From positions 52,340 through 116,339 of the forward strand of contig CAJYQM010000086.1 of the NCBI GenBank assembly GCA_913777025.1: a DNA stretch of 64,000 bases. Reading direction: 5' to 3'. A program made the translations under genes and the position numbers. The stretch is from an uncultured Massilia sp. GTDB lineage: Bacteria > Pseudomonadota > Gammaproteobacteria > Burkholderiales > Burkholderiaceae_D. The notes beneath the pieces were generated by a model. The model was not told the DNA's origin. It made no database searches and was given only the letters and a program-made list of their open reading frames with translations. Shown here one piece after another: positions 1 to 64,000 of the stretch. Positions within the stretch are counted from its first letter, which is position 1. Every line of letters begins with the position of its first letter.

Positions 1-1429
1 TATCGTGGTGCACGGTCTGGTATACCCAGCGCAGCTTGCCGGTGGCCAGGTCGAGGGCGACGATGGCGCTGTTGAAGCGTTCGCCGTTCTTGTTGCGGCG
101 GCCGCCCCAGGTATCCGGGGTTTCATTGCCCATCGGGATGTACACCATGCCCAGCTTTTCGTCGATGCTCGACACGCCCCACGAGTTGGGCGAGTTGCGG
201 ACATAGGTCTGGCCTTCGGTCAGCGGATTGGTCTCGTCCGGACGGGCCGGATCCCAGTTCCACACCAGCTTGCCGGTAACCGGATCGTAGCCGCGGATCA
301 CGCCCGACGGTTCATCGATCGAGTCGTTGTCGGTCACGCTGGCCGCCATCACCACCATGTTCTGCGACACGGCCGGCGGCGAGGTCGGCATCAGCATGCC
401 GCGTTTCTTGACCGGGTGGCCCTTGTACAGGTCGACGACACCGTTGTCGCCGAACGATTTGCACGACTCGCCGGTATCGGCGTTGACGGCGATCAGGGTA
501 CCGTCCATGGTCGGCGCGAGGATGCGGCGCGGGCATTCCATGGTGGCGGCGGCGGCGCGCGCCGGGGCCGGGGTGGCGGCCAGCGACGCCGCGTTGGCAT
601 CCCAGTACGACACGCCGCGGCAGATCATGTGCTGGTAGGTGGCGGCATCGCGGTTGATCTTCGGATCGTGGCGCCAGATTTCCTTGCCGGTATCCGGATC
701 CAGGGCGATGACGATATTGTGCGGCGTGCACATGTAGAGCATGCCGTTGACTTTCAGCGGCGTGACTTCGTTGGCGATTTCGCCCGGGTCGCCCGGACCC
801 TTGAAGTCGCCGGTGTGGTAGCTCCACACCTGCTGCAGCTGGCCCGCATTGGCCGGGGTGATCTGCGCGGCCGGCGCGTAGCGGTCGCCATAACCGGAAC
901 GGCCGTAAGCCGACCAGTCGTTGTGCGCCACGCCGGCGGCGTCGTGCTCGCCGCTGGCGGCCATGTTTTCCTGCGGCACGATGCCGTGCAGGTCGTGGTA
1001 GTCCTGGAACAGTGCGACCACGCCGACCAGCAGCGTGACGGCGACCGAACCGACCAGGGCCTTGCGGCCGGCGTCGGCGCCGGCTTGCTCCTTGCCGAGA
1101 CGGCGGTCGACGAAGGGCAGCAGCAGCCAGACGGCGGCGGCGAACCAGATGTCCAGGCGCGGCAGCAGCTGCCACCAGTCGAACTTGACTTCGACCAGCG
1201 ACCAGACGACGGTGACGATCAGGATCAGGGACATCAGGGCCAGCGCCGCGCGCCGTCCCTTGAACACGAGCGCGCCCGTGACGATCAGGCCGAGTCCGGC
1301 CACCAGATAGTAGAACGAGCCACCCAGGCTCGCGAGATAGATGCCGCCGCCCAGCAGGGCGAGACCAAGCAGGATGAAAATCGATCCAGTCGTTGCCAAC
1401 AATGCACCGGATCTTGTAGAGGTAGACAC
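1..1429 (-). CDS. Membrane-bound PQQ-dependent dehydrogenase (quinoprotein glucose/quinate dehydrogenase family), 3' truncated by window edge
   Basis: Hand translation of minus strand from GTG (SD GAAGGA upstream): VSTSTRSGALLATTGSIFILLGLALLGGGIYLASLGG... then ...WSAYGRSGYGDRYAPAAQITPANAGQLQQVWSYHTGDFKG...DPDTGKEIWRHDPKIN...; absent from ORF track (GTG start / runs off edge). Confidence 0.88.
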   Translation of the reverse strand, partial: MSTSTRSGALLATTGSIFILLGLALLGGGIYLASLGGSFYYLVAGLGLIVTGALVFKGRRAALALMSLILIVTVVWSLVEVKFDWWQLLPRLDIWFAAAVWLLLPFVDRRLGKEQAGADAGRKALVGSVAVTLLVGVVALFQDYHDLHGIVPQENMAASGEHDAAGVAHNDWSAYGRSGYGDRYAPAAQITPANAGQLQQVWSYHTGDFKGPGDPGEIANEVTPLKVNGMLYMCTPHNIVIALDPDTGKEIWRHDPKINRDAATYQHMICRGVSYWDANAASLAATPAPARAAAATMECPRRILAPTMDGTLIAVNADTGESCKSFGDNGVVDLYKGHPVKKRGMLMPTSPPAVSQNMVVMAASVTDNDSIDEPSGVIRGYDPVTGKLVWNWDPARPDETNPLTEGQTYVRNSPNSWGVSSIDEKLGMVYIPMGNETPDTWGGRRNKNGERFNSAIVALDLATGKLRWVYQTVHHD

Positions 1430-1449
1430 GTTAATCCTTCTTAATTTTG

Positions 1450-1465
1450 ATGATAGCGCTATCAT
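1450..1465. promoter_or_regulatory. Perfect 16-bp palindrome ATGATAGCGCTATCAT, candidate TetR operator
   Basis: Sequence dyad between divergent dehydrogenase and TetR genes. Confidence 0.55.
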
Positions 1466-1548
1466 ATGCTTGCCGGATTCGTTTGTAAACTGTATGGTTT
1501 CCTAAGCATGTGAAGCATTGACTTGTATTAACGCCTTCAGGAGACACC

Positions 1549-2196
1549 ATGGCGAAGACAGAACAACAACAAACCAAGGTTGGCCGGCCAGTAGTCCATA
1601 CCCCGGAACAACTATTGGATCGCTTGATCCAGGCCGCCATCGACATCCTCGACGAGCGCGCCGCGGATGCCGATTTCAGCGTGACCGAGGTGGCCCAGCG
1701 CGCCAAGGTCTCGAAAAAAACCGTGTACACGGTGGTCGCCAGCAAGGAGGAATTGATCGGCCACATCATCCGATGCGGCGCCCGGGTGGCCACGAACGTG
1801 CTCGAGATGCCGGTGGCGGACGTGGCCGACGCGCGCGCCGTGCTGGCGCGCTTCCTGAGGGAATGGGTGGCCCTGGCCTGTGGCCCCCAGGCCGTGGGCA
1901 TCTACGTGATGGCGATCCGGGAACGTAGCCGCTATCCGGCGCTCGGCGCCGCCTACTACCGCGCCCGCAACGAGCAGGGTCTGCAGCAACTGGCCGCCTG
2001 GATGGAGCGCATGCAGAACAAGAACTTTGCCGCAGCCGGCGATCCGATGATGACGGCCGACCTGGCGCTGACCATGGCCGCGGCCGAACGCCAGCGCATC
2101 CTCGCGCTCGGCATCGACGAGCCTTTCACGCCGGAGCAGCTGGACCGGCGTATCGAGGCGATATTGCAGTTCGTTTTTAGTGAGAAAGCAAAATGA
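1549..2196 (+). CDS. TetR/AcrR family transcriptional regulator
   Basis: N-terminal HTH ...FSVTEVAQRAKVSKKTVYTVVASKEELIGHII. Confidence 0.85.
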   Translation: MAKTEQQQTKVGRPVVHTPEQLLDRLIQAAIDILDERAADADFSVTEVAQRAKVSKKTVYTVVASKEELIGHIIRCGARVATNVLEMPVADVADARAVLARFLREWVALACGPQAVGIYVMAIRERSRYPALGAAYYRARNEQGLQQLAAWMERMQNKNFAAAGDPMMTADLALTMAAAERQRILALGIDEPFTPEQLDRRIEAILQFVFSEKAK

Positions 2197-2528
2197 TCAA
2201 ACTCAGTGTGATGTACCCCTACAGCCCGGAAGCCCGGTTCGACCATGACTATTACCGCGACGTGCACATGGCCCTGCTCAAGGAACGCATGGGCGACTAT
2301 TGCAAGTTCTACACGATCGACAAGGGGCTCGGCGGCGTCACGCCCGGCAGTGCGCCGGTGTACATCGCCATGTGCCATGTGTATTGCGAGTCGGTCGAAG
2401 CGCTGATGACCGGGATCGGGCCGCATGCCGCGGAACTGGCTGCCGACATCGTCAACTTCACCAATGTGACGCCGGTGCAGCAGGTCAGCGAAGTGGTGTT
2501 CGACGCGGGCTCGTCCGGGACCTCGTGA
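2193..2528 (+). CDS. EthD family reductase
   Basis: MIKLSVMYPYSPEARFDHDYYRDVHMALLKERMGDYCKFYTIDKGLGG; ATGA overlap with upstream TetR gene. Confidence 0.8.
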   Translation: MIKLSVMYPYSPEARFDHDYYRDVHMALLKERMGDYCKFYTIDKGLGGVTPGSAPVYIAMCHVYCESVEALMTGIGPHAAELAADIVNFTNVTPVQQVSEVVFDAGSSGTS

Positions 2529-2578
2529 GCGGCCACGGTCTTGCCGATCGGATGGGAAGCGGTGTGTCGCGCGGCGGC

Positions 2579-3481
2579 CTAAGCGTCGAACGGTCTCTTG
2601 CCCAGGACTTCGATCACGTGGTCCACGAAACACGTGATCCGTGCAGCCAGGGCTGTATTGCGGTAGTAGACCGCGTTGATCGATTGGCGCATGTCCAGCG
2701 TGTGCTCGGGAAATAACTGAACCAGTCGCCCACGACGCCGGTCTTCGCGCGTCATGAAGTCGGACAGGCAGACGATTCCCAGTCCCGAAAGGGCAATGCG
2801 GCGCAGCGTTTCGCCGCTGGAGGATGCAATGCTGGGCTCGATGCGCAGCACATTGCCATCCGCATCACGCAGCGGCCAGTCCTTCAGTGTCTCGGGCTGT
2901 TTGAAGCCCAGCAGGGGATGCTGTTGGAGCTGCGCCACGTTGTCCGGCGTGCCGTGACGCTCGAGATAGTCCGGGCTCGCGAGCACCCGGATCCGGCTTG
3001 TACCGATGTGGCGTGCGTGGAGCGTGGAGTCCTTCAGCACGCCAATACGAAACGCCACATCGGTGCGTCTCTCGATCAGGTCGGTGATGCCCTCGTTCGA
3101 GTTCAGTTCCAGCTCCACGTCGGGATAGCGGACGCGGAAGCCTTCCAGCAGCGGCACCAGCACATGCAGCATGAAGGGCGTGGCCGCATCCACCCGCAGC
3201 TGTCCGGCCGGGCGCATCCGCCGCGCCGCCATCTGCTCTTCCGCCGCGTCGACCGAAGCCAGGATAGTGCGCGCATGCTCCAGGAAAGCCGCGCCTTCCT
3301 CCGTCAATTCCAGCCGCCGCGTCGTCCGGCGCAGCAGGGTCGTCTGCAGCTTTTCCTCCAGCCGTCCCAGCGCCCGACTGGTCGCGGATACCGTCAGCCC
3401 CAGCAGTTCCGCGGCGCCGGTGAGCGAGCCCATATCCACCACGGCCACGAAGGCCTGCATTTCATCGAGGCTTGTCTTCAT
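2579..3481 (-). CDS. LysR family transcriptional regulator
   Basis: MKTSLDEMQAFVAVVDMGSLTGAAELLGLTVSATSRALGRLEEKLQTTLLRRTTRRLELTEEG. Confidence 0.93.
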   Translation of the reverse strand: MKTSLDEMQAFVAVVDMGSLTGAAELLGLTVSATSRALGRLEEKLQTTLLRRTTRRLELTEEGAAFLEHARTILASVDAAEEQMAARRMRPAGQLRVDAATPFMLHVLVPLLEGFRVRYPDVELELNSNEGITDLIERRTDVAFRIGVLKDSTLHARHIGTSRIRVLASPDYLERHGTPDNVAQLQQHPLLGFKQPETLKDWPLRDADGNVLRIEPSIASSSGETLRRIALSGLGIVCLSDFMTREDRRRGRLVQLFPEHTLDMRQSINAVYYRNTALAARITCFVDHVIEVLGKRPFDA

Positions 3482-3593
3482 TTTTGAATCAAACGCAAAA
3501 GTCTTTGGCCGATACTGGTCTTAATCCGCAAATATAAACCATGGACAATACCTTCATCGAAAAAACCGACGGATTCGTCTTCAAGGAGTTGCA

Positions 3594-4766
3594 ATGAAAT
3601 CCTCCACCGCATTACTGGCCCTGGCAACCGGCGCCTTTGCCATCGGCACCACCGAATTTGCGCCCATGGGGCTGTTGCCGGTGATCGCCGACGGCGTCAA
3701 GGTCAGCATCCCCACCGCCGGCATGCTCGTGTCCGCCTACGCGATCGGCGTGATGGTCGGCGCCCCGATCATGACCCTGCTGTTCAGCCGCTTCGGCAAA
3801 CGGGCCGCGCTGATGTCGCTGATGCTGATCTTCACGGTCGGCAACCTGCTGTCGGCGTTCGCACCAGGCTATACCACCTTGCTGCTGTCGCGCCTGGTCA
3901 CCAGCCTCAACCATGGCGCCTTCTTCGGCCTGGGCGCCGTCGTTGCCGCCAGCGTGGTGCCGAAAGAAAAGCAGGCCAGTGCCATCGCGGCCATGTTCAT
4001 GGGCCTGACGGTCGCCAACATCGGCGGCGTGCCAGCCGCCACCTGGATCGGCCAGCAGGTCGGCTGGCGCCTGGCCTTCGGCGGGACCGCCGCGCTGGGC
4101 CTGATCACCATGGGCGCGCTGTGGCTGGCGCTGCCCAGGGGCGAGCCGGGTACGCCGCCGGACGTGCGCCGCGAGCTGAAGGTGCTGACCAGCCGCGAGG
4201 TGCTGCTGGCCATGGGCACCACCGTGCTGGGCTCGGGCGCCATGTTCGCGCTCTATACCTACGTGGCGCCGATGCTGACCGACATCACTCATGCCAGCCC
4301 GGGCTTCGTGGCCTTCGCCCTGGTGTTGATCGGTATCGGCTTCACGCTGGGTAACAGCCTGGGCGGGCGCCTGGCCGACTGGTCGCTGGACGGCGCCACC
4401 AAGCTGATCCTGGCTGCGCTGGCGGTCGTCATGGTCCTGCTGCCGCTGCTGCTGAAAACCCATGTCGGCGCGGCCATCGGCCTGATCGCCTGGGGTGCGG
4501 CCGCCTTTGGCATCGTGCCGCCGGTGCAGATGCGCGTCATGCAGGCTGCGGCCCAGGCGCCTGGCCTGGCGTCGTCGGTCAACGTCGGCGCCTTCAACCT
4601 TGGCAATGCCGTTGGCGCCGCCCTCGGCGGTGTGGTCATCGGCCAGGGCCTGGGTTATGCCGCCGTACCGTTTGTCGGCGCAGCGCTCGCTGTCGGCGGC
4701 CTGGGGCTGGTCTGGCTTGGCAACGCCGGTCGCCGGCGCGGCGCGGTGCGTTCTTCTTCCATCTAA
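3594..4766 (+). CDS. MFS transporter (AraJ-like)
   Basis: ATGAFAIGTTEFAPMGLLPVIADGVKVSIPTAGMLVSAYAIGVMVGAP; ~12 hydrophobic segments. Confidence 0.9.
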   Translation: MKSSTALLALATGAFAIGTTEFAPMGLLPVIADGVKVSIPTAGMLVSAYAIGVMVGAPIMTLLFSRFGKRAALMSLMLIFTVGNLLSAFAPGYTTLLLSRLVTSLNHGAFFGLGAVVAASVVPKEKQASAIAAMFMGLTVANIGGVPAATWIGQQVGWRLAFGGTAALGLITMGALWLALPRGEPGTPPDVRRELKVLTSREVLLAMGTTVLGSGAMFALYTYVAPMLTDITHASPGFVAFALVLIGIGFTLGNSLGGRLADWSLDGATKLILAALAVVMVLLPLLLKTHVGAAIGLIAWGAAAFGIVPPVQMRVMQAAAQAPGLASSVNVGAFNLGNAVGAALGGVVIGQGLGYAAVPFVGAALAVGGLGLVWLGNAGRRRGAVRSSSI

Positions 4767-4787
4767 TTTCCAACAAGGGGTTTCACC

Positions 4788-5594
4788 ATGAGTAGCATTC
4801 CTTCGTTTGGCGTCGGCACCTTCCGCCTGACCGGCCAGACCGTCATCGACTCGGTGCGTAACGCGCTGGACCTGGGCTACCGCGCAGTCGACACGGCGCA
4901 AATCTATGGCAACGAGGCCGAAGTCGGGCAGGCCGTTGCCGAGAGCGGCGTGAAGCGTTCCGAGCTGTTCCTGACCACCAAGATCTGGACTGCCAACTAC
5001 GCCAGGGACAAGCTCGTTCCCAGCCTGCGCGAGAGCCTGGACAAGCTGCGCACCGACTATGCGGACCTGGTGCTGATCCACTGGCCGGCGCCCGGCAACG
5101 GCGTCGAGCTGCCCGAGTACATGGAAGCGCTGGCCGAAGCCAAGACCCTCGGCCTGGCGCGCCGGATCGGTATCTCCAACTTCAACATCGAGCTGACCAG
5201 GCAGGCCATCGCCGCCGTCGGCAAGGATGAGATCGCCACCAACCAGATCGAGCTGAGCCCTTACCTGCAGGGCCGCAAGCTGACCGCCTTCCTCGAGGCG
5301 CAGGGGATTGCCGTGACCTCCTACATGACCCTGGCCTATGGCAAGGTGCTGAAGGATCCGGTGCTGGCCAGGATCGCCGACAAGCACCAGGCCACGGTGG
5401 CGCAGGTGGCGCTGGCCTGGGCGCTGCAGTTGGGCCATGCGGTGATTCCATCGTCGACGAAGCGCGAGAACCTGGCCAGCAACCTGCTGGCGCGTGAACT
5501 GGTGCTGGACGCCGACGACATGGCCCTGATCGCCGCGCTGGACCGCAACGGCCGCGAAGTCAGTCCCGAGGGGCTGGCGCCGGTGTGGGACTGA
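4788..5594 (+). CDS. Aldo/keto reductase (2,5-diketo-D-gluconate reductase-like)
   Basis: [39 protein letters not shown] motifs. Confidence 0.92.
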
Positions 5595-5682
5595 TCAGCA
5601 AGACTGATCGGCTACGGCCTGGGTGGCGCGTCTTACGACACTCAGGCAGGGATGAGTTTGTTGAGATGAGGCGGCGCTTCCC

Positions 5683-7512
5683 TTATTCCACCGTCACCGA
5701 CTTCGCCAGATTCCGCGGCTTGTCGACGTCAGTCCCACGCGCCAGCGCCGTGTGATAAGCCAGCAGCTGCAACGCCGCCACGTGCAAAATCGGCGACAAC
5801 AAACCATAGTGCTCAGGCAAACGGATCACATGCAAGCCCTCGCTCGAGGTGATGTGGGTGTCGACGTCGGCGAACACGTACAGCTGGCCGCCGCGCGCGC
5901 GCACTTCCTGCATGTTCGACTTCAGCTTTTCCAGCAGCGCGTCGTTCGGGGCGATGGTCACCACCGGCATCTCTTCGGTCACCAGCGCCAGCGGGCCGTG
6001 CTTCAGCTCGCCTGCCGGGTAGGCTTCCGCGTGGATGTACGAGATTTCCTTCAGTTTCAAGGCACCTTCCAGCGCGATCGGGTAGTGGATGCCGCGGCCC
6101 AGGAACAGGGCGTTTTCTTTTCTCGCGAATTCCTCGGCCCAGGCGATGACTTGCGGTTCCAGCGCCAGCACCGAGGACAGGGCGACCGGCAGGTGGCGCA
6201 TCTGTTTCAGATAGTTCGCTTCCTCGTCGTCGCTCAGGCGGCCATTCACCTGCGCCAGCGTCAGCGTCAGCAGGAAGAGGGCGGCCAGCTGCGTGGTGAA
6301 CGCCTTGGTCGAGGCGACGCCGACTTCGACGCCGGCGCGCGTGATGTAGGCCAGCTTGCACTCGCGTACCATGGCGCTGGTCGAGACGTTGCAGATGGTC
6401 AGCGTGTGCTCCATGCCCAGGCTGCGCGCGTGCTTCAGCGCGGCCAGCGTGTCGGCGGTTTCGCCCGATTGCGAGATGGTGACGACCAGGGTCGACGGGT
6501 GCGGCACGCTGTCGCGGTAACGGTATTCGCTGGCGATCTCGACGTTCACCGGCAGCTTGGCCACCGATTCGATCCAGTACTTCGCCGTCAGGCCGGCGTA
6601 GTAGCTGGTGCCGCAGGCCAGGATCAGCACGCGGTCGATCTCCTTGAACACGCGGTAGGCTTCGTCGCCGAACAGTTCCGGCATGATGCCGGTGACGCCT
6701 TCCAGGGTGTCGCCGACCACGCGCGGCTGCTCGAAGATTTCCTTCTGCATGTAGTGGCGGTACGGGCCCAGCTCGGCGGCGCCGGTGTGGGCGTGCACGG
6801 TTTTCACGTCGCGCTCGACCGGGCGGCCGTCGACGTCGACGATCCAGTAGCGTGCCAGTTGCAGGTCGACCACGTCGCCTTCTTCCAGGTAGATGATCTG
6901 GTCGGTGGTGCCGGCCAGCGCCATCGCATCCGAGGCGACGAAGTTTTCACCTTTGCCCAGGCCGACGATCAGCGGCGAACCCTGGCGCGCGGCCACCACG
7001 CGGTGCGGCTCTTCGCGGCAGAACACGGCGATCGCGTAGGCGCCGTGCAGGCGTTTCACGGCCTGCTGCACGGTGGCGAACAAATCGCCATCGTACATGT
7101 GATCGACCAGGTGGGCGATGACTTCGGTGTCGGTCTGGCTCTGGAAGACGTAGCCGAGGCCGGTCAGTTCGGCGCGCAGCTCGTCATGGTTTTCGATGAT
7201 GCCGTTGTGGACCAGCGCGATGCGGGCATTGTCTTCGCTCGGCGAAAAATGCGGGTGGGCGTTGCGGGTGGCCGGGGCGCCATGGGTGGCCCAGCGGGTG
7301 TGGGCGATGCCCGTAAAACCTTGCAGCTGGGTTTCGGCAATCTGCGTTTCGAGGTCGGCCACGCGCGAGGTGCTGCGCGAGCGGGCCAGGTGGCCGTCGA
7401 CGTGCAGGGCGATGCCGCAGGAATCGTAGCCACGGTATTCGAGGCGTTTCAGGCCTTCGAGCAGGATGGGGGTGATATTACGCTGGGCCACTGCCCCGAC
7501 GATACCGCACAT
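5683..7512 (-). CDS. glmS: Glutamine--fructose-6-phosphate aminotransferase (isomerizing)
   Basis: [35 protein letters not shown]...C-terminal [12 protein letters not shown]. Confidence 0.98.
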
Positions 7513-7562
7513 GGTACTTCTCCGAAAAGTTGTCTAATGTCACTACTCTAAGTCAGAGGCCG

Positions 7563-7636
7563 TGAAATATGCTTTCGTACTTCTTCAATTTTTGAAAGAA
7601 TATTTCATGCTATGCTTGACATGAAATTTCCTTTCA
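7563..7636. promoter_or_regulatory. Three TGAAA-N5-TTTC(A/G) dyads spaced 30 and 29 bp
   Basis: TGAAATATGCTTTCG (7563), TGAAAGAATATTTCA (7593), TGAAATTTCCTTTCA (7622) in the glmS/Lrp intergenic region. Confidence 0.65.
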
Positions 7637-7660
7637 TTTTTGACGGAATATTTTATAAAA

Positions 7661-8134
7661 ATGTCGAATGAATCCCAAGAACTGGACGATATCGATCGTC
7701 GCATCCTGAACACCTTGCAGGTTGACGCCTCTCACACCAATGCCGAGTTGGCGGAATTGGTACACGTGTCAGCGCCAACTTGCCTGCGCCGCGTCAAACA
7801 GCTCATGGAGAACGGTGTTATCGAGCGGCAAGTTGCCATCGTCGCGCCGGAGCGGGTGGGGGCGCGCCTGACCGCCATCGTCGAGATCACGCTGGACGTG
7901 CAGGCGGCCGATCGCATGGACGAGTTCGAACATGTGGTCGCGGATGAAGCGGCGGTGCTGCAGTGCTACCGCGTGTCGCCGGGGCCGGATTTCGTGCTGG
8001 TGGTGCAGGTGGCCGACATGCCGGCCTATCACGCACTGGCGCATCGCCTGTTCACCACGCACAGCAATGTGCGCAACGTGAAGGCCTATTTCTCGACCTT
8101 CAGGAGCAAGTTCGAGACCCGCATCACGGTATAA
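7661..8134 (+). CDS. Lrp/AsnC family transcriptional regulator
   Basis: MSNESQELDDIDRRILNTLQVDASHTNAELAELVHVSAPTCLRRVKQL; ATG at 7661 preferred over upstream TTG 7640. Confidence 0.92.
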   Translation: MSNESQELDDIDRRILNTLQVDASHTNAELAELVHVSAPTCLRRVKQLMENGVIERQVAIVAPERVGARLTAIVEITLDVQAADRMDEFEHVVADEAAVLQCYRVSPGPDFVLVVQVADMPAYHALAHRLFTTHSNVRNVKAYFSTFRSKFETRITV

Positions 8135-8214
8135 ATTTCCGCTGAGTAAGCTCAACCGGCGCACGCTGCAAAAAGTGTCTACTGGCAATTCTTTTCGATG
8201 CCAGCGAGGCGAAC

Positions 8215-8973
8215 GTGCACGTGGAAGCGATACGGCAAGAGGCGGCGTTGCTGACGCTGTCCGGTGTGCACAAGCACTACCGCAACGAGCGTTTCGGCAC
8301 CCATGTGCACGCGCTGTGCGACATCGATATGCGGGTCGAGGCCGGCGAGATGGTCGCCGTGTGCGGTCCCTCCGGCCACGGCAAGACCACGCTGCTGAAC
8401 CTGGCCGGCCTGCTCGAGCCGGCCAGCGAGGGCAGTGTTCGCCTGGACGGCATCGAGGTCGCCCGCCTGGGCGAGCGCGCGCGCAGCGCCCTGCACGAGC
8501 GCCTGATCGGCCGCGTCTTCCAATCTTTTACTTTGATGCCGGTCATGACGGCCCAGGAGAACGTCATGCTGCCGCTGCTGTTGCAGCGCCGCCTGGCGCG
8601 CCCGGCATGGCGGGAAGCCTGCGCCTATGCCACCGAATTGCTGGCTCGGCTCGGCTTGGCCGCCCACGTCCACCACTATCCGGCGCGCCTGGATGCCGGC
8701 CAGTGCCAGCGCGTGGCGATCGCGCGCGCCCTCATGACGCGGCCGCGCCTGGTGGTGGCCGACGAACCGACTTCGCGCCTGGACGCCAGCGCGCTGCGCA
8801 TGGTGCTGGACCTGTTCTGCGCCTGCCAGCGCGAACAGGGCACGGCCTTCCTGATTTCCACCCGCGACCAGCGCCAGCTGCATCGCGCCTCGCGCACGCT
8901 GCAACTGAACGAGGGACGGATCGGCCCGCGCCCGGCCGACCAGCCGCGCCGGCTGCCGGAGTTGCGGGCGTGA
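8215..8973 (+). CDS. ABC transporter ATP-binding protein (MacB/LolD-like) with degenerate catalytic motifs
   Basis: GPSGHGKTTLLNLAGLLEPASEGSV; signature LDAGQCQRVAIARAL; Walker B RLVVADEPTSRLDA; switch region ISTRDQ instead of THD. GTG start plausible. Confidence 0.85.
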   Translation: MHVEAIRQEAALLTLSGVHKHYRNERFGTHVHALCDIDMRVEAGEMVAVCGPSGHGKTTLLNLAGLLEPASEGSVRLDGIEVARLGERARSALHERLIGRVFQSFTLMPVMTAQENVMLPLLLQRRLARPAWREACAYATELLARLGLAAHVHHYPARLDAGQCQRVAIARALMTRPRLVVADEPTSRLDASALRMVLDLFCACQREQGTAFLISTRDQRQLHRASRTLQLNEGRIGPRPADQPRRLPELRA

Positions 8974-9512
8974 ATCCGGGCCATCCGGCCTGCCTGGCGC
9001 TGCGCATGGCGCTGGCCGGCCGTCCAGGTGCGCGCGTGGCGGTGCTGGCGCTGGGGATCGACGTCGGCGCGCTCGCGTTCGGTGCCGGGCGTTGTCAAGC
9101 GTGGCAGATGGTGGCGGCCATGGGCCTGGCGCTGGCCGGCTGTGTCGTGGCGGCCAGCATGTCGCTGCGGGCGCAGGCGCGGCGGCGCGAGCTGGCGACC
9201 TTGCGCGTGCTCGGCATGTCACGCTGCTGTCTGGTGCTGATGCTGGAACTGGAAGCGCTGTGGATAAGTGGAATCGGCACATTGCTGGGACTGCTCGGCA
9301 GTGGCGCCGCCGAACGCATCGCCGCGCTCTGGCCGGCCAGGCCGGGCGAGCCTGCCGCACTGATCGGTGCGGGTTCCGGAATACCCTTGCTGGCTGGTAT
9401 CTGCAGCATTGCCGGCGTGACTGTCCTGGCCGCGCTGCTGCCGGCCCTCCACGCCGCACGCCGGGACGTGGCGCTTGCGCTGGCGCTGCTGCCGCCCCAC
9501 CAGGACGGCTAG
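8970..9512 (+). CDS. Short FtsX/MacB-like ABC permease domain protein (181 codons)
   Basis: GTG start overlapping stop of ATPase (GTGA); VNPGHPACLALRMALAG...RRRELATLRVLGMSRCCLVLMLELEALWISGIGTLLGLLGSGAAERIA; hydrophobic. Confidence 0.65.
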   Translation: MNPGHPACLALRMALAGRPGARVAVLALGIDVGALAFGAGRCQAWQMVAAMGLALAGCVVAASMSLRAQARRRELATLRVLGMSRCCLVLMLELEALWISGIGTLLGLLGSGAAERIAALWPARPGEPAALIGAGSGIPLLAGICSIAGVTVLAALLPALHAARRDVALALALLPPHQDG

Positions 9513-9630
9513 CAGGCTGTGGACAAGCCTGTGGAAGACCTTTCTACATCCCTGTGCACAGCCACCGTATAAGCCTGTGCGGATCCGGTGATTTGACTGT
9601 GGATCCGCTGTGCACAGGCGGTGCAGAACT

Positions 9631-11007
9631 TTACTTCTTGATCTTCACCGGACGCTTCCAGCCTTCGATCGTGAGCTGCTTCGGACGAGAAATGGTCAGC
9701 TTGCCAGCCGGCGCATCCTTGGTCAGCGTGGTACCGGCGCCCAGCGTCGCGCCCTTGCCGACGGTGACCGGGGCCACCAGCTGGCTGTCGCTGCCGATGA
9801 AGGCTTCGTCCTCGATCGTGGTGCGGAATTTATTGACACCATCGTAGTTGCAGGTGATGACCCCGGCGCCGATGTTGACGCGCGAGCCGATGTCGGCGTC
9901 GCCGACATAGGCCAGGTGGTTCGCCTTGCTGTGCGCCGCGACCTTGCTGTTTTTGATTTCGACGAAGTTGCCGATGTGGACATCCTGGCCCAGCTCGGTA
10001 CCCGGGCGCAGGCGCGCGTAGGGGCCGATGACCGATTGCTCGCCGACCAGCGCGTCTTCGATGTGGCAGAACGGCTTGATTTTCGCGCCGGCGGCCACCC
10101 TGGCGTTCACCAGCACCGAATGGGCGCCGATGGTGACGCCGTCGCCCAGTTCGACACGGCCTTCGAACACGCAGCCGACGTCGATGGTGACGTCGCGTCC
10201 GCAGATGAGTTCGCCACGCACGTCGATGCGCGCCGGGTCCATCAGCGTCACCCCTTTTTCCAGCAGGGCATGGGCGATGTTCAGCTGGTGGCGGCGCTCG
10301 AGTTCGGCCAGTTGGACCTTGCTGTTCACGCCCGCCACTTCCCACTCGGCGGACGGCTGGGCCGACACCACCGGCACGCCGGCGGCCACGGCCTGGGCCA
10401 CGATGTCGGTCAGGTAGTATTCGCCTTGCGCATTGTTGTTCTGCAGCGCGTCCAGCCAGCCCGTGAGGTATCGGGTCGGGATCACCATGATGCCGCTGTT
10501 GATTTCCTTGACGGCGCGCTCGGCCTCGGTGGCATCCTTTTCTTCGACGATGCGCACGATCTTGCCATCCTCGCGGATGATGCGGCCCAGGCCGAAGGGA
10601 TTGGCCTGCTCGACGGTGAGAATGGCCAGTTTATCGTCGCCCGCCGCCTCGACCAGGCGCTGCAGCGATGCGCCCGTGGTCAGCGGCACGTCGCCATACA
10701 GCACCAGCGTCGGCGCGGCTGCATCGATGTGCGGCAGCGCCTGCATCACGGCGTGGCCGGTGCCCAGCTGCGGCTGCTGCAGAGCGGTGTCGATGGCGAC
10801 GCCGCCATCCTCGCCCCAGGCTTGAACCGCACTCGGCACCGCTGCGCCGCCATGCCCGTAAATCACGCATAATTTCTTCGGTTTCAGGCTGCGTGCCGTA
10901 TTGATAACATGCTGCAACAACGGCTTGTCAGCCAGTGGATGCAAGACTTTCGGCAGCGCGGACTGCATGCGTTTTCCCATGCCGGCGGCGAGGATGACTA
11001 CGTTCAT
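9631..11007 (-). CDS. glmU: Bifunctional UDP-N-acetylglucosamine pyrophosphorylase / glucosamine-1-phosphate N-acetyltransferase
   Basis: [34 protein letters not shown]... left-handed beta-helix C-terminus. Confidence 0.97.
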
Positions 11008-11033
11008 AAGCCGTTCTCAAATGATTGAATAAG

Positions 11034-11930
11034 ATGAAAAAGTTTAACACGCACACTTCTCTCCTAAAACGTGCCCAATTCGTGTTCCTGGCCTTTGTCA
11101 TGGTGCTGGCGGCCGGCTGCAGCACGATCCGCTTCACCTACAACCACGGCGATACCCTGCTGTACTGGTGGTTGAATGCCTACATCGATATCGACAGCGA
11201 CCAGTCCGACTGGGTCAAGAAGGATATCGACAACCTGTTCCAGTGGCACCGCACCACCCAGCTGCGCGACTATGCCGGCCTGCTCACCAAGATGCAGCGC
11301 CAGCTCGCCGACGGCAACGTGACCCAGGACGAACTGCTGGCCGACTACCGCGACATCAAGGCGCGCACCGAACTGCTGGCGTTCAAGGCGCTGCCGCAAC
11401 TGGCCGACCTGGCGATGTCGATCAAGCCGGAGCAGGTCGCCCAGCTCGAAAAGAAGTTCGCGAAGAACAACGCCGACTTCCGCAAGAAATTCATGAGCGG
11501 CAGCGTGCAGGACCAGCAGGATGCCCGTTTCAAGAAGGCGATGGAGCAATTGAACCTGTGGTTCGGCAGCTTCAGCCGCGACCAGGAAGCCCAGCTGCGC
11601 AAGGCCTCGGATGCGCGTCCGCTGGACAACGAGATCTGGCTGCAGGAACGCATGCTGCGCCAGAAGAAGATCGTCGCCCTGTTGCGCCGCATCCAGCAGG
11701 AAAAGCTGAGCAAGGAACAGACGATGTCGGCCATCCACAACCTGCTGCGCGATATGCTCGACCGCATGGAAGCGCCGGAGCGTAAAGCGTTCTTCGATGC
11801 CTACGTGGACAACACTGCGAAGTTCATCATCACCGCGGTGCGCCTGACCACGCCGGAACAGAAAACCCATGCGCAGCAACGCATGCAGGGCTGGATCAAC
11901 GATTTCAACGCGCTGGCCGCCGGCAAATAG
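11034..11930 (+). CDS. DUF6279-type lipoprotein
   Basis: Lipobox VLAAGCSTIRFTYNHGDTLLYWWLNAYIDI. Confidence 0.75.
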   Translation: MKKFNTHTSLLKRAQFVFLAFVMVLAAGCSTIRFTYNHGDTLLYWWLNAYIDIDSDQSDWVKKDIDNLFQWHRTTQLRDYAGLLTKMQRQLADGNVTQDELLADYRDIKARTELLAFKALPQLADLAMSIKPEQVAQLEKKFAKNNADFRKKFMSGSVQDQQDARFKKAMEQLNLWFGSFSRDQEAQLRKASDARPLDNEIWLQERMLRQKKIVALLRRIQQEKLSKEQTMSAIHNLLRDMLDRMEAPERKAFFDAYVDNTAKFIITAVRLTTPEQKTHAQQRMQGWINDFNALAAGK

Positions 11931-12048
11931 CCGGCGGGCCGGGTGGACGCGGACGGCGAGTCAGCTCCGCTACCCACCCGGCGATCGTTGGCGGCCCGGT
12001 CATCGCAACCCGGCACGAAGCCGCCAACCTGCATGCTATAGTCCCGCC

Positions 12049-12687
12049 ATGCAAAAGAAGAAGTCCTCCCCACCCTCCTATCCCCGCCGTCCCGGCCCGC
12101 CGCAGCAAGTCCGCATCATCGGCGGCGCCTGGAAACGCACCCCGCTCCCCGTCCTCGACGCCCTTGGCCTGCGCCCCACGCCCGACCGCGTGCGCGAAAC
12201 CGTGTTCAACTGGATCAACCACCAGATGAAAGGCGACTGGGACACGGCCGAGGTGCTCGACCTGTTCGCCGGCAGCGGCGCCCTCGGCTTCGAAGCGGCC
12301 AGCCGCGGCGCCAGGTCGGTCACGATGATCGATAGCGTCGGCGCCGTCGTGCGCCAGCTGGAGACCATCAAGGACAAGCTGAAGGCGGACAAGGTGACCG
12401 TGCTGCGCGCCGATGCGCTCGCCGTGGCGCGCGACCTGGCCCGGCGCGGCCAGCGTTTTGATGTCATCTTCCTGGATCCGCCCTACCAGCAGGATTTCCT
12501 GACCCAGGCGCTGCCGCTGTGCGCGGCGCTGCTGAACGAGGGCGGCCTGGTCTACGCCGAATCGGGCGAACCCCTGCCGTTCGCGCAAGAGGCCGATGAC
12601 GCGGCGCCCGAATGGCTGGCACAATGGGAACTGGTGCGCGCAGACAAGGCCGGCATGGTCCACTTTCACCTGTTGAAGTTGCACTAA
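12049..12687 (+). CDS. rsmD: 16S rRNA (guanine(966)-N(2))-methyltransferase
   Basis: VRIIGGAWKRTPLPV...LRPTPDRVRETVFNWINH...DLFAGSGALGFEAASRGA...FLDPPY; start trimmed from ORF track start 11869. Confidence 0.95.
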   Translation: MQKKKSSPPSYPRRPGPPQQVRIIGGAWKRTPLPVLDALGLRPTPDRVRETVFNWINHQMKGDWDTAEVLDLFAGSGALGFEAASRGARSVTMIDSVGAVVRQLETIKDKLKADKVTVLRADALAVARDLARRGQRFDVIFLDPPYQQDFLTQALPLCAALLNEGGLVYAESGEPLPFAQEADDAAPEWLAQWELVRADKAGMVHFHLLKLH

Positions 12688-12739
12688 AACAGTGGAAACC
12701 CGCCCCAGGGCGGGGCAGCTGCCGAAATTTCAGGCATAA

Positions 12740-13570
<831 letters not shown>

Positions 13571-13580
13571 CCCTCCCGAC

Positions 13581-13611
13581 ATGCCGGCCCATCGATGGCC
13601 GGCATTTTTTT
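13581..13611 (+). terminator. Rho-independent terminator
   Basis: ATGCCGGCC-N7-GGCCGGCAT followed by T-run. Confidence 0.85.
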
Positions 13612-13723
13612 ACCTGCGCCAAACCCAGCCTTCCCGCATTTGATTTCGATCGCAATCTTATGCAGATTGCATACGCAATCAAAGCACCCGTACCCCTTTC
13701 CAGCCGCATGCTATGCTGGTTCC

Positions 13724-14293
13724 ATGAGCGACAAGCCGAATCCGGACGAGCCGCTGCCGCAATCGGTCAGCGAGAACATCGGTACCATTTCCGAGTTCTA
13801 CGCACGCCATGAGGACCACGTCACGGCCACCCAGCGCGTGGTCGAGAAAGTGGCGCTGTTCCTGGGCAGTCCGGGTTATGTCGCGGCCAACATCATCTTC
13901 ATCGTCTGCTGGATCGCAGGCAACGTACTCGCGCCCGACTTCGATTGGGAACAGATCGACGAACCGCCATTCTTCTGGCTGCAGGGCATCATCGGCCTGA
14001 ACGCCTTCATCATTTCGACCACGGTGCTGATCCGCCAGAACCGCATGTCGCGCCTGGCCGACCACCACGCCCACCTGGACTTGCAAGTCAACCTGCTGAC
14101 CGAGGAAAAGACCAGCAAGATCATCGAGATGCTGGAGGCGATGCGGCGCGAGCTGCCCGGCGCACAGGCGCAGCACGATGTGGAGGCGGAGGAACTGGCC
14201 AAGCCCGCCGATCCGAAAGCCGTGCTGGAGGCGATCGAAGAGGAAGAGGACGAGCCCTATGGCGAGGCAGGGAAGCGCGCCAGCCAGCAGTAA
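13724..14293 (+). CDS. DUF1003 domain-containing membrane protein
   Basis: ATQRVVEKVALFLGSPGYVAANIIFIVCWIAGNVL...PPFFWLQGIIGLNAFIISTTVLIRQNRMSRLADHHAHLDLQVNLLTEEKTSKII. Confidence 0.9.
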   Translation: MSDKPNPDEPLPQSVSENIGTISEFYARHEDHVTATQRVVEKVALFLGSPGYVAANIIFIVCWIAGNVLAPDFDWEQIDEPPFFWLQGIIGLNAFIISTTVLIRQNRMSRLADHHAHLDLQVNLLTEEKTSKIIEMLEAMRRELPGAQAQHDVEAEELAKPADPKAVLEAIEEEEDEPYGEAGKRASQQ

Positions 14294-14336
14294 ACACATG
14301 AGCCCGCCGGCAAAATAGATTGCCCACTGGTTATTC

Positions 14337-14345
14337 TGTGGATAA
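14337..14345 (-). promoter_or_regulatory. Isolated perfect DnaA box (TGTGGATAA)
   Basis: Intergenic, upstream of chalcone isomerase-like gene. Confidence 0.5.
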
Positions 14346-14387
14346 AGTATTTGGAAGACATTTGTCTAAACTTAAGGAGACACTTCC

Positions 14388-14984
14388 ATGCTTACCCATC
14401 ACACCACCCTCACACGCCTGGCCACCGCGGCCACCCTGGCCATCGCCATCGCCCTGCCGGCCACCGCCGCGGTCGAGGTCGGCGGTGTCAAGTTCGACGA
14501 GTCGAACAAGGTCGCCGGCCAAGACTTGAAGCTGAACGGCGCCGGCATGCGCACCAAGTTCGTGGTCAAGGTGTATGCCGCCGGCCTGTATTTGGCGGAA
14601 AAGAAGACCACGGTGGCCGACGTCATGAAGCAGGACGGCCCGCGCCGCATGACCCTGGTCATGGTGCGCGACGTGTCGTCGGACGATTTTGGTAACGCTT
14701 TCATGGAAGGCCTCAACGACAACGTCGACAAGACGGAAAAGGCGAAGATCGTGTCCCAGATCGGCAAGTTCGGCGAGATCTTCGCCAAGGTCGACGGTCT
14801 CAGGAAGGGCGACGTCCTGCACATCGATTGGCTGCCCGGTGCCGGCACCCAGATCGAACTGAACGGCAAAAAATTGATCGAGAACGTGCCCGATATCGCC
14901 TTCTACAACGCACTGCTGCGTATCTGGCTGGGCGACAAACCGGTTGACCGCTCGCTCAAGCCGGCCTTGCTCGGCATTAGATAA
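14388..14984 (+). CDS. Chalcone isomerase family protein (secreted)
   Basis: Signal peptide then VEVGGVKFDESNKVAGQDLKLNGAGMRTKFVVKVYAAGLYL. Confidence 0.88.
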   Translation: MLTHHTTLTRLATAATLAIAIALPATAAVEVGGVKFDESNKVAGQDLKLNGAGMRTKFVVKVYAAGLYLAEKKTTVADVMKQDGPRRMTLVMVRDVSSDDFGNAFMEGLNDNVDKTEKAKIVSQIGKFGEIFAKVDGLRKGDVLHIDWLPGAGTQIELNGKKLIENVPDIAFYNALLRIWLGDKPVDRSLKPALLGIR

Positions 14985-15003
14985 ACGCTGACCCGCACCA
15001 GAA

Positions 15004-15039
15004 ACGCGGCCCCGGGCAACCGGTGGCCGCGTTTTTTTT
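15004..15039 (+). terminator. Rho-independent terminator
   Basis: ACGCGGCC ... GGCCGCGT + T-run. Confidence 0.8.
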
Positions 15040-15617
15040 CGTCCCGTTTTTTTGACTGCGCAGCTGCCGTTTTTTTGGATGACGGCACCCCTCATGCCGC
15101 ATCGTCGAGGCCTCAGGCGGCTTCACTCATCGATTTTATCGACAATAACCTGTGCTCATCCATACTGAATAACTTTATATGAACTTCTACTAAATTGTGA
15201 TGATGTACGGTCTATTTGAATCATCATGTTGCTATTCATTCCTATTCCGGTTAAATATGGAATATCGAGCAGCCGGCGTAGCCATGAGTGAGAAATTTCT
15301 CAACTACAACCAATTTGCCCCTATCGTCATACAATGTGAGCCTATCTATTCATGGATGAGATGATCGAATTCATGAAAACTATATACCATATCGACTAAT
15401 TGTTAAATGCAAGCTGCGAAAAAACCCCCACAAAACCCGGACGACCGGAAGTCGACGGCAATCGCCGAGACTGGCTCAAATACAGGGTGGGGAAGGCGCG
15501 ACGGCGAAGACGAACAGCGGCCGGCGGGAAGAGGGAGACGTGCGGGCGTAAAACGGACGAAAAAAAACGGCGCCCGTTACCGGACGCCGTTCTCTTGGAG
15601 GAAGCGCGTGGATTCTA

Positions 15618-15905
15618 TCAGGAGCCGGCCCCGAAGGCGCGCACGGCTGGGCTTTCGGCCTGCAGCGCGGCCTTGGCTGCCTGCTGCTGGGCCCTGGCGT
15701 CGCGCAGCTTGCGGCGCGCGGCCAGCTCATCCTTGGTCGGACGCGGGCGCACGACCAGCACCAGCGCGCGGGCGATGCCGACCAGCAGCGGACGGAAGAA
15801 CATCAGGAAGGCAGCGAGCACGGTCAGTGCGATCATGCCGGTCAGCAGCTGGCTGATGGACACAGCCACCATCGGGGTTTGAAACAGGGTGTCAGCGAAT
15901 GCCAT
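15618..15905 (-). CDS. Small membrane protein of unknown function
   Basis: 95 aa, two hydrophobic segments then charged tail RPTKDELAARRKLRDARAQQQAAKAALQ. Confidence 0.6.
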   Translation of the reverse strand: MAFADTLFQTPMVAVSISQLLTGMIALTVLAAFLMFFRPLLVGIARALVLVVRPRPTKDELAARRKLRDARAQQQAAKAALQAESPAVRAFGAGS

Positions 15906-16068
15906 GGCGTTAGAGAAATATCATCGATTTATTCGATGTCACTATAGTGCAACGCAACATATAAATCTAATTACGTTCGCTGATAGTGCTTATGCTGTTC
16001 GTGAATGGAAATCGGGTACACTGTCCTCCACTCCCCAATGCCTGAAATGCCTGTCTGAACGGATTCCC

Positions 16069-17049
16069 ATGAGCTTTCTTACGCTAGACCTGAACCTGCT
16101 CCGTGTCTTCGACGCCGTCATGACCGAGCAAAACCTGACCCGCGCCGCCGGCCACCTGGCCATGACCCAGCCCGCGGTGTCGAACGCCATCAAGCGCCTG
16201 CGCGAAAGTCTCGGTGACGAACTCCTGATCCGCACCGCCTACGGTGTCAAACCGACGCCGCGCGCCGAAGCGCTGTGGCCGGCCGTGCGCCAGGCGCTGG
16301 CCGCGCTGGAAGCGGCCGTGATGCCGGAAACCTTCGACGTCTCGAAAGCGCAGGCCACCTTCCGCCTGGCGATGGCCGACGCCACCGCCGCCCTGTGGCT
16401 GCCGTCCCTGGTGCGCTCGATCGAAAAAGAGGCGCCCGGCGTGAATATCCGCATGGTGCCGCTGACCACGCGCGAACCGCGCCCGATGCTGCTGCGCGGC
16501 GATATCGATTTGGCCGTCGGCTTCTTCCCGGGCGTGGCCGCCCAGCTGTCCTATGAAACCGGTTCGCCGATCCGCCACGAGCGCCTGTATTCGGGCGAAT
16601 ACGTGGCGGTGATGCGCAAGAACCACCCGCTGGCCCAGGGCAAGCTGGACCTGGACGATTACTGCAAGGCGAACCATTTATTGGTGAGCTTCTCGGGCCG
16701 CGCCCACGGCCTGGTCGACGAGGCGCTGGCCCAGATCGGCCGCGAACGCCGCATCCTCCTGACCGTGAACCAGTTCTTCACCGCCGGCCGGGTGGTCGCC
16801 AACTCGGACCTGGTGACGGTGCTGCCGAAGCACCTGATCGCCTCCACCGGCGCCGCCGATGCCCTGGTCTGGCGCGAACTGCCGTTCCAGCTGCCGGCCG
16901 TGCACCTGGACATGCTGTGGCACGAACGCGACGGCCGCAGCCCGGCGCACCGCTGGCTGCGCAAGAACCTGGAAGCGATGTCGGCGACGGCGCAGAAGAT
17001 GCTGCCGCAGCAGTCGGAAACGAGCGTCAAAATGGAGAAGATTGCCTGA
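16069..17049 (+). CDS. LysR family transcriptional regulator
   Basis: MSFLTLDLNLLRVFDAVMTEQNLTRAAGHLAMTQPAVSNAIKRLRESLGDELLIRTAYG. Confidence 0.93.
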   Translation: MSFLTLDLNLLRVFDAVMTEQNLTRAAGHLAMTQPAVSNAIKRLRESLGDELLIRTAYGVKPTPRAEALWPAVRQALAALEAAVMPETFDVSKAQATFRLAMADATAALWLPSLVRSIEKEAPGVNIRMVPLTTREPRPMLLRGDIDLAVGFFPGVAAQLSYETGSPIRHERLYSGEYVAVMRKNHPLAQGKLDLDDYCKANHLLVSFSGRAHGLVDEALAQIGRERRILLTVNQFFTAGRVVANSDLVTVLPKHLIASTGAADALVWRELPFQLPAVHLDMLWHERDGRSPAHRWLRKNLEAMSATAQKMLPQQSETSVKMEKIA

Positions 17050-17076
17050 CGCAGGATAATCGTCAGCCTGAACACA

Positions 17077-17179
17077 TCGCCCCCGCGCAGGCTGGAGCCC
17101 AAGTTCTGCTTGCGCTATCGAAACGCGTGCAACCTGGCGGAATAGCGCCAGTGGCGCTATTCCGCCTCCGCGGGGGCGA
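17077..17179. repeat. Nested inverted-repeat element (perfect 14-bp inner stem, 11-bp outer arms)
   Basis: TCGCCCCCGCG ... GGCGGAATAGCGCC-AGT-GGCGCTATTCCGCC ... CGCGGGGGCGA. Confidence 0.7.
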
Positions 17180-17203
17180 GGCTTGTAAGCGACCGACTTG
17201 TTA

Positions 17204-17668
17204 TCACTTGATCGGCAGCTTGGTCGTATTCTTGACCTCTTCCATCACCGCATAAGTGTGCGTCTCACGCACCCCCTTCTGCAGCAGCGTCTTGCCCAGG
17301 AATTCGCGGTAGGCCGCCATGTCCTTGACCCGCGCCTTGACCAGGTAATCGAACCCGCCGGCCACCATGTGGCACTCGAGCACTTCGGGGATCAATTGCA
17401 CGCTTTGCTTGAAGGCGTCGAAGACTTCCGGCGTGGTGCGGTCCAGCACCACTTCGATGAAGACCAGCAGCGACACGTCCAGCAGCTGCGGGTTCAGCTG
17501 GGCCGTGTAACCCATGATGTAGCCTGACTCGTGCAACTTGCGCACGCGTTCCAGGCAAGCGGCCGGCGACAGGTTGACGCGTGCCGCCAACTCGACGTTG
17601 CTGATCCGCCCGTCGCTCTGCAGCTCGGCAAGGATTTTCTTGCTGATCTTGTCCAACATGGGTCTCAC
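17204..17668 (-). CDS. Lrp/AsnC family regulator, probable proline-responsive activator of putA
   Basis: LDKISKKILAELQSDGRISNVELAARVNLSPAACLERVRKLHESGYIMGYTAQLNP; divergent from putA. Confidence 0.9.
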   Translation of the reverse strand: MRPMLDKISKKILAELQSDGRISNVELAARVNLSPAACLERVRKLHESGYIMGYTAQLNPQLLDVSLLVFIEVVLDRTTPEVFDAFKQSVQLIPEVLECHMVAGGFDYLVKARVKDMAAYREFLGKTLLQKGVRETHTYAVMEEVKNTTKLPIK

Positions 17669-17686
17669 TCTCCAGTATAAATTTTA

Positions 17687-17709
17687 TTTGGTGAAATTCT
17701 CTCACCAAA
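17687..17709. promoter_or_regulatory. Inverted repeat TTTGGTGA-N7-TCACCAAA, candidate operator
   Basis: Perfect 8-bp arms in the regulator/putA intergenic region. Confidence 0.65.
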
Positions 17710-17873
17710 AACTATCTATTGCTAGTCTTCTTTAAAAACAGAATTAATCAAGAAGATTTGTCACTACAATCGAATCATGTTCCCGCATTCCCATTCGCGC
17801 CGGCCGGCCTTCTCGGTCCGGCGCGTTTTGCCATGCGGCCCTGCCTGATTTTTCCTTTATTCATCGAGTTTCC

Positions 17874-20800
17874 ATGAACATTGCCGCTTCCCCGGCCACC
17901 ACCTTCGTGCCCTTCGACGCCCTGCAGGCCGAGACCCAAGGCGACCAGTCCCCGCTGCGCGCAGCGATCACCGCCGCCTATCGCCGCGACGAGACCGCCG
18001 CGGTGGAATGGCTGCTGTCCCAGGGTGCCCGCCCCAGCGCCGACGCCCATGCACTGGCACACCGCCTGGTATCCGCAGTGCGCCAAAAGCGCACGCGCTC
18101 GTCGGGCGTGGACGCGCTGATGCACGAATTCTCGCTGTCGTCGGAAGAGGGCGTAGCCCTGATGTGCCTGGCCGAAGCGCTGCTGCGCATCCCGGACAGC
18201 GAAACCGCCGACCGCCTGATCGCCGACAAGATCAGCCGCGGTGACTGGAAGAAGCACCTGGGCGAATCGCCGTCGCTGTTCGTGAACGCCGCCACCTGGG
18301 GTTTATTGGTGACCGGCAAGCTGGTGTCGTCCAGCAGCGAGAAGGGCCTGGGCGCCGCGCTGACGCGCCTGATCGCCAAGGGCGGCGAGCCGCTGATCCG
18401 CAAGGGCGTCGACCTGGCCATGCGCATGCTCGGCAACCAGTTCGTGACCGGCCAGACCATCGACGAAGCCTTGAAAAACAGCCGCGAGAATGAAAGCCGC
18501 GGCTACCGCTATTCCTACGACATGCTGGGCGAGGCGGCGCTGACGGAACGCGATGCGGAAAACTACCACGCCTCCTACGAAGCCGCGATCCATGCGATCG
18601 GCAAGGCTTCGAACGGCCGCGGCATCAAGGACGGCCCGGGCATCTCCATCAAACTGTCGGCGCTACACCCGCGCTACAGCCGCGCCCAGTACGCGCGCGT
18701 GATGGGAGAACTGCTGCCGCGCGTGCGCAGGCTGGTGCTGCTGGCCAAGCAGTACAACATCGGCATCAACATCGACGCCGAGGAAGCCGACCGCCTCGAG
18801 ATCTCGCTCGACATGCTGGAAGCGCTGGCATTCGATGCCGACCTTGCCGGCTTCGAGGGCATCGGCCTGGTGATCCAGGCCTACCAGAAACGCTGCCCCT
18901 TCGTGATCGACTACGTGGTGGATCTCGCGCGCCGGAGCGGCCGCAAGTTCATGGTGCGCCTGGTGAAGGGCGCCTACTGGGATGCCGAGATCAAGCGCGC
19001 GCAAGTCGACGGCCTGCCGGGCTACCCGGTCTACACGCGCAAGATGTACACCGACGTGTCCTATCTGACCTGCGCGAAGAAGCTCTTGGGCGCGACCGAT
19101 GTCATCTATGCCCAGTTCGCGACCCACAATGCGCACACCCTGTCCGTGATCTATACCTGGGCCAAGGCCGACGGCGTGTCCAACTACGAATTCCAGTGCC
19201 TGCACGGCATGGGCGAGACCCTGTACGACCAGGTCGTCGGCGCGGGCAACCTGGGTAAGGCCTGCCGCATCTATGCGCCGGTCGGTTCGCACGAGACCCT
19301 GCTGGCCTACCTGGTGCGCCGCCTGCTGGAAAACGGCGCCAACTCCTCGTTCGTGAACCAGATCGTCGACGAGAGCGTGGCGATCGACAAGCTGCTCACC
19401 GACCCATTCGAGGCCGCGCGCGCCGCCAGCTGCCTGCCGCACCCGCGCATCCCGCTGCCGGCGGCCCTGTATCCGGATGGCCGCCGCAACTCCGCCGGCC
19501 TGGACCTGGCCAACGAGAACGTGCTGGCCGAGCTGGGACGTGAACTCGGCCAGCAGCGCCAGTACCTGGCGGCGCCCCTGGTCGATGGCCAGCTGGACGC
19601 CGTGGGCGCGATCAACGTCGTGAATCCGGCGCAAGCGGCGGACATCGTCGGCCAGGTCACGGAAGCGACGGTCGGCGACGTCGATACCGCGCTGCAGGCG
19701 GCCGTCGTCGCGGCCCCAAGCTGGGAAGCGCTGGGTGCGGGCGCCCGCGCCGACATCCTGCTGCGCGTGGGCGACTTGTTCGAACAGCAGCAGATGGAGC
19801 TGATGGCGCTGGCCGTGCGCGAAGCGGGCAAATCGCTGCCGAACGCAATCGCCGAGATCCGCGAGGCGGTCGACTTCCTGCGCTATTACGCGGCCGAAGT
19901 CCGCACCAGCGGCGATACCAGGGCACTGGGTCCGGTAACGTGCATCAGCCCCTGGAACTTCCCGCTGGCGATTTTCACGGGCCAGGTGGCGGCCGCGCTG
20001 GCCGCCGGCAACGTCGTGCTGGCCAAGCCGGCCGAGCAGACCCCCTTGATCGCCTGGCGCGCCGTGCAGCTGTTCCATGCCGCCGGCGTGCCGGCCGGCG
20101 TGCTGCAGCTGCTGCCGGGCCGCGGAGAAACGGTCGGCGCCGCGCTGACATCCGACGCGCGCGTCAAAGCCGTCATCTTCACCGGCTCGACCGAAGTCGC
20201 GCAATTGATCAACCGCACCCTGGCCAAGCGCGCAAGCGAAGAGGGCTGCGACATCCCCTTGATCGCGGAAACCGGCGGCCAGAACGCGCTGATCGTCGAT
20301 TCCTCGGCGCTGCCGGAGCAGGTGGTGCAGGACGTGGTCAGTTCGGCTTTCGACAGCGCCGGCCAGCGCTGCTCGGCGCTGCGCGTGCTGTTCCTGCAGG
20401 AAGACATCGCGGATAAAACCATCACCATGCTCAAGGGTGCGATGCAGGAGCTGCGCGTCGGCGTGCCGGACCGCCTGGCCACCGACATCGGCCCCGTGAT
20501 CGACGCCGAGGCGCAGGGCAACCTGCTGGGCCACATCGAGCGCATGCGCGGCACTGCGAAACAACATTTTTCGCTGCCGCTGCCGGCCGAACTGCAGGCG
20601 CAGGGCACCTTCGTGCCGCCGACCGTGCTCGAGATCGGTTCGATGGCGGAACTCCAGCGTGAAGTGTTCGGTCCAGTGCTGCACATCGTGCGCTACCGCC
20701 GCGCGGACCTGGCGCAGGTCGTCGACACCATCAATGCCACCGGCTACGGCCTGACCCTGGGCGTGCATTCGCGCATCGACGAGACCATCGATTTCATCAC

Positions 20801-21515
20801 GGCGCGCGCCCACGTCGGCAACATCTACGTGAACCGCAACATCGTCGGCGCCGTCGTCGGCGTCCAGCCCTTCGGCGGCGAAGGCAAGTCCGGCACCGGC
20901 CCGAAAGCCGGCGGCCCGCTCTACCTGAAGCGCCTGCAACGGGATGCGGCACCGCTGCTGGCGCACGAGCGCCGCAGCAATGCCGCGCTAGATGCGCTGC
21001 TGGCCTGGGCCCGCGCCAACGGCCAGGCGCATATCGCCACGCTGGCCGACGGCTACATGCAGACCACGCTGGACGGCGTCGAGATCGACTTGCCGGGCCC
21101 GACCGGCGAGCGCAACCGTCTCGATTTCGTGGCGCGCGGCACCGTGCTGTGCGCGGCGCATTCGGACGCCGGCCTGCTGAACCAGCTGGCGGCGGCATTC
21201 GCGACCGGCAACCGCGCGCTGGTGCTGGCCCAGGCTGGCCTGCCCGCCGGCCTGCCGGCCGAGGCGACGGCACGCCTGCGCGTCGTCAAGGCGGCCGAGC
21301 TGGATGGCCTCGACTTCGCGATGGCGCTGGTCGAAGCCGGCCTGCCGGGCCAGCTGCAGCAAACGCTGGCGGCACGCCAGGGCGCCATCGTCGGCATCCT
21401 GGACACCCGGGCCGATGCGCCGGTCGCCCTGTGGCGCCTGGTGGCCGAACGCGCCGTCTGCGTCAACACGACCGCGGCTGGCGGTAACGCAAGCCTCATG
21501 ACGATCGAGGTGTGA
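17874..21515 (+). CDS. putA: Bifunctional proline dehydrogenase / L-glutamate gamma-semialdehyde dehydrogenase
   Basis: 1213 aa with PRODH (GISIKLSALHPRYSRAQ) and ALDH (CISPWNFPLAIFTGQVAAALAAGN, ETGGQNALIVD, FDSAGQRCSALR) domains. Confidence 0.97.
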   Translation: MNIAASPATTFVPFDALQAETQGDQSPLRAAITAAYRRDETAAVEWLLSQGARPSADAHALAHRLVSAVRQKRTRSSGVDALMHEFSLSSEEGVALMCLAEALLRIPDSETADRLIADKISRGDWKKHLGESPSLFVNAATWGLLVTGKLVSSSSEKGLGAALTRLIAKGGEPLIRKGVDLAMRMLGNQFVTGQTIDEALKNSRENESRGYRYSYDMLGEAALTERDAENYHASYEAAIHAIGKASNGRGIKDGPGISIKLSALHPRYSRAQYARVMGELLPRVRRLVLLAKQYNIGINIDAEEADRLEISLDMLEALAFDADLAGFEGIGLVIQAYQKRCPFVIDYVVDLARRSGRKFMVRLVKGAYWDAEIKRAQVDGLPGYPVYTRKMYTDVSYLTCAKKLLGATDVIYAQFATHNAHTLSVIYTWAKADGVSNYEFQCLHGMGETLYDQVVGAGNLGKACRIYAPVGSHETLLAYLVRRLLENGANSSFVNQIVDESVAIDKLLTDPFEAARAASCLPHPRIPLPAALYPDGRRNSAGLDLANENVLAELGRELGQQRQYLAAPLVDGQLDAVGAINVVNPAQAADIVGQVTEATVGDVDTALQAAVVAAPSWEALGAGARADILLRVGDLFEQQQMELMALAVREAGKSLPNAIAEIREAVDFLRYYAAEVRTSGDTRALGPVTCISPWNFPLAIFTGQVAAALAAGNVVLAKPAEQTPLIAWRAVQLFHAAGVPAGVLQLLPGRGETVGAALTSDARVKAVIFTGSTEVAQLINRTLAKRASEEGCDIPLIAETGGQNALIVDSSALPEQVVQDVVSSAFDSAGQRCSALRVLFLQEDIADKTITMLKGAMQELRVGVPDRLATDIGPVIDAEAQGNLLGHIERMRGTAKQHFSLPLPAELQAQGTFVPPTVLEIGSMAELQREVFGPVLHIVRYRRADLAQVVDTINATGYGLTLGVHSRIDETIDFITARAHVGNIYVNRNIVGAVVGVQPFGGEGKSGTGPKAGGPLYLKRLQRDAAPLLAHERRSNAALDALLAWARANGQAHIATLADGYMQTTLDGVEIDLPGPTGERNRLDFVARGTVLCAAHSDAGLLNQLAAAFATGNRALVLAQAGLPAGLPAEATARLRVVKAAELDGLDFAMALVEAGLPGQLQQTLAARQGAIVGILDTRADAPVALWRLVAERAVCVNTTAAGGNASLMTIEV

Positions 21516-21570
21516 TCCACGGGGACGCCGGTCGTGCTGTAGTCCTGTAGTTTTCAATATCCCGTAAAAC

Positions 21571-22698
21571 TTGGAGGAAGACATGTTGATTGGCGTTCCC
21601 AAAGAGATCAAGAACAACGAGTACCGGGTCGGGCTCACGCCGCCCAGCGTGCACGAGCTGGTGGCGCGTGGCCACCAGGTCATCGTGCAGGCCGGCGCCG
21701 GGGCCGAGATCGGCCTGGCCGACGAGCAGTACGTGGCGGCTGGCGCCACCCTGATTCACGCCGCGCCCGAGATCTTCGGGCAGGCCGACATGATCGTGAA
21801 GGTCAAGGAACCGCAGCCAGCCGAATGCGCGATGCTGCGTCCAGGACAAATCCTGTACACCTATCTGCACCTGGCGCCGGATCCGGAGCAGACCGCGGCG
21901 CTGGTCGAATCGGGGGCGGTCTGCATCGCCTATGAAACCATCACCGGTGCCGGCGGCGGCTTGCCGCTGCTGGCGCCGATGAGCGAGGTGGCGGGGCGGA
22001 TGGCGATCCAGGCCGGCGCCAGCCACCTGGAAAAGTCGAAGGGCGGCATGGGCCTGCTGCTGGGCGGCGTGCCGGGCGTGGCGGCGGGGCACGTGGTGAT
22101 CCTCGGCGCCGGCGTGGTCGGCACCAATGCGCTGCAAATGGCCATGGGCACGGGTGCCCGCGTTACCGTGCTCGATAAAAACGTCGACCGCCTGCGCCAG
22201 CTCGACCTGGTCTACGGCAACCGTATTTCCACTCTGTATTCGAATGCCCACGCGATCGAGGAAGCGGTGCTGTCGGCCGACCTGGTGATCGGCGGCGTGC
22301 TGGTGCCGGGCGCCGCGGCGCCGAAGCTGGTCACGCGCGCCATGGTGTCGCGCATGAAGGCGGGGTCGGTCGTGGTCGACGTGGCGATCGACCAGGGTGG
22401 CTGCTTCGAGACCTCGCATCCGACCACCCACGCCGATCCGACCTTCGTCGTCGACGGCGTCGTGCACTACTGCGTGGCCAACATGCCGGGCGCGGTGGCA
22501 AGGACGTCGACCTTTGCCCTGAACAACGCCACCATCGGCCACGCCATCGCGCTGGCGAACAAAGGCTGGCAGCAGGCGCTGCGCGACGATCCGCACCTGA
22601 AGGCGGGCCTGAACGTCTGCCAGGGCAAGATCACGCACCAGGCCGTGGCCTGGGACCTGGGCTACGACTACGTGCCGGCCGACACCCTGCTGGCCTGA
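21571..22698 (+). CDS. ald: Alanine dehydrogenase
   Basis: [36 protein letters not shown]. Confidence 0.97.
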
Positions 22699-23462
22699 TT
22701 CGAACTTGCCGCCAGTTCGCGGCAGAACTGCCTGACGATATAAAACGCATAACGCGCGGCCACCGATTTCACGAAGCGCATGAAATCGGTGGCCGCGTTT
22801 TCGTTGGCGTTGTCGGAAATCGTGCGGATCACGCCGAACGGGATCCCGAGCTCGAAACACACCTGCGCCACGGCGGCGCCTTCCATCTCCACCGCCAGCA
22901 AACCCGGCAAAGCCTCGCCAAGGGCCTTTATACGCTCCCTGCCGTTCACGAACTGGTCACCGCTGGCGATGAGGCCCCGATGCAGCCGAGGCGCCTGGAG
23001 CGCGAATACGGCCTGTTCTTCGCTATCGATGACTTCCGCGAACTCGGTGTCGAGAAACGCCTGGGTGGCGTGGCCGAGCTGAAGCGCCAGCTGGCGGTCC
23101 GACAGGAAGTGGGTCTGCCCGGTCAGCGGCACCTCGTGGCGCGGGAACAGGGGACTGGCATCCATGTCGTGCTGGACCAGGGATTCGGCCACCACGACGT
23201 CGCCGACACGGATCGATGGGTCGCCGCTGCCGGCCACGCCGGTGAAGACGATGTGGGTAACACCGAACTTCTCCACAAGCAAAGTCGCCGTCATGGCAGC
23301 GGCAACCTTGCCAATTCGCGATAAAACGCACACAGCGTCGATTTCCCACAGTTTACCTAGCCAGACCTCACGCATGCCATGGATGAGCTTGTAGGGGCCT
23401 TCCATGGCTTCCACGAGGCCTTGCTGTTCTTCGTGCAGAGCGCTGATGATGCCGAGTCGCAT
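22668..23462 (-). CDS. mtnN: 5'-methylthioadenosine/S-adenosylhomocysteine nucleosidase
   Basis: MRLGIISALHEEQQGLVEAM...FTGVAGSGDPSIRVGDVVVAESLVQHDMDASP...AVEMEGAAVAQVCFE. Confidence 0.93.
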   Translation of the reverse strand: MRLGIISALHEEQQGLVEAMEGPYKLIHGMREVWLGKLWEIDAVCVLSRIGKVAAAMTATLLVEKFGVTHIVFTGVAGSGDPSIRVGDVVVAESLVQHDMDASPLFPRHEVPLTGQTHFLSDRQLALQLGHATQAFLDTEFAEVIDSEEQAVFALQAPRLHRGLIASGDQFVNGRERIKALGEALPGLLAVEMEGAAVAQVCFELGIPFGVIRTISDNANENAATDFMRFVKSVAARYAFYIVRQFCRELAASSNQASRVSAGT

Positions 23463-23650
23463 AGTTAACCTTGTCCTGGATGCGTTAACAGCCGTATACG
23501 CATGGTTTACGCCGGATGTTAAACATGGTGTTTAGAAACGATGTATACGCGTTAACGGTGTCGATGTTAACGGGCACGCAGGACGTATATCTGCCTGCGC
23601 TGCGTCTTGCACGCCACTTGTCCTGTCTTTGCTTTAGTAAACCAAGGATG

Positions 23651-23858
23651 TATATAAAAACTGGTAGTAGATAGTAAACGGCGATCCCTTCTGTGGATAA
23701 AGCCGGTTTTGCCTAGCGCATCAATGGTTTACGGTGCTTCGGATCTGCTGGAAAAACATTGTATCTGAGCAGGACATTAACTGGACAAAAAGCGGCGTTA
23801 ACCAGAAAAGTGCTGTTCTGCACATCCGATCCTGTGGATATGCAGGTGTTTTTCCACA
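23651..23858 (+). repeat. Origin-like module A
   Basis: TGTGGATAA 23692; GTTTACG 23727; TGGACAAAAAGCGG 23782; TGTGGATAT 23833; TTTTCCACA 23850. Confidence 0.85.
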
Positions 23859-24105
23859 GTCGAGCCGGATTCCAGCGGTTTTTCGCTGTTTTTCAGTAAA
23901 GGGCTGCCCTGTTTTGCAAGCTGGACCGTATGCACACCCGCGGCCAGCTTCCCTGCGATGCGTTCGCATCGCGTTCTTCCTGTAGACAAAAAAAGCGGGC
24001 AGGCCGAAGGCTTTGCCGTCAGTCCGTATCTTGACGGTCTTTGCCCTGGCGAGCCGGGTTTGTCCACGCGCGTACGCGTTGCCTGTATTAGTTAACTTGA
24101 ATAGA

Positions 24106-24310
24106 TATATAAAACTGGTAGTGATAGTAAACGCGGGCCGCGTTGTGGATAAAGCCGGTTTACTCAACAGGCTCAAGGGTTTACGTAGCAACGAAGGCGC
24201 TGAACAAGACTTGTGTCTGGCGAGGACGTTAACTGGACAAAAAGCGGGCAGTGCACAAATCCGGCAGTTCCGCACATTCGATCCTGTGGATATGCATGGG
24301 TTTATCCACA
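24106..24310 (+). repeat. Origin-like module B
   Basis: TGTGGATAA 24144; GTTTACG 24179; TGGACAAAAAGCGG 24234; TGTGGATAT 24285; TTATCCACA 24302. Confidence 0.88.
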
Positions 24311-24497
24311 ATCGCTGACGAAAAAGCATGTCTGCACCTTGCCGATACGGTTTGAAGACCGGGTTTTGCAGACCCGAGATCAGGCGATGCGATCGAAGCC
24401 GTGTTCGATGCCGCGATCGTCGGACTGGCCGAAGCCGGTTTTTTTTTGGCCCGACGCCGGATTCGAAAGCGGGGTCGTCAGGTTTACAACCAAAAGC

Positions 24498-24707
24498 TTG
24501 TATACAGAATGATGGTAATAGTTAACGTACCTGCTCTTCTGTGGATAAACCCGGTTTTGTCCACAAGATCAGGCGTTTACGTGTCGCATAAGCCGGTGGG
24601 CCGACTCTGTATGTGCCTGGTGGAAAAATTGGACAAAAATCGGCGTGGTGGAAAAAAGCCGGTTTCCTCACATTCGATACCTGTGGATATACAAATGCTT
24701 ATCCACA
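24498..24707 (+). repeat. Origin-like module C
   Basis: TGTGGATAA 24540; GTTTACG 24575; TGGACAAAAATCGG 24630; TGTGGATAT 24682; TTATCCACA 24699. Confidence 0.88.
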
Positions 24708-24875
24708 GCGCATGAACCCTCGTTCAAGGCTTGATCATCTGGTAAGCTTGCTCAACCGAAGCACGTCCGAAGTCGACTTTGCACAGATCGTGAGGCCTAC
24801 CATGGTGTTCCGCATGCTGTCGAAATTGCCGTTGCTGCATCCCGCTCACGTTAACGCCACTCTTCCACCCAGCCT

Positions 24876-26522
24876 TTGACGGGCCGGCGCGTGGAATCCG
24901 CGGGCGACTACGATTACGTCATCGTCGGTGCCGGCACGTCCGGCTGCGTGCTGGCCAACCGCCTGAGCCGCAATCCCGGCAAGCAAGTCCTGCTGATCGA
25001 AGCCGGCGGCCGCGACGATTACCTGTGGATCCACATCCCGGTCGGCTACCTGTATTGCATCGGCAATCCGCGCACCGACTGGCTGTTCCGCACCGAGGCC
25101 GATCCCGGCCTGGCTGGCCGCGCGCTGATTTATCCACGTGGGAAAGTGCTCGGCGGAAGTTCGTCGATCAACGGCATGATCTACATGCGCGGCCAGGCCG
25201 GCGATTACGATCGCTGGGCCGAACTCAGCGGCGATGCATCCTGGCGCTGGGAGAACGTGTTGCCGGTATTCAAGCGCAGCGAAGACCACCATGGCGGTGA
25301 AAACGGCATCCACGGCAGCGGCGGCGAATGGCGCGTGGAGCGCCAGCGCCTGTCCTGGAAAATCCTGGACGCGTTTCGCCAGGCCGCAGCCCAGACCGGC
25401 ATCGCCCCGATCACCGATTTCAATGGCGGCGACAATGCCGGCTGTGCCTATTTCGAAGTCAACCAGCGCCGCGGCATCCGTTTGAACACGGCGCGCGCCT
25501 TCCTGAAACCGGCCGCGATGCGGCCGAATTTGACCATCATGACCGGCTGCCATGTCGAGCGTCTGCTGCTCGAGGATACGGGGCAGGGCGTGGTTTGCCG
25601 CGGCGTCCATTTCACGGGCGGCGGCAAGGCGTTCACGGCCACGGCGCGCCGCGAAACACTGCTGGCCGCCGGCGCCATCGGTTCACCGCACATTTTGCAG
25701 TTGTCCGGGATCGGGCCGGCGCCCTTGTTGCACGCCCACGGCATCGCGCCGCGGGTCGACCTGCCCGGCGTCGGCGAGAATTTGCAGGATCATTTGCAGC
25801 TGCGCATGGTCTACCGCATCACCGGCGCGCGCTCGCTGAACACGACGGCCGCGACCTGGTACGGCAAGGCCAGGATCGGGCTGCAATACCTGTTCACGCA
25901 AAGCGGGCCGATGTCGATGGCGCCGTCGCAGCTGGGCGCCTTCGCCCGTTCCGATGCGGATCAAGCCACGCCCAACCTGCAATACCACGTGCAACCGCTG
26001 TCCCTGGAAAAATTCGGCGACCCGCTGCACGGTTTTCCGGCCTTCACCGCCAGCGTCTGCAACCTGCGTCCGAGCTCGCGCGGCCACGTGCGCATCGCCT
26101 CCAGCGACAGTCACGCGCCGCCAAAAATCACGCCGAATTACCTCAGCACGCAGCAAGACCGCAAGGTGGCGGCCGACGCGCTGGCCCTGACCCGGCGCAT
26201 CGTGGGCGCACCGGCGCTGGCGAAATACCGGCCCGAAGAGTTCAAGCCGGGGCCGCATTACCGCAGCGAGGAAGAGCTGGCCGAAGCCGCCGGCCTGATC
26301 GGCACCACGATTTTCCACCCGGTCGGCACCTGCCGCATGGGCGGCGGCCACGATCCGCTGGCCGTGGTCGACAGCCGGCTGCGCGTGAAAGGGGTAAGCG
26401 GATTGCGTGTGGTCGATGCCTCGGTCATGCCTTGTATAACCTCGGGCAACACGAATTCGCCGACGCTGATGATTGCGGAAAAGACGGCGGGGCACATCCT
26501 GGAAGAGGAGAGGGCGCCATGA
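24876..26522 (+). CDS. GMC family FAD oxidoreductase (choline/alcohol dehydrogenase-like)
   Basis: YDYVIVGAGTSGCVLANRLSRNPGKQVLLIEAG...GKVLGGSSSINGMIYMRG...GAIGSPHILQLSGIGP. Confidence 0.93.
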   Translation: MTGRRVESAGDYDYVIVGAGTSGCVLANRLSRNPGKQVLLIEAGGRDDYLWIHIPVGYLYCIGNPRTDWLFRTEADPGLAGRALIYPRGKVLGGSSSINGMIYMRGQAGDYDRWAELSGDASWRWENVLPVFKRSEDHHGGENGIHGSGGEWRVERQRLSWKILDAFRQAAAQTGIAPITDFNGGDNAGCAYFEVNQRRGIRLNTARAFLKPAAMRPNLTIMTGCHVERLLLEDTGQGVVCRGVHFTGGGKAFTATARRETLLAAGAIGSPHILQLSGIGPAPLLHAHGIAPRVDLPGVGENLQDHLQLRMVYRITGARSLNTTAATWYGKARIGLQYLFTQSGPMSMAPSQLGAFARSDADQATPNLQYHVQPLSLEKFGDPLHGFPAFTASVCNLRPSSRGHVRIASSDSHAPPKITPNYLSTQQDRKVAADALALTRRIVGAPALAKYRPEEFKPGPHYRSEEELAEAAGLIGTTIFHPVGTCRMGGGHDPLAVVDSRLRVKGVSGLRVVDASVMPCITSGNTNSPTLMIAEKTAGHILEEERAP

Positions 26523-27289
26523 GCGAAGTGGTCCTGGAAACGCGCGGTCTGAGCAAGAGTTTCAAGGGTTTTACGGCGGTGCAGGACGTCAACCTGCAGG
26601 TGCGGCGTGGCCACATCCACGCGCTGATCGGCCCGAACGGTGCCGGCAAGACCACCTGTTTCAACCTGCTCACCAAGTTCCTGGACCCGAGCGCGGGCCG
26701 TATCCTGTACCAGGGGCACGACATCACGCGCCTGAAACCGGCCCACATCGCGCGCATGGGCATCATCCGTTCCTTCCAGATCTCGGCCGTGTTTCCGCAC
26801 CTGACGGTGTTGCAGAACGTGCGCATCGGCCTGCAGCGCGCGCTCGGCACCAGTTACCACTTCTGGCGCAGCGAGCGCTCGCTCGGGCGGCTGGACGAGC
26901 AGGCGATGGCGCTGCTGGACGAGGTCGACCTGGCCGGCCTGGCCGCCACCCTCACCGCCGACCTGCCCTATGGCCGCAAGCGCGCGCTCGAGATCGCGAC
27001 CACCTTGGCCATGGCGCCGCAATTGATGCTGCTCGACGAGCCGACCCAGGGCATGGGACATGAAGACGTGCACCGGGTGACGGAACTGATCCGCAAGGTA
27101 GCGCAGGGCCGCACCGTGCTCATGGTCGAGCACAACATGCGCGTGGTGGCCGGCCTGTGCGACCGCATCACGGTGCTGCAGCGCGGCGCCGTGCTGGCCG
27201 AAGGCAGCTATGCCGAGGTGTCGCAGAATCCCCAGGTCATGGAAGCCTATATGGGCAGCGCCAGCGCCGAACTCGGAGCGCAACCATGA
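26519..27289 (+). CDS. Branched-chain amino acid-type ABC transporter ATP-binding protein (LivG-like)
   Basis: MSEVVLETRGLSKSFKGFTAVQDVNLQV...GPNGAGKTTCFNLLTKFLDPSAG; ATGA overlap with upstream gene. Confidence 0.92.
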   Translation: MSEVVLETRGLSKSFKGFTAVQDVNLQVRRGHIHALIGPNGAGKTTCFNLLTKFLDPSAGRILYQGHDITRLKPAHIARMGIIRSFQISAVFPHLTVLQNVRIGLQRALGTSYHFWRSERSLGRLDEQAMALLDEVDLAGLAATLTADLPYGRKRALEIATTLAMAPQLMLLDEPTQGMGHEDVHRVTELIRKVAQGRTVLMVEHNMRVVAGLCDRITVLQRGAVLAEGSYAEVSQNPQVMEAYMGSASAELGAQP

Positions 27290-27987
27290 CGCCGGCGCTC
27301 GAGTTGCGCCATGTCGAAGCCTGGTACGGCGAATCGCACATCCTGCATGACGTCAGCTTGACGGTAATGCCGGGCGAAGTCGTGACCCTGCTGGGCCGCA
27401 ACGGCGCCGGCCGTACCACCACGCTGCGCGCCATCATGGGCCTGGTCGGCGCCCGGCGCGGCTCGATCAAGGTGAATGGGGCCGAGACCATCGCACTGCC
27501 GACGCACCGGATTGCTCATTTGAGCGTCGGCTATTGCCCAGAAGAGCGGGGCATTTTCGCCTCGCTGTCGGCCGAGGAAAACCTGATGCTGCCCCCGAAG
27601 CTGCAGCCCGGCGGCATGACGGTCGACGAGATCTACGCGATGTTCCCGAACCTGGCCGAGCGCCGCCACAGCCAGGGCACGCGCTTGTCCGGCGGCGAGC
27701 AGCAGATGCTGGCCGTCGCGCGCATCCTGCGCACCGGGGCGCGACTGCTCTTGCTCGACGAAATCTCGGAAGGCCTGGCGCCGGTGATCGTGCAGGCACT
27801 GGCGCGCATGATCGTGGCGCTGAAGGCGCGCGGCTACACGATCGTCATGGTCGAACAGAATTTCCGCTTCGCGGCCCCGCTGGCGGACCGTTTTTATGTC
27901 ATGGAACACGGCCGTATCGTCAAGACGATCGCGGCGGATGCACTGCGGGCCGGCATGCCGGAACTGACCGAGCTGCTCGGCATATGA
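27286..27987 (+). CDS. Branched-chain amino acid-type ABC transporter ATP-binding protein (LivF-like)
   Basis: MTPALELRHVEAWYGESHILHDVSLTVMPGEVVTLLGRNGAGRTTTLRAIMGLV; Walker A ends GR-T; LSGGEQQMLAVARIL intact. Confidence 0.92.
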   Translation: MTPALELRHVEAWYGESHILHDVSLTVMPGEVVTLLGRNGAGRTTTLRAIMGLVGARRGSIKVNGAETIALPTHRIAHLSVGYCPEERGIFASLSAEENLMLPPKLQPGGMTVDEIYAMFPNLAERRHSQGTRLSGGEQQMLAVARILRTGARLLLLDEISEGLAPVIVQALARMIVALKARGYTIVMVEQNFRFAAPLADRFYVMEHGRIVKTIAADALRAGMPELTELLGI

Positions 27988-28015
27988 ATCCTCGTTACGG
28001 AGATTACGGAGACAC

Positions 28016-29218
28016 ATGATGATAATGAAACGCACGGCCATCGCCATCGCCGCCCTGTCGGCAGCCACCGGTGCCTCGGCCCAGGTATCGGGCGACACCA
28101 TCAAGATCGGCATGATCACCGACCTGTCCGGCGTCTACGCCGACATCGACGGCAACGGCGGCGCCGAAGCGGTGCGCATGGCGATCGCCGACATGGGTGG
28201 CGCCGTGGCCGGGAAAAAAGTCCAGTTCGTGGTCGCCGACCACCAGAACAAGCCGGACATCGCCGCAAGCAAAGCCCGTGAATGGTTCGACCAGCAGGGC
28301 GTCGACATGCTGATCGGCGGCACCAATTCCGGCGCCAGCCTGGCCATGGCCAAGGTCGCGCGTGAAAAGAAAAAGGTGTTCATCGCCATCGGTTCCGGCA
28401 CCGCCCAGCTGACCAACGAACAATGTTCCCCATACACCGTGCACTACGCCTACGATACCGTGGCGCTGGCGCGCGGCACCGGCGCCACGATGGTGAAGCA
28501 GGGCGGCAAGTCCTGGTATTTCCTGACCGCCGACTATGCCTTTGGCCAGTCCCTCGAAAAGGATACGGGCGACGTCATCAAGGCCAATGGCGGCGCCGTG
28601 CTCGGCAGCGTCAAGCACCCGTTGTCGGCCTCCGACTTCTCGTCCTTCCTGCTGCAGGCGCAGGCCTCGAAAGCCCAGGTGCTGGGCCTGGCGAACGCCG
28701 GCGGCGACTTCATCAATGCGGTCAAGGCGGCCAATGAATTCGGGCTGACGAAGAAGATGAAGGTGGCCGGATTGCTGGTCTTCATCAACGACATCCACAC
28801 GCTGGGCCTGAACACGACGCAAGGCTTGTACCTGACCGACGGCTGGTACTGGGACATGAACGACGCCACCCGCGCCTGGGCCAAGCGCTATATGGCGAAG
28901 ATGAAGAAGCAGCCGTCGATGCTGCAGGCCGCGGATTACTCGGCCGCGAGCAACTACCTGAACGCGGTCAAGGCCGTGGGCACGGACGACGCCGACAAGG
29001 TCATGGCCCAACTCAAGAAGACCCGCATCAACGACATGTTCACGAAGAACGGCGAGATCCGCCCCGACGGCCGCATGGTCTACGACATGGTCTTGATGCA
29101 GGTAAAAACGCCGAAGGAATCGAAGGGGCCGTGGGACTACTACAAGGTGGTGGCGACCATTCCCGGCGCCCAGGCCTACACGACCAAGGCGGAAACCAAG
29201 TGCAGCTTGTGGAAGTAA
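28016..29218 (+). CDS. ABC transporter substrate-binding protein (LivK-like)
   Basis: Signal peptide; GDTIKIGMITDLSGVYADIDGNGGAEAVRMAIADMGG. Confidence 0.92.
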   Translation: MMIMKRTAIAIAALSAATGASAQVSGDTIKIGMITDLSGVYADIDGNGGAEAVRMAIADMGGAVAGKKVQFVVADHQNKPDIAASKAREWFDQQGVDMLIGGTNSGASLAMAKVAREKKKVFIAIGSGTAQLTNEQCSPYTVHYAYDTVALARGTGATMVKQGGKSWYFLTADYAFGQSLEKDTGDVIKANGGAVLGSVKHPLSASDFSSFLLQAQASKAQVLGLANAGGDFINAVKAANEFGLTKKMKVAGLLVFINDIHTLGLNTTQGLYLTDGWYWDMNDATRAWAKRYMAKMKKQPSMLQAADYSAASNYLNAVKAVGTDDADKVMAQLKKTRINDMFTKNGEIRPDGRMVYDMVLMQVKTPKESKGPWDYYKVVATIPGAQAYTTKAETKCSLWK

Positions 29219-29222
29219 GACC

Positions 29223-30110
29223 ATGGACATCTTCGGCGTGCCGCTGCAGGCGATGCTGAGCCAGCTGCTGCTGGGCCTGGTCAACGGTTCCTTCTATGCG
29301 ATGCTGTCGCTCGGCCTGGCCGTCATCTTCGGCCTGCTGAACGTGATCAATTTCTCACACGGTGCGTTGTACATGACGGGCGCGTTTGCCGCCTTCATCG
29401 GCGTCAGCAGCTTCGGCCTGAACTACTGGCTGATGCTGGTGCTGGCGCCGCTGGCCGTCGGCGCCTTCGGCATATTGGTCGAAACCAGCATGCTGCGCCG
29501 CCTGTATCGACTCGACCATTTGTATGGCTTGCTGCTGACCTTTGGCGTCACGCTGCTGCTGGAAGGCTTGTTCCGCTCCTTTTATGGGGTGTCCGGCCAG
29601 ACGCTCGAGGTGCCGGAAAGCCTGGCCGGCGCCACCGACCTGGGCTTCATGATCCTGCCGAACTACCGCGCCTGGGTCGTGCTCGCCTCGCTCGCGGTCT
29701 GCCTGGCGACCTGGTTCGTGATCGAAAAGACGCGTCTGGGCGCACTGCTGCGCGCCGGCACCGAGAACGCGCGCCTGGTCGAAGCCTTCGGTGTGAACGT
29801 GCCGCGCATGGTCACGCTGACCTATGGCTTCGGCGTGGCGCTGGCCGGCTTCGCCGGCGTGCTGGCGGCGCCCGTCATCAACGTCACGCCCCTGATGGGG
29901 TCCAACCTCATCATCGTCGTGTTCGCCGTGGTCGTGATCGGCGGGATGGGATCGATCCTGGGGGCCATCGTCACCGGGCTGGCGCTGGGCGTGATCGAAG
30001 GCCTCACCCGCGTCTACTATCCGGAGGCGTCGGAAGTCGTCGTGTTCGTGGTGATGGTGATCGTGCTGCTGCTGCGTCCCGCCGGGCTGTTCGGCAAGGA
30101 GCGCGCATGA
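29223..30110 (+). CDS. Branched-chain amino acid-type ABC transporter permease (LivH-like)
   Basis: QLLLGLVNGSFYAMLSLGLAVIFGLLNVINFSHGALYMTGAF. Confidence 0.93.
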   Translation: MDIFGVPLQAMLSQLLLGLVNGSFYAMLSLGLAVIFGLLNVINFSHGALYMTGAFAAFIGVSSFGLNYWLMLVLAPLAVGAFGILVETSMLRRLYRLDHLYGLLLTFGVTLLLEGLFRSFYGVSGQTLEVPESLAGATDLGFMILPNYRAWVVLASLAVCLATWFVIEKTRLGALLRAGTENARLVEAFGVNVPRMVTLTYGFGVALAGFAGVLAAPVINVTPLMGSNLIIVVFAVVVIGGMGSILGAIVTGLALGVIEGLTRVYYPEASEVVVFVVMVIVLLLRPAGLFGKERA

Positions 30111-31099
30111 GTCCGCGCATGAGTCCGCGCACCAGCCGGCGCATCGGCATCGCGCTCGCCCTGCTGGTGGCCCTGATCGCGCCCTTCATCGGCTATCCGG
30201 TGTTCCTGATGAAGCTCCTGTGCTTCGGCCTGTTCGCCTGCGCCTTCAACCTGTTAATCGGCTACACCGGCCTGCTGTCCTTCGGCCACGCCGCCTTTTT
30301 CGGCGCGAGCGGTTACGTCACCGGCTACGCGCTGGCGACGCTCGGCTTGCCTTTCGAGGCCGGTCTCGTGCTCGGGGTGCTGGCCGCCAGCCTGCTCGGC
30401 CTGGTCGTGGGGGCGCTGGCGATCCGGCGGCAAGGCATCTATTTTTCGATGATCACGCTGGCGCTGGCGCAGATGGTGTATTTCGCCGCCCTGCGTTCGC
30501 CATTCACGCATGGCGAGGATGGCTTGCAGGGCGTGCCCGGCGGGCACTTGCTGGGCCTGCTGGACCTGGGCCAGGACCTGACGCTGTATTACGTGGTGCT
30601 GGCCGTGTGCGCCGCCGGCTTTGCCCTGATCGTACGCACCGTGCATTCTCCCTTCGGCCAGGTGCTCAAGGCGATCAAGGACAACGAGCCGCGCGCCATT
30701 TCCCTCGGCTACGACGTCGACAAATACAAGTTGCTGGCCTTCGTGCTCTCCGCCGCGCTGGCCGGGCTGGCGGGGGCCTTGAAGGCGGTGGTGCTGGGGT
30801 TCGAGACCCTGACCGACGTGCACTGGACCATGTCCGGCCTCGTCATCCTGATGACCCTGGTCGGCGGCATGGGCACGCTGGCCGGGCCGGTGCTGGGCGC
30901 CTTCCTCATCGTCGCGCTGGAAAACAAGCTGGGCGACCTCGGGAGCGCGCTGGCGGAGGCGACCCATGTAGAATGGTTCGCATCACTGGGCGAGTCGGTC
31001 GGTATCATCACCGGCTTGATCTTCGTGACCTGCGTACTGTTGTTCCGGCGCGGCGTCGTCGGCGAAATCACGGCGGCACTCCACAGGAGAAGACCATGA
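30107..31099 (+). CDS. Branched-chain amino acid-type ABC transporter permease (LivM-like)
   Basis: FNLLIGYTGLLSFGHAAFFGASGYVTGYAL; ATGA overlap; duplicated ATGAGTCCGCGC start. Confidence 0.93.
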   Translation: MSPRMSPRTSRRIGIALALLVALIAPFIGYPVFLMKLLCFGLFACAFNLLIGYTGLLSFGHAAFFGASGYVTGYALATLGLPFEAGLVLGVLAASLLGLVVGALAIRRQGIYFSMITLALAQMVYFAALRSPFTHGEDGLQGVPGGHLLGLLDLGQDLTLYYVVLAVCAAGFALIVRTVHSPFGQVLKAIKDNEPRAISLGYDVDKYKLLAFVLSAALAGLAGALKAVVLGFETLTDVHWTMSGLVILMTLVGGMGTLAGPVLGAFLIVALENKLGDLGSALAEATHVEWFASLGESVGIITGLIFVTCVLLFRRGVVGEITAALHRRRP

Positions 31100-31965
31100 T
31101 CGACGAATCCCTGATGCTCGATGTGAACGGCATCCGCATGCACGCCACGACCACCGGGCAGGGCCCGACGGTCCTGCTGCTGCACGGCTTTCCCGACACC
31201 CACATCGTCTGGCGCAAGCAGGTCGGGGTGCTGGCAGCCGCGGGTTTTCGGGTGCTGGCGCCGGACCTGCGCGGCTACGGCCGCACCGACGCCCCGGGCG
31301 GCATCATGGATTACACGCTCGAAAAGCTGCGCGCCGACGTGCTGGGCCTGCTCGACGCCCTGAAGATCGACAAGGTCAGCCTGGTCGGCCATGACTGGGG
31401 TGCCCTAATCGGCTGGCAACTGGCGGCGCTGGCGCCGCAGCGCATCGAGCGTTTCGTTGCGCTCTCTGTCGGCCACCCGACGGCGATCGCCCGCTCGGGC
31501 CTGTTGCAGCACTTACGCATGACCTATGTCTTCGGATTCATTTTGCCGGGCATCGCCGAGCGCACGCTGCGTGCCGGCGACTGGTTCATGATGCGCCAGT
31601 TCACCGGCGAGCCCGGCCAGGCCGACCACTGGAAGCGGGACCTGTCGCCGCCGGGCCGGCTCACTGCCGCGCTGAATTACTACCGCGCGAACCTGGGATT
31701 GGGGCTGCCGCACGCGCATTTGCAAACCCCGCCGCGTGTAAAAGTCCCGGTGATGGGCATCTGGAGCGATCACGATCCAGCCCTCGGCGAAAAGCAGATG
31801 CGGAATTCCGCCCATTACGTCGATGGGGAATTCCGCTTCGAGCGCATCCGTGACGCCGACCACTGGCTGCAGCTGACCGCGCACGAGCAGGTCAATCGCC
31901 TGCTGCTCGAGTTCCTCGGCAGCGCCCAGGCCGCAGTGCGGGCGGGGCAGGGCGCCGCCGCTTGA
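31096..31965 (+). CDS. Alpha/beta hydrolase (epoxide hydrolase-like)
   Basis: TVLLLHGFPDTHIVWRKQVGVLAAAGFRVLAPDLRGYGRTDAP...LVGHDWGALIGWQLA; ATGA overlap with LivM. Confidence 0.9.
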   Translation: MIDESLMLDVNGIRMHATTTGQGPTVLLLHGFPDTHIVWRKQVGVLAAAGFRVLAPDLRGYGRTDAPGGIMDYTLEKLRADVLGLLDALKIDKVSLVGHDWGALIGWQLAALAPQRIERFVALSVGHPTAIARSGLLQHLRMTYVFGFILPGIAERTLRAGDWFMMRQFTGEPGQADHWKRDLSPPGRLTAALNYYRANLGLGLPHAHLQTPPRVKVPVMGIWSDHDPALGEKQMRNSAHYVDGEFRFERIRDADHWLQLTAHEQVNRLLLEFLGSAQAAVRAGQGAAA

Positions 31966-32115
31966 GCCGGCGTCCGATGGCGGCGCGGCATCGCCAGTGC
32001 GACGTGGCTGTCGCCCGTCGTGCCCCCGGTGCATGACGGCGCCGGTACGGGCCTGCTTTGCGGCGAGCATCCTTGCTTGCCGTAAAATGTGCCTTTTCCC
32101 TCCATCTATTTCCCA

Positions 32116-32886
32116 ATGCTCGATTTCACCTTGCTGGCCTGCGCGGCCTTTCTTGCCGGTCTCGTTGACGCCGTCGTGGGTGGAGGAGGGTTGATCCAGA
32201 TTCCCGCGATCTTCGCGGTGCTGCCGAAAGAAGTGCCGGCCACGCTGCTCGGCACCAACAAGCTGGCGTCGATGTGCGGCACGACGGTGGCAGCGGCAAA
32301 ATATGCGCGTCGTGTCAACGTGGCCTGGAGCACGGCGGCGCCGGCGGCGGTGGCCGCGTTCGTGCTGGCCTTCGTCGGCGCCTGGACCGTGACGCGCGTC
32401 CCCGGCGATTTCGTGCGCAGCCTGCTGCCCTTGATCCTGGTGGCCGTGGCGGTGTATACCTTCAAAAAGAAGGATTTTGGTTCAGTCCACGCGCCAGTCC
32501 ATAGCGGCATGAAGGAACGTTGTCTGGCGCTGGGCGTCGGTGCCTCGATCGGTTTTTATGACGGCTTCTTCGGTCCGGGCACCGGCAGCTTCCTGATCTT
32601 CCTGTTCGTGCGCTTCTTCGGCTTCGACTTCCTCGGCGCCTCGGCGGCGGCGAAGATCGTCAACGTCGCCTGCAATGTGTCGGCGCTGATCTGGTTCGGC
32701 TACAGCGGCCACCTGTTGTGGCAATTGGCGGCGCTGATGGCGGTGTGCCAGATCGGGGGTTCGCTGGTCGGTACCCGTTTGGCGCTGAAGCATGGCAGCG
32801 GCTTCGTACGCAAGCTGTTCCTGGCCGTGGTGTCGGTGTTGATCGTAAAGACGGGTTACGATACTTTCATGCACCTCGGCTTTTGA
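32116..32886 (+). CDS. Sulfite exporter TauE/SafE family protein
   Basis: MLDFTLLACAAFLAGLVDAVVGGGGLIQIPAIFAVLPKEVPATLLGTNKLASMCGT. Confidence 0.9.
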   Translation: MLDFTLLACAAFLAGLVDAVVGGGGLIQIPAIFAVLPKEVPATLLGTNKLASMCGTTVAAAKYARRVNVAWSTAAPAAVAAFVLAFVGAWTVTRVPGDFVRSLLPLILVAVAVYTFKKKDFGSVHAPVHSGMKERCLALGVGASIGFYDGFFGPGTGSFLIFLFVRFFGFDFLGASAAAKIVNVACNVSALIWFGYSGHLLWQLAALMAVCQIGGSLVGTRLALKHGSGFVRKLFLAVVSVLIVKTGYDTFMHLGF

Positions 32887-32902
32887 GGTTTCACGTGAAA
32901 CA
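32887..32902. promoter_or_regulatory. parS centromere site 1
   Basis: GGTTTCACGTGAAACA, 15/16 match to TGTTTCACGTGAAACA. Confidence 0.92.
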
Positions 32903-32904
32903 TC

Positions 32905-33942
32905 TTAGCGGGCGGGGCGCACGTCGGTGACCAGGGTCGGGAAATCCCAGGCACCCCCGGGTGCGAATTCCCGACACATGCCCGTGGTCGAGACCGAAGT
33001 CAGGACGAAGTTCTTGCCGTCCCAGGTCCAGGTTTTGTAGGCCACGCAATCGGCGATACCGCGCCCTTTCTGGAAGGCGGTGAGTACACCTTCGCCATAG
33101 TCGTTGGCTTCGTCGGTGACGAAGCGCGGCGCATAGGGTGGCCGACGGTTGGCGATCCAGTAGCCTTCGCCGGTGTTGTAGGCGCCCATCCAGCAGGTCG
33201 TGGAGACAAGCATGGTCTGGGCGGACAGCGGATACGCGTTCAACTCGGGGGTGTTGTCATGCAGCTTTTCGCAGTCCGCCTGTTTCATGGCCTTGCGTAG
33301 TGCCGTCAACAACGTCGCGTGTTCGCCGCTCGTCAACTTGATCTCGTCCGCGCCGCCCGGTGGTTTCACAGCGTGGACGATGGGGCGGAGCAATGGCGGG
33401 AGGACAGTGGCCTCGGGTTTGTCGCCTTTGCGTATCAGCGCGCCGGGCGTACCGAGTCGCCCTTGAAACTCATCCATCTTGAGCAGCACCGCCGTCGCAC
33501 CCATCGTCGAGATCGACCAACTGGCTTTTCCGGCGCGCCATTCGATCGAGTTAGTTTTGTTCAGCGCGCCAAGCAGGGCCTTGGTCTGGGTGGCCGACAG
33601 CGAACCAAGTCGTTTTTCCTTGTCTAACCGGACAGTCCCGACGGGCCGCTTGTCGATGAACATCTGGAGCGTGTCCAGCAGCTTGCTGTCGTCTTCGCTT
33701 TGCGCAAGCTCGACCTCGGCCGTGACAGCCTGGTTCGGCCCGGCCGCTCGAGTCAGGAGTACGCTCGCGCTCGGTCCGGCCTCTTCGGTCTGGTAGCCGG
33801 CAGCGCGGCAGGTCCGCGTGTTGTCGCAAGCAATTTCCCAATCCTTGTGTTCGAATTTGATTTGGGGCAGGTTTGTCCCGGCGGCTTGCGCGTGACTGAA
33901 CAACAGGCAGGGCAGGGCAAGGAATAGGGCAGTGTGTCGCAT
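32905..33942 (-). CDS. DUF1176 domain-containing secreted protein
   Basis: Signal peptide; QIKFEHKDWEIACDNTRTCRAAGYQTEE. Confidence 0.85.
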   Translation of the reverse strand: MRHTALFLALPCLLFSHAQAAGTNLPQIKFEHKDWEIACDNTRTCRAAGYQTEEAGPSASVLLTRAAGPNQAVTAEVELAQSEDDSKLLDTLQMFIDKRPVGTVRLDKEKRLGSLSATQTKALLGALNKTNSIEWRAGKASWSISTMGATAVLLKMDEFQGRLGTPGALIRKGDKPEATVLPPLLRPIVHAVKPPGGADEIKLTSGEHATLLTALRKAMKQADCEKLHDNTPELNAYPLSAQTMLVSTTCWMGAYNTGEGYWIANRRPPYAPRFVTDEANDYGEGVLTAFQKGRGIADCVAYKTWTWDGKNFVLTSVSTTGMCREFAPGGAWDFPTLVTDVRPAR

Positions 33943-34027
33943 TGTCGGTCTCGATCCTGGAGTGTTGGATATCGTCGACTATCGCGCGGCCGCGTCCGTT
34001 TGTCCACTGCACGAAGCGGCATCATTT

Positions 34028-34043
34028 GGTTTCACGTGAAACA
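34028..34043. promoter_or_regulatory. parS centromere site 2
   Basis: GGTTTCACGTGAAACA, 15/16 match to TGTTTCACGTGAAACA; upstream of mnmG. Confidence 0.92.
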
Positions 34044-34132
34044 AAATCTGTCGTTTTCGGCCCCATCCCGAAGCCCGACAGAAAAAAGACTCTATAATCC
34101 CCGCTTAACTCTCCTCGCACCACCAATCCATC

Positions 34133-36067
34133 ATGCTATTTCCGACAGAATTCGACGTGATCGTCGTTGGCGGCGGCCATGCCGGCACCGAAGCGGCTCT
34201 CGCGTCCGCACGCATGGGGCAGAAGACCCTGTTGCTTACTCACAATATCGAAACCCTGGGTGCCATGTCCTGCAACCCGTCGATCGGCGGCATCGGCAAG
34301 GGCCACCTGGTCAAGGAAGTCGACGCCATGGGCGGCGCGATGGCCATCGCCACCGACGAAGCCGGCATCCAGTTCCGCATCCTGAACTCGTCGAAAGGGC
34401 CGGCCGTGCGCGCCACCCGGGCCCAGGCCGACCGTGTGCTGTACAAGGCCGCGATCCGCTCGCGCCTGGAAAACCAGCCGAACCTATGGCTGTTCCAGCA
34501 GGCTGTCGACGACTTGCTGGTCGAAGGCGAGCGCGTGGTCGGCGCCGTGACCCAGATCGGCCTGCAATTCCGTGCCCGCGCCGTCGTGCTCACCGCCGGT
34601 ACTTTCCTCGACGGGAAGATCCACGTCGGCCTGCAGAACTACACGGCCGGCCGTGCCGGCGACCCGGCGGCGATCTCGCTGTCGAGCCGCCTGAAGGAAC
34701 TCAAGCTGCCGCAGGGCCGCCTGAAAACCGGCACGCCGCCGCGCATCGACGGGCGCAGCATCGACTTTTCCGTGATGAGCGAACAGCCGGGCGACCTCGA
34801 TCCGGTCCCCGTGTTCTCCTACATGGGCAATGCCGCCATGCACCCGAAGCAGGTGCCGTGCTGGGTCACGCACACGAATGCGCAGACCCACGAGATCATC
34901 CGCAACGGCCTGGACCGCAGCCCGATGTACACCGGCGTGATCGAAGGTGTCGGCCCCAGATACTGCCCCTCGATCGAAGACAAGATCCACCGCTTCGCAA
35001 GTAAGGAATCGCACCAGATCTTCCTGGAACCGGAGGGGCTGACCACCAACGAGTTCTACCCGAACGGGATCTCGACCAGCCTGCCCTTCGACGTGCAGCT
35101 GGCATTGGTGCGCTCGATGCGCGGCCTCGAGAACGCATTCATCCTGCGTCCCGGCTATGCGATCGAATACGACTACTTCGATCCGCGCGGCCTGAAAGCC
35201 TCGCTCGAAACCAGGGCGATCGGGGGCCTGTTCTTTGCCGGCCAGATCAACGGCACCACCGGCTACGAAGAAGCCGCGGCCCAGGGCATGCTGGCCGGTA
35301 TCAACGCCGCGCTGCAGACCCAGGGCAAGGCGGCTTGGACCCCGGGCCGTTCCGAAGCCTACCTTGGCGTGCTGGTCGACGACCTCACGACCCAGGGCGT
35401 GGCCGAGCCCTACCGCATGTTCACCAGCCGTGCCGAGTACCGCCTCTCGCTGCGCGAAGACAATGCCGACATGCGCCTGACGGAAATCGGGCGCAAGCTG
35501 GGCGTGGTCGGCGACGCGCAGTGGGAAGCCTTCGAGCGCAAGCGCGAAGCAGTCGCCCTGGAACTCGAACGCCTGCGTTCGACCTGGGTCAACCCGCGCA
35601 TCCTGGCCGCCGCCGAATCCGAACGCGTGATCGGCCAGGCGATCGAGCGCGAGTACAACCTGGCCGACCTGTTGCGCCGTCCGGGTGTCGAGTACGACAA
35701 GCTGATGAGCATGCAGGGCGTCGATGCCCAGCCGCTGGCGGGGCCAGGCGTGGAGGATCCGGCCGTGAAGGAGCAGGTCGAGATCCAGCTGAAGTATTCG
35801 GGCTATATCAACCGCCAGGCGAAAGAGGTGGAACGCCACGATTACTACGAAAACCTGAAATTGCCGGAAAACCTGAACTACCTCGAGATCGCCGCGCTCT
35901 CAATCGAAGTGCGGCAAAAGCTCGACAAGCAGCGGCCGGAAACCCTGGGCCAGGCCTCGCGCATTTCCGGGGTGACCCCTGCGGCCATTTCCCTGTTGCT
36001 GGTGCACTTGAAAAAGCGCGGGGCCAAGGGTTTTACGGGTGTCCCGAGCGAGGAAACGGCTGAATGA
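34133..36067 (+). CDS. mnmG: tRNA uridine-5-carboxymethylaminomethyl(34) synthesis enzyme MnmG
   Basis: [68 protein letters not shown]. Confidence 0.98.
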
Positions 36068-36714
36068 AGAATTTCGATCGTGCCAATCTCGCCCGTGTGC
36101 TGGAAGAGGGCATCCAGGAAATGGGGCTGGACGTCACGCCGGCCCAGCAGGGCCAGCTGATGGATTACCTGGCCCTGATGTTCAAGTGGAATTCGGTCTA
36201 CAACCTGACCTCGCTGCGCGATCCGCAGCAGATGGTGACGCACCATTTGTTGGACTCGTTGGCGGCGGTGCCGGCCTTCGAGGCGGCCGTCAATGTGCTG
36301 GACGTCGGTTCGGGCGGCGGCCTGCCCGGCATCGTGCTGGCCATCGTGCGCCCCGACATGAAAGTGTCGATGATCGACACCGTGCACAAGAAAACCGCTT
36401 TCCTCACGCAAGTGAAGGCGGAACTGGGCCTGGCCAACGTCACCGTGTACACGATGCGGGTCGAGCAGCTGCAGGTCGAGGATAAATTCGACGTCATCAC
36501 CTCGCGCGCTTTTGCCGACCTCTCCGATTTCGTCAACTGGTCTTCGCACCTGCTGGCCGAGGGCGGGCGCTACATTGCCCTGAAAGGGGTGGCCCCGAAA
36601 GACGAGCAGGAACGGCTGCCGGACACCTGGCGGGTGGCGAAAGTGGAGCCCCTGCAGGTGCCGAGGCTGGGTGCGGAGCGTCACCTGGTGTTCATCGGAC
36701 GACATCAAGACTAA
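36064..36714 (+). CDS. rsmG: 16S rRNA (guanine(527)-N(7))-methyltransferase
   Basis: [30 protein letters not shown]...[16 protein letters not shown]. Confidence 0.96.
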
Positions 36715-36716
36715 CA

Positions 36717-36806
36717 GTATAAATGGTATAAACAGTTTATACCGTTTATACCGTATAAAACATCGTAACTGTATAAATCGTTTTAACGGTATTAACGGTA
36801 TAGAGG
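36717..36806. repeat. 9-bp-period repeat array (GTATAAANN / GTTTATACC / GTWTTAACG) between rsmG and parA
   Basis: Units at 36717, 36726, 36735, 36744, 36753, (36762 degenerate), 36771, 36780, 36789, 36798. Confidence 0.8.
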
Positions 36807-36817
36807 GCAAGGCATAC

Positions 36818-37588
36818 ATGGCGAAAATTTTTTGCGTAGCAAACCAGAAGGGCGGGGTGGGCAAGACCACCACCAGCGTCAACCTGTCGGCGGGCCTGGC
36901 CAAGCTGGACCAGCGCGTGCTGCTGGTCGACCTCGACCCGCAGGGCAACGCGACCATGGGCGCGGGCATCAACAAGGCGGGCCTGCAATCCTCGATCTAT
37001 GAAGTGCTGCTGGGCGAGGCCGACGTCGCCAGCGCGCGCCTGCGCAGCGAAGCGGGGCGCTTCGACGTGCTGCCCGCCAACCGCGAGCTGGCCGGCGCCG
37101 AAGTCGAGATGGTGGAACTCGAGAACCGAGAACGGCGCCTGAAGGAGGCGCTGGCCAAGGTCGACGCCGACTACGACTTCATCCTGATCGACTGCCCGCC
37201 GGCGCTGTCGATGCTGACCTTGAACGGCCTGGTGTCGGCGCACGGCGTGATCATCCCGATGCAGTGCGAGTACTACGCGCTCGAGGGCCTGTCGGACCTG
37301 GTCAACACGATCAAGAAGGTGCACGCCAACCTGAACCACGACCTCAAGATCATCGGCCTGCTGCGCGTGATGTTCGATCCGCGCATGACGCTGTCGCAGC
37401 AGGTCTCGGCCCAGCTCGAGCAGCACTTCGGCGACAAGGTCTTCAAGACCATCATCCCGCGCAACGTGCGCCTGGCCGAGGCGCCGTCGTACGGCATCCC
37501 GGGCGTGACCTTCGATCCGTCGTCGAAAGGGGCGCAAGCGTATATCGCCTTCGGCGCCGAGATGGTCGAGCGCATCAAGACTATGTAA
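36818..37588 (+). CDS. parA: Chromosome-partitioning ATPase ParA
   Basis: MAKIFCVANQKGGVGKTTTSVNLSAGLAKLDQRVLLVDLDPQGNATMGAG; start trimmed from ORF track start 36671. Confidence 0.97.
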   Translation: MAKIFCVANQKGGVGKTTTSVNLSAGLAKLDQRVLLVDLDPQGNATMGAGINKAGLQSSIYEVLLGEADVASARLRSEAGRFDVLPANRELAGAEVEMVELENRERRLKEALAKVDADYDFILIDCPPALSMLTLNGLVSAHGVIIPMQCEYYALEGLSDLVNTIKKVHANLNHDLKIIGLLRVMFDPRMTLSQQVSAQLEQHFGDKVFKTIIPRNVRLAEAPSYGIPGVTFDPSSKGAQAYIAFGAEMVERIKTM

Positions 37589-37607
37589 ACAAACGAGCAA
37601 GCACATC

Positions 37608-38489
37608 ATGGCAAGCAAAAAATTCAAGGGCCTGGGCCGCGGCCTCGACGCCCTGCTCGGTGGAGACGCCCAGGAAGCGCCGGCCGCACCCGGCGGCGCG
37701 CCGTCGACGCTGAAGGTCAACCAGATCCAGGCCGGCAAGTACCAGCCGCGCACGCGCATGGACGACGGCTCGCTGCAGGAACTGGCGGCGTCGATCAAAA
37801 GCCAGGGCATCATGCAACCGGTGCTGGTGCGTCCGATCGCCGCCAGCGGCAGCGTGGCTTATGAAATCATCGCCGGCGAACGCCGTTTCCGCGCGGCCCA
37901 GCTCGCCGGCCTGGACGAGATCCCGGTGCTGGTGCGCGAAGTCGACGACCAGAACGCCGCCGCGATGGCCCTGATCGAGAACATCCAGCGCGAAGACCTG
38001 AATCCGCTGGAAGAGGCGCAGGGCATCGCGCGCCTGATCTCGGAATTCGATTTCACCCACGAGCAGGCGGCCAACGCCGTCGGCCGTTCGCGCAGCGCGG
38101 TGTCGAACCTGCTGCGCCTGGTGAACCTGGCCCAGCCGGTCCAGACCATGCTGATGGCCGGCGACATCGACATGGGCCATGCGCGCGCGCTGCTGGCCGT
38201 CGACAGCGCGAGCCAGATCGCGCTGGCCAACCAGGTGATCGCGAAACGCCTGTCGGTGCGCGAAACCGAGAAACTGGTGGCGCGCGCGCTGGAAGAACAG
38301 GACGCGCCCGCGGCCGCCGCACGCCAGAAGGAAAAGTCGGGCGACATCGTGCGCCTGGAGGAAGAACTGTCAGACCGCCTGGCGACCCCGGTGGCGTTCA
38401 AGATGGGCACGAAGGGCAGGGGGCAGATGATCATCGACTTCGCCGATCTCGACGTGCTCGACAGCGTGCTGGCGCGCCTGCGGGCCTGA
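37608..38489 (+). CDS. parB: Chromosome-partitioning CTPase/DNA-binding protein ParB
   Basis: KFKGLGRGLDALLGGD...VNQIQAGKYQPRTRMDDGSLQELAASIKSQGIMQPVLVRP...GERRFRAAQLAGL. Confidence 0.97.
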   Translation: MASKKFKGLGRGLDALLGGDAQEAPAAPGGAPSTLKVNQIQAGKYQPRTRMDDGSLQELAASIKSQGIMQPVLVRPIAASGSVAYEIIAGERRFRAAQLAGLDEIPVLVREVDDQNAAAMALIENIQREDLNPLEEAQGIARLISEFDFTHEQAANAVGRSRSAVSNLLRLVNLAQPVQTMLMAGDIDMGHARALLAVDSASQIALANQVIAKRLSVRETEKLVARALEEQDAPAAAARQKEKSGDIVRLEEELSDRLATPVAFKMGTKGRGQMIIDFADLDVLDSVLARLRA

Positions 38490-38548
38490 GCGATCGCTCG
38501 TTATCCTCCGATCGCTTGTACGGAATCGGCGCCGATAATGATCACCGC

Positions 38549-38569
38549 GTGGACGGCATAGCCGTCCAC
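38549..38569. repeat. Hairpin repeat GTGGACGG-CATAG-CCGTCCAC
   Basis: Perfect 8-bp arms between parB and atpI. Confidence 0.6.
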
Positions 38570-38809
38570 CCTACGCACAGCCGCGGTGCGCGCACTCGCG
38601 CATCCACCGTCGCCCGCCCCAATCCGGCGCACCACTCCTGCCTGATGCCATGATCCCGAAAACAACACTTATGCATACGGCTTGACAAAGGGCCCAGGTC
38701 AGCAAGATTGTCGCCAAAACACCGAATTTCGTAGGAAAATTCATACTTCTGCATCGATTTTGTTTGTCGTTTTTACATCCCATCCTGGTGCGTTCTCGAC
38801 CGGAACAGT

Positions 38810-38839
38810 TTGACGTCATCTCTCATAAACACTTATAAT
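38810..38839 (+). promoter_or_regulatory. Sigma70-type promoter for atp operon
   Basis: TTGACG-18 bp-TATAAT ~70 bp upstream of atpI. Confidence 0.7.
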
Positions 38840-38908
38840 CCCGCTGATTCATGTAATTACCATACCGTAACCCGGTTCCACCACGGCCTGGCGCGAAAGA
38901 ACAACAAC

Positions 38909-39247
38909 ATGCTGCGCCTGGTCTCCCTGCAAATGATGGCAACACTCGTGGCCGGCGTCATCGCCGGACTGCTGGGTGGGTGGGCTGCGATGTTTTCGGC
39001 GGTACTTGGCGGGATGTGTTGCGTCGTGCCCAATGGCATCATGGCTTTTCGCCTGTTCGCCAGTACGCTGAAAGTGGGCGGAGCAAACCCTGCCACATTT
39101 TTCATCTGGGAATTTGTAAAGATTGCTTTGACGCTCGCGCTGCTGATCCTCACGGCGCGGCTGTATCACGATCTGAACTGGCTGGCCCTGTTGGGCGGGT
39201 TCATCGTGGCGCTTAAAAGTTACATTATTTTATTATTTAGGCACTGA
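38909..39247 (+). CDS. atpI: ATP synthase subunit I
   Basis: Small membrane protein immediately upstream of atp[51 protein letters not shown]. Confidence 0.88.
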
Positions 39248-39249
39248 CA

Positions 39250-40083
39250 ATGATGAGTCCAACGGTAGAAACCGCAGCGGCGCATGCGCCGACCGCGGGC
39301 GAGTACATCAACCACCACCTCGGTCACCTGACCAATATCCACCAGGGTTTCATCGTCGACTTCAAGGTCATCAACTACGATACCGTGTTCTGGTCGATCC
39401 TGATGGGCGTCATCGGCGTCTTCGTCATGTGGCTGGGCGCGCGCAAAGCCACCTCGGGCGTGCCGGGCCGCTTCCAGGGCCTGCTGGAAACCGTGGTCGA
39501 GATGGTCGAAGACCAGTCGAAGTCGATCATCCACGGCGACCGCCGCTTCATCGCCCCGCTGGCGCTGACCGTGTTCATCTGGGTGTTCCTGATGAACTGC
39601 ATGGACTTCCTGCCGGTCGACCTGTTCGCAGGCATCTTCAGCGCGCTGGGCATGGGTGAGCCGCACTTCCGTATCGTCCCGACCGCCGACCTGAACGGTC
39701 CGCTGGGCATGTCGCTGGGCGTGCTGGCCGTGGTCCTGTACTACAACGTCAAGATCAAGGGTATCGGCGGCTGGATCCATGAGCTGTTCGCCGCACCGTT
39801 CGGTATTTATATGGCTCCGTTCAACTTCCTGTTGAACCTGATCGAATACGCAGCTCGTACCGTGTCGCTCGGTATGCGACTGTTCGGCAACATGTACGCC
39901 GGCGAGCTGCTGTTCCTGTTGATTGCTCTGCTCGGCGCCCTGGCAACCCCGTTCGGTGTTGTCGGCCACATCATCGCTGGCTCGATCTGGGCAATCTTCC
40001 ACATCCTGATCGTGCTCCTCCAGGCTTTCATCTTCATGATGCTGACGCTGGTGTATATCGGTCAGGCCCACGAGAGCCACTGA
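39250..40083 (+). CDS. atpB: F0F1 ATP synthase subunit A
   Basis: [27 protein letters not shown]...[31 protein letters not shown]. Confidence 0.97.
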
Positions 40084-40150
40084 CCGACGCGATCGCAAGA
40101 ACGACCAAGATAGTGGTAGTAAAGAAGTAGTAATTTTTATAGTTTTTTAA

Positions 40151-40417
<267 letters not shown>

Positions 40418-40495
40418 TCACGCTTTTCACGACAAGTGATCTGAAGAGCCGAACCCCACCGGTTCGGCATCCGTTTTTGTGAGAAGGAATTTACC

Positions 40496-40966
40496 GTGAA
40501 TCTGAACGCAACCTTGATTGTTCAGTTCGTGGTCTTCTTCATCCTGGTGTTCGTCACGATGAAATTCGTGTGGCCGCCGGTGATGAAAGCGCTCGACGAG
40601 CGCGCCGAGAGGATCGCGAACGGCTTGGCCGCCGCTGACCGTGGCAAGGCCCAACTGATCGAAGCCCAAAAGCAGGTAGCTGCCGAGCTGGCCACTACCC
40701 GTGACGAAAGCGCCAAGCGCATCGCCGACGCCGAAAAGCGCGCCAGCGCGATCATCGAAGAAGCCAAGCAGCAAGCGGCTGTCGAAGCCGCCCGCATCGT
40801 GGAAGGCGCGAAGGCCGACGCCGAGCAGCAAGTCACGCGCGCGCGCGAAGAACTGCGTGGCCAGGTTGCCGCTCTCGCCGTCAAGGGCGCCGAGCAGATC
40901 CTGAAGCGCGAAGTGAACGCATCGGCCCACGCCGACCTGCTGTCGCAACTGGCGACCGAGCTCTGA
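40496..40966 (+). CDS. atpF: F0F1 ATP synthase subunit B
   Basis: [51 protein letters not shown]. Confidence 0.97.
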
Positions 40967-40968
40967 TC

Positions 40969-41502
40969 ATGGCTGAACTCGCAACCGTCGCCCGTCCCTA
41001 TGCCGAAGCGCTGTTCCGTGTCGCCCAGAACGGTGACATGGCAGCCTGGTCCGGCATCGTCGCCGAACTGGCGCAGATCGGCGCCAATCCGGACCTGCAG
41101 GCTTTCGCCAGCAACCCGAACGTCACGTCGGCGCAGCTGGCCGACACGATTGCGTCGCTGGTCAAATCGCCTTTGACCCCTGAGGCGAAGAACTTTATCG
41201 CGATGCTGTCGGAAAACGGCCGCATCGCGTTGCTGCCGGAAATCGCCACCCAGTTCGCCGTGCTCAAGAACGCACAGCTGGGCGCCGCCGATGCGACCGT
41301 CTACAGCGCGTTCGACATCTCGGCGGACCAGGTGAATTCGCTGGTCGCCACGCTGGAAAAGAAATTTGGCCGCAAGCTCAACCCCACGGTCGAGATCGAC
41401 CCGTCGCTGATCGGTGGTGTGCGCGTGGTCGTCGGTGATGAAGTGCTCGATACCTCGGTCCGCGCGAAGCTGCAGCAGATGCACGCCGCGCTGGTCGCCT
41501 GA
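40969..41502 (+). CDS. atpH: F0F1 ATP synthase subunit delta
   Basis: [23 protein letters not shown]...[23 protein letters not shown]. Confidence 0.97.
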
Positions 41503-41568
41503 GATCGCACTGTCACTGCGTCCGCGCCCTTGCCCTACGCATCAAGAAACTATTAGGAGTTAGCACTC

Positions 41569-43104
<1,536 letters not shown>

Positions 43105-43168
43105 TCGACTTTCTGATGGATCGCGGGACGGGGGAGCGATTCCCCGTCCTCACAAGGAGTAAGGGCTC

Positions 43169-44050
43169 ATGGCAGCAGGCAAAGAGATACGTGGCAAGAT
43201 CAAGAGCGTAGAAAATACGAAGAAGATCACCAAGGCGATGGAAATGGTCGCCGCATCCAAGATGCGCAAGGCGCAGGACCGGATGCGCGCCGCCCGTCCC
43301 TACAGCGAGAAGGTCCGTAACATCACGGCCAACCTCGCCACTGCGAACCCGGAATACACCCACGCGTTCATGGCGCAAGCCAAGGGCGTCAAGGCGAAAG
43401 CCGTCGGCTTCATCGTCGTCACGACCGACAAGGGTCTGTGCGGCGGCATGAACACCAACGTGCTGCGCCAGGTAACGCAGAAGTCCCGCGAGCTGGAAGC
43501 CGCGGGCAATCGCATTGAAGTCGTCGCGATCGGCAACAAGGGTCTGGGCTTCCTGAACCGCATCGGCGTGAAAGTGGTGTCGCACGTGACCCAGATCGGT
43601 GACACCCCGCACCTGGAAAAGCTGATCGGCCCGATCAAGGTCATGCTCGACGCTTACCAGGATGGCCAGCTGGACGCGGTGTACCTGTGCTACACCAAGT
43701 TCATCAATACCATGCGCCAGGAACCGGTGGTCGAGCAGCTGCTCCCGCTGCCGGCCCAGCACCTGGAAGCCGACAAGGGCGCCCACGCCTGGGATTACAT
43801 CTACGAGCCGGACGCGCAAGTGGTCATCGACGAGCTGCTGGTGCGCTACGTGGAAGCGCTGATCTACCAGGGCGTGGCCGAGAACCTGGCGTCCGAGCAG
43901 TCGGCACGCATGGTGGCGATGAAGGCCGCGACCGACAACGCGGGCAGCGTCATCGGCGAGCTGAAGCTGGTCTACAACAAGACCCGCCAGGCGGCGATTA
44001 CCAAAGAACTCTCCGAGATCGTGTCGGGCGCGGCTGCAATCAGCGGCTAA
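43169..44050 (+). CDS. atpG: F0F1 ATP synthase subunit gamma
   Basis: [39 protein letters not shown]. Confidence 0.98.
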
Positions 44051-45511
<1,461 letters not shown>

Positions 45512-45538
45512 TCCCGCTAGTCTCTTCAAAGGACACTT

Positions 45539-45964
45539 ATGGCACACACACTTCAAGTTGACGTCGTCTCGGCCGAAGAGTTGATCTTTTCGGGCGAAGC
45601 CGAATTCGTCGCGTTGCCGGGTGAATCGGGTGAGCTGGGTATCTACCCGATGCACACCCCCTTGATCACGCGCATCCGTCCGGGCGCCGTGCGCATCAAA
45701 GTGGCTGGCCGCACCGAAGACGAATTCGTCTTCGTGGCCGGCGGCATCCTGGAAGTCCAGCCGAAAGGCGTGACCGTCCTGGCCGACACCGCGATCCGCG
45801 GCGCCGACCTGGACGAGGCGAAAGCCCAGGAAGCCAAGCGCAAGGCCGAAGAGCTGATGCTGAACAAGGACACGCAGATCGACTACGCCAAGGCGCAAGC
45901 CGAACTGGCGGCCGCGATCGCCCAGCTGGCGGCCATCGCCAAGCTGCGCTCGAAGGGACGCTGA
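45539..45964 (+). CDS. atpC: F0F1 ATP synthase subunit epsilon
   Basis: [46 protein letters not shown]. Confidence 0.97.
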
Positions 45965-45989
45965 TCGCTGCTGTTACGGTGATCAAATG

Positions 45990-46018
45990 AAAGGCAGCCT
46001 GCGGGCTGCCTTTTTTTA
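45990..46018 (+). terminator. Rho-independent terminator of atp operon
   Basis: AAAGGCAGCC-TGCGG-GCTGCCTTTTTTT. Confidence 0.9.
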
Positions 46019-46150
46019 TTCCCGCCGGGCCGGCGCTGGTCGGCGACTGACGCTGCCGGACCGGCTTGGCGGGCTGGCCTGCGCCGCCCGGCGATATAAA
46101 CCTGATAAGCTAGGTCAACGACAAACCGAGACAATACGACACCGTTGACC

Positions 46151-46579
46151 ATGCGAACCATCGAACAAATCCTCCGTACCGCCAGGAACGTGGCGGTGGT
46201 CGGGCTATCCAGCAATCCCGAACGCACCAGCCACCACGTGGCCGAATACCTGCAGCAGCAGGGCTACCGCATCCTCCCCGTCAACCCGGTGTATGCCGGC
46301 CAGCAGATCCTCGGCGAGACCGTGCACGCGACGCTGCAGGAAGCCGCCGACGCGCTCGCCCAGGACGGCCAGCGCATCGACATCGTCGATTGCTTCCGCA
46401 AGTCCGAAGACATTCCGCCGATCGCCCAGGATGCCATCGATGTGCGCGCCGGCACGCTGTGGATGCAGCTGGACATCGAGAACCGCAAGGCGGCCGACCT
46501 GGCGCGCGCGGCCGGCCTGGACGTGGTCATGAACCACTGCATGCTGATCGAGCACCGCAAGCTGGACGGCGCCGCATGA
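46151..46579 (+). CDS. CoA-binding protein (YccU-like)
   Basis: MRTIEQILRTARNVAVVGLSSNPERTSHHVAEYLQQQGYRILPVNPV. Confidence 0.9.
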   Translation: MRTIEQILRTARNVAVVGLSSNPERTSHHVAEYLQQQGYRILPVNPVYAGQQILGETVHATLQEAADALAQDGQRIDIVDCFRKSEDIPPIAQDAIDVRAGTLWMQLDIENRKAADLARAAGLDVVMNHCMLIEHRKLDGAA

Positions 46580-47451
46580 AGGCGCTGGAACGCTTCCGCG
46601 CGCCCGCCAAGCTGGTATTGCGCGACGAGGATGCCGGCGCCACCCCGCTGCGCGAGAATGGGCATAACGGCGGCAAGAACGGCGACAAGAACGGCAAGAA
46701 CGGCGGCAACGGCAATGGCAAAAGCGAGATCAAGGAAGGTGAGCGCACGTTGACGGCGGAACTGGGCGCCGAGGCCGCCAAGCTGCAGGAAAGGCTGTAC
46801 GCCGCGCGCCAGCGCAAGCTGCTGCTGGTATTGCAGGGCATGGACACGTCGGGCAAGGATGGCACGGTCAGCGCGCTGTTCTCGCAGATCAACCCGATGG
46901 GCCTGCGCGCCACGGCCTTTGCCGCGCCCACCGAACGCGAACGCGCGCACGACTTCCTGTGGCGGGTGCACGCCCACGTGCCGGGCAATGGCCAGATCGC
47001 GATCTTCAACCGCAGCCATTACGAGGACGTGCTGGTGCCGCGCATACTGGGCGACCTCGACGGCAAGGCGCTGAAACGCCGTTATGCGCACATCCGCGAC
47101 TTCGAGAGCATGCTCCACGAGACCGGCACCACGATCATGAAGGTGTTCCTGCACATCTCGAAGGACGAACAGAAGAAGCGCCTGCAGGCGCGCTTGGACG
47201 ACCCGGAAAAGCACTGGAAGTTCGACCCGGCCGACCTGGCGGCGCGCGAGAAGTGGGATGACTACCAGCGCGCCTACGAGGACGCCATCGTCGCCACCGA
47301 CGCCGACCACGCGCCCTGGTACATCGTGCCGGCCGATTCCAAGACCCACCGCAACCTGATCATCGGCCACCTGCTACTCGAGACGATGCAGGGCATGCAC
47401 CTGGAATGGCCGGAACCGAAAGCCGATTTGTCGAAAGTGAAGGTGGACTGA
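46576..47451 (+). CDS. Polyphosphate kinase 2 family protein
   Basis: LLVLQGMDTSGKDGTVSALFSQINPMGLRATAFAAPTERERAHDFLWRVHAHVPGNGQIAIFNRSHYEDVLVPR. Confidence 0.93.
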   Translation: MKALERFRAPAKLVLRDEDAGATPLRENGHNGGKNGDKNGKNGGNGNGKSEIKEGERTLTAELGAEAAKLQERLYAARQRKLLLVLQGMDTSGKDGTVSALFSQINPMGLRATAFAAPTERERAHDFLWRVHAHVPGNGQIAIFNRSHYEDVLVPRILGDLDGKALKRRYAHIRDFESMLHETGTTIMKVFLHISKDEQKKRLQARLDDPEKHWKFDPADLAAREKWDDYQRAYEDAIVATDADHAPWYIVPADSKTHRNLIIGHLLLETMQGMHLEWPEPKADLSKVKVD

Positions 47452-47496
47452 GCTAGAATTGCAATCCCATCCACGATCACTACCGGGCCTTCCGCC

Positions 47497-48105
47497 ATGT
47501 CCAAGACCACCGCTCTGCTGCTTTCCTCCGGCGCCGCCGCGTTTGCTTTTGCCGCGCTCGCCACCACCGCGCCGGCACCGGCGCAAGCCCGGGACCAGGC
47601 GCCCGCGGCAGCCAAGGCCCCGGCATCCTGCCCGGCCGTGCTGAAGCACAGTTTCAAGCGCCTGCAGGACGAGGCGCCGCAGGACCTGTGCCAGTACGCC
47701 GGCAAGGTGGTGCTGGTGGTGAACACCGCCAGCTACTGCGGCTACACCAAGCAGTACGAAGGCCTGGAAAAGTTATACAGCAAGTACAGCGGGCGTGGCC
47801 TGGTCGTACTCGGCTTCCCGTCGAACGATTTCAAGCAGGAAGACGCGGATTCGAAAAAGATCGCCGACCTGTGCTTCAACACCTATGGCGTGAAGTTCCC
47901 GATGTTCGCCAGCACCGTGGTCAGCGGCGACGGCGCGAATCCGCTGTATGCGGAACTGATCAAGGCGACCGGCAACCAGCCGAAATGGAATTTCAATAAA
48001 TACCTGATCGACCGCAATGGCAAGGTGGTCGAGTACTTCCCGAGCAAGGTGACGCCGGAAGATCCGGCGCTGGTGGGCAAGATCGAGCAGGCGCTCGGAG
48101 GCTGA
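47497..48105 (+). CDS. Glutathione peroxidase (exported)
   Basis: GKVVLVVNTASYCGYTKQYEGLEKLYSKYSGRGLVVLGFPSNDF. Confidence 0.92.
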   Translation: MSKTTALLLSSGAAAFAFAALATTAPAPAQARDQAPAAAKAPASCPAVLKHSFKRLQDEAPQDLCQYAGKVVLVVNTASYCGYTKQYEGLEKLYSKYSGRGLVVLGFPSNDFKQEDADSKKIADLCFNTYGVKFPMFASTVVSGDGANPLYAELIKATGNQPKWNFNKYLIDRNGKVVEYFPSKVTPEDPALVGKIEQALGG

Positions 48106-48137
48106 ACATTCGCCCATTTGGGCTGTTCATGGTGGTT

Positions 48138-48151
48138 TTGATGCACATCAA
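48138..48151. promoter_or_regulatory. Consensus FNR/Anr-type binding site
   Basis: TTGATGCACATCAA matches TTGATNNNNATCAA exactly; upstream of ompW. Confidence 0.8.
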
Positions 48152-48217
48152 CGATTTCGTTGAGGCAAAACAATATCCTTCTCTTCGCTGAACAACAACA
48201 CGAAGAAAGGTAACACC

Positions 48218-48835
48218 ATGAAAAAGTCGATCCTGAAACTGATGATGGCCGTGCTCGGCCTGGCCGCCATGACGGCGCCCGCCCTGGCGCAGGAATCGCC
48301 GTGGCTGGTGCGCGCACGTGCGGTCCACATCGATCCGGCCGACAAGTCCGATCCCATCGGCGGCACCGGCGCCGCCGACCGCCTGCACGTGAGCGACAAG
48401 TGGATCCCCGAAGTCGACATCTCGTATTTTTTCACCCCGAACTGGGCGGCGGAACTGATCCTGACGTATCCGCAAAAGCATGACGTGACCCTGGACGGCG
48501 CCCGCATCGGCAGCTTCAAGCACCTGCCGCCGACCTTGACCGCGCAATACCACTTCCTGCCGGGCGCCACGATCGACCCGTATGTCGGTGCCGGCGTCAA
48601 CTACACGCTGCTGTCGAAGGTGAACCTGCTGAACGGCGGTGCCCGCCTCGAGCACGACAGCGTGGGCCTGGCGCTGCAAGCGGGCGCCGACTTCCGCATC
48701 GACGACCACTGGTCGGTCAACCTGGACGTCAAGAAGCTGCAGATCCGCAGCGACGTCATGATCGGCGGCGCGCGCGCCAGCCGGGTGAAGGTCGATCCGC
48801 TGCTGGTCGGCCTGGGCGTGGGCTACCGCTTTTAA
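48218..48835 (+). CDS. ompW: OmpW family outer membrane protein
   Basis: SPWLVRARAVHIDPADKSDPI...DRLHVSDKWIPEVDISYFFTPNWAAELILTYPQKHDV; C-terminal YRF. Confidence 0.93.
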   Translation: MKKSILKLMMAVLGLAAMTAPALAQESPWLVRARAVHIDPADKSDPIGGTGAADRLHVSDKWIPEVDISYFFTPNWAAELILTYPQKHDVTLDGARIGSFKHLPPTLTAQYHFLPGATIDPYVGAGVNYTLLSKVNLLNGGARLEHDSVGLALQAGADFRIDDHWSVNLDVKKLQIRSDVMIGGARASRVKVDPLLVGLGVGYRF

Positions 48836-48884
48836 GCGCGCCGCTTGCCACCCCCTTAAACTTTTCGCTTCCTCCAAGAGCGTT

Positions 48885-48908
48885 GCCGGCCCCGGGCCGG
48901 CTTTTTTT
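48885..48908 (+). terminator. Rho-independent terminator
   Basis: GCCGGCC-CCG-GGCCGGC + T7. Confidence 0.85.
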
Positions 48909-50763
48909 ATTCGGCCAGCACCGCCCGCAAGGGCCCGCGCAGCGCATTGCACACTACGATCTCCTGCGCCCGCAACAGGGTCGCGCGCGCGATCGGGACT
49001 TCGATGGCGGACCAGGCCGGGTCGTCCAGCAGCACGCTCCTCATCACGCCCGGCAGCACGCCCGAGGACAGCGGCGGCGTGTACCAGCGCTCCTTGACGC
49101 GCACGAACACGTTGCTGCGGCCGCCTTCCGTCAATTCGTCGCGCTCGTTGAAGAACAGGGTGTCGAAGGCGCCTTGCGCCTCGGCGGCGCGCCAGGCGGC
49201 ATCGTAGCGGGCGCGCACGCTGGTCTTATGGCGCAGGAACAGGTCGTTCGAGTCGGTCGGCGCATCGGCCAGCAGCACGCGCACCGGTTCGCCGAGGGGC
49301 GCGAGGACGCCGGTCTGCGCCGTGACCTCGCCATCCTGGCGCAAGGCCAGGCGCAGGCGGTGCGGCACGCCGGGCGGCAGCACGCTGCTGGCGGCCAGCG
49401 CGCCGGCGCGCACCAGGTCCTCGCTGAACGGGTAGCCGAAATAGTCGCACGAGGCCCGCAGGCGCGCCAGGTGCCGCTCCAGGTGGCGGCAGCCGTCTTC
49501 GCGCGTCGCGTGCATCGTCTCGAAGATCTCGACATCGTTCGGCAGGCCGGTGAGGAAGGACGCCTTGAGCCGGCACTCGGCATATTCGGAGCCCGCGTCG
49601 CTGTCGTGCACGATGCCGGCGCCGACGCCGAGTTCCCCGTGCCGCACGCCGCCGTGTTCGGGCTGCAGCACCAGGGTGCGGATCGGCACGGACAGGCAGA
49701 AGTCGCCGAACGGTGTCTCCGATGGCGCCGCGCGACCGGCCGGGCTCAAGACCGGATCGATCCAGCCGAGCGCGCCCGTATAGATGCCGCGCGCCGCCGG
49801 CTCCAGTTCGTGGATGATTTCCATCGTGCGCCGCTTGGGCGCGCCGGTGATCGAGCCGCAGGGGTAGAGCGCCTCGAAGATGGCGGCCAGGCCGGTGCCG
49901 GGCTGCAGCTGGGCCTGGACGGTCGAGGTCATCTGCAGCACGCGGCCGTAGGGACGCACCTCGAACAGCGACGGCACGCCGACGCTGCCGGTGCGCGCGA
50001 TGCGTCCCAGGTCGTTGCGCAGCAGGTCGACGATCATGAGGTTTTCGGCGCGGTTCTTCGGGTCCGCGGCCAGCGCCTGCGCGCGCACGGCGTTCTCCGC
50101 CTCGTCGGCGCCGCTTGGTGCCGTGCCCTTCATCGGGCGCGCCAGCAGGCGGCCGGCATCCATGCGCACGAACAGCTCCGGCGACAGCGACAGCACCGTC
50201 CTGCCGTCGGGCAGGCCAATCAGGGCGCCGTAGGGCACCGGCTGGCGCGCGCGCAGGCGCGCGTACAGCGCGAAGACGGAACCGAAGGCGTCGAAGCGCA
50301 GGCGGTAGGTGTAATTCACCTGGTAGGTGTCGCCGGCCTCGATGTAGTCGCGGATGGTGGCGATGGCTTGCGCGAAGGCGGCGTCGTCGACGTTCGGGCG
50401 CACCGCGGCGATCCCGGCCGGGCCCGCCGGCGCCGCGGCGATGCGCGCGTCGAGCCAGGCGGCGACCTGGACGGCGTCCAGAGTCCGGTAGCGTTCGAAC
50501 AGCAGCACCTGCGCCAGCGGCCCGTCGATGGGGTGGGTGGCGATGCCCAGCAGCTGCTCGCCCAGTTCGTAGGTCAGCACCGGTACCGCGTACAGGCCGC
50601 GCGCCAGCGCCTGCTCCAGCTGCGCCAGCAGCTGCGGCCATTCTTCGATCGCGTGGCAGGCCAGGGTGCCGGCGTGGTCCAGGTACAGGCGCGAGCGCAC
50701 GTGGCGCTCGCCGCCGGGACCGGCGTCGTCGAGCAGCGCGAAAGTCAAACCGGGGGTGTCCAT
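48907..50763 (-). CDS. pabB: Bifunctional aminodeoxychorismate synthase component I / 4-amino-4-deoxychorismate lyase
   Basis: GDTYQVNYTYRLRF...RPMKGTAPSGADEAEN...CGSITGAPKRRTMEIIHELE plus C-terminal PabC-like domain FNERDELTEGGRSNVFV. Confidence 0.93.
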   Translation of the reverse strand: MDTPGLTFALLDDAGPGGERHVRSRLYLDHAGTLACHAIEEWPQLLAQLEQALARGLYAVPVLTYELGEQLLGIATHPIDGPLAQVLLFERYRTLDAVQVAAWLDARIAAAPAGPAGIAAVRPNVDDAAFAQAIATIRDYIEAGDTYQVNYTYRLRFDAFGSVFALYARLRARQPVPYGALIGLPDGRTVLSLSPELFVRMDAGRLLARPMKGTAPSGADEAENAVRAQALAADPKNRAENLMIVDLLRNDLGRIARTGSVGVPSLFEVRPYGRVLQMTSTVQAQLQPGTGLAAIFEALYPCGSITGAPKRRTMEIIHELEPAARGIYTGALGWIDPVLSPAGRAAPSETPFGDFCLSVPIRTLVLQPEHGGVRHGELGVGAGIVHDSDAGSEYAECRLKASFLTGLPNDVEIFETMHATREDGCRHLERHLARLRASCDYFGYPFSEDLVRAGALAASSVLPPGVPHRLRLALRQDGEVTAQTGVLAPLGEPVRVLLADAPTDSNDLFLRHKTSVRARYDAAWRAAEAQGAFDTLFFNERDELTEGGRSNVFVRVKERWYTPPLSSGVLPGVMRSVLLDDPAWSAIEVPIARATLLRAQEIVVCNALRGPLRAVLAE

Positions 50764-50764
50764 C

Positions 50765-51343
50765 TCAGGCGGCCAGCAGCAGGGCCAGCTGCAGCGGGCT
50801 GTTTTCCGCCGGGTGCTGCCTGAAGCCGGTCTTGGCGTAGCGGTGCCAGCGCCCGGTGACGTAGGAGACCAGCATGGCGGCGCGCGCGGCGACGTCTTCC
50901 TCGCGGCCGTGGCCCTGGGTGGCGGCCACGCGCAGGGCGCCCTTGAAGGCCATCTCGACCTTGTCGTAGAACCCGTTCATGCGCAGCTGCAGGCGCTCAT
51001 CCTCGCCGACCAGCGCATCGCCGATCAGGACCCGGGTCATGCCCGGATTGTTGGCGGAAAAGGCCAGCAGCATCTGCAGCATCGCGTGCGCCTGGGCGAC
51101 GCCGTTTTCCTCGCGCTCGGTGATCTGGTTGATCACGCCGAACACGCTGGACTCGATGAATTCGATCAGGCCCTCGAACATCTGCGCCTTGCTGGCGAAG
51201 TGGCGGTACAGTGCCGCTTCCGATACCGACAGTTTCGCGGCCAGCGCCGCGGTCGTGATCTTTTCGCCTTTCGGATGTTCGAGCATGGCCGCCAAGGCCT
51301 GGAGGATCTGGAGTTTGCGCTGCCCTGGCTTGGTGCTTGCCAT
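50765..51343 (-). CDS. slmA: Nucleoid occlusion factor SlmA (TetR fold)
   Basis: GQRKLQILQALAAMLEHPKGEKITTAALAAKLSVSEAALYRHFASKAQMFEGLIEFIE. Confidence 0.92.
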   Translation of the reverse strand: MASTKPGQRKLQILQALAAMLEHPKGEKITTAALAAKLSVSEAALYRHFASKAQMFEGLIEFIESSVFGVINQITEREENGVAQAHAMLQMLLAFSANNPGMTRVLIGDALVGEDERLQLRMNGFYDKVEMAFKGALRVAATQGHGREEDVAARAAMLVSYVTGRWHRYAKTGFRQHPAENSPLQLALLLAA

Positions 51344-51374
51344 ATCGTTTTCAGGTTCCCGTGTTATATCGTTT

Positions 51375-52097
51375 TTATGAACGCAGCCGGTGCAGTTGGC
51401 CCGGCAGTCGAAGCACGGATTTTACTTTGACATCGACGTAACCGGGGCGTTTGACCATCTTCGGCAGAGGGGCCTTGCCGATCGGGTCGCTGTAGCGCAG
51501 GTACTGGGTGACCCAGGCGGTGCGCAGGCCGAGCTGTCTGGCGTGCTTCAGGTTGACCAGCGTGTCCTCGACCAGCACGCAGCGCCGCGCCGCCAGCCCG
51601 TGCTTGCGCAGCAGCCGGCGCAGCATCAGCTTCGAGGGTTTCGGACGCAGCTGGCCGTGCACGTGCATGTCCTCGATCGCGATGTGGTGGGCGAAGTGGC
51701 GCTGCAGGCCGAGGTGGCGCACCACGCCCGTCGAGTAGGTGGTCGGCGCGTTGGTCAGCAGGATCTTGCGGCCGGGCAGGCGCCGCAGCAGTTTCGACAG
51801 GCCGCGCTCGAAGCGGATCATCTCGTGCAGGGCGCCGATGTCGTGGGTCTCGCGCAGGAAATCGGCGGGGTCGACCTGGTGGTGCCGGATCATGCCGAGC
51901 AGGGTGGCGCCGTATTTCTTCCAGTAGCCGATCCGGGCCGCGTTGACGGCCTCGCGGGTGGCAGGGGTGGTGCCGTCGCCCAGCACGCGCGCGATATAGG
52001 TGTTCATGTTGGCGCTGATGGCCGGGAAGATCGCGTGCGAGGCGTCGTGCAGGGTGTTGTCGAGGTCGAACAACCAGGTGATGGGGGACTTGGACAC
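51375..52097 (-). CDS. Pyrimidine 5'-nucleotidase (HAD superfamily)
   Basis: TWLFDLDNTLHDASHAIFPAISANMNTYIARVLG. Confidence 0.93.
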   Translation of the reverse strand: MSKSPITWLFDLDNTLHDASHAIFPAISANMNTYIARVLGDGTTPATREAVNAARIGYWKKYGATLLGMIRHHQVDPADFLRETHDIGALHEMIRFERGLSKLLRRLPGRKILLTNAPTTYSTGVVRHLGLQRHFAHHIAIEDMHVHGQLRPKPSKLMLRRLLRKHGLAARRCVLVEDTLVNLKHARQLGLRTAWVTQYLRYSDPIGKAPLPKMVKRPGYVDVKVKSVLRLPGQLHRLRS

Positions 52098-52150
52098 GGG
52101 GCAGCCAGAATAAGAAACAGCTGACGATTATATCGGGAGGCTGCAGGGAT

Positions 52151-52184
52151 AAAAAAAATGCCTCCGCGAGGGAGGCATTTTTTC
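52151..52184. terminator. Bidirectional-type terminator downstream of tRNA genes
   Basis: AAAAAAAATGCCTCC-GCGA-GGGAGGCATTTTTT. Confidence 0.8.
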
Positions 52185-52190
52185 TGATTC

Positions 52191-52267
52191 TGGCGGAGCG
52201 GACGGGGCTCGAACCCGCGACCCCCGGCGTGACAGGCCGGTATTCTAACCAACTGAACTACCGCTCC
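52191..52267 (-). tRNA. tRNA-Asp(GTC)
   Basis: GGAGCGGTAGTTCAGTTGGTTAGAATACCGGCCTGTCACGCCGGGGGTCGCGGGTTCGAGCCCCGTCCGCTCCGCCA. Confidence 0.97.
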
Positions 52268-52270
52268 AGG

Positions 52271-52345
<75 letters not shown>

Positions 52346-52382
52346 ATCGTCATTTCGCGGCCACTTTCGCGGCTGCAAAATT

Positions 52383-53309
52383 TCAGTGAGACCGGATCAT
52401 AGTGCCAAAGGCCTGTTCGGTCAAGACTTCCAGCAATAAAGAGTGCTCGATACGGCCATCGATGATGTGAACGGTGTTCACGCCCGACTTGGCGGCGTCC
52501 AGCGCCGACGAGATTTTCGGCAGCATGCCGCCGGAAATCGTGCCGTCCGCGAACATCTCGTCGATCTCGCGCGCCGACAGGTCGGTGACCAGGTTGCCCT
52601 GCTTGTCCTGCACGCCGGCGATGTTGGTCATCATGATCAGCTTTTCGGCTTTCAGGATTTCCGCGATCTTGCCGGCGACCACGTCGGCATTGATGTTGTA
52701 GGCTTGTCCGTCCTGGCCGAAGCCGATCGGCGAGATGATCGGGATGAAGGCGTCGTCCTGCAGGGCTTTCACCACGGCCGGATTGATCGCCTCGATTTCG
52801 CCGACGAAGCCGATGTCGAGGAATTCGCCCGGCTTTTCCTTGTCCGGCATCGCCATGCGGCGTGCGCGGATCAGGCCGCCGTCCTTGCCGGTGAGGCCCA
52901 CGGCCTGGCCACCGTAGTGGTTGATCAGCATGACGATGTCCTGCTGCACCTCGCCGCCCAGCACCCACTCGACCACTTCCATGGTCTCTTCGTCGGTGAT
53001 GCGCATGCCTTGCACGAAGGTGCCCTGCTTGCCGATCTTCTTGAGCGCGTTGTCGATCTGCGGACCGCCGCCATGCACCACCACCGGGTTCATGCCGACC
53101 AGTTTCAACAGGATGACGTCGCGCGCGAAGCCGTGCTTCAGGCGCTCGTCGGTCATCGCGTTGCCGCCGTATTTGATGACGATGGTTTTACCGTGGAAAT
53201 TACGGATGTAGGGGAGCGCTTCGGCCAGGATCTGCGCCTTGATCTGCGGCGAGACCGCAGTCAGGTCATTGTTCTGGTCGTCGCCCAATGGGTTCAGCGT
53301 AGCGTTCAT
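52383..53309 (-). CDS. argB: Acetylglutamate kinase
   Basis: [46 protein letters not shown]. Confidence 0.97.
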
Positions 53310-53413
53310 GGGGGTCCAAAAAGAATTTGCGAGATTTTACAGGCAATGTGCCATCGCGGTGGGCATTATAGACACTTCCATGTTGTATTTTCCTGGTTTC
53401 GAAAGGACAGCGT

Positions 53414-53635
53414 ATGAGCACTTGTACCCGTTGCGGCGCGGAATTTGGCTGTGCGATGGCCGACGGCACGGCAGATCCATGCTGGTGCACGACGCTGCCG
53501 CCGGTGGTTCCGCTGCCGTCCGCCGGCGCGGCACTGGCGGCCGGATGCTGGTGTCCCGCCTGCTTGCGACAGCATATCGCGCAATCGGCCGGGGCGGCGC
53601 CTGCCACGCCGCCCTCGCGCCAGGACGGCGGCTGA
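53414..53635 (+). CDS. Cysteine-rich CWC family protein
   Basis: MSTCTRCGAEFGCAMADGTADPCWCTTLPPV...GCWCPACL. Confidence 0.85.
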   Translation: MSTCTRCGAEFGCAMADGTADPCWCTTLPPVVPLPSAGAALAAGCWCPACLRQHIAQSAGAAPATPPSRQDGG

Positions 53636-53644
53636 GAGGGCGGT

Positions 53645-54772
53645 TCAGCGCCGTGCCGTGCGGAAGAATTGCATCATCGCCTGGCTGGCGCTGGGGCCCT
53701 TGCCGTCCGTGTAGCTGCCGCGCGCATCGCCGCCCGACCAGGCGTGGCCGGCGCCGTGCACCAGCCAGTGTTCGGCATGGACGCTGCCGTCGGGACGGCT
53801 GTGCACGGTGCGCGTGTAGGCATGGCCGTCCGGCACTTGCCCCGGCTCGACCGCGACGGCCTCGAGGGGATGGCGGCAGCGCCGTTCGATGAGCGCGTCG
53901 CCATTGGCCGGGTGGACCGTCGTGTCCCTGTCGCCATGGAACACGATGATGGGCAAGGCGCGCCCGGGCACGTGGCGGCGCCGGAAGTCGCCCTTCATCG
54001 CCGCCACCGCCGACGGCAGGTCGTGCGCCGCCGCGAACGGCAGGCCGGAATGCACGCCCACCGCCGCATACAGGTCGGGGTATTGCGTGCCCATGATGGC
54101 GGCCATCGCGCCGCCCGCCGACAGGCCGGCCACGTACACCCGGTCCGGATCGATCACGTGCCGTGCCATGACCTCCTGCGTGATGCCGGCGATGATCGAC
54201 GGTTCGCCCTGGCCATGCTGCTGGTCGACCGCGTTGAACCAGTTCCAGCAGCGCGCATGGTTCGCCCCCTTGGACTGGGCCGGATAGACGACCAGGCAGT
54301 GCCACGCCTCGGCCAGCGCGTTCATGCCGGTGCCGAGGGCAAAATCGTCAGGGTTCTGGGTGCAGCCGTGCAGCATCACCAGCAGCGGCGAGGCCTGGCC
54401 GGTGTAGCTGCCGGGAATGTAGAGCTTGTAGTCGCGGGTGCCGGCCTCGTTGGTGTAGGCGGCGTCGATGAAGCGGCCGGGCAGGCCGATCGCGGCGGCG
54501 CCGCCCGACAGGGGCGGCGCGTTGAACGGGTTGCCTTCGGCCTGGCCGAGGCGGCTCAGGTCGGCCAGCATGTCGGACGCCGGATCGTAGCTGGGCTGGT
54601 TCGATGCCGCGTGGTCGTGCGGCATGGCCGGCTTGGCCGCCGGGTGCAAGGCCGAGGCGCTCTTGATGGATTCGTGGATGACGGCGCGTGCGACGGACGG
54701 GCCGCGCCGGAAGAGCGACCGGGTCGCGGCGCGCATCTGCGCGAGAAGTCTGTTGTTCAGGGTCATCGGCAC
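53645..54772 (-). CDS. Extracellular PHB depolymerase-type esterase
   Basis: PLLVMLHGCTQNPDDFALGTGMNALAEAWHCLVVYPAQSKGANHARCWNWF...YVAGLSAGGAMAAIMG. Confidence 0.9.
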   Translation of the reverse strand: MPMTLNNRLLAQMRAATRSLFRRGPSVARAVIHESIKSASALHPAAKPAMPHDHAASNQPSYDPASDMLADLSRLGQAEGNPFNAPPLSGGAAAIGLPGRFIDAAYTNEAGTRDYKLYIPGSYTGQASPLLVMLHGCTQNPDDFALGTGMNALAEAWHCLVVYPAQSKGANHARCWNWFNAVDQQHGQGEPSIIAGITQEVMARHVIDPDRVYVAGLSAGGAMAAIMGTQYPDLYAAVGVHSGLPFAAAHDLPSAVAAMKGDFRRRHVPGRALPIIVFHGDRDTTVHPANGDALIERRCRHPLEAVAVEPGQVPDGHAYTRTVHSRPDGSVHAEHWLVHGAGHAWSGGDARGSYTDGKGPSASQAMMQFFRTARR

Positions 54773-54909
54773 TCCTTGGTCGGCGCCCTTGGCTGGATGA
54801 GACCTCAGTCTTGGTTGTTAAGCTTGCGTCAACCTTACAACAGTGTATGCGTGGCGCGACTGAGGGAGGCCCCAAGCGCGAATCGTCGGCATACGCTAAC
54901 CTGCGCACC

Positions 54910-55113
54910 ATGACGACCATGAATCCGGAAGACCAGTGCCCCGTGCCATCCCCTTGCATTAGCCTGTGCAAGATGTCGGAGGAAACAGGGCTGTGCGAGG
55001 GCTGCCTGCGCACCATCGACGAGATCATCGCCTGGAGCCAGGCCGATGACGATTTCAAGCGCGGCGTGTGGGCCGAGATCCGCCGGCGCGAGGCGCAGAT
55101 CCCGTTCGATTGA
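54910..55113 (+). CDS. DUF1289 domain-containing protein
   Basis: CPVPSPCISLCKMSEETGLCEGCLRTIDEIIAWSQADD. Confidence 0.9.
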   Translation: MTTMNPEDQCPVPSPCISLCKMSEETGLCEGCLRTIDEIIAWSQADDDFKRGVWAEIRRREAQIPFD

Positions 55114-55125
55114 TATTTACCGGCC

Positions 55126-56124
55126 TCAGCCGCCCGGCCCGTGCAGGTGGGCGCCCAGGAAGCGCTGGAGCTCGGCGGCCAGTTCGCGGTCTTCCGGCGC
55201 GCCCATGAAACCGCCGTGCGGCATGGCTTCGAACACGTGGAGTTCGGCCTCGACCCCGGCGCGCCGCAGCGCGCGGTGCAGGCGTACGGCATTCGACAGG
55301 AACAGGTCGCGCGTGCCGCTCTGGATGAAGGTCGGAGGAAAGCCCCGCGTGAAATCCCCGAACAGCGGCGACAGGTAGGGATGGGCAAGATCGTGGCCGG
55401 CGGCATACAGCAGGTTGGCCGCCATGAGGGAGCCGGGCAGGACCACGTCGACCATGCGGTTGACCTGGAAACTGTCGCCGGATTCGGTCAGGTCGGCTTC
55501 CGGCGACAGCAGGACCAGCGCCGCCGGCAGCGGCAAGCCTTCGTCGCGGGCACGCAGCACCAGCGCGGCGGCCAGGTTGCCGCCGGCCGAGCGGCCGCCG
55601 ACGACAATGCGCTCCGGCCGGTGCCGTGCGAGCACATGGCGGTAGGCCGCCAGGCAATCGTCCAGCGCGGCCGGGTAGGGGTATGCGGGCGGCATCCGGT
55701 AATCGACGCCGTAGCAGAGGATGCCGTGCTGGTCGGCCTGCATGCGCGCGCCGGTGCGGCAGGCCGCGCCGCCGCCGAACACGAAGGCGCCGCCATGCAA
55801 ATCGAGGTAGACGCAAGCGGCCGACACCGGTGCGGCCGGGGTGGCCACGTGCATGGTGGCGCCCTCGACGACGATCGTCTCGACGCTGGCGTGCAGGCTG
55901 CCGGCCAGGCCCTCGAGGGCCGCCGCATAGCCCGCGTCGGCCGCCTGCTTCAGGCGCATCCAGGCGGCACTGTCGCCGGGTGGCGGCAAGGCGTGGCGGC
56001 TGTTGAGCGGCACGCCGTCCGCGCCGACCAGGCGTTGCAGCGCGGCCTGCGCCTGCGCGCTCACGGACGCGGGAAAGGGCACCATGTCGTGGGCCAGCCT
56101 GACACCTTCCGGTTTGTCGTTCAT
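55126..56124 (-). CDS. Alpha/beta hydrolase (HSL-type esterase)
   Basis: VYLDLHGGAFVFGGG...IVVGGRSAGGNLAAALVL. Confidence 0.9.
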   Translation of the reverse strand: MNDKPEGVRLAHDMVPFPASVSAQAQAALQRLVGADGVPLNSRHALPPPGDSAAWMRLKQAADAGYAAALEGLAGSLHASVETIVVEGATMHVATPAAPVSAACVYLDLHGGAFVFGGGAACRTGARMQADQHGILCYGVDYRMPPAYPYPAALDDCLAAYRHVLARHRPERIVVGGRSAGGNLAAALVLRARDEGLPLPAALVLLSPEADLTESGDSFQVNRMVDVVLPGSLMAANLLYAAGHDLAHPYLSPLFGDFTRGFPPTFIQSGTRDLFLSNAVRLHRALRRAGVEAELHVFEAMPHGGFMGAPEDRELAAELQRFLGAHLHGPGG

Positions 56125-56717
56125 TGCATGTTCTCCATCGTATTGCCGTGCGCTCCGGGCCAGGCGCGCAGCATCAGGTCGAGGACGTCGAGGCTGCGCA
56201 GCCAGGACAGTTCCGCGTCCGGCGCACTGTGGGAAAAGCCGCCCGCCAGTTCCAGGGTCACGTAACCCATGAAGACGCTGCCGAGCAGGCGCACGGCGTG
56301 AACTTGTTCCGCGTCCGGGAGGGCGTAGTCGCGCAGGACGCCGCGCATCATCTGCGCCAGCCGTGGGCCGGCGCCGCCGGCCGCGCGCTGCGGATCGAGC
56401 GGGCTGCGGGCTGCGGCAAAGCGGCCCGGGTGGGCGCGCGCATAGTCGCGCACCACGTTGCCGAGCGCGACCAGCGCATCCTTGCCGCTGCGGCCGGCCA
56501 GCGCGACGCCGGTGGCATCCGCCAGCTCCTGCAGGGCCAGCAATGCGATCCTCGTCTTGAGGTCGTCGAAGCTGTCGACGTGGGCATACAGGCTGGCCAG
56601 CCTGACGCCGACGTGGCGAGCGAGCGCCGCCCCGGTCAGATGTTCGAAACCGATCTCGTCGGCCAGTGCCGCGCCTGCCTGGACAAGCCGGTCGGTGTTG
56701 AGTCCCGCTCGCGCCAT
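56121..56717 (-). CDS. TetR family transcriptional regulator with TetR-like C-terminal domain
   Basis: MARAGLNTDRLVQAGAALADEIGFEHLTGAALARHVGVRLASLYAHVDSFDDLKTRIALLALQELADA; ATG at 56717 preferred. Confidence 0.85.
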   Translation of the reverse strand: MARAGLNTDRLVQAGAALADEIGFEHLTGAALARHVGVRLASLYAHVDSFDDLKTRIALLALQELADATGVALAGRSGKDALVALGNVVRDYARAHPGRFAAARSPLDPQRAAGGAGPRLAQMMRGVLRDYALPDAEQVHAVRLLGSVFMGYVTLELAGGFSHSAPDAELSWLRSLDVLDLMLRAWPGAHGNTMENMQ

Positions 56718-56877
56718 CGCTAAACTAATCATGTTAGGTTAAAAACTAATGGTATTAGCCAAGCGTGATCGTGTCAAACTGGCGCTGCCGTGCAAACGTA
56801 AAATTAGAGCCTGGAATCTAGCACGGTCGTGCTTTTCTATTTCATAATCGACAGGTCAACCACACCGCGAGAACACC

Positions 56878-57831
56878 ATGGCCCTGCCCACCGTCCTGCA
56901 AAACCTGTCCCTCCCCGTCATCGCCTCGCCGATGTTCATCGCCAGCTGTCCCGCGCTGGTGGCCGCGCAGTGCAAGGCGGGCATCGTCGGCTCGTTCCCG
57001 GCCCTGAACGCGCGCCCGGCCGAGCAGCTGGACGTCTGGCTGACCGAGCTGCAGCGCGAACTGGGCGCGTACCAGGCCGCCCACCCCGACAAGAAAGTCG
57101 GCCCGATCGCGGTGAACCAGATCGTGCACCAGTCGAACGACCGCCTGGCGCATGACGTCGAGGTGTGTGTCAAACACCAGGTGCCGATCATCATTTCCTC
57201 GCTGCGCGCGCCGCCGCCGGAGATGCTGGACGCGGTGCACGGCTACGGCGGCATCGTGCTGCACGACGTGGTCTCGATCCGCCATGCCGAAAAGGCGCTC
57301 GAAGCCGGCGTCGACGGCCTGATCCTGGTGGCGGCCGGCGCCGGCGGCCACGCGGGGGCGCTGTCGCCGTTCGCGCTGGTGGGCGAGGTGCGTAAATTCT
57401 TCGACGGTCCGATCGCCCTGTCCGGCGCGATCGCCACCGGCGACGCCATCCTGGCCGCCCAGGCGATGGGCGCCGACTTCGCCTACATCGGCTCGCGCTG
57501 GCTGGCGACGAAGGAGTCCAACGTCAGCGACGCCTATCGCGACGCGATCGTCGAGTCGGCCGCGGCGGACGTGGTGTACACCAACCTGTTTACTGGCGTG
57601 CACGGCAACTACCTGAAGAAATCGATCGTGGCGGCGGGGCTGGATCCGGACAATTTGCCGGTGTCGGACAAGAGCAAGATGAGTTTCGGCTCCGGCAGCG
57701 CCAAGGCCTGGCGCGATATCTGGGGCGCGGGGCAGGGCGTCGGCCTGATGGAGGATGTGCCGACGGTGGAGGAGATGGTGGAGAGGTTGAAGCAGCAGTA
57801 CGAGGCGGCGCGCTCGCGTTTGAAGATTTGA
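56878..57831 (+). CDS. Nitronate monooxygenase
   Basis: VIASPMFIASCPALVAAQCKAGIVGSFPALNARPAEQLDVWL...LVAAGAGGHAGALSPFALVGEVRKFF. Confidence 0.92.
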   Translation: MALPTVLQNLSLPVIASPMFIASCPALVAAQCKAGIVGSFPALNARPAEQLDVWLTELQRELGAYQAAHPDKKVGPIAVNQIVHQSNDRLAHDVEVCVKHQVPIIISSLRAPPPEMLDAVHGYGGIVLHDVVSIRHAEKALEAGVDGLILVAAGAGGHAGALSPFALVGEVRKFFDGPIALSGAIATGDAILAAQAMGADFAYIGSRWLATKESNVSDAYRDAIVESAAADVVYTNLFTGVHGNYLKKSIVAAGLDPDNLPVSDKSKMSFGSGSAKAWRDIWGAGQGVGLMEDVPTVEEMVERLKQQYEAARSRLKI

Positions 57832-57844
57832 GTTGGCTTGTAAA

Positions 57845-57872
57845 CGTCATCCCCGCGCAGGCGGGAACGACG
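57845..57872. repeat. Imperfect hairpin CGTCATCCCCGCGCAGGCGGGAACGACG (dispersed-repeat-like)
   Basis: Arms match at 10 of 12 positions; intergenic between convergent genes. Confidence 0.6.
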
Positions 57873-57909
57873 TTCAAGCGCTGATGCCAGGTGTAGGGTA
57901 ACCGGCTTC

Positions 57910-58509
57910 TCAGGCAGCCGGCTTGTCTTCCCCGATCTGCTTGTCCTCGTCCTTGATCACCCACAGTCCCGGCAGATTGCGCCAGTAGCCATGCGCATCC
58001 ATCCCGAACCCGACCACGAAGCGGTTCGGAATGGTCAAGCCGACGATGTCCGCCTGCACCGGCTTGCCGCGCCCGAGGTCCTTGTCCGCGAACACGGTCA
58101 GGATCACCTCGGCCGCGCCCATGTCGAGCAGGCGCTGCTTCACGTGGGCCAGGGTCTCGCCTTCGTCGAGGATGTCGTCGACCACGATGATGATGCGGCC
58201 GGCCACGTTCTGGCGCGGGATCACCTTCCAGACGACTTCGCCGCCCTTGTCCAGGTCGCCGTAGCGGGTCACGTGGATGTAGTCGAATTCGAGCGGGAAG
58301 GAGAGCTGGGGCAGCAGGTTGCCGGTGAAGACGACCGCGCCGCCCATCACGCCGAGCACCAGCGGGAAGGCGCCGGTCTCGTCGTTGTCGAAACGCTGGT
58401 TCAGCACGGCCGCGACGTTGCTGACGGCGGCGTTGACCTTGTCCGCGCTGACGAGCTCCTCGGCATTCGCCATCAGGGCACGGGCACGGGTGTAGTGAAA
58501 ATCTTGCAT
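57910..58509 (-). CDS. hpt: Hypoxanthine-guanine phosphoribosyltransferase
   Basis: LVLGVMGGAVVFTGNLLPQLSFPLEFDYIHVTRYGD...IIIVVDDILDEGETLAHVKQRL. Confidence 0.88.
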   Translation of the reverse strand: MQDFHYTRARALMANAEELVSADKVNAAVSNVAAVLNQRFDNDETGAFPLVLGVMGGAVVFTGNLLPQLSFPLEFDYIHVTRYGDLDKGGEVVWKVIPRQNVAGRIIIVVDDILDEGETLAHVKQRLLDMGAAEVILTVFADKDLGRGKPVQADIVGLTIPNRFVVGFGMDAHGYWRNLPGLWVIKDEDKQIGEDKPAA

Positions 58510-58653
58510 GGTGTGGATAGATAAAAGAATACGCGTCGATTATCCGCCAGAATGAGGCGGACTGTGTTCCGTTTGGCATGCCGCCGCAAGGCGGTGAGGC
58601 GCACGGTGGCGCAGCAGCGTATGATACGTGGCTTGGAATAACATTCGAACATC

Positions 58654-60495
58654 ATGAGCCCGAACATGCCCGTTCCCGACACCACCGGCCTGCGCGCCGA
58701 ACGCCTCGCCCAGCTGCGCGCCGCCATGGCACGCCACCAGATCGACGCCTTCATCGTCCCCTCCGCCGACCCGCACCTGTCCGAATACCTGCCCGGCCGC
58801 TGGCAGGGCCGCGCGTGGCTGTCCGGCTTCACCGGTTCGGTCGGCACCTTCATCGCCACGCGCGGCGTCGCCGGCGTCTGGACCGATGGCCGCTATTACA
58901 CGCAGGCCGAGAACGAACTGGCCGGCACCGAGATCCAGCTGATGAAGATCCCGTCCGGCGCCAGCCTGCTGCACATCGACTGGCTGGCCGAGAACATGGA
59001 ACAGGGCCAGACGGTGGCGGTCGACGCCCGCGTGCTGGGCCTGGCCGTGGCGCGGCTGCTCAAGGATGCGCTGGCGGCGCGCGGCATCAAGCTGCGCACC
59101 GACATCGACCTGCTCGACGAATTCTGGAACGACCGTCCCGGCCTGCCGCCCGAAGCCGTGTTCGAACACGCCGCCCCGTTCGCGGCCCTGCCGCGCGCCG
59201 ACAAGCTGCATGCGACGCGCAACGCGATGGCGAAACTGGGCGCGCAAGCCCATTTCATCTCGACGCTGGACGACATCGCCTACCTGTTCAACCTGCGCGG
59301 CGCCGACGTCAGTTTCAATCCGGTGTTCCTGGCGCACGCGCTGGTCGAGTCCAGCCGCGCCACGCTGTTCGTCGCCGACGGCAAGATCGACGAGGCCTTG
59401 CGCGCCCGCCTGGAACAGGATGGCGTGATCGTCGCGCCTTACGACGATGCCGCCGGCGCCCTGGGCGCGCTGGAAGCCGGCAGCACCCTGCTCATCGACC
59501 CGCGCCGCATCACCGCCGGCATGCGCGAAGCGGTGCCGGAGGGCGTGCGCGTGGTCGAGGCGATCAACCCCACCACCTACGCCAAGTCGCGCAAGCTGCC
59601 GCTCGAGGCCGACCACGTGCGCGACGCGATGGAGCAGGATGGCGCGGCCCTGTGCGAATTCTTCGCCTGGCTCGAGCCCGTCCTGGCCGACAAGAACCGG
59701 GCGCCGCTGACCGAAGTCCACATCGACGAGCAGATCACGGCGGCGCGCGCGCGCCGCCCCAACTTCATCAGCCCGAGCTTCGGCACCATCGCCGGCTTCA
59801 ATGCCAACGGCGCCATCATGCACTACCGCGCCACGCCCGAATCGCACGCGATCATCGAGGGCGACGGCCTGCTCCTGATCGACTCCGGCGGCCAGTACCT
59901 GGGCGGTACCACCGACATCACGCGCGTGATCCCGGTCGGCACGGCCTCCAGCGCGCAGAAGCACGACTTCACGCTGGTGCTGAAGGGGATGATCAATCTG
60001 AGCGTGGCGCGCTTCCCGCGCGGCACCAAAGGGCCGATGCTCGACGCGCTGGCGCGCGCCCCGATCTGGGCCGCCGGCATCGACTATGGCCACGGCACCG
60101 GCCACGGCGTCGGCTACTTCCTGAACGTGCACGAAGGCCCGCAGGTGATCTCTCCCACGGCCATGCCCGAGCCGCACACGGCGCTGGAGCCGGGCATGAT
60201 CACCTCGAACGAGCCCGGCATCTACCGCCCCGGCCACTGGGGCATCCGCATCGAGAACCTGGTGTTGACCCAACCCGTGACCGGGGTCGCCGCGGCCCAG
60301 GGCTTCGGCGAATTCCTCGACTTCGAGACGCTCACCCTGTGCCCGATCGATACCCGCTGCATCGACCTGTCCCTGATGCGCGGCGACGAGGTGGCGTGGC
60401 TGAACGATTACCACCGCCAGGTCCGTGCCCGCCTGCTGCCGCACGTGACGGGCGCCGCGCGCGACTGGCTGGAACTGCGTACCAGGGAGATCTGA
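58654..60495 (+). CDS. M24 family aminopeptidase P
   Basis: HQIDAFIVPSADPHLSEYLPGRWQGRAWLSGFTGSVGT...YGHGTGHGVGYFLNVHEGPQVIS...SNEPGIYRPGHWGIRIENL. Confidence 0.95.
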   Translation: MSPNMPVPDTTGLRAERLAQLRAAMARHQIDAFIVPSADPHLSEYLPGRWQGRAWLSGFTGSVGTFIATRGVAGVWTDGRYYTQAENELAGTEIQLMKIPSGASLLHIDWLAENMEQGQTVAVDARVLGLAVARLLKDALAARGIKLRTDIDLLDEFWNDRPGLPPEAVFEHAAPFAALPRADKLHATRNAMAKLGAQAHFISTLDDIAYLFNLRGADVSFNPVFLAHALVESSRATLFVADGKIDEALRARLEQDGVIVAPYDDAAGALGALEAGSTLLIDPRRITAGMREAVPEGVRVVEAINPTTYAKSRKLPLEADHVRDAMEQDGAALCEFFAWLEPVLADKNRAPLTEVHIDEQITAARARRPNFISPSFGTIAGFNANGAIMHYRATPESHAIIEGDGLLLIDSGGQYLGGTTDITRVIPVGTASSAQKHDFTLVLKGMINLSVARFPRGTKGPMLDALARAPIWAAGIDYGHGTGHGVGYFLNVHEGPQVISPTAMPEPHTALEPGMITSNEPGIYRPGHWGIRIENLVLTQPVTGVAAAQGFGEFLDFETLTLCPIDTRCIDLSLMRGDEVAWLNDYHRQVRARLLPHVTGAARDWLELRTREI

Positions 60496-60496
60496 C

Positions 60497-60757
60497 ATGG
60501 CCAGTTCCCGCTCCACGCGCGCCAGCGCCGCCGTCGACCGCCTCAAGCGCCGCACCGGCATCACCTCGTATTCGATGGCGCGCACCGGCGACGGCCTGTT
60601 CTTCCTGTCCGAGAAGCCCGGGGCGCCGCCGCTGTGCGCCCCGCTCGAGATGGACGACTTCGTCGCCTTCGTGAACGGCCTCGGGCCGCAGGAGGTCAAG
60701 CGCGTCAGCAAGAACGACATCGAGTTCGAGAAGCAGCTGGTCAGGAAGAAGCCTTGA
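60497..60757 (+). CDS. Hypothetical protein (86 aa)
   Basis: ORF in operon-like arrangement between aminopeptidase P and MgtC genes. Confidence 0.65.
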   Translation: MASSRSTRASAAVDRLKRRTGITSYSMARTGDGLFFLSEKPGAPPLCAPLEMDDFVAFVNGLGPQEVKRVSKNDIEFEKQLVRKKP

Positions 60758-61530
60758 GCAGCGAGGCCATCGTGCAGGATGGCGCGCTGACGGTACCCGG
60801 ACTGATGGCCGCCTATTGGTCGCCGGCCGAACTGGCGACCAATGGCCTGATCCTGCTGAACCTGCTCGGCGCGCTGCTGCTCGGCCTGATGGTCGGCTAC
60901 GAGCGCTCCTATCACGGCCGCGCCGCCGGCATGCGCACCTATGGCCTGGTGTGCATGGCCTCGGCGGGCCTGACCATCATCGCCGGCTACCCGAATTTCT
61001 GGTACGGCGGGCACGGCGCGGCGGCGGCGCTGGTCGACCCGACGCGCGTGATCCAGGGCGTGGTGACCGGCATCGGCTTCCTCGGCGCCGGCGTGATCAT
61101 GCGCTCGGGTTTCACCATCAGCGGGCTGACCACGGCGGCCTCGATCTGGGCCTCGTCCGTTATCGGCATCATGGTCGGCGTCGGCTTTTATTTGGCGGCG
61201 ATGGGCCTGGCCTTCTTTTCGGCCATGATCATGATTTACCTGAACCGCGCGGTCGGCATGCTGCCTTCGCGCCAGGCGGTGGCGGTGACGCTGCGCTTCA
61301 AGCCGGGCGTGCGGCCCGAGGAAGAGCTGCTGCGCAAGGCCGCGCTCGAGCGCGGCTACGAGATCGCCGGCGGCTCGCTCACCATCGGCAGCGAAAAGAA
61401 TGCCCAGGAATGGCGTTTTGTCGCGCTGGCGCTGGCCGGCCACAGCGGGGCGCCGCTGTCCTCGCTGGCGACCGAGCTGTCGACCCTGGACGGCGTCGAC
61501 GGCTTCTGGCTGTCGCACGCGCGTAATTAA
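60754..61530 (+). CDS. MgtC/SapB family protein
   Basis: LLNLLGALLLGLMVGYERSYHGRAAGMRTYGLVCMASAGLTIIAGYP; TTGA overlap start. Confidence 0.88.
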   Translation: MSSEAIVQDGALTVPGLMAAYWSPAELATNGLILLNLLGALLLGLMVGYERSYHGRAAGMRTYGLVCMASAGLTIIAGYPNFWYGGHGAAAALVDPTRVIQGVVTGIGFLGAGVIMRSGFTISGLTTAASIWASSVIGIMVGVGFYLAAMGLAFFSAMIMIYLNRAVGMLPSRQAVAVTLRFKPGVRPEEELLRKAALERGYEIAGGSLTIGSEKNAQEWRFVALALAGHSGAPLSSLATELSTLDGVDGFWLSHARN

Positions 61531-61535
61531 TCACA

Positions 61536-62123
61536 ATGGAACCCATGACTCCCCAGGACATCCTCGATTTCTGGTTCGGCGCGCCCGGCAGCCCGGACGC
61601 CGGCCAGCCGCGCCGCGCGTGGTTCGTCAAGAAGGACGCCTTCGATGCCACGATCCGCGAGCGCTTCGGCGCCGCCATCGACGCGGCGCTCGCCGGCGGC
61701 CTGCGCGAGTGGGACGAAGCCGGCCCGCAGGGCGTGCTGGCGCGCCTGCTGGTGCTCGACCAGTTCACCCGCAACGCCTGGCGCAACACGCCGCGTTCCT
61801 TCGCCGGCGACGCGCTGGCCCTGGCCGCCGCGCGCGCGCTGGTGGACAGCGGCGCCGACCGCGCGCTGGCCCCCTGGGAGCGCGCCTTCGCCTACATGCC
61901 CTTCGAGCATGCCGAAGACGCCTATATGCAGGAGCGCGCGGTCGAACTGTTTTCCGCGCTGGCGGCCGAGCACCCGGGTTTCGACGAGATGCTCGACTAT
62001 GCGCACCGCCACCGCGGCGTGATCGCGCGCTTCGGCCGTTTCCCGCACCGTAACGCCATCCTCGGGCGCGCATCGACGCCGGAAGAAGCCGACTTCCTGA
62101 AGCAGCCCGGCTCCAGGTTCTGA
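61536..62123 (+). CDS. DUF924 family protein
   Basis: MTPQDILDFWFGAPGSPDAGQPRRAWFVKKDAFDATIRERFG...VLDQFTRNAWRNTPRSFAGD. Confidence 0.93.
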   Translation: MEPMTPQDILDFWFGAPGSPDAGQPRRAWFVKKDAFDATIRERFGAAIDAALAGGLREWDEAGPQGVLARLLVLDQFTRNAWRNTPRSFAGDALALAAARALVDSGADRALAPWERAFAYMPFEHAEDAYMQERAVELFSALAAEHPGFDEMLDYAHRHRGVIARFGRFPHRNAILGRASTPEEADFLKQPGSRF

Positions 62124-62125
62124 CG

Positions 62126-62959
62126 ATGGCCGCGACCCTGAATCTCATCGGCGCCGGCCACGTCGGCCGCGCGCTCGGCCGCGTGTTCGCGGCGCGCGGC
62201 GTGCTCGCCGTGCAGGACGTGCTGACCCGCTCGCTCGTGAGCGCGCAGGCGGCGGCCGGCTTCATCGGCGCCGGGCGGGCGGTGGACGACATCGCGGCCT
62301 TGCGGCCGGCCGGCGTGTGGATGCTGGCCGTGCCGGACGACCGCATCGGCAGCAGCGCCGCAGCGCTGGCCCGGTCGCAGGACCTGCGCGGCGCCGTGGT
62401 GTTCCACTGCAGCGGCGCCAAGGCGTCCGGCGAGCTGGCGCCGCTGCGCGCTGCCGGCGCCCAGGTCGCCAGCATGCACCCGGTGCGCAGCTTTGCCGAT
62501 CCGGCGGCCGTGGCCGCGGCCTTCGACGGCACTTTCTGCGGCGTCGAAGGCGACGATGCCGCGCTGGCGCAGCTGGTGCCGGCGTTCGAGGCGATCGGCG
62601 CGCGCATCGTGCACATCGATGCCGGCGCCAAGACCGTGTATCACGCGGCATCCGTGTTCGCGTCGAATTACCTGGTGATGGTGCTGGACGCGGCGCTGCG
62701 CGCTTATCAAGCGGCGGGGATCCCGGAACCGGTGGCGCGCGAACTGGTGGGACCGCTGGCCGGCGAGAGCCTGGCCAATGTGCTGCGCCTGGGCGCGGCC
62801 CGGGCGCTGTCCGGCCCGATCGCGCGCGGTGACGAAGACACGGTGGCGCGCCAGCAGGGTGCCGTCGGCGCCTGGGATGGCGCGACCGGCGCCCTGTACG
62901 CCGCCATGGCCGAGGCCACGCGCGCGCTGGCGCGGCGCAAGCATGAAGGAGAAACATGA
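62126..62959 (+). CDS. Rossmann-like and DUF2520 domain-containing protein
   Basis: ATLNLIGAGHVGRALGRVF...VVFHCSGAKASGELAPLRAAGAQVASMHPVRSFADP. Confidence 0.92.
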   Translation: MAATLNLIGAGHVGRALGRVFAARGVLAVQDVLTRSLVSAQAAAGFIGAGRAVDDIAALRPAGVWMLAVPDDRIGSSAAALARSQDLRGAVVFHCSGAKASGELAPLRAAGAQVASMHPVRSFADPAAVAAAFDGTFCGVEGDDAALAQLVPAFEAIGARIVHIDAGAKTVYHAASVFASNYLVMVLDAALRAYQAAGIPEPVARELVGPLAGESLANVLRLGAARALSGPIARGDEDTVARQQGAVGAWDGATGALYAAMAEATRALARRKHEGET

Positions 62960-63348
62960 AAATGCAACTAACCGCCTGGACAGTGCTGGCCATCCTGGGC
63001 GTGTACTTCTGGACCGGCGTGATGGCCGGATGGGCACGCGTCAAGCACAAGGTGCCGGCGCCCGGCATGGAGGGACCGCTGCCGTTCCAGAGCGCGCAGC
63101 GGGTGCAGGCAAATACGCTGGAACAATTGCCACTGGTACTGGCGCCACTCGGCTTGTGCAGCTACTACCTGGGTGACGCTTGGGCGGCGGCCGGCGGTTT
63201 GCTGTGGTGCCTCGGCCGCATCCTGTATGCGCTGGGGTATTACCGCGACCCGGCCAGGCGCGAAGCCGGCTTCATCATCGGCATGCTGGCCTGCGGCGCG
63301 CTGGTCGCGGGCAGCGTCTTTGGCCTGGTCCGGGCTGTATTGCACTGA
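62956..63348 (+). CDS. MAPEG family protein
   Basis: ARVKHKVPAPGMEGPLPFQSAQRVQANTLEQLPLVLAPLGLCSYYLGD. Confidence 0.87.
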   Translation: MKMQLTAWTVLAILGVYFWTGVMAGWARVKHKVPAPGMEGPLPFQSAQRVQANTLEQLPLVLAPLGLCSYYLGDAWAAAGGLLWCLGRILYALGYYRDPARREAGFIIGMLACGALVAGSVFGLVRAVLH

Positions 63349-63485
63349 TGTGTTGCAGTAAGGCAAAAATCAATCATCGAAACGTCGACAAACGGTGTCC
63401 GCTGCAATAAGCTTGTTTCCTCAATTCAACTAACTGATGAACCAGCTGCGGCCCAGTGTGCCGGCGCCTGGCGGAGGAGGATGGC

Positions 63486-63848
63486 ATGCTGTTTTTGAAG
63501 AGCACCAGTGTTACCAAGGCACCCGGTATCTATGAAGTCGACGTCGCGGCCAAGCCGCCGGGCAAAACCTTCGGTGTCTTCATGGCGACCGACCCGGACA
63601 ATCCACCGCAGGCCGTGCTGACCGCCCTGGCCGAACTCGGCTTCCAGAACATCTACCAGCAGAACTACGTGCACAAGGACAAGGGCAAAGTCCTGGATCT
63701 GCATTTCCAGAAAAATGGCACCGACTTGTTCAATGGCTGGAAAGCGGAAGAGTGTACGAGCAACCTGGCCGCCATCGATTGCCTGTTCGGGAATGTCGGC
63801 ATCAAAGTGGCGCCGCGCGTCATGAGTCTCGCCGAAGCCTACGCCTGA
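63486..63848 (+). CDS. Hypothetical protein (~120 aa)
   Basis: MLFLKSTSVTKAPGIYEVDVAAKPPGKTFGVFMATDPDNPPQAVLTALAELGFQNIYQQNYVHKDKGK; no family recognised. Confidence 0.6.
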   Translation: MLFLKSTSVTKAPGIYEVDVAAKPPGKTFGVFMATDPDNPPQAVLTALAELGFQNIYQQNYVHKDKGKVLDLHFQKNGTDLFNGWKAEECTSNLAAIDCLFGNVGIKVAPRVMSLAEAYA

Positions 63849-63855
63849 GCGCCGT

Positions 63856-64000
63856 TCAGCGCACTTCCACGTGATATAAAGCCCACGGACAGGCGGCAAA
63901 GCGCTGCGGCAGCGGCAGCGCCGCCAGTTCCGGGATCCGGTCGGCATCGATCACGGCCCACAAGGGCCCCAATCCTCCCAGCGGCATCGGATGCGCGTCG
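63856..64000 (-). CDS. C-terminal fragment of a CDS running off the window edge, function unknown
   Basis: Minus-strand open frame ...DAHPMPLGGLGPLWAVIDADRIPELAALPLPQRFAACPWALYHVEVR*. Confidence 0.5.
   Translation of the reverse strand, partial: DAHPMPLGGLGPLWAVIDADRIPELAALPLPQRFAACPWALYHVEVR

Follow-up and report, generated by a model that had tools for sequence, protein, structure and literature searches.

What is the intergenic locus in this stretch of Massilia DNA, and how many places for unwinding does it hold? Bacterial origins are taught as possessing one DUE per chromosome. The window analyzed here is the whole stretch of 64,000 nucleotides (G000:C86:52340-116339) taken from a fragmented Massilia assembly of 542 contigs. 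An earlier note, made from the letters alone, had described three elements in it that resemble the bacterial basal unwinding system (BUS), all in one locus and in the same orientation, and had considered three potential unwinding points unusual. The question is thus whether the locus is an origin of replication, whether the three elements are parts of something larger, and whether they were kept by selection or arose by chance.

Three complete cores in one intergenic region

Three co-oriented elements are located at 23640-23700, 24095-24152, and 24488-24548. In each, an AT-rich tract is followed by an array that ends in GTAAAC or GTTAAC and whose five triplets all begin with T, and then by a short spacer and the DnaA box TGTGGATAA. 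The three strings quoted in the earlier note were all found in place and in one orientation. Its description of the BUS-like unit as the repeat was accurate as far as it went, as the unit is present three times but forms only the left end of a module of ∼230 bp. The right end of each module, TGTGGATAT-N8-TTATCCACA, is invariant and lies 158-159 bp from the first box. With a BUS-like left end joined to this right end, and with DUE, R1, and R4 spacing, each module amounts to an entire origin core like that of E. coli, beyond a BUS alone. The modules (A, B, and C) are direct repeats in three copies with spacings of 452 and 396 bp. Their features are as follows.

23463..24875, unstranded: oriC intergenic region, 1413 bp, flanked by mtnN (-) and a GMC-type oxidoreductase gene (+)
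23637..23868, +: module A, first complete core (profile match G000:C86:75977-76203, E 1.8e-38)
23640..23661, +: A, predicted unwinding tract, AT rich
23662..23677, +: A, triplet array TGG TAG TAG (A) TAG TAA, with one 1-nt slip
23674..23679, +: A, GTAAAC (GTWWAC) at the triplet-spacer junction
23680..23691, +: A, spacer of 12 nt (11 nt in nearly all orthologues)
23692..23700, +: A, DnaA box TGTGGATAA, R1-like
23833..23858, +: A, right end TGTGGATAT ... TTTTCCACA, R4-like, 158 bp from R1
24089..24320, +: module B, second complete core (profile match G000:C86:76437-76654, E 1.4e-39)
24095..24115, +: B, predicted unwinding tract, AT rich and the least stable among A, B, and C
24116..24130, +: B, triplet array TGG TAG TGA TAG TAA
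24127..24132, +: B, GTAAAC at the triplet-spacer junction
24133..24143, +: B, spacer of 11 nt
24144..24152, +: B, DnaA box TGTGGATAA, R1-like
24285..24310, +: B, right end TGTGGATAT ... TTATCCACA, 158 bp from R1
24485..24717, +: module C, third complete core (profile match G000:C86:76831-77050, E 1.8e-39)
24488..24509, +: C, predicted unwinding tract, AT rich
24510..24524, +: C, triplet array TGA TGG TAA TAG TTA
24521..24526, +: C, GTTAAC at the triplet-spacer junction
24527..24539, +: C, spacer of 13 nt
24540..24548, +: C, DnaA box TGTGGATAA, R1-like
24682..24707, +: C, right end TGTGGATAT ... TTATCCACA, 159 bp from R1

The same layout recurred in the 80 Oxalobacteraceae loci adjoining mtnN that we compared. 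In practically every module of this set, TGTGGATAA and TTATCCACA (R1 and R4) are 157-160 bp apart, and the right end reads TCCTGTGGATAT-N8-TTATCCACA. The approximately 125 bp between TGTGGATAA and the right end carry ATCA-N(3-4)-GTTTAC-like and TGGACAAAAA motifs. The E. coli-type order of DUE, R1, and R4, with convergent outer boxes, is present in every module. The IHF consensus is only approximate; no exact copy occurs in the intergenic region (23463-24875) or inside the modules.

The locus is the chromosomal origin

Several lines of evidence identify the locus as the chromosomal oriC of a Massilia species. Exact copies of TTATCCACA number seven in the 64-kb window (0.12 expected by shuffling), and five of these fall inside the 1413-bp intergenic region 23463-24875. 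This cluster of DnaA boxes lies in relatively AT-rich DNA, the intergenic region having a GC content of 0.54 versus 0.60-0.70 for most of the window. Origin-linked genes and the partition system are close by: mnmG, rsmG, parA, parB, and the start of the atp operon lie 9-16 kb from the modules, and each of the six genomes tested has parS-like sites at a distance of ∼8-12 kb from them. The neighbors in the window are as follows.

22668..23462, -: mtnN, MTA/SAH nucleosidase, left neighbor of the oriC region
32887..32902, unstranded: parS-like site GGTTTCACGTGAAACA
34028..34043, unstranded: parS-like site GGTTTCACGTGAAACA
34133..36067, +: mnmG (gidA)
36064..36714, +: rsmG (gidB), assigned by position and sequence
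36671..37588, +: parA-type ATPase, true start probably further in
37608..38489, +: parB

The GC-skew switch was located in a complete chromosome of a sister genus (G083, probably Janthinobacterium as judged from its module sequence). In its coordinates, dnaA starts at base 1 and the modules occupy 363.2-364.3 kb, ∼0.36 Mb from dnaA. Mean skew was -0.016 over 0-350 kb and +0.021 from 360 kb to 3.2 Mb, being positive in 16/16 sampled windows of the latter interval (p 6e-5), and it was negative again from 3.6 Mb onward. With two change points, the best fit put the origin in the interval from the 340-kb to the 360-kb window and the terminus at 3.2-3.6 Mb. In Massilia genomes G022 and G011, both GC skew and fourfold-site skew were too weak and noisy to place the origin. 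The dif site of G022, at 3.971 Mb, is 23 kb away from the antipode of the locus (3.948 Mb), a good agreement confined to this genome; the offset was ∼0.2 Mb in G011 and G021, and dif was far off in G006.

An origin at dnaA was rejected on the basis of GC skew in G083, box count, and GTWWAC content, as the dnaA loci of six genomes contain one exact DnaA box each and dnaA loci have almost no GTWWAC. Genome records by convention start at dnaA or oriC. In other families of the order, the module profile mostly matches once per genome, and the single match in six complete genomes from these families is 1.2-1.7 kb away from base 1. The origin is put at dnaA-dnaN-gyrB in the genome papers for Janthinobacterium HH01 and Herbaspirillum seropedicae. 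In light of the skew result for the sister genus, these published origins should be re-examined; they are probably 0.3-0.4 Mb off if the two genomes follow G083.

The same two papers, which concern related genera, would favor a different account: dnaA would mark the true origin, and the locus would be a datA/DARS-like site near the centromere that titrates or reactivates DnaA. The many DnaA boxes at the locus would also suit such a site. We regard this account as very unlikely, as the skew of G083 flips at the modules rather than at dnaA, the dnaA loci have the sparse box and GTWWAC content given above, titration sites need neither a DUE nor triplet arrays, and a separate datA-like array exists elsewhere in the genome. 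The isolated intergenic place away from dnaA could likewise be expected if the locus were the origin of a secondary replicon or of an integrated plasmid or prophage. That proposal is scarcely credible: it is refuted by synteny, the locus occupying the same mtnN-adjacent place in 80 relatives (Oxalobacteraceae), and it conflicts with the housekeeping neighbors, with parS, and with module matches in 38 of 41 genera.

Two further groups of DnaA boxes were observed. Single exact boxes are enriched for tens of kilobases around the origin (window positions 9259 and 14337; G006:C7:3360992-3422444). A second DnaA-box locus (G000:C141:5935-6913; L304; L167, L168, L169, and L170) lies upstream of an XseA-like gene and comprises five to seven tandem TGTGGA(T/C/A)AA-N-ATTGTG units, most with an exact or near-exact IHF consensus ∼40 bp downstream. 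Similar repeats are present in G083, G222, and G250, and the array looks like a DnaA-control site of the datA/DARS type. The second TTATCCACA cluster per genome was rejected as a second origin, as it is datA-like and carries no triplet arrays.

The left end of each module resembles a BUS

The full pattern of triplet array, GTWAAC, 11-13 nt, and TGTGGATAA has exactly three occurrences in the 64 kb, one in each module; none was present in 6,000 simulated sequences of matched length and dinucleotide composition. The AT-rich tracts rank among the least stable 40-mers of the window (top 0.23% for A, 0.04% for B, and 0.51% for C). Among 199 homologous modules, 188 have at least five T-initial triplets (exactly five in 186), some with a 1-nt slip; only 1.7% of anchored shuffles contained at least four. 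GTWAAC followed by a spacer was found in 195 of the 199, with spacer lengths of 11 nt (n = 130), 13 nt (n = 58), and 12 nt (n = 7). These lengths are conserved by position at 11, 11, and 13 nt for A, B, and C (module A of the window has 12 nt). With its length fixed and its sequence almost free, the spacer is as would be expected of a filament-loading gap.

The earlier note had read the triplets as DnaA-trio-like and the spacer as GC rich, and neither reading survived in a strict form. The strict DnaA-trio rule calls for an unbroken run of at least three NAN triplets no more than 16 nt from the box (PMC8287927), and the best runs in the window modules were 2, 2, and 1. The triplets here are T-purine-purine, with TGG or TGA among them and 1-nt slips, and thus break the NAN rule. 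Runs that satisfy it were found in 65/199 homologous modules and in 43% of shuffles, so the rule is not discriminating in this instance. As for the spacer, its mean GC content (0.57 in 195 modules) is below the 0.60-0.70 of most of the window, and it is GC rich only relative to its flanks (0.23 for the 20-nt tract and 0.29 for the array). In Massilia modules A, B, and C, the last 11 nt before the box have GC contents of 0.60, 0.66, and 0.57, respectively.

The remaining sequence features of a BUS are present. An exact TGTGGATAA adjoins the array in all three modules, where a DnaA box with up to two mismatches would suffice, and the distance from GTWAAC to the box is 12, 11, and 13 nt, within the 16 nt allowed. 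Thus, the claim that a BUS-like element heads each module holds for the tract, the array, the fixed-length spacer, and the co-oriented box, and fails for the strict trio rule. We infer that the element would work like a BUS with a variant triplet array, and we do not file it as a strict BUS. That the trio rule is broken could also mean that the triplets have no unwinding function and are AT-rich sequence flanking the DnaA boxes by chance. We consider this exceedingly improbable in view of the triplet counts relative to shuffles, the absence of the full pattern from the simulations, and the conservation of both position and spacer length.

GTWWAC sites and their probable methyltransferase

In Ralstonia and Burkholderia, an orphan adenine methyltransferase acts on GTWWAC, which includes GTTAAC and GTAAAC (PMC5390034, PMC7364216). 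For Burkholderia cenocepacia, GTWWAC methylation in replicon origins and enlarged nucleoids in the methyltransferase mutant have been described (PMC7364216). Within the window, 21 of 29 GTWWAC sites fall in the 1413-bp intergenic region, including 9/9 GTTAAC; the expected number is 1.7, and the maximum in 500 simulations was 5. None of nine palindrome classes of the same shape was enriched in the intergenic region. A GTWWAC stands at the triplet-spacer junction in 195/199 modules, with a second site near +35 in 121. Of the 20-kb stretches sampled in G022, G083, and G011, the richest in GTWWAC were the origin stretches. Seven of the 21 intergenic GTWWAC sites are in the 110 bp adjoining mtnN, outside any module.

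The genome of the window has one PF01555 methyltransferase gene (L305, G000:C405), beside hisD- and hisC-like genes. G022 likewise has one, between hisD- and hisC-like genes, and G083 has two matches, one of them below the cutoff. The enzyme of the window genome matched PDB entry 8urk, which we take to be the GTWWAC enzyme M.BceJIV, with an E value of 4e-119, and CcrM with an E value of 2.5e-26. This CcrM-class PF01555 enzyme, with one clear copy per genome, is the probable GTWWAC methyltransferase. The genome combines a motif enriched in oriC with an encoded methyltransferase, the combination expected of a methylation-controlled origin of the GATC/SeqA or CcrM type.

The modules are widespread and anciently duplicated

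In the genome of the window, the module profile gave exactly three matches at E≤1.8e-38, and the next match had an E value of 1.7. Among 33 Massilia genomes, 26 contain three modules, four contain two, and three contain four, where the fourth match may be a weak antisense match (e.g., G250). Across the family, at least one module was found in 290/298 genomes and 38/41 genera, commonly two to four, with cores usually 0.4-1 kb apart within a locus. Three unwinding points would be unusual, as the earlier note had stated, when set against model bacteria; within the family, two to four cores are the rule. In two loci (L044 and L118), the last module is 1.7-2.2 kb from its neighbor versus the usual ∼0.4 kb, indicating an insertion between the cores.

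The orientation of the cores varies. The two cores are inverted in G157, G054, G184, and G076, and G157 and G168, which belong to one genus, differ in core inversion. The two inverted cores of G184 (L240) have identical 45-nt BUS strings, the array included, suggesting gene conversion or else an inverted duplication that took place recently.

The module tree separates a GTTAAC class (34 rows, support of 97) from the GTAAAC class. It requires 11 changes for position in the locus and 103 for species; the modules group by position, not by species, and the duplication is thus ancient. Judging from this tree, it took place before Massilia, Janthinobacterium, Duganella, and relatives diverged, and the module copies are mostly not homogenized. 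The same counts (11 versus 103) rule out both concerted evolution among the Massilia modules and their recent duplication.

Sequence identity in Massilia differs by element. For modules A, B, and C, respectively, it is 0.74, 0.85, and 0.69 in the 18-nt array; 0.96, 0.99, and 0.94 in the box; 0.50, 0.44, and 0.50 in the spacer; and 0.29, 0.28, and 0.34 in the downstream linker. On this comparison, all three module positions are under constraint in Massilia. The R1 box itself varies, being often TGTGGACAA or TGTGGAAAA in module C and sometimes TGTTGATAA in module A.

How the origin may work

We consider it probable that the locus is a single oriC made of three tandem, co-oriented, complete cores derived from an ancient duplication, each resembling those of E. 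coli and B. subtilis and probably gated by methylation. In each core, DnaA would bind the R1-like TGTGGATAA and the convergent right-end pair TGTGGATAT/TTATCCACA. A DnaA filament would then load across the short spacer onto the triplet array and melt the AT-rich tract upstream of the triplets. The junction GTWWAC, with ∼18 others in 1.4 kb, would probably allow the CcrM-class methyltransferase to set the timing of firing or to prevent it. After replication, refiring could be held back by methylation of the junction site, as it is by GATC and SeqA (Dam) in E. coli. Both DnaA action at each core and regulation of the cores by methylation are predictions from sequence, as is the homology-based link to the methyltransferase.

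The cores may not contribute equally. Module B, whose tract is the least stable and whose array and box are the best conserved, is the strongest candidate and likeliest main site, and A and C may be alternative or helper firing sites. The fixed architecture of the three cores, together with the inversions tolerated in other genera, suggests autonomous cores. A fuller proposition, which we consider somewhat less likely than not, is that each of the three modules can bind DnaA, melt, and load helicase, that one or several are used per cycle, and that GTWWAC hemimethylation gates each.

A serious, if somewhat doubtful, alternative is that the locus is oriC but that one module, most likely B, melts and the other two load or titrate DnaA. 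The properties of B just listed are consistent with this, as are the R1 variants in C and A of Massilia and the precedent of bipartite origins, which have DnaA boxes in two subregions (PMC8235120). Counting against it, all three modules conserve the tract and array along with the fixed spacer and the GTWWAC at the junction, and pure binding sites would need no array or fixed spacer. Furthermore, inverted modules can both keep the array, as in G184.

Relation to known origins

The three-core oriC resembles that of E. coli in having an AT-rich DUE to the left of a co-oriented TGTGGATAA (R1), with a convergent TTATCCACA (R4) at the right end, in having mnmG nearby at a site away from dnaA, and in being rich in an adenine-methylation palindrome (GATC in E. 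coli, GTWWAC here). In contrast, E. coli has one core with R1 and R4 180 bp apart, whereas three cores with a distance of 157-160 bp are found here; the right end is a tight TGTGGATAT/TTATCCACA pair, and the IHF site is weakly matched. The BUS of B. subtilis and other bacteria shares the succession of DUE, triplets, a spacer of 10-16 nt, and DnaA box, as well as the orientation (PMC6669920, PMC8287927, PMC10721633). It differs from the present elements in that three of these occur per origin, with GTWWAC at the junction and one clear box instead of a tandem pair.

The bipartite origins of B. subtilis and Helicobacter pylori likewise have DnaA-box clusters in separate subregions of one origin. 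Their subregions are unlike and share one unwinding function, whereas here whole cores are repeated, each with a predicted DUE. Burkholderia cenocepacia also has GTWWAC in its origins, methylated there on all replicons, along with CACAG methylation; the part of that report consulted describes neither multiple cores nor a junction-fixed GTWWAC (PMC7364216). More than one origin-like element per chromosome is known from the two autonomously replicating elements of Pseudomonas aeruginosa and from double origins in DoriC (PMC4403523). Those are separate loci or duplicated dnaA regions, unlike the cores described here, which are 0.4 kb apart in one intergenic region.

Implications

Origins, BUS elements, and origin methylation were already known. 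Relative to the open-access literature searched, what is new is the presence of three complete paralogous cores, each with a predicted unwinding element that includes a methylation site in a constant place. That open-access search retrieved no tandem, tripartite, or multi-DUE oriC and no Oxalobacteraceae origins of this kind. Because the methylation site has a fixed place in the unwinding element, methylation control of melting is directly testable.

For these genera, the likely origin shifts to ∼0.3-0.4 Mb away from dnaA, and published annotations would be corrected accordingly. With two to four complete cores that persist as distinct paralogues, the family offers natural material on whether DnaA chooses among unwinding sites. 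Such multicore origins let one ask why the extra cores are kept and, with inverted cores in some genera, whether orientation matters.
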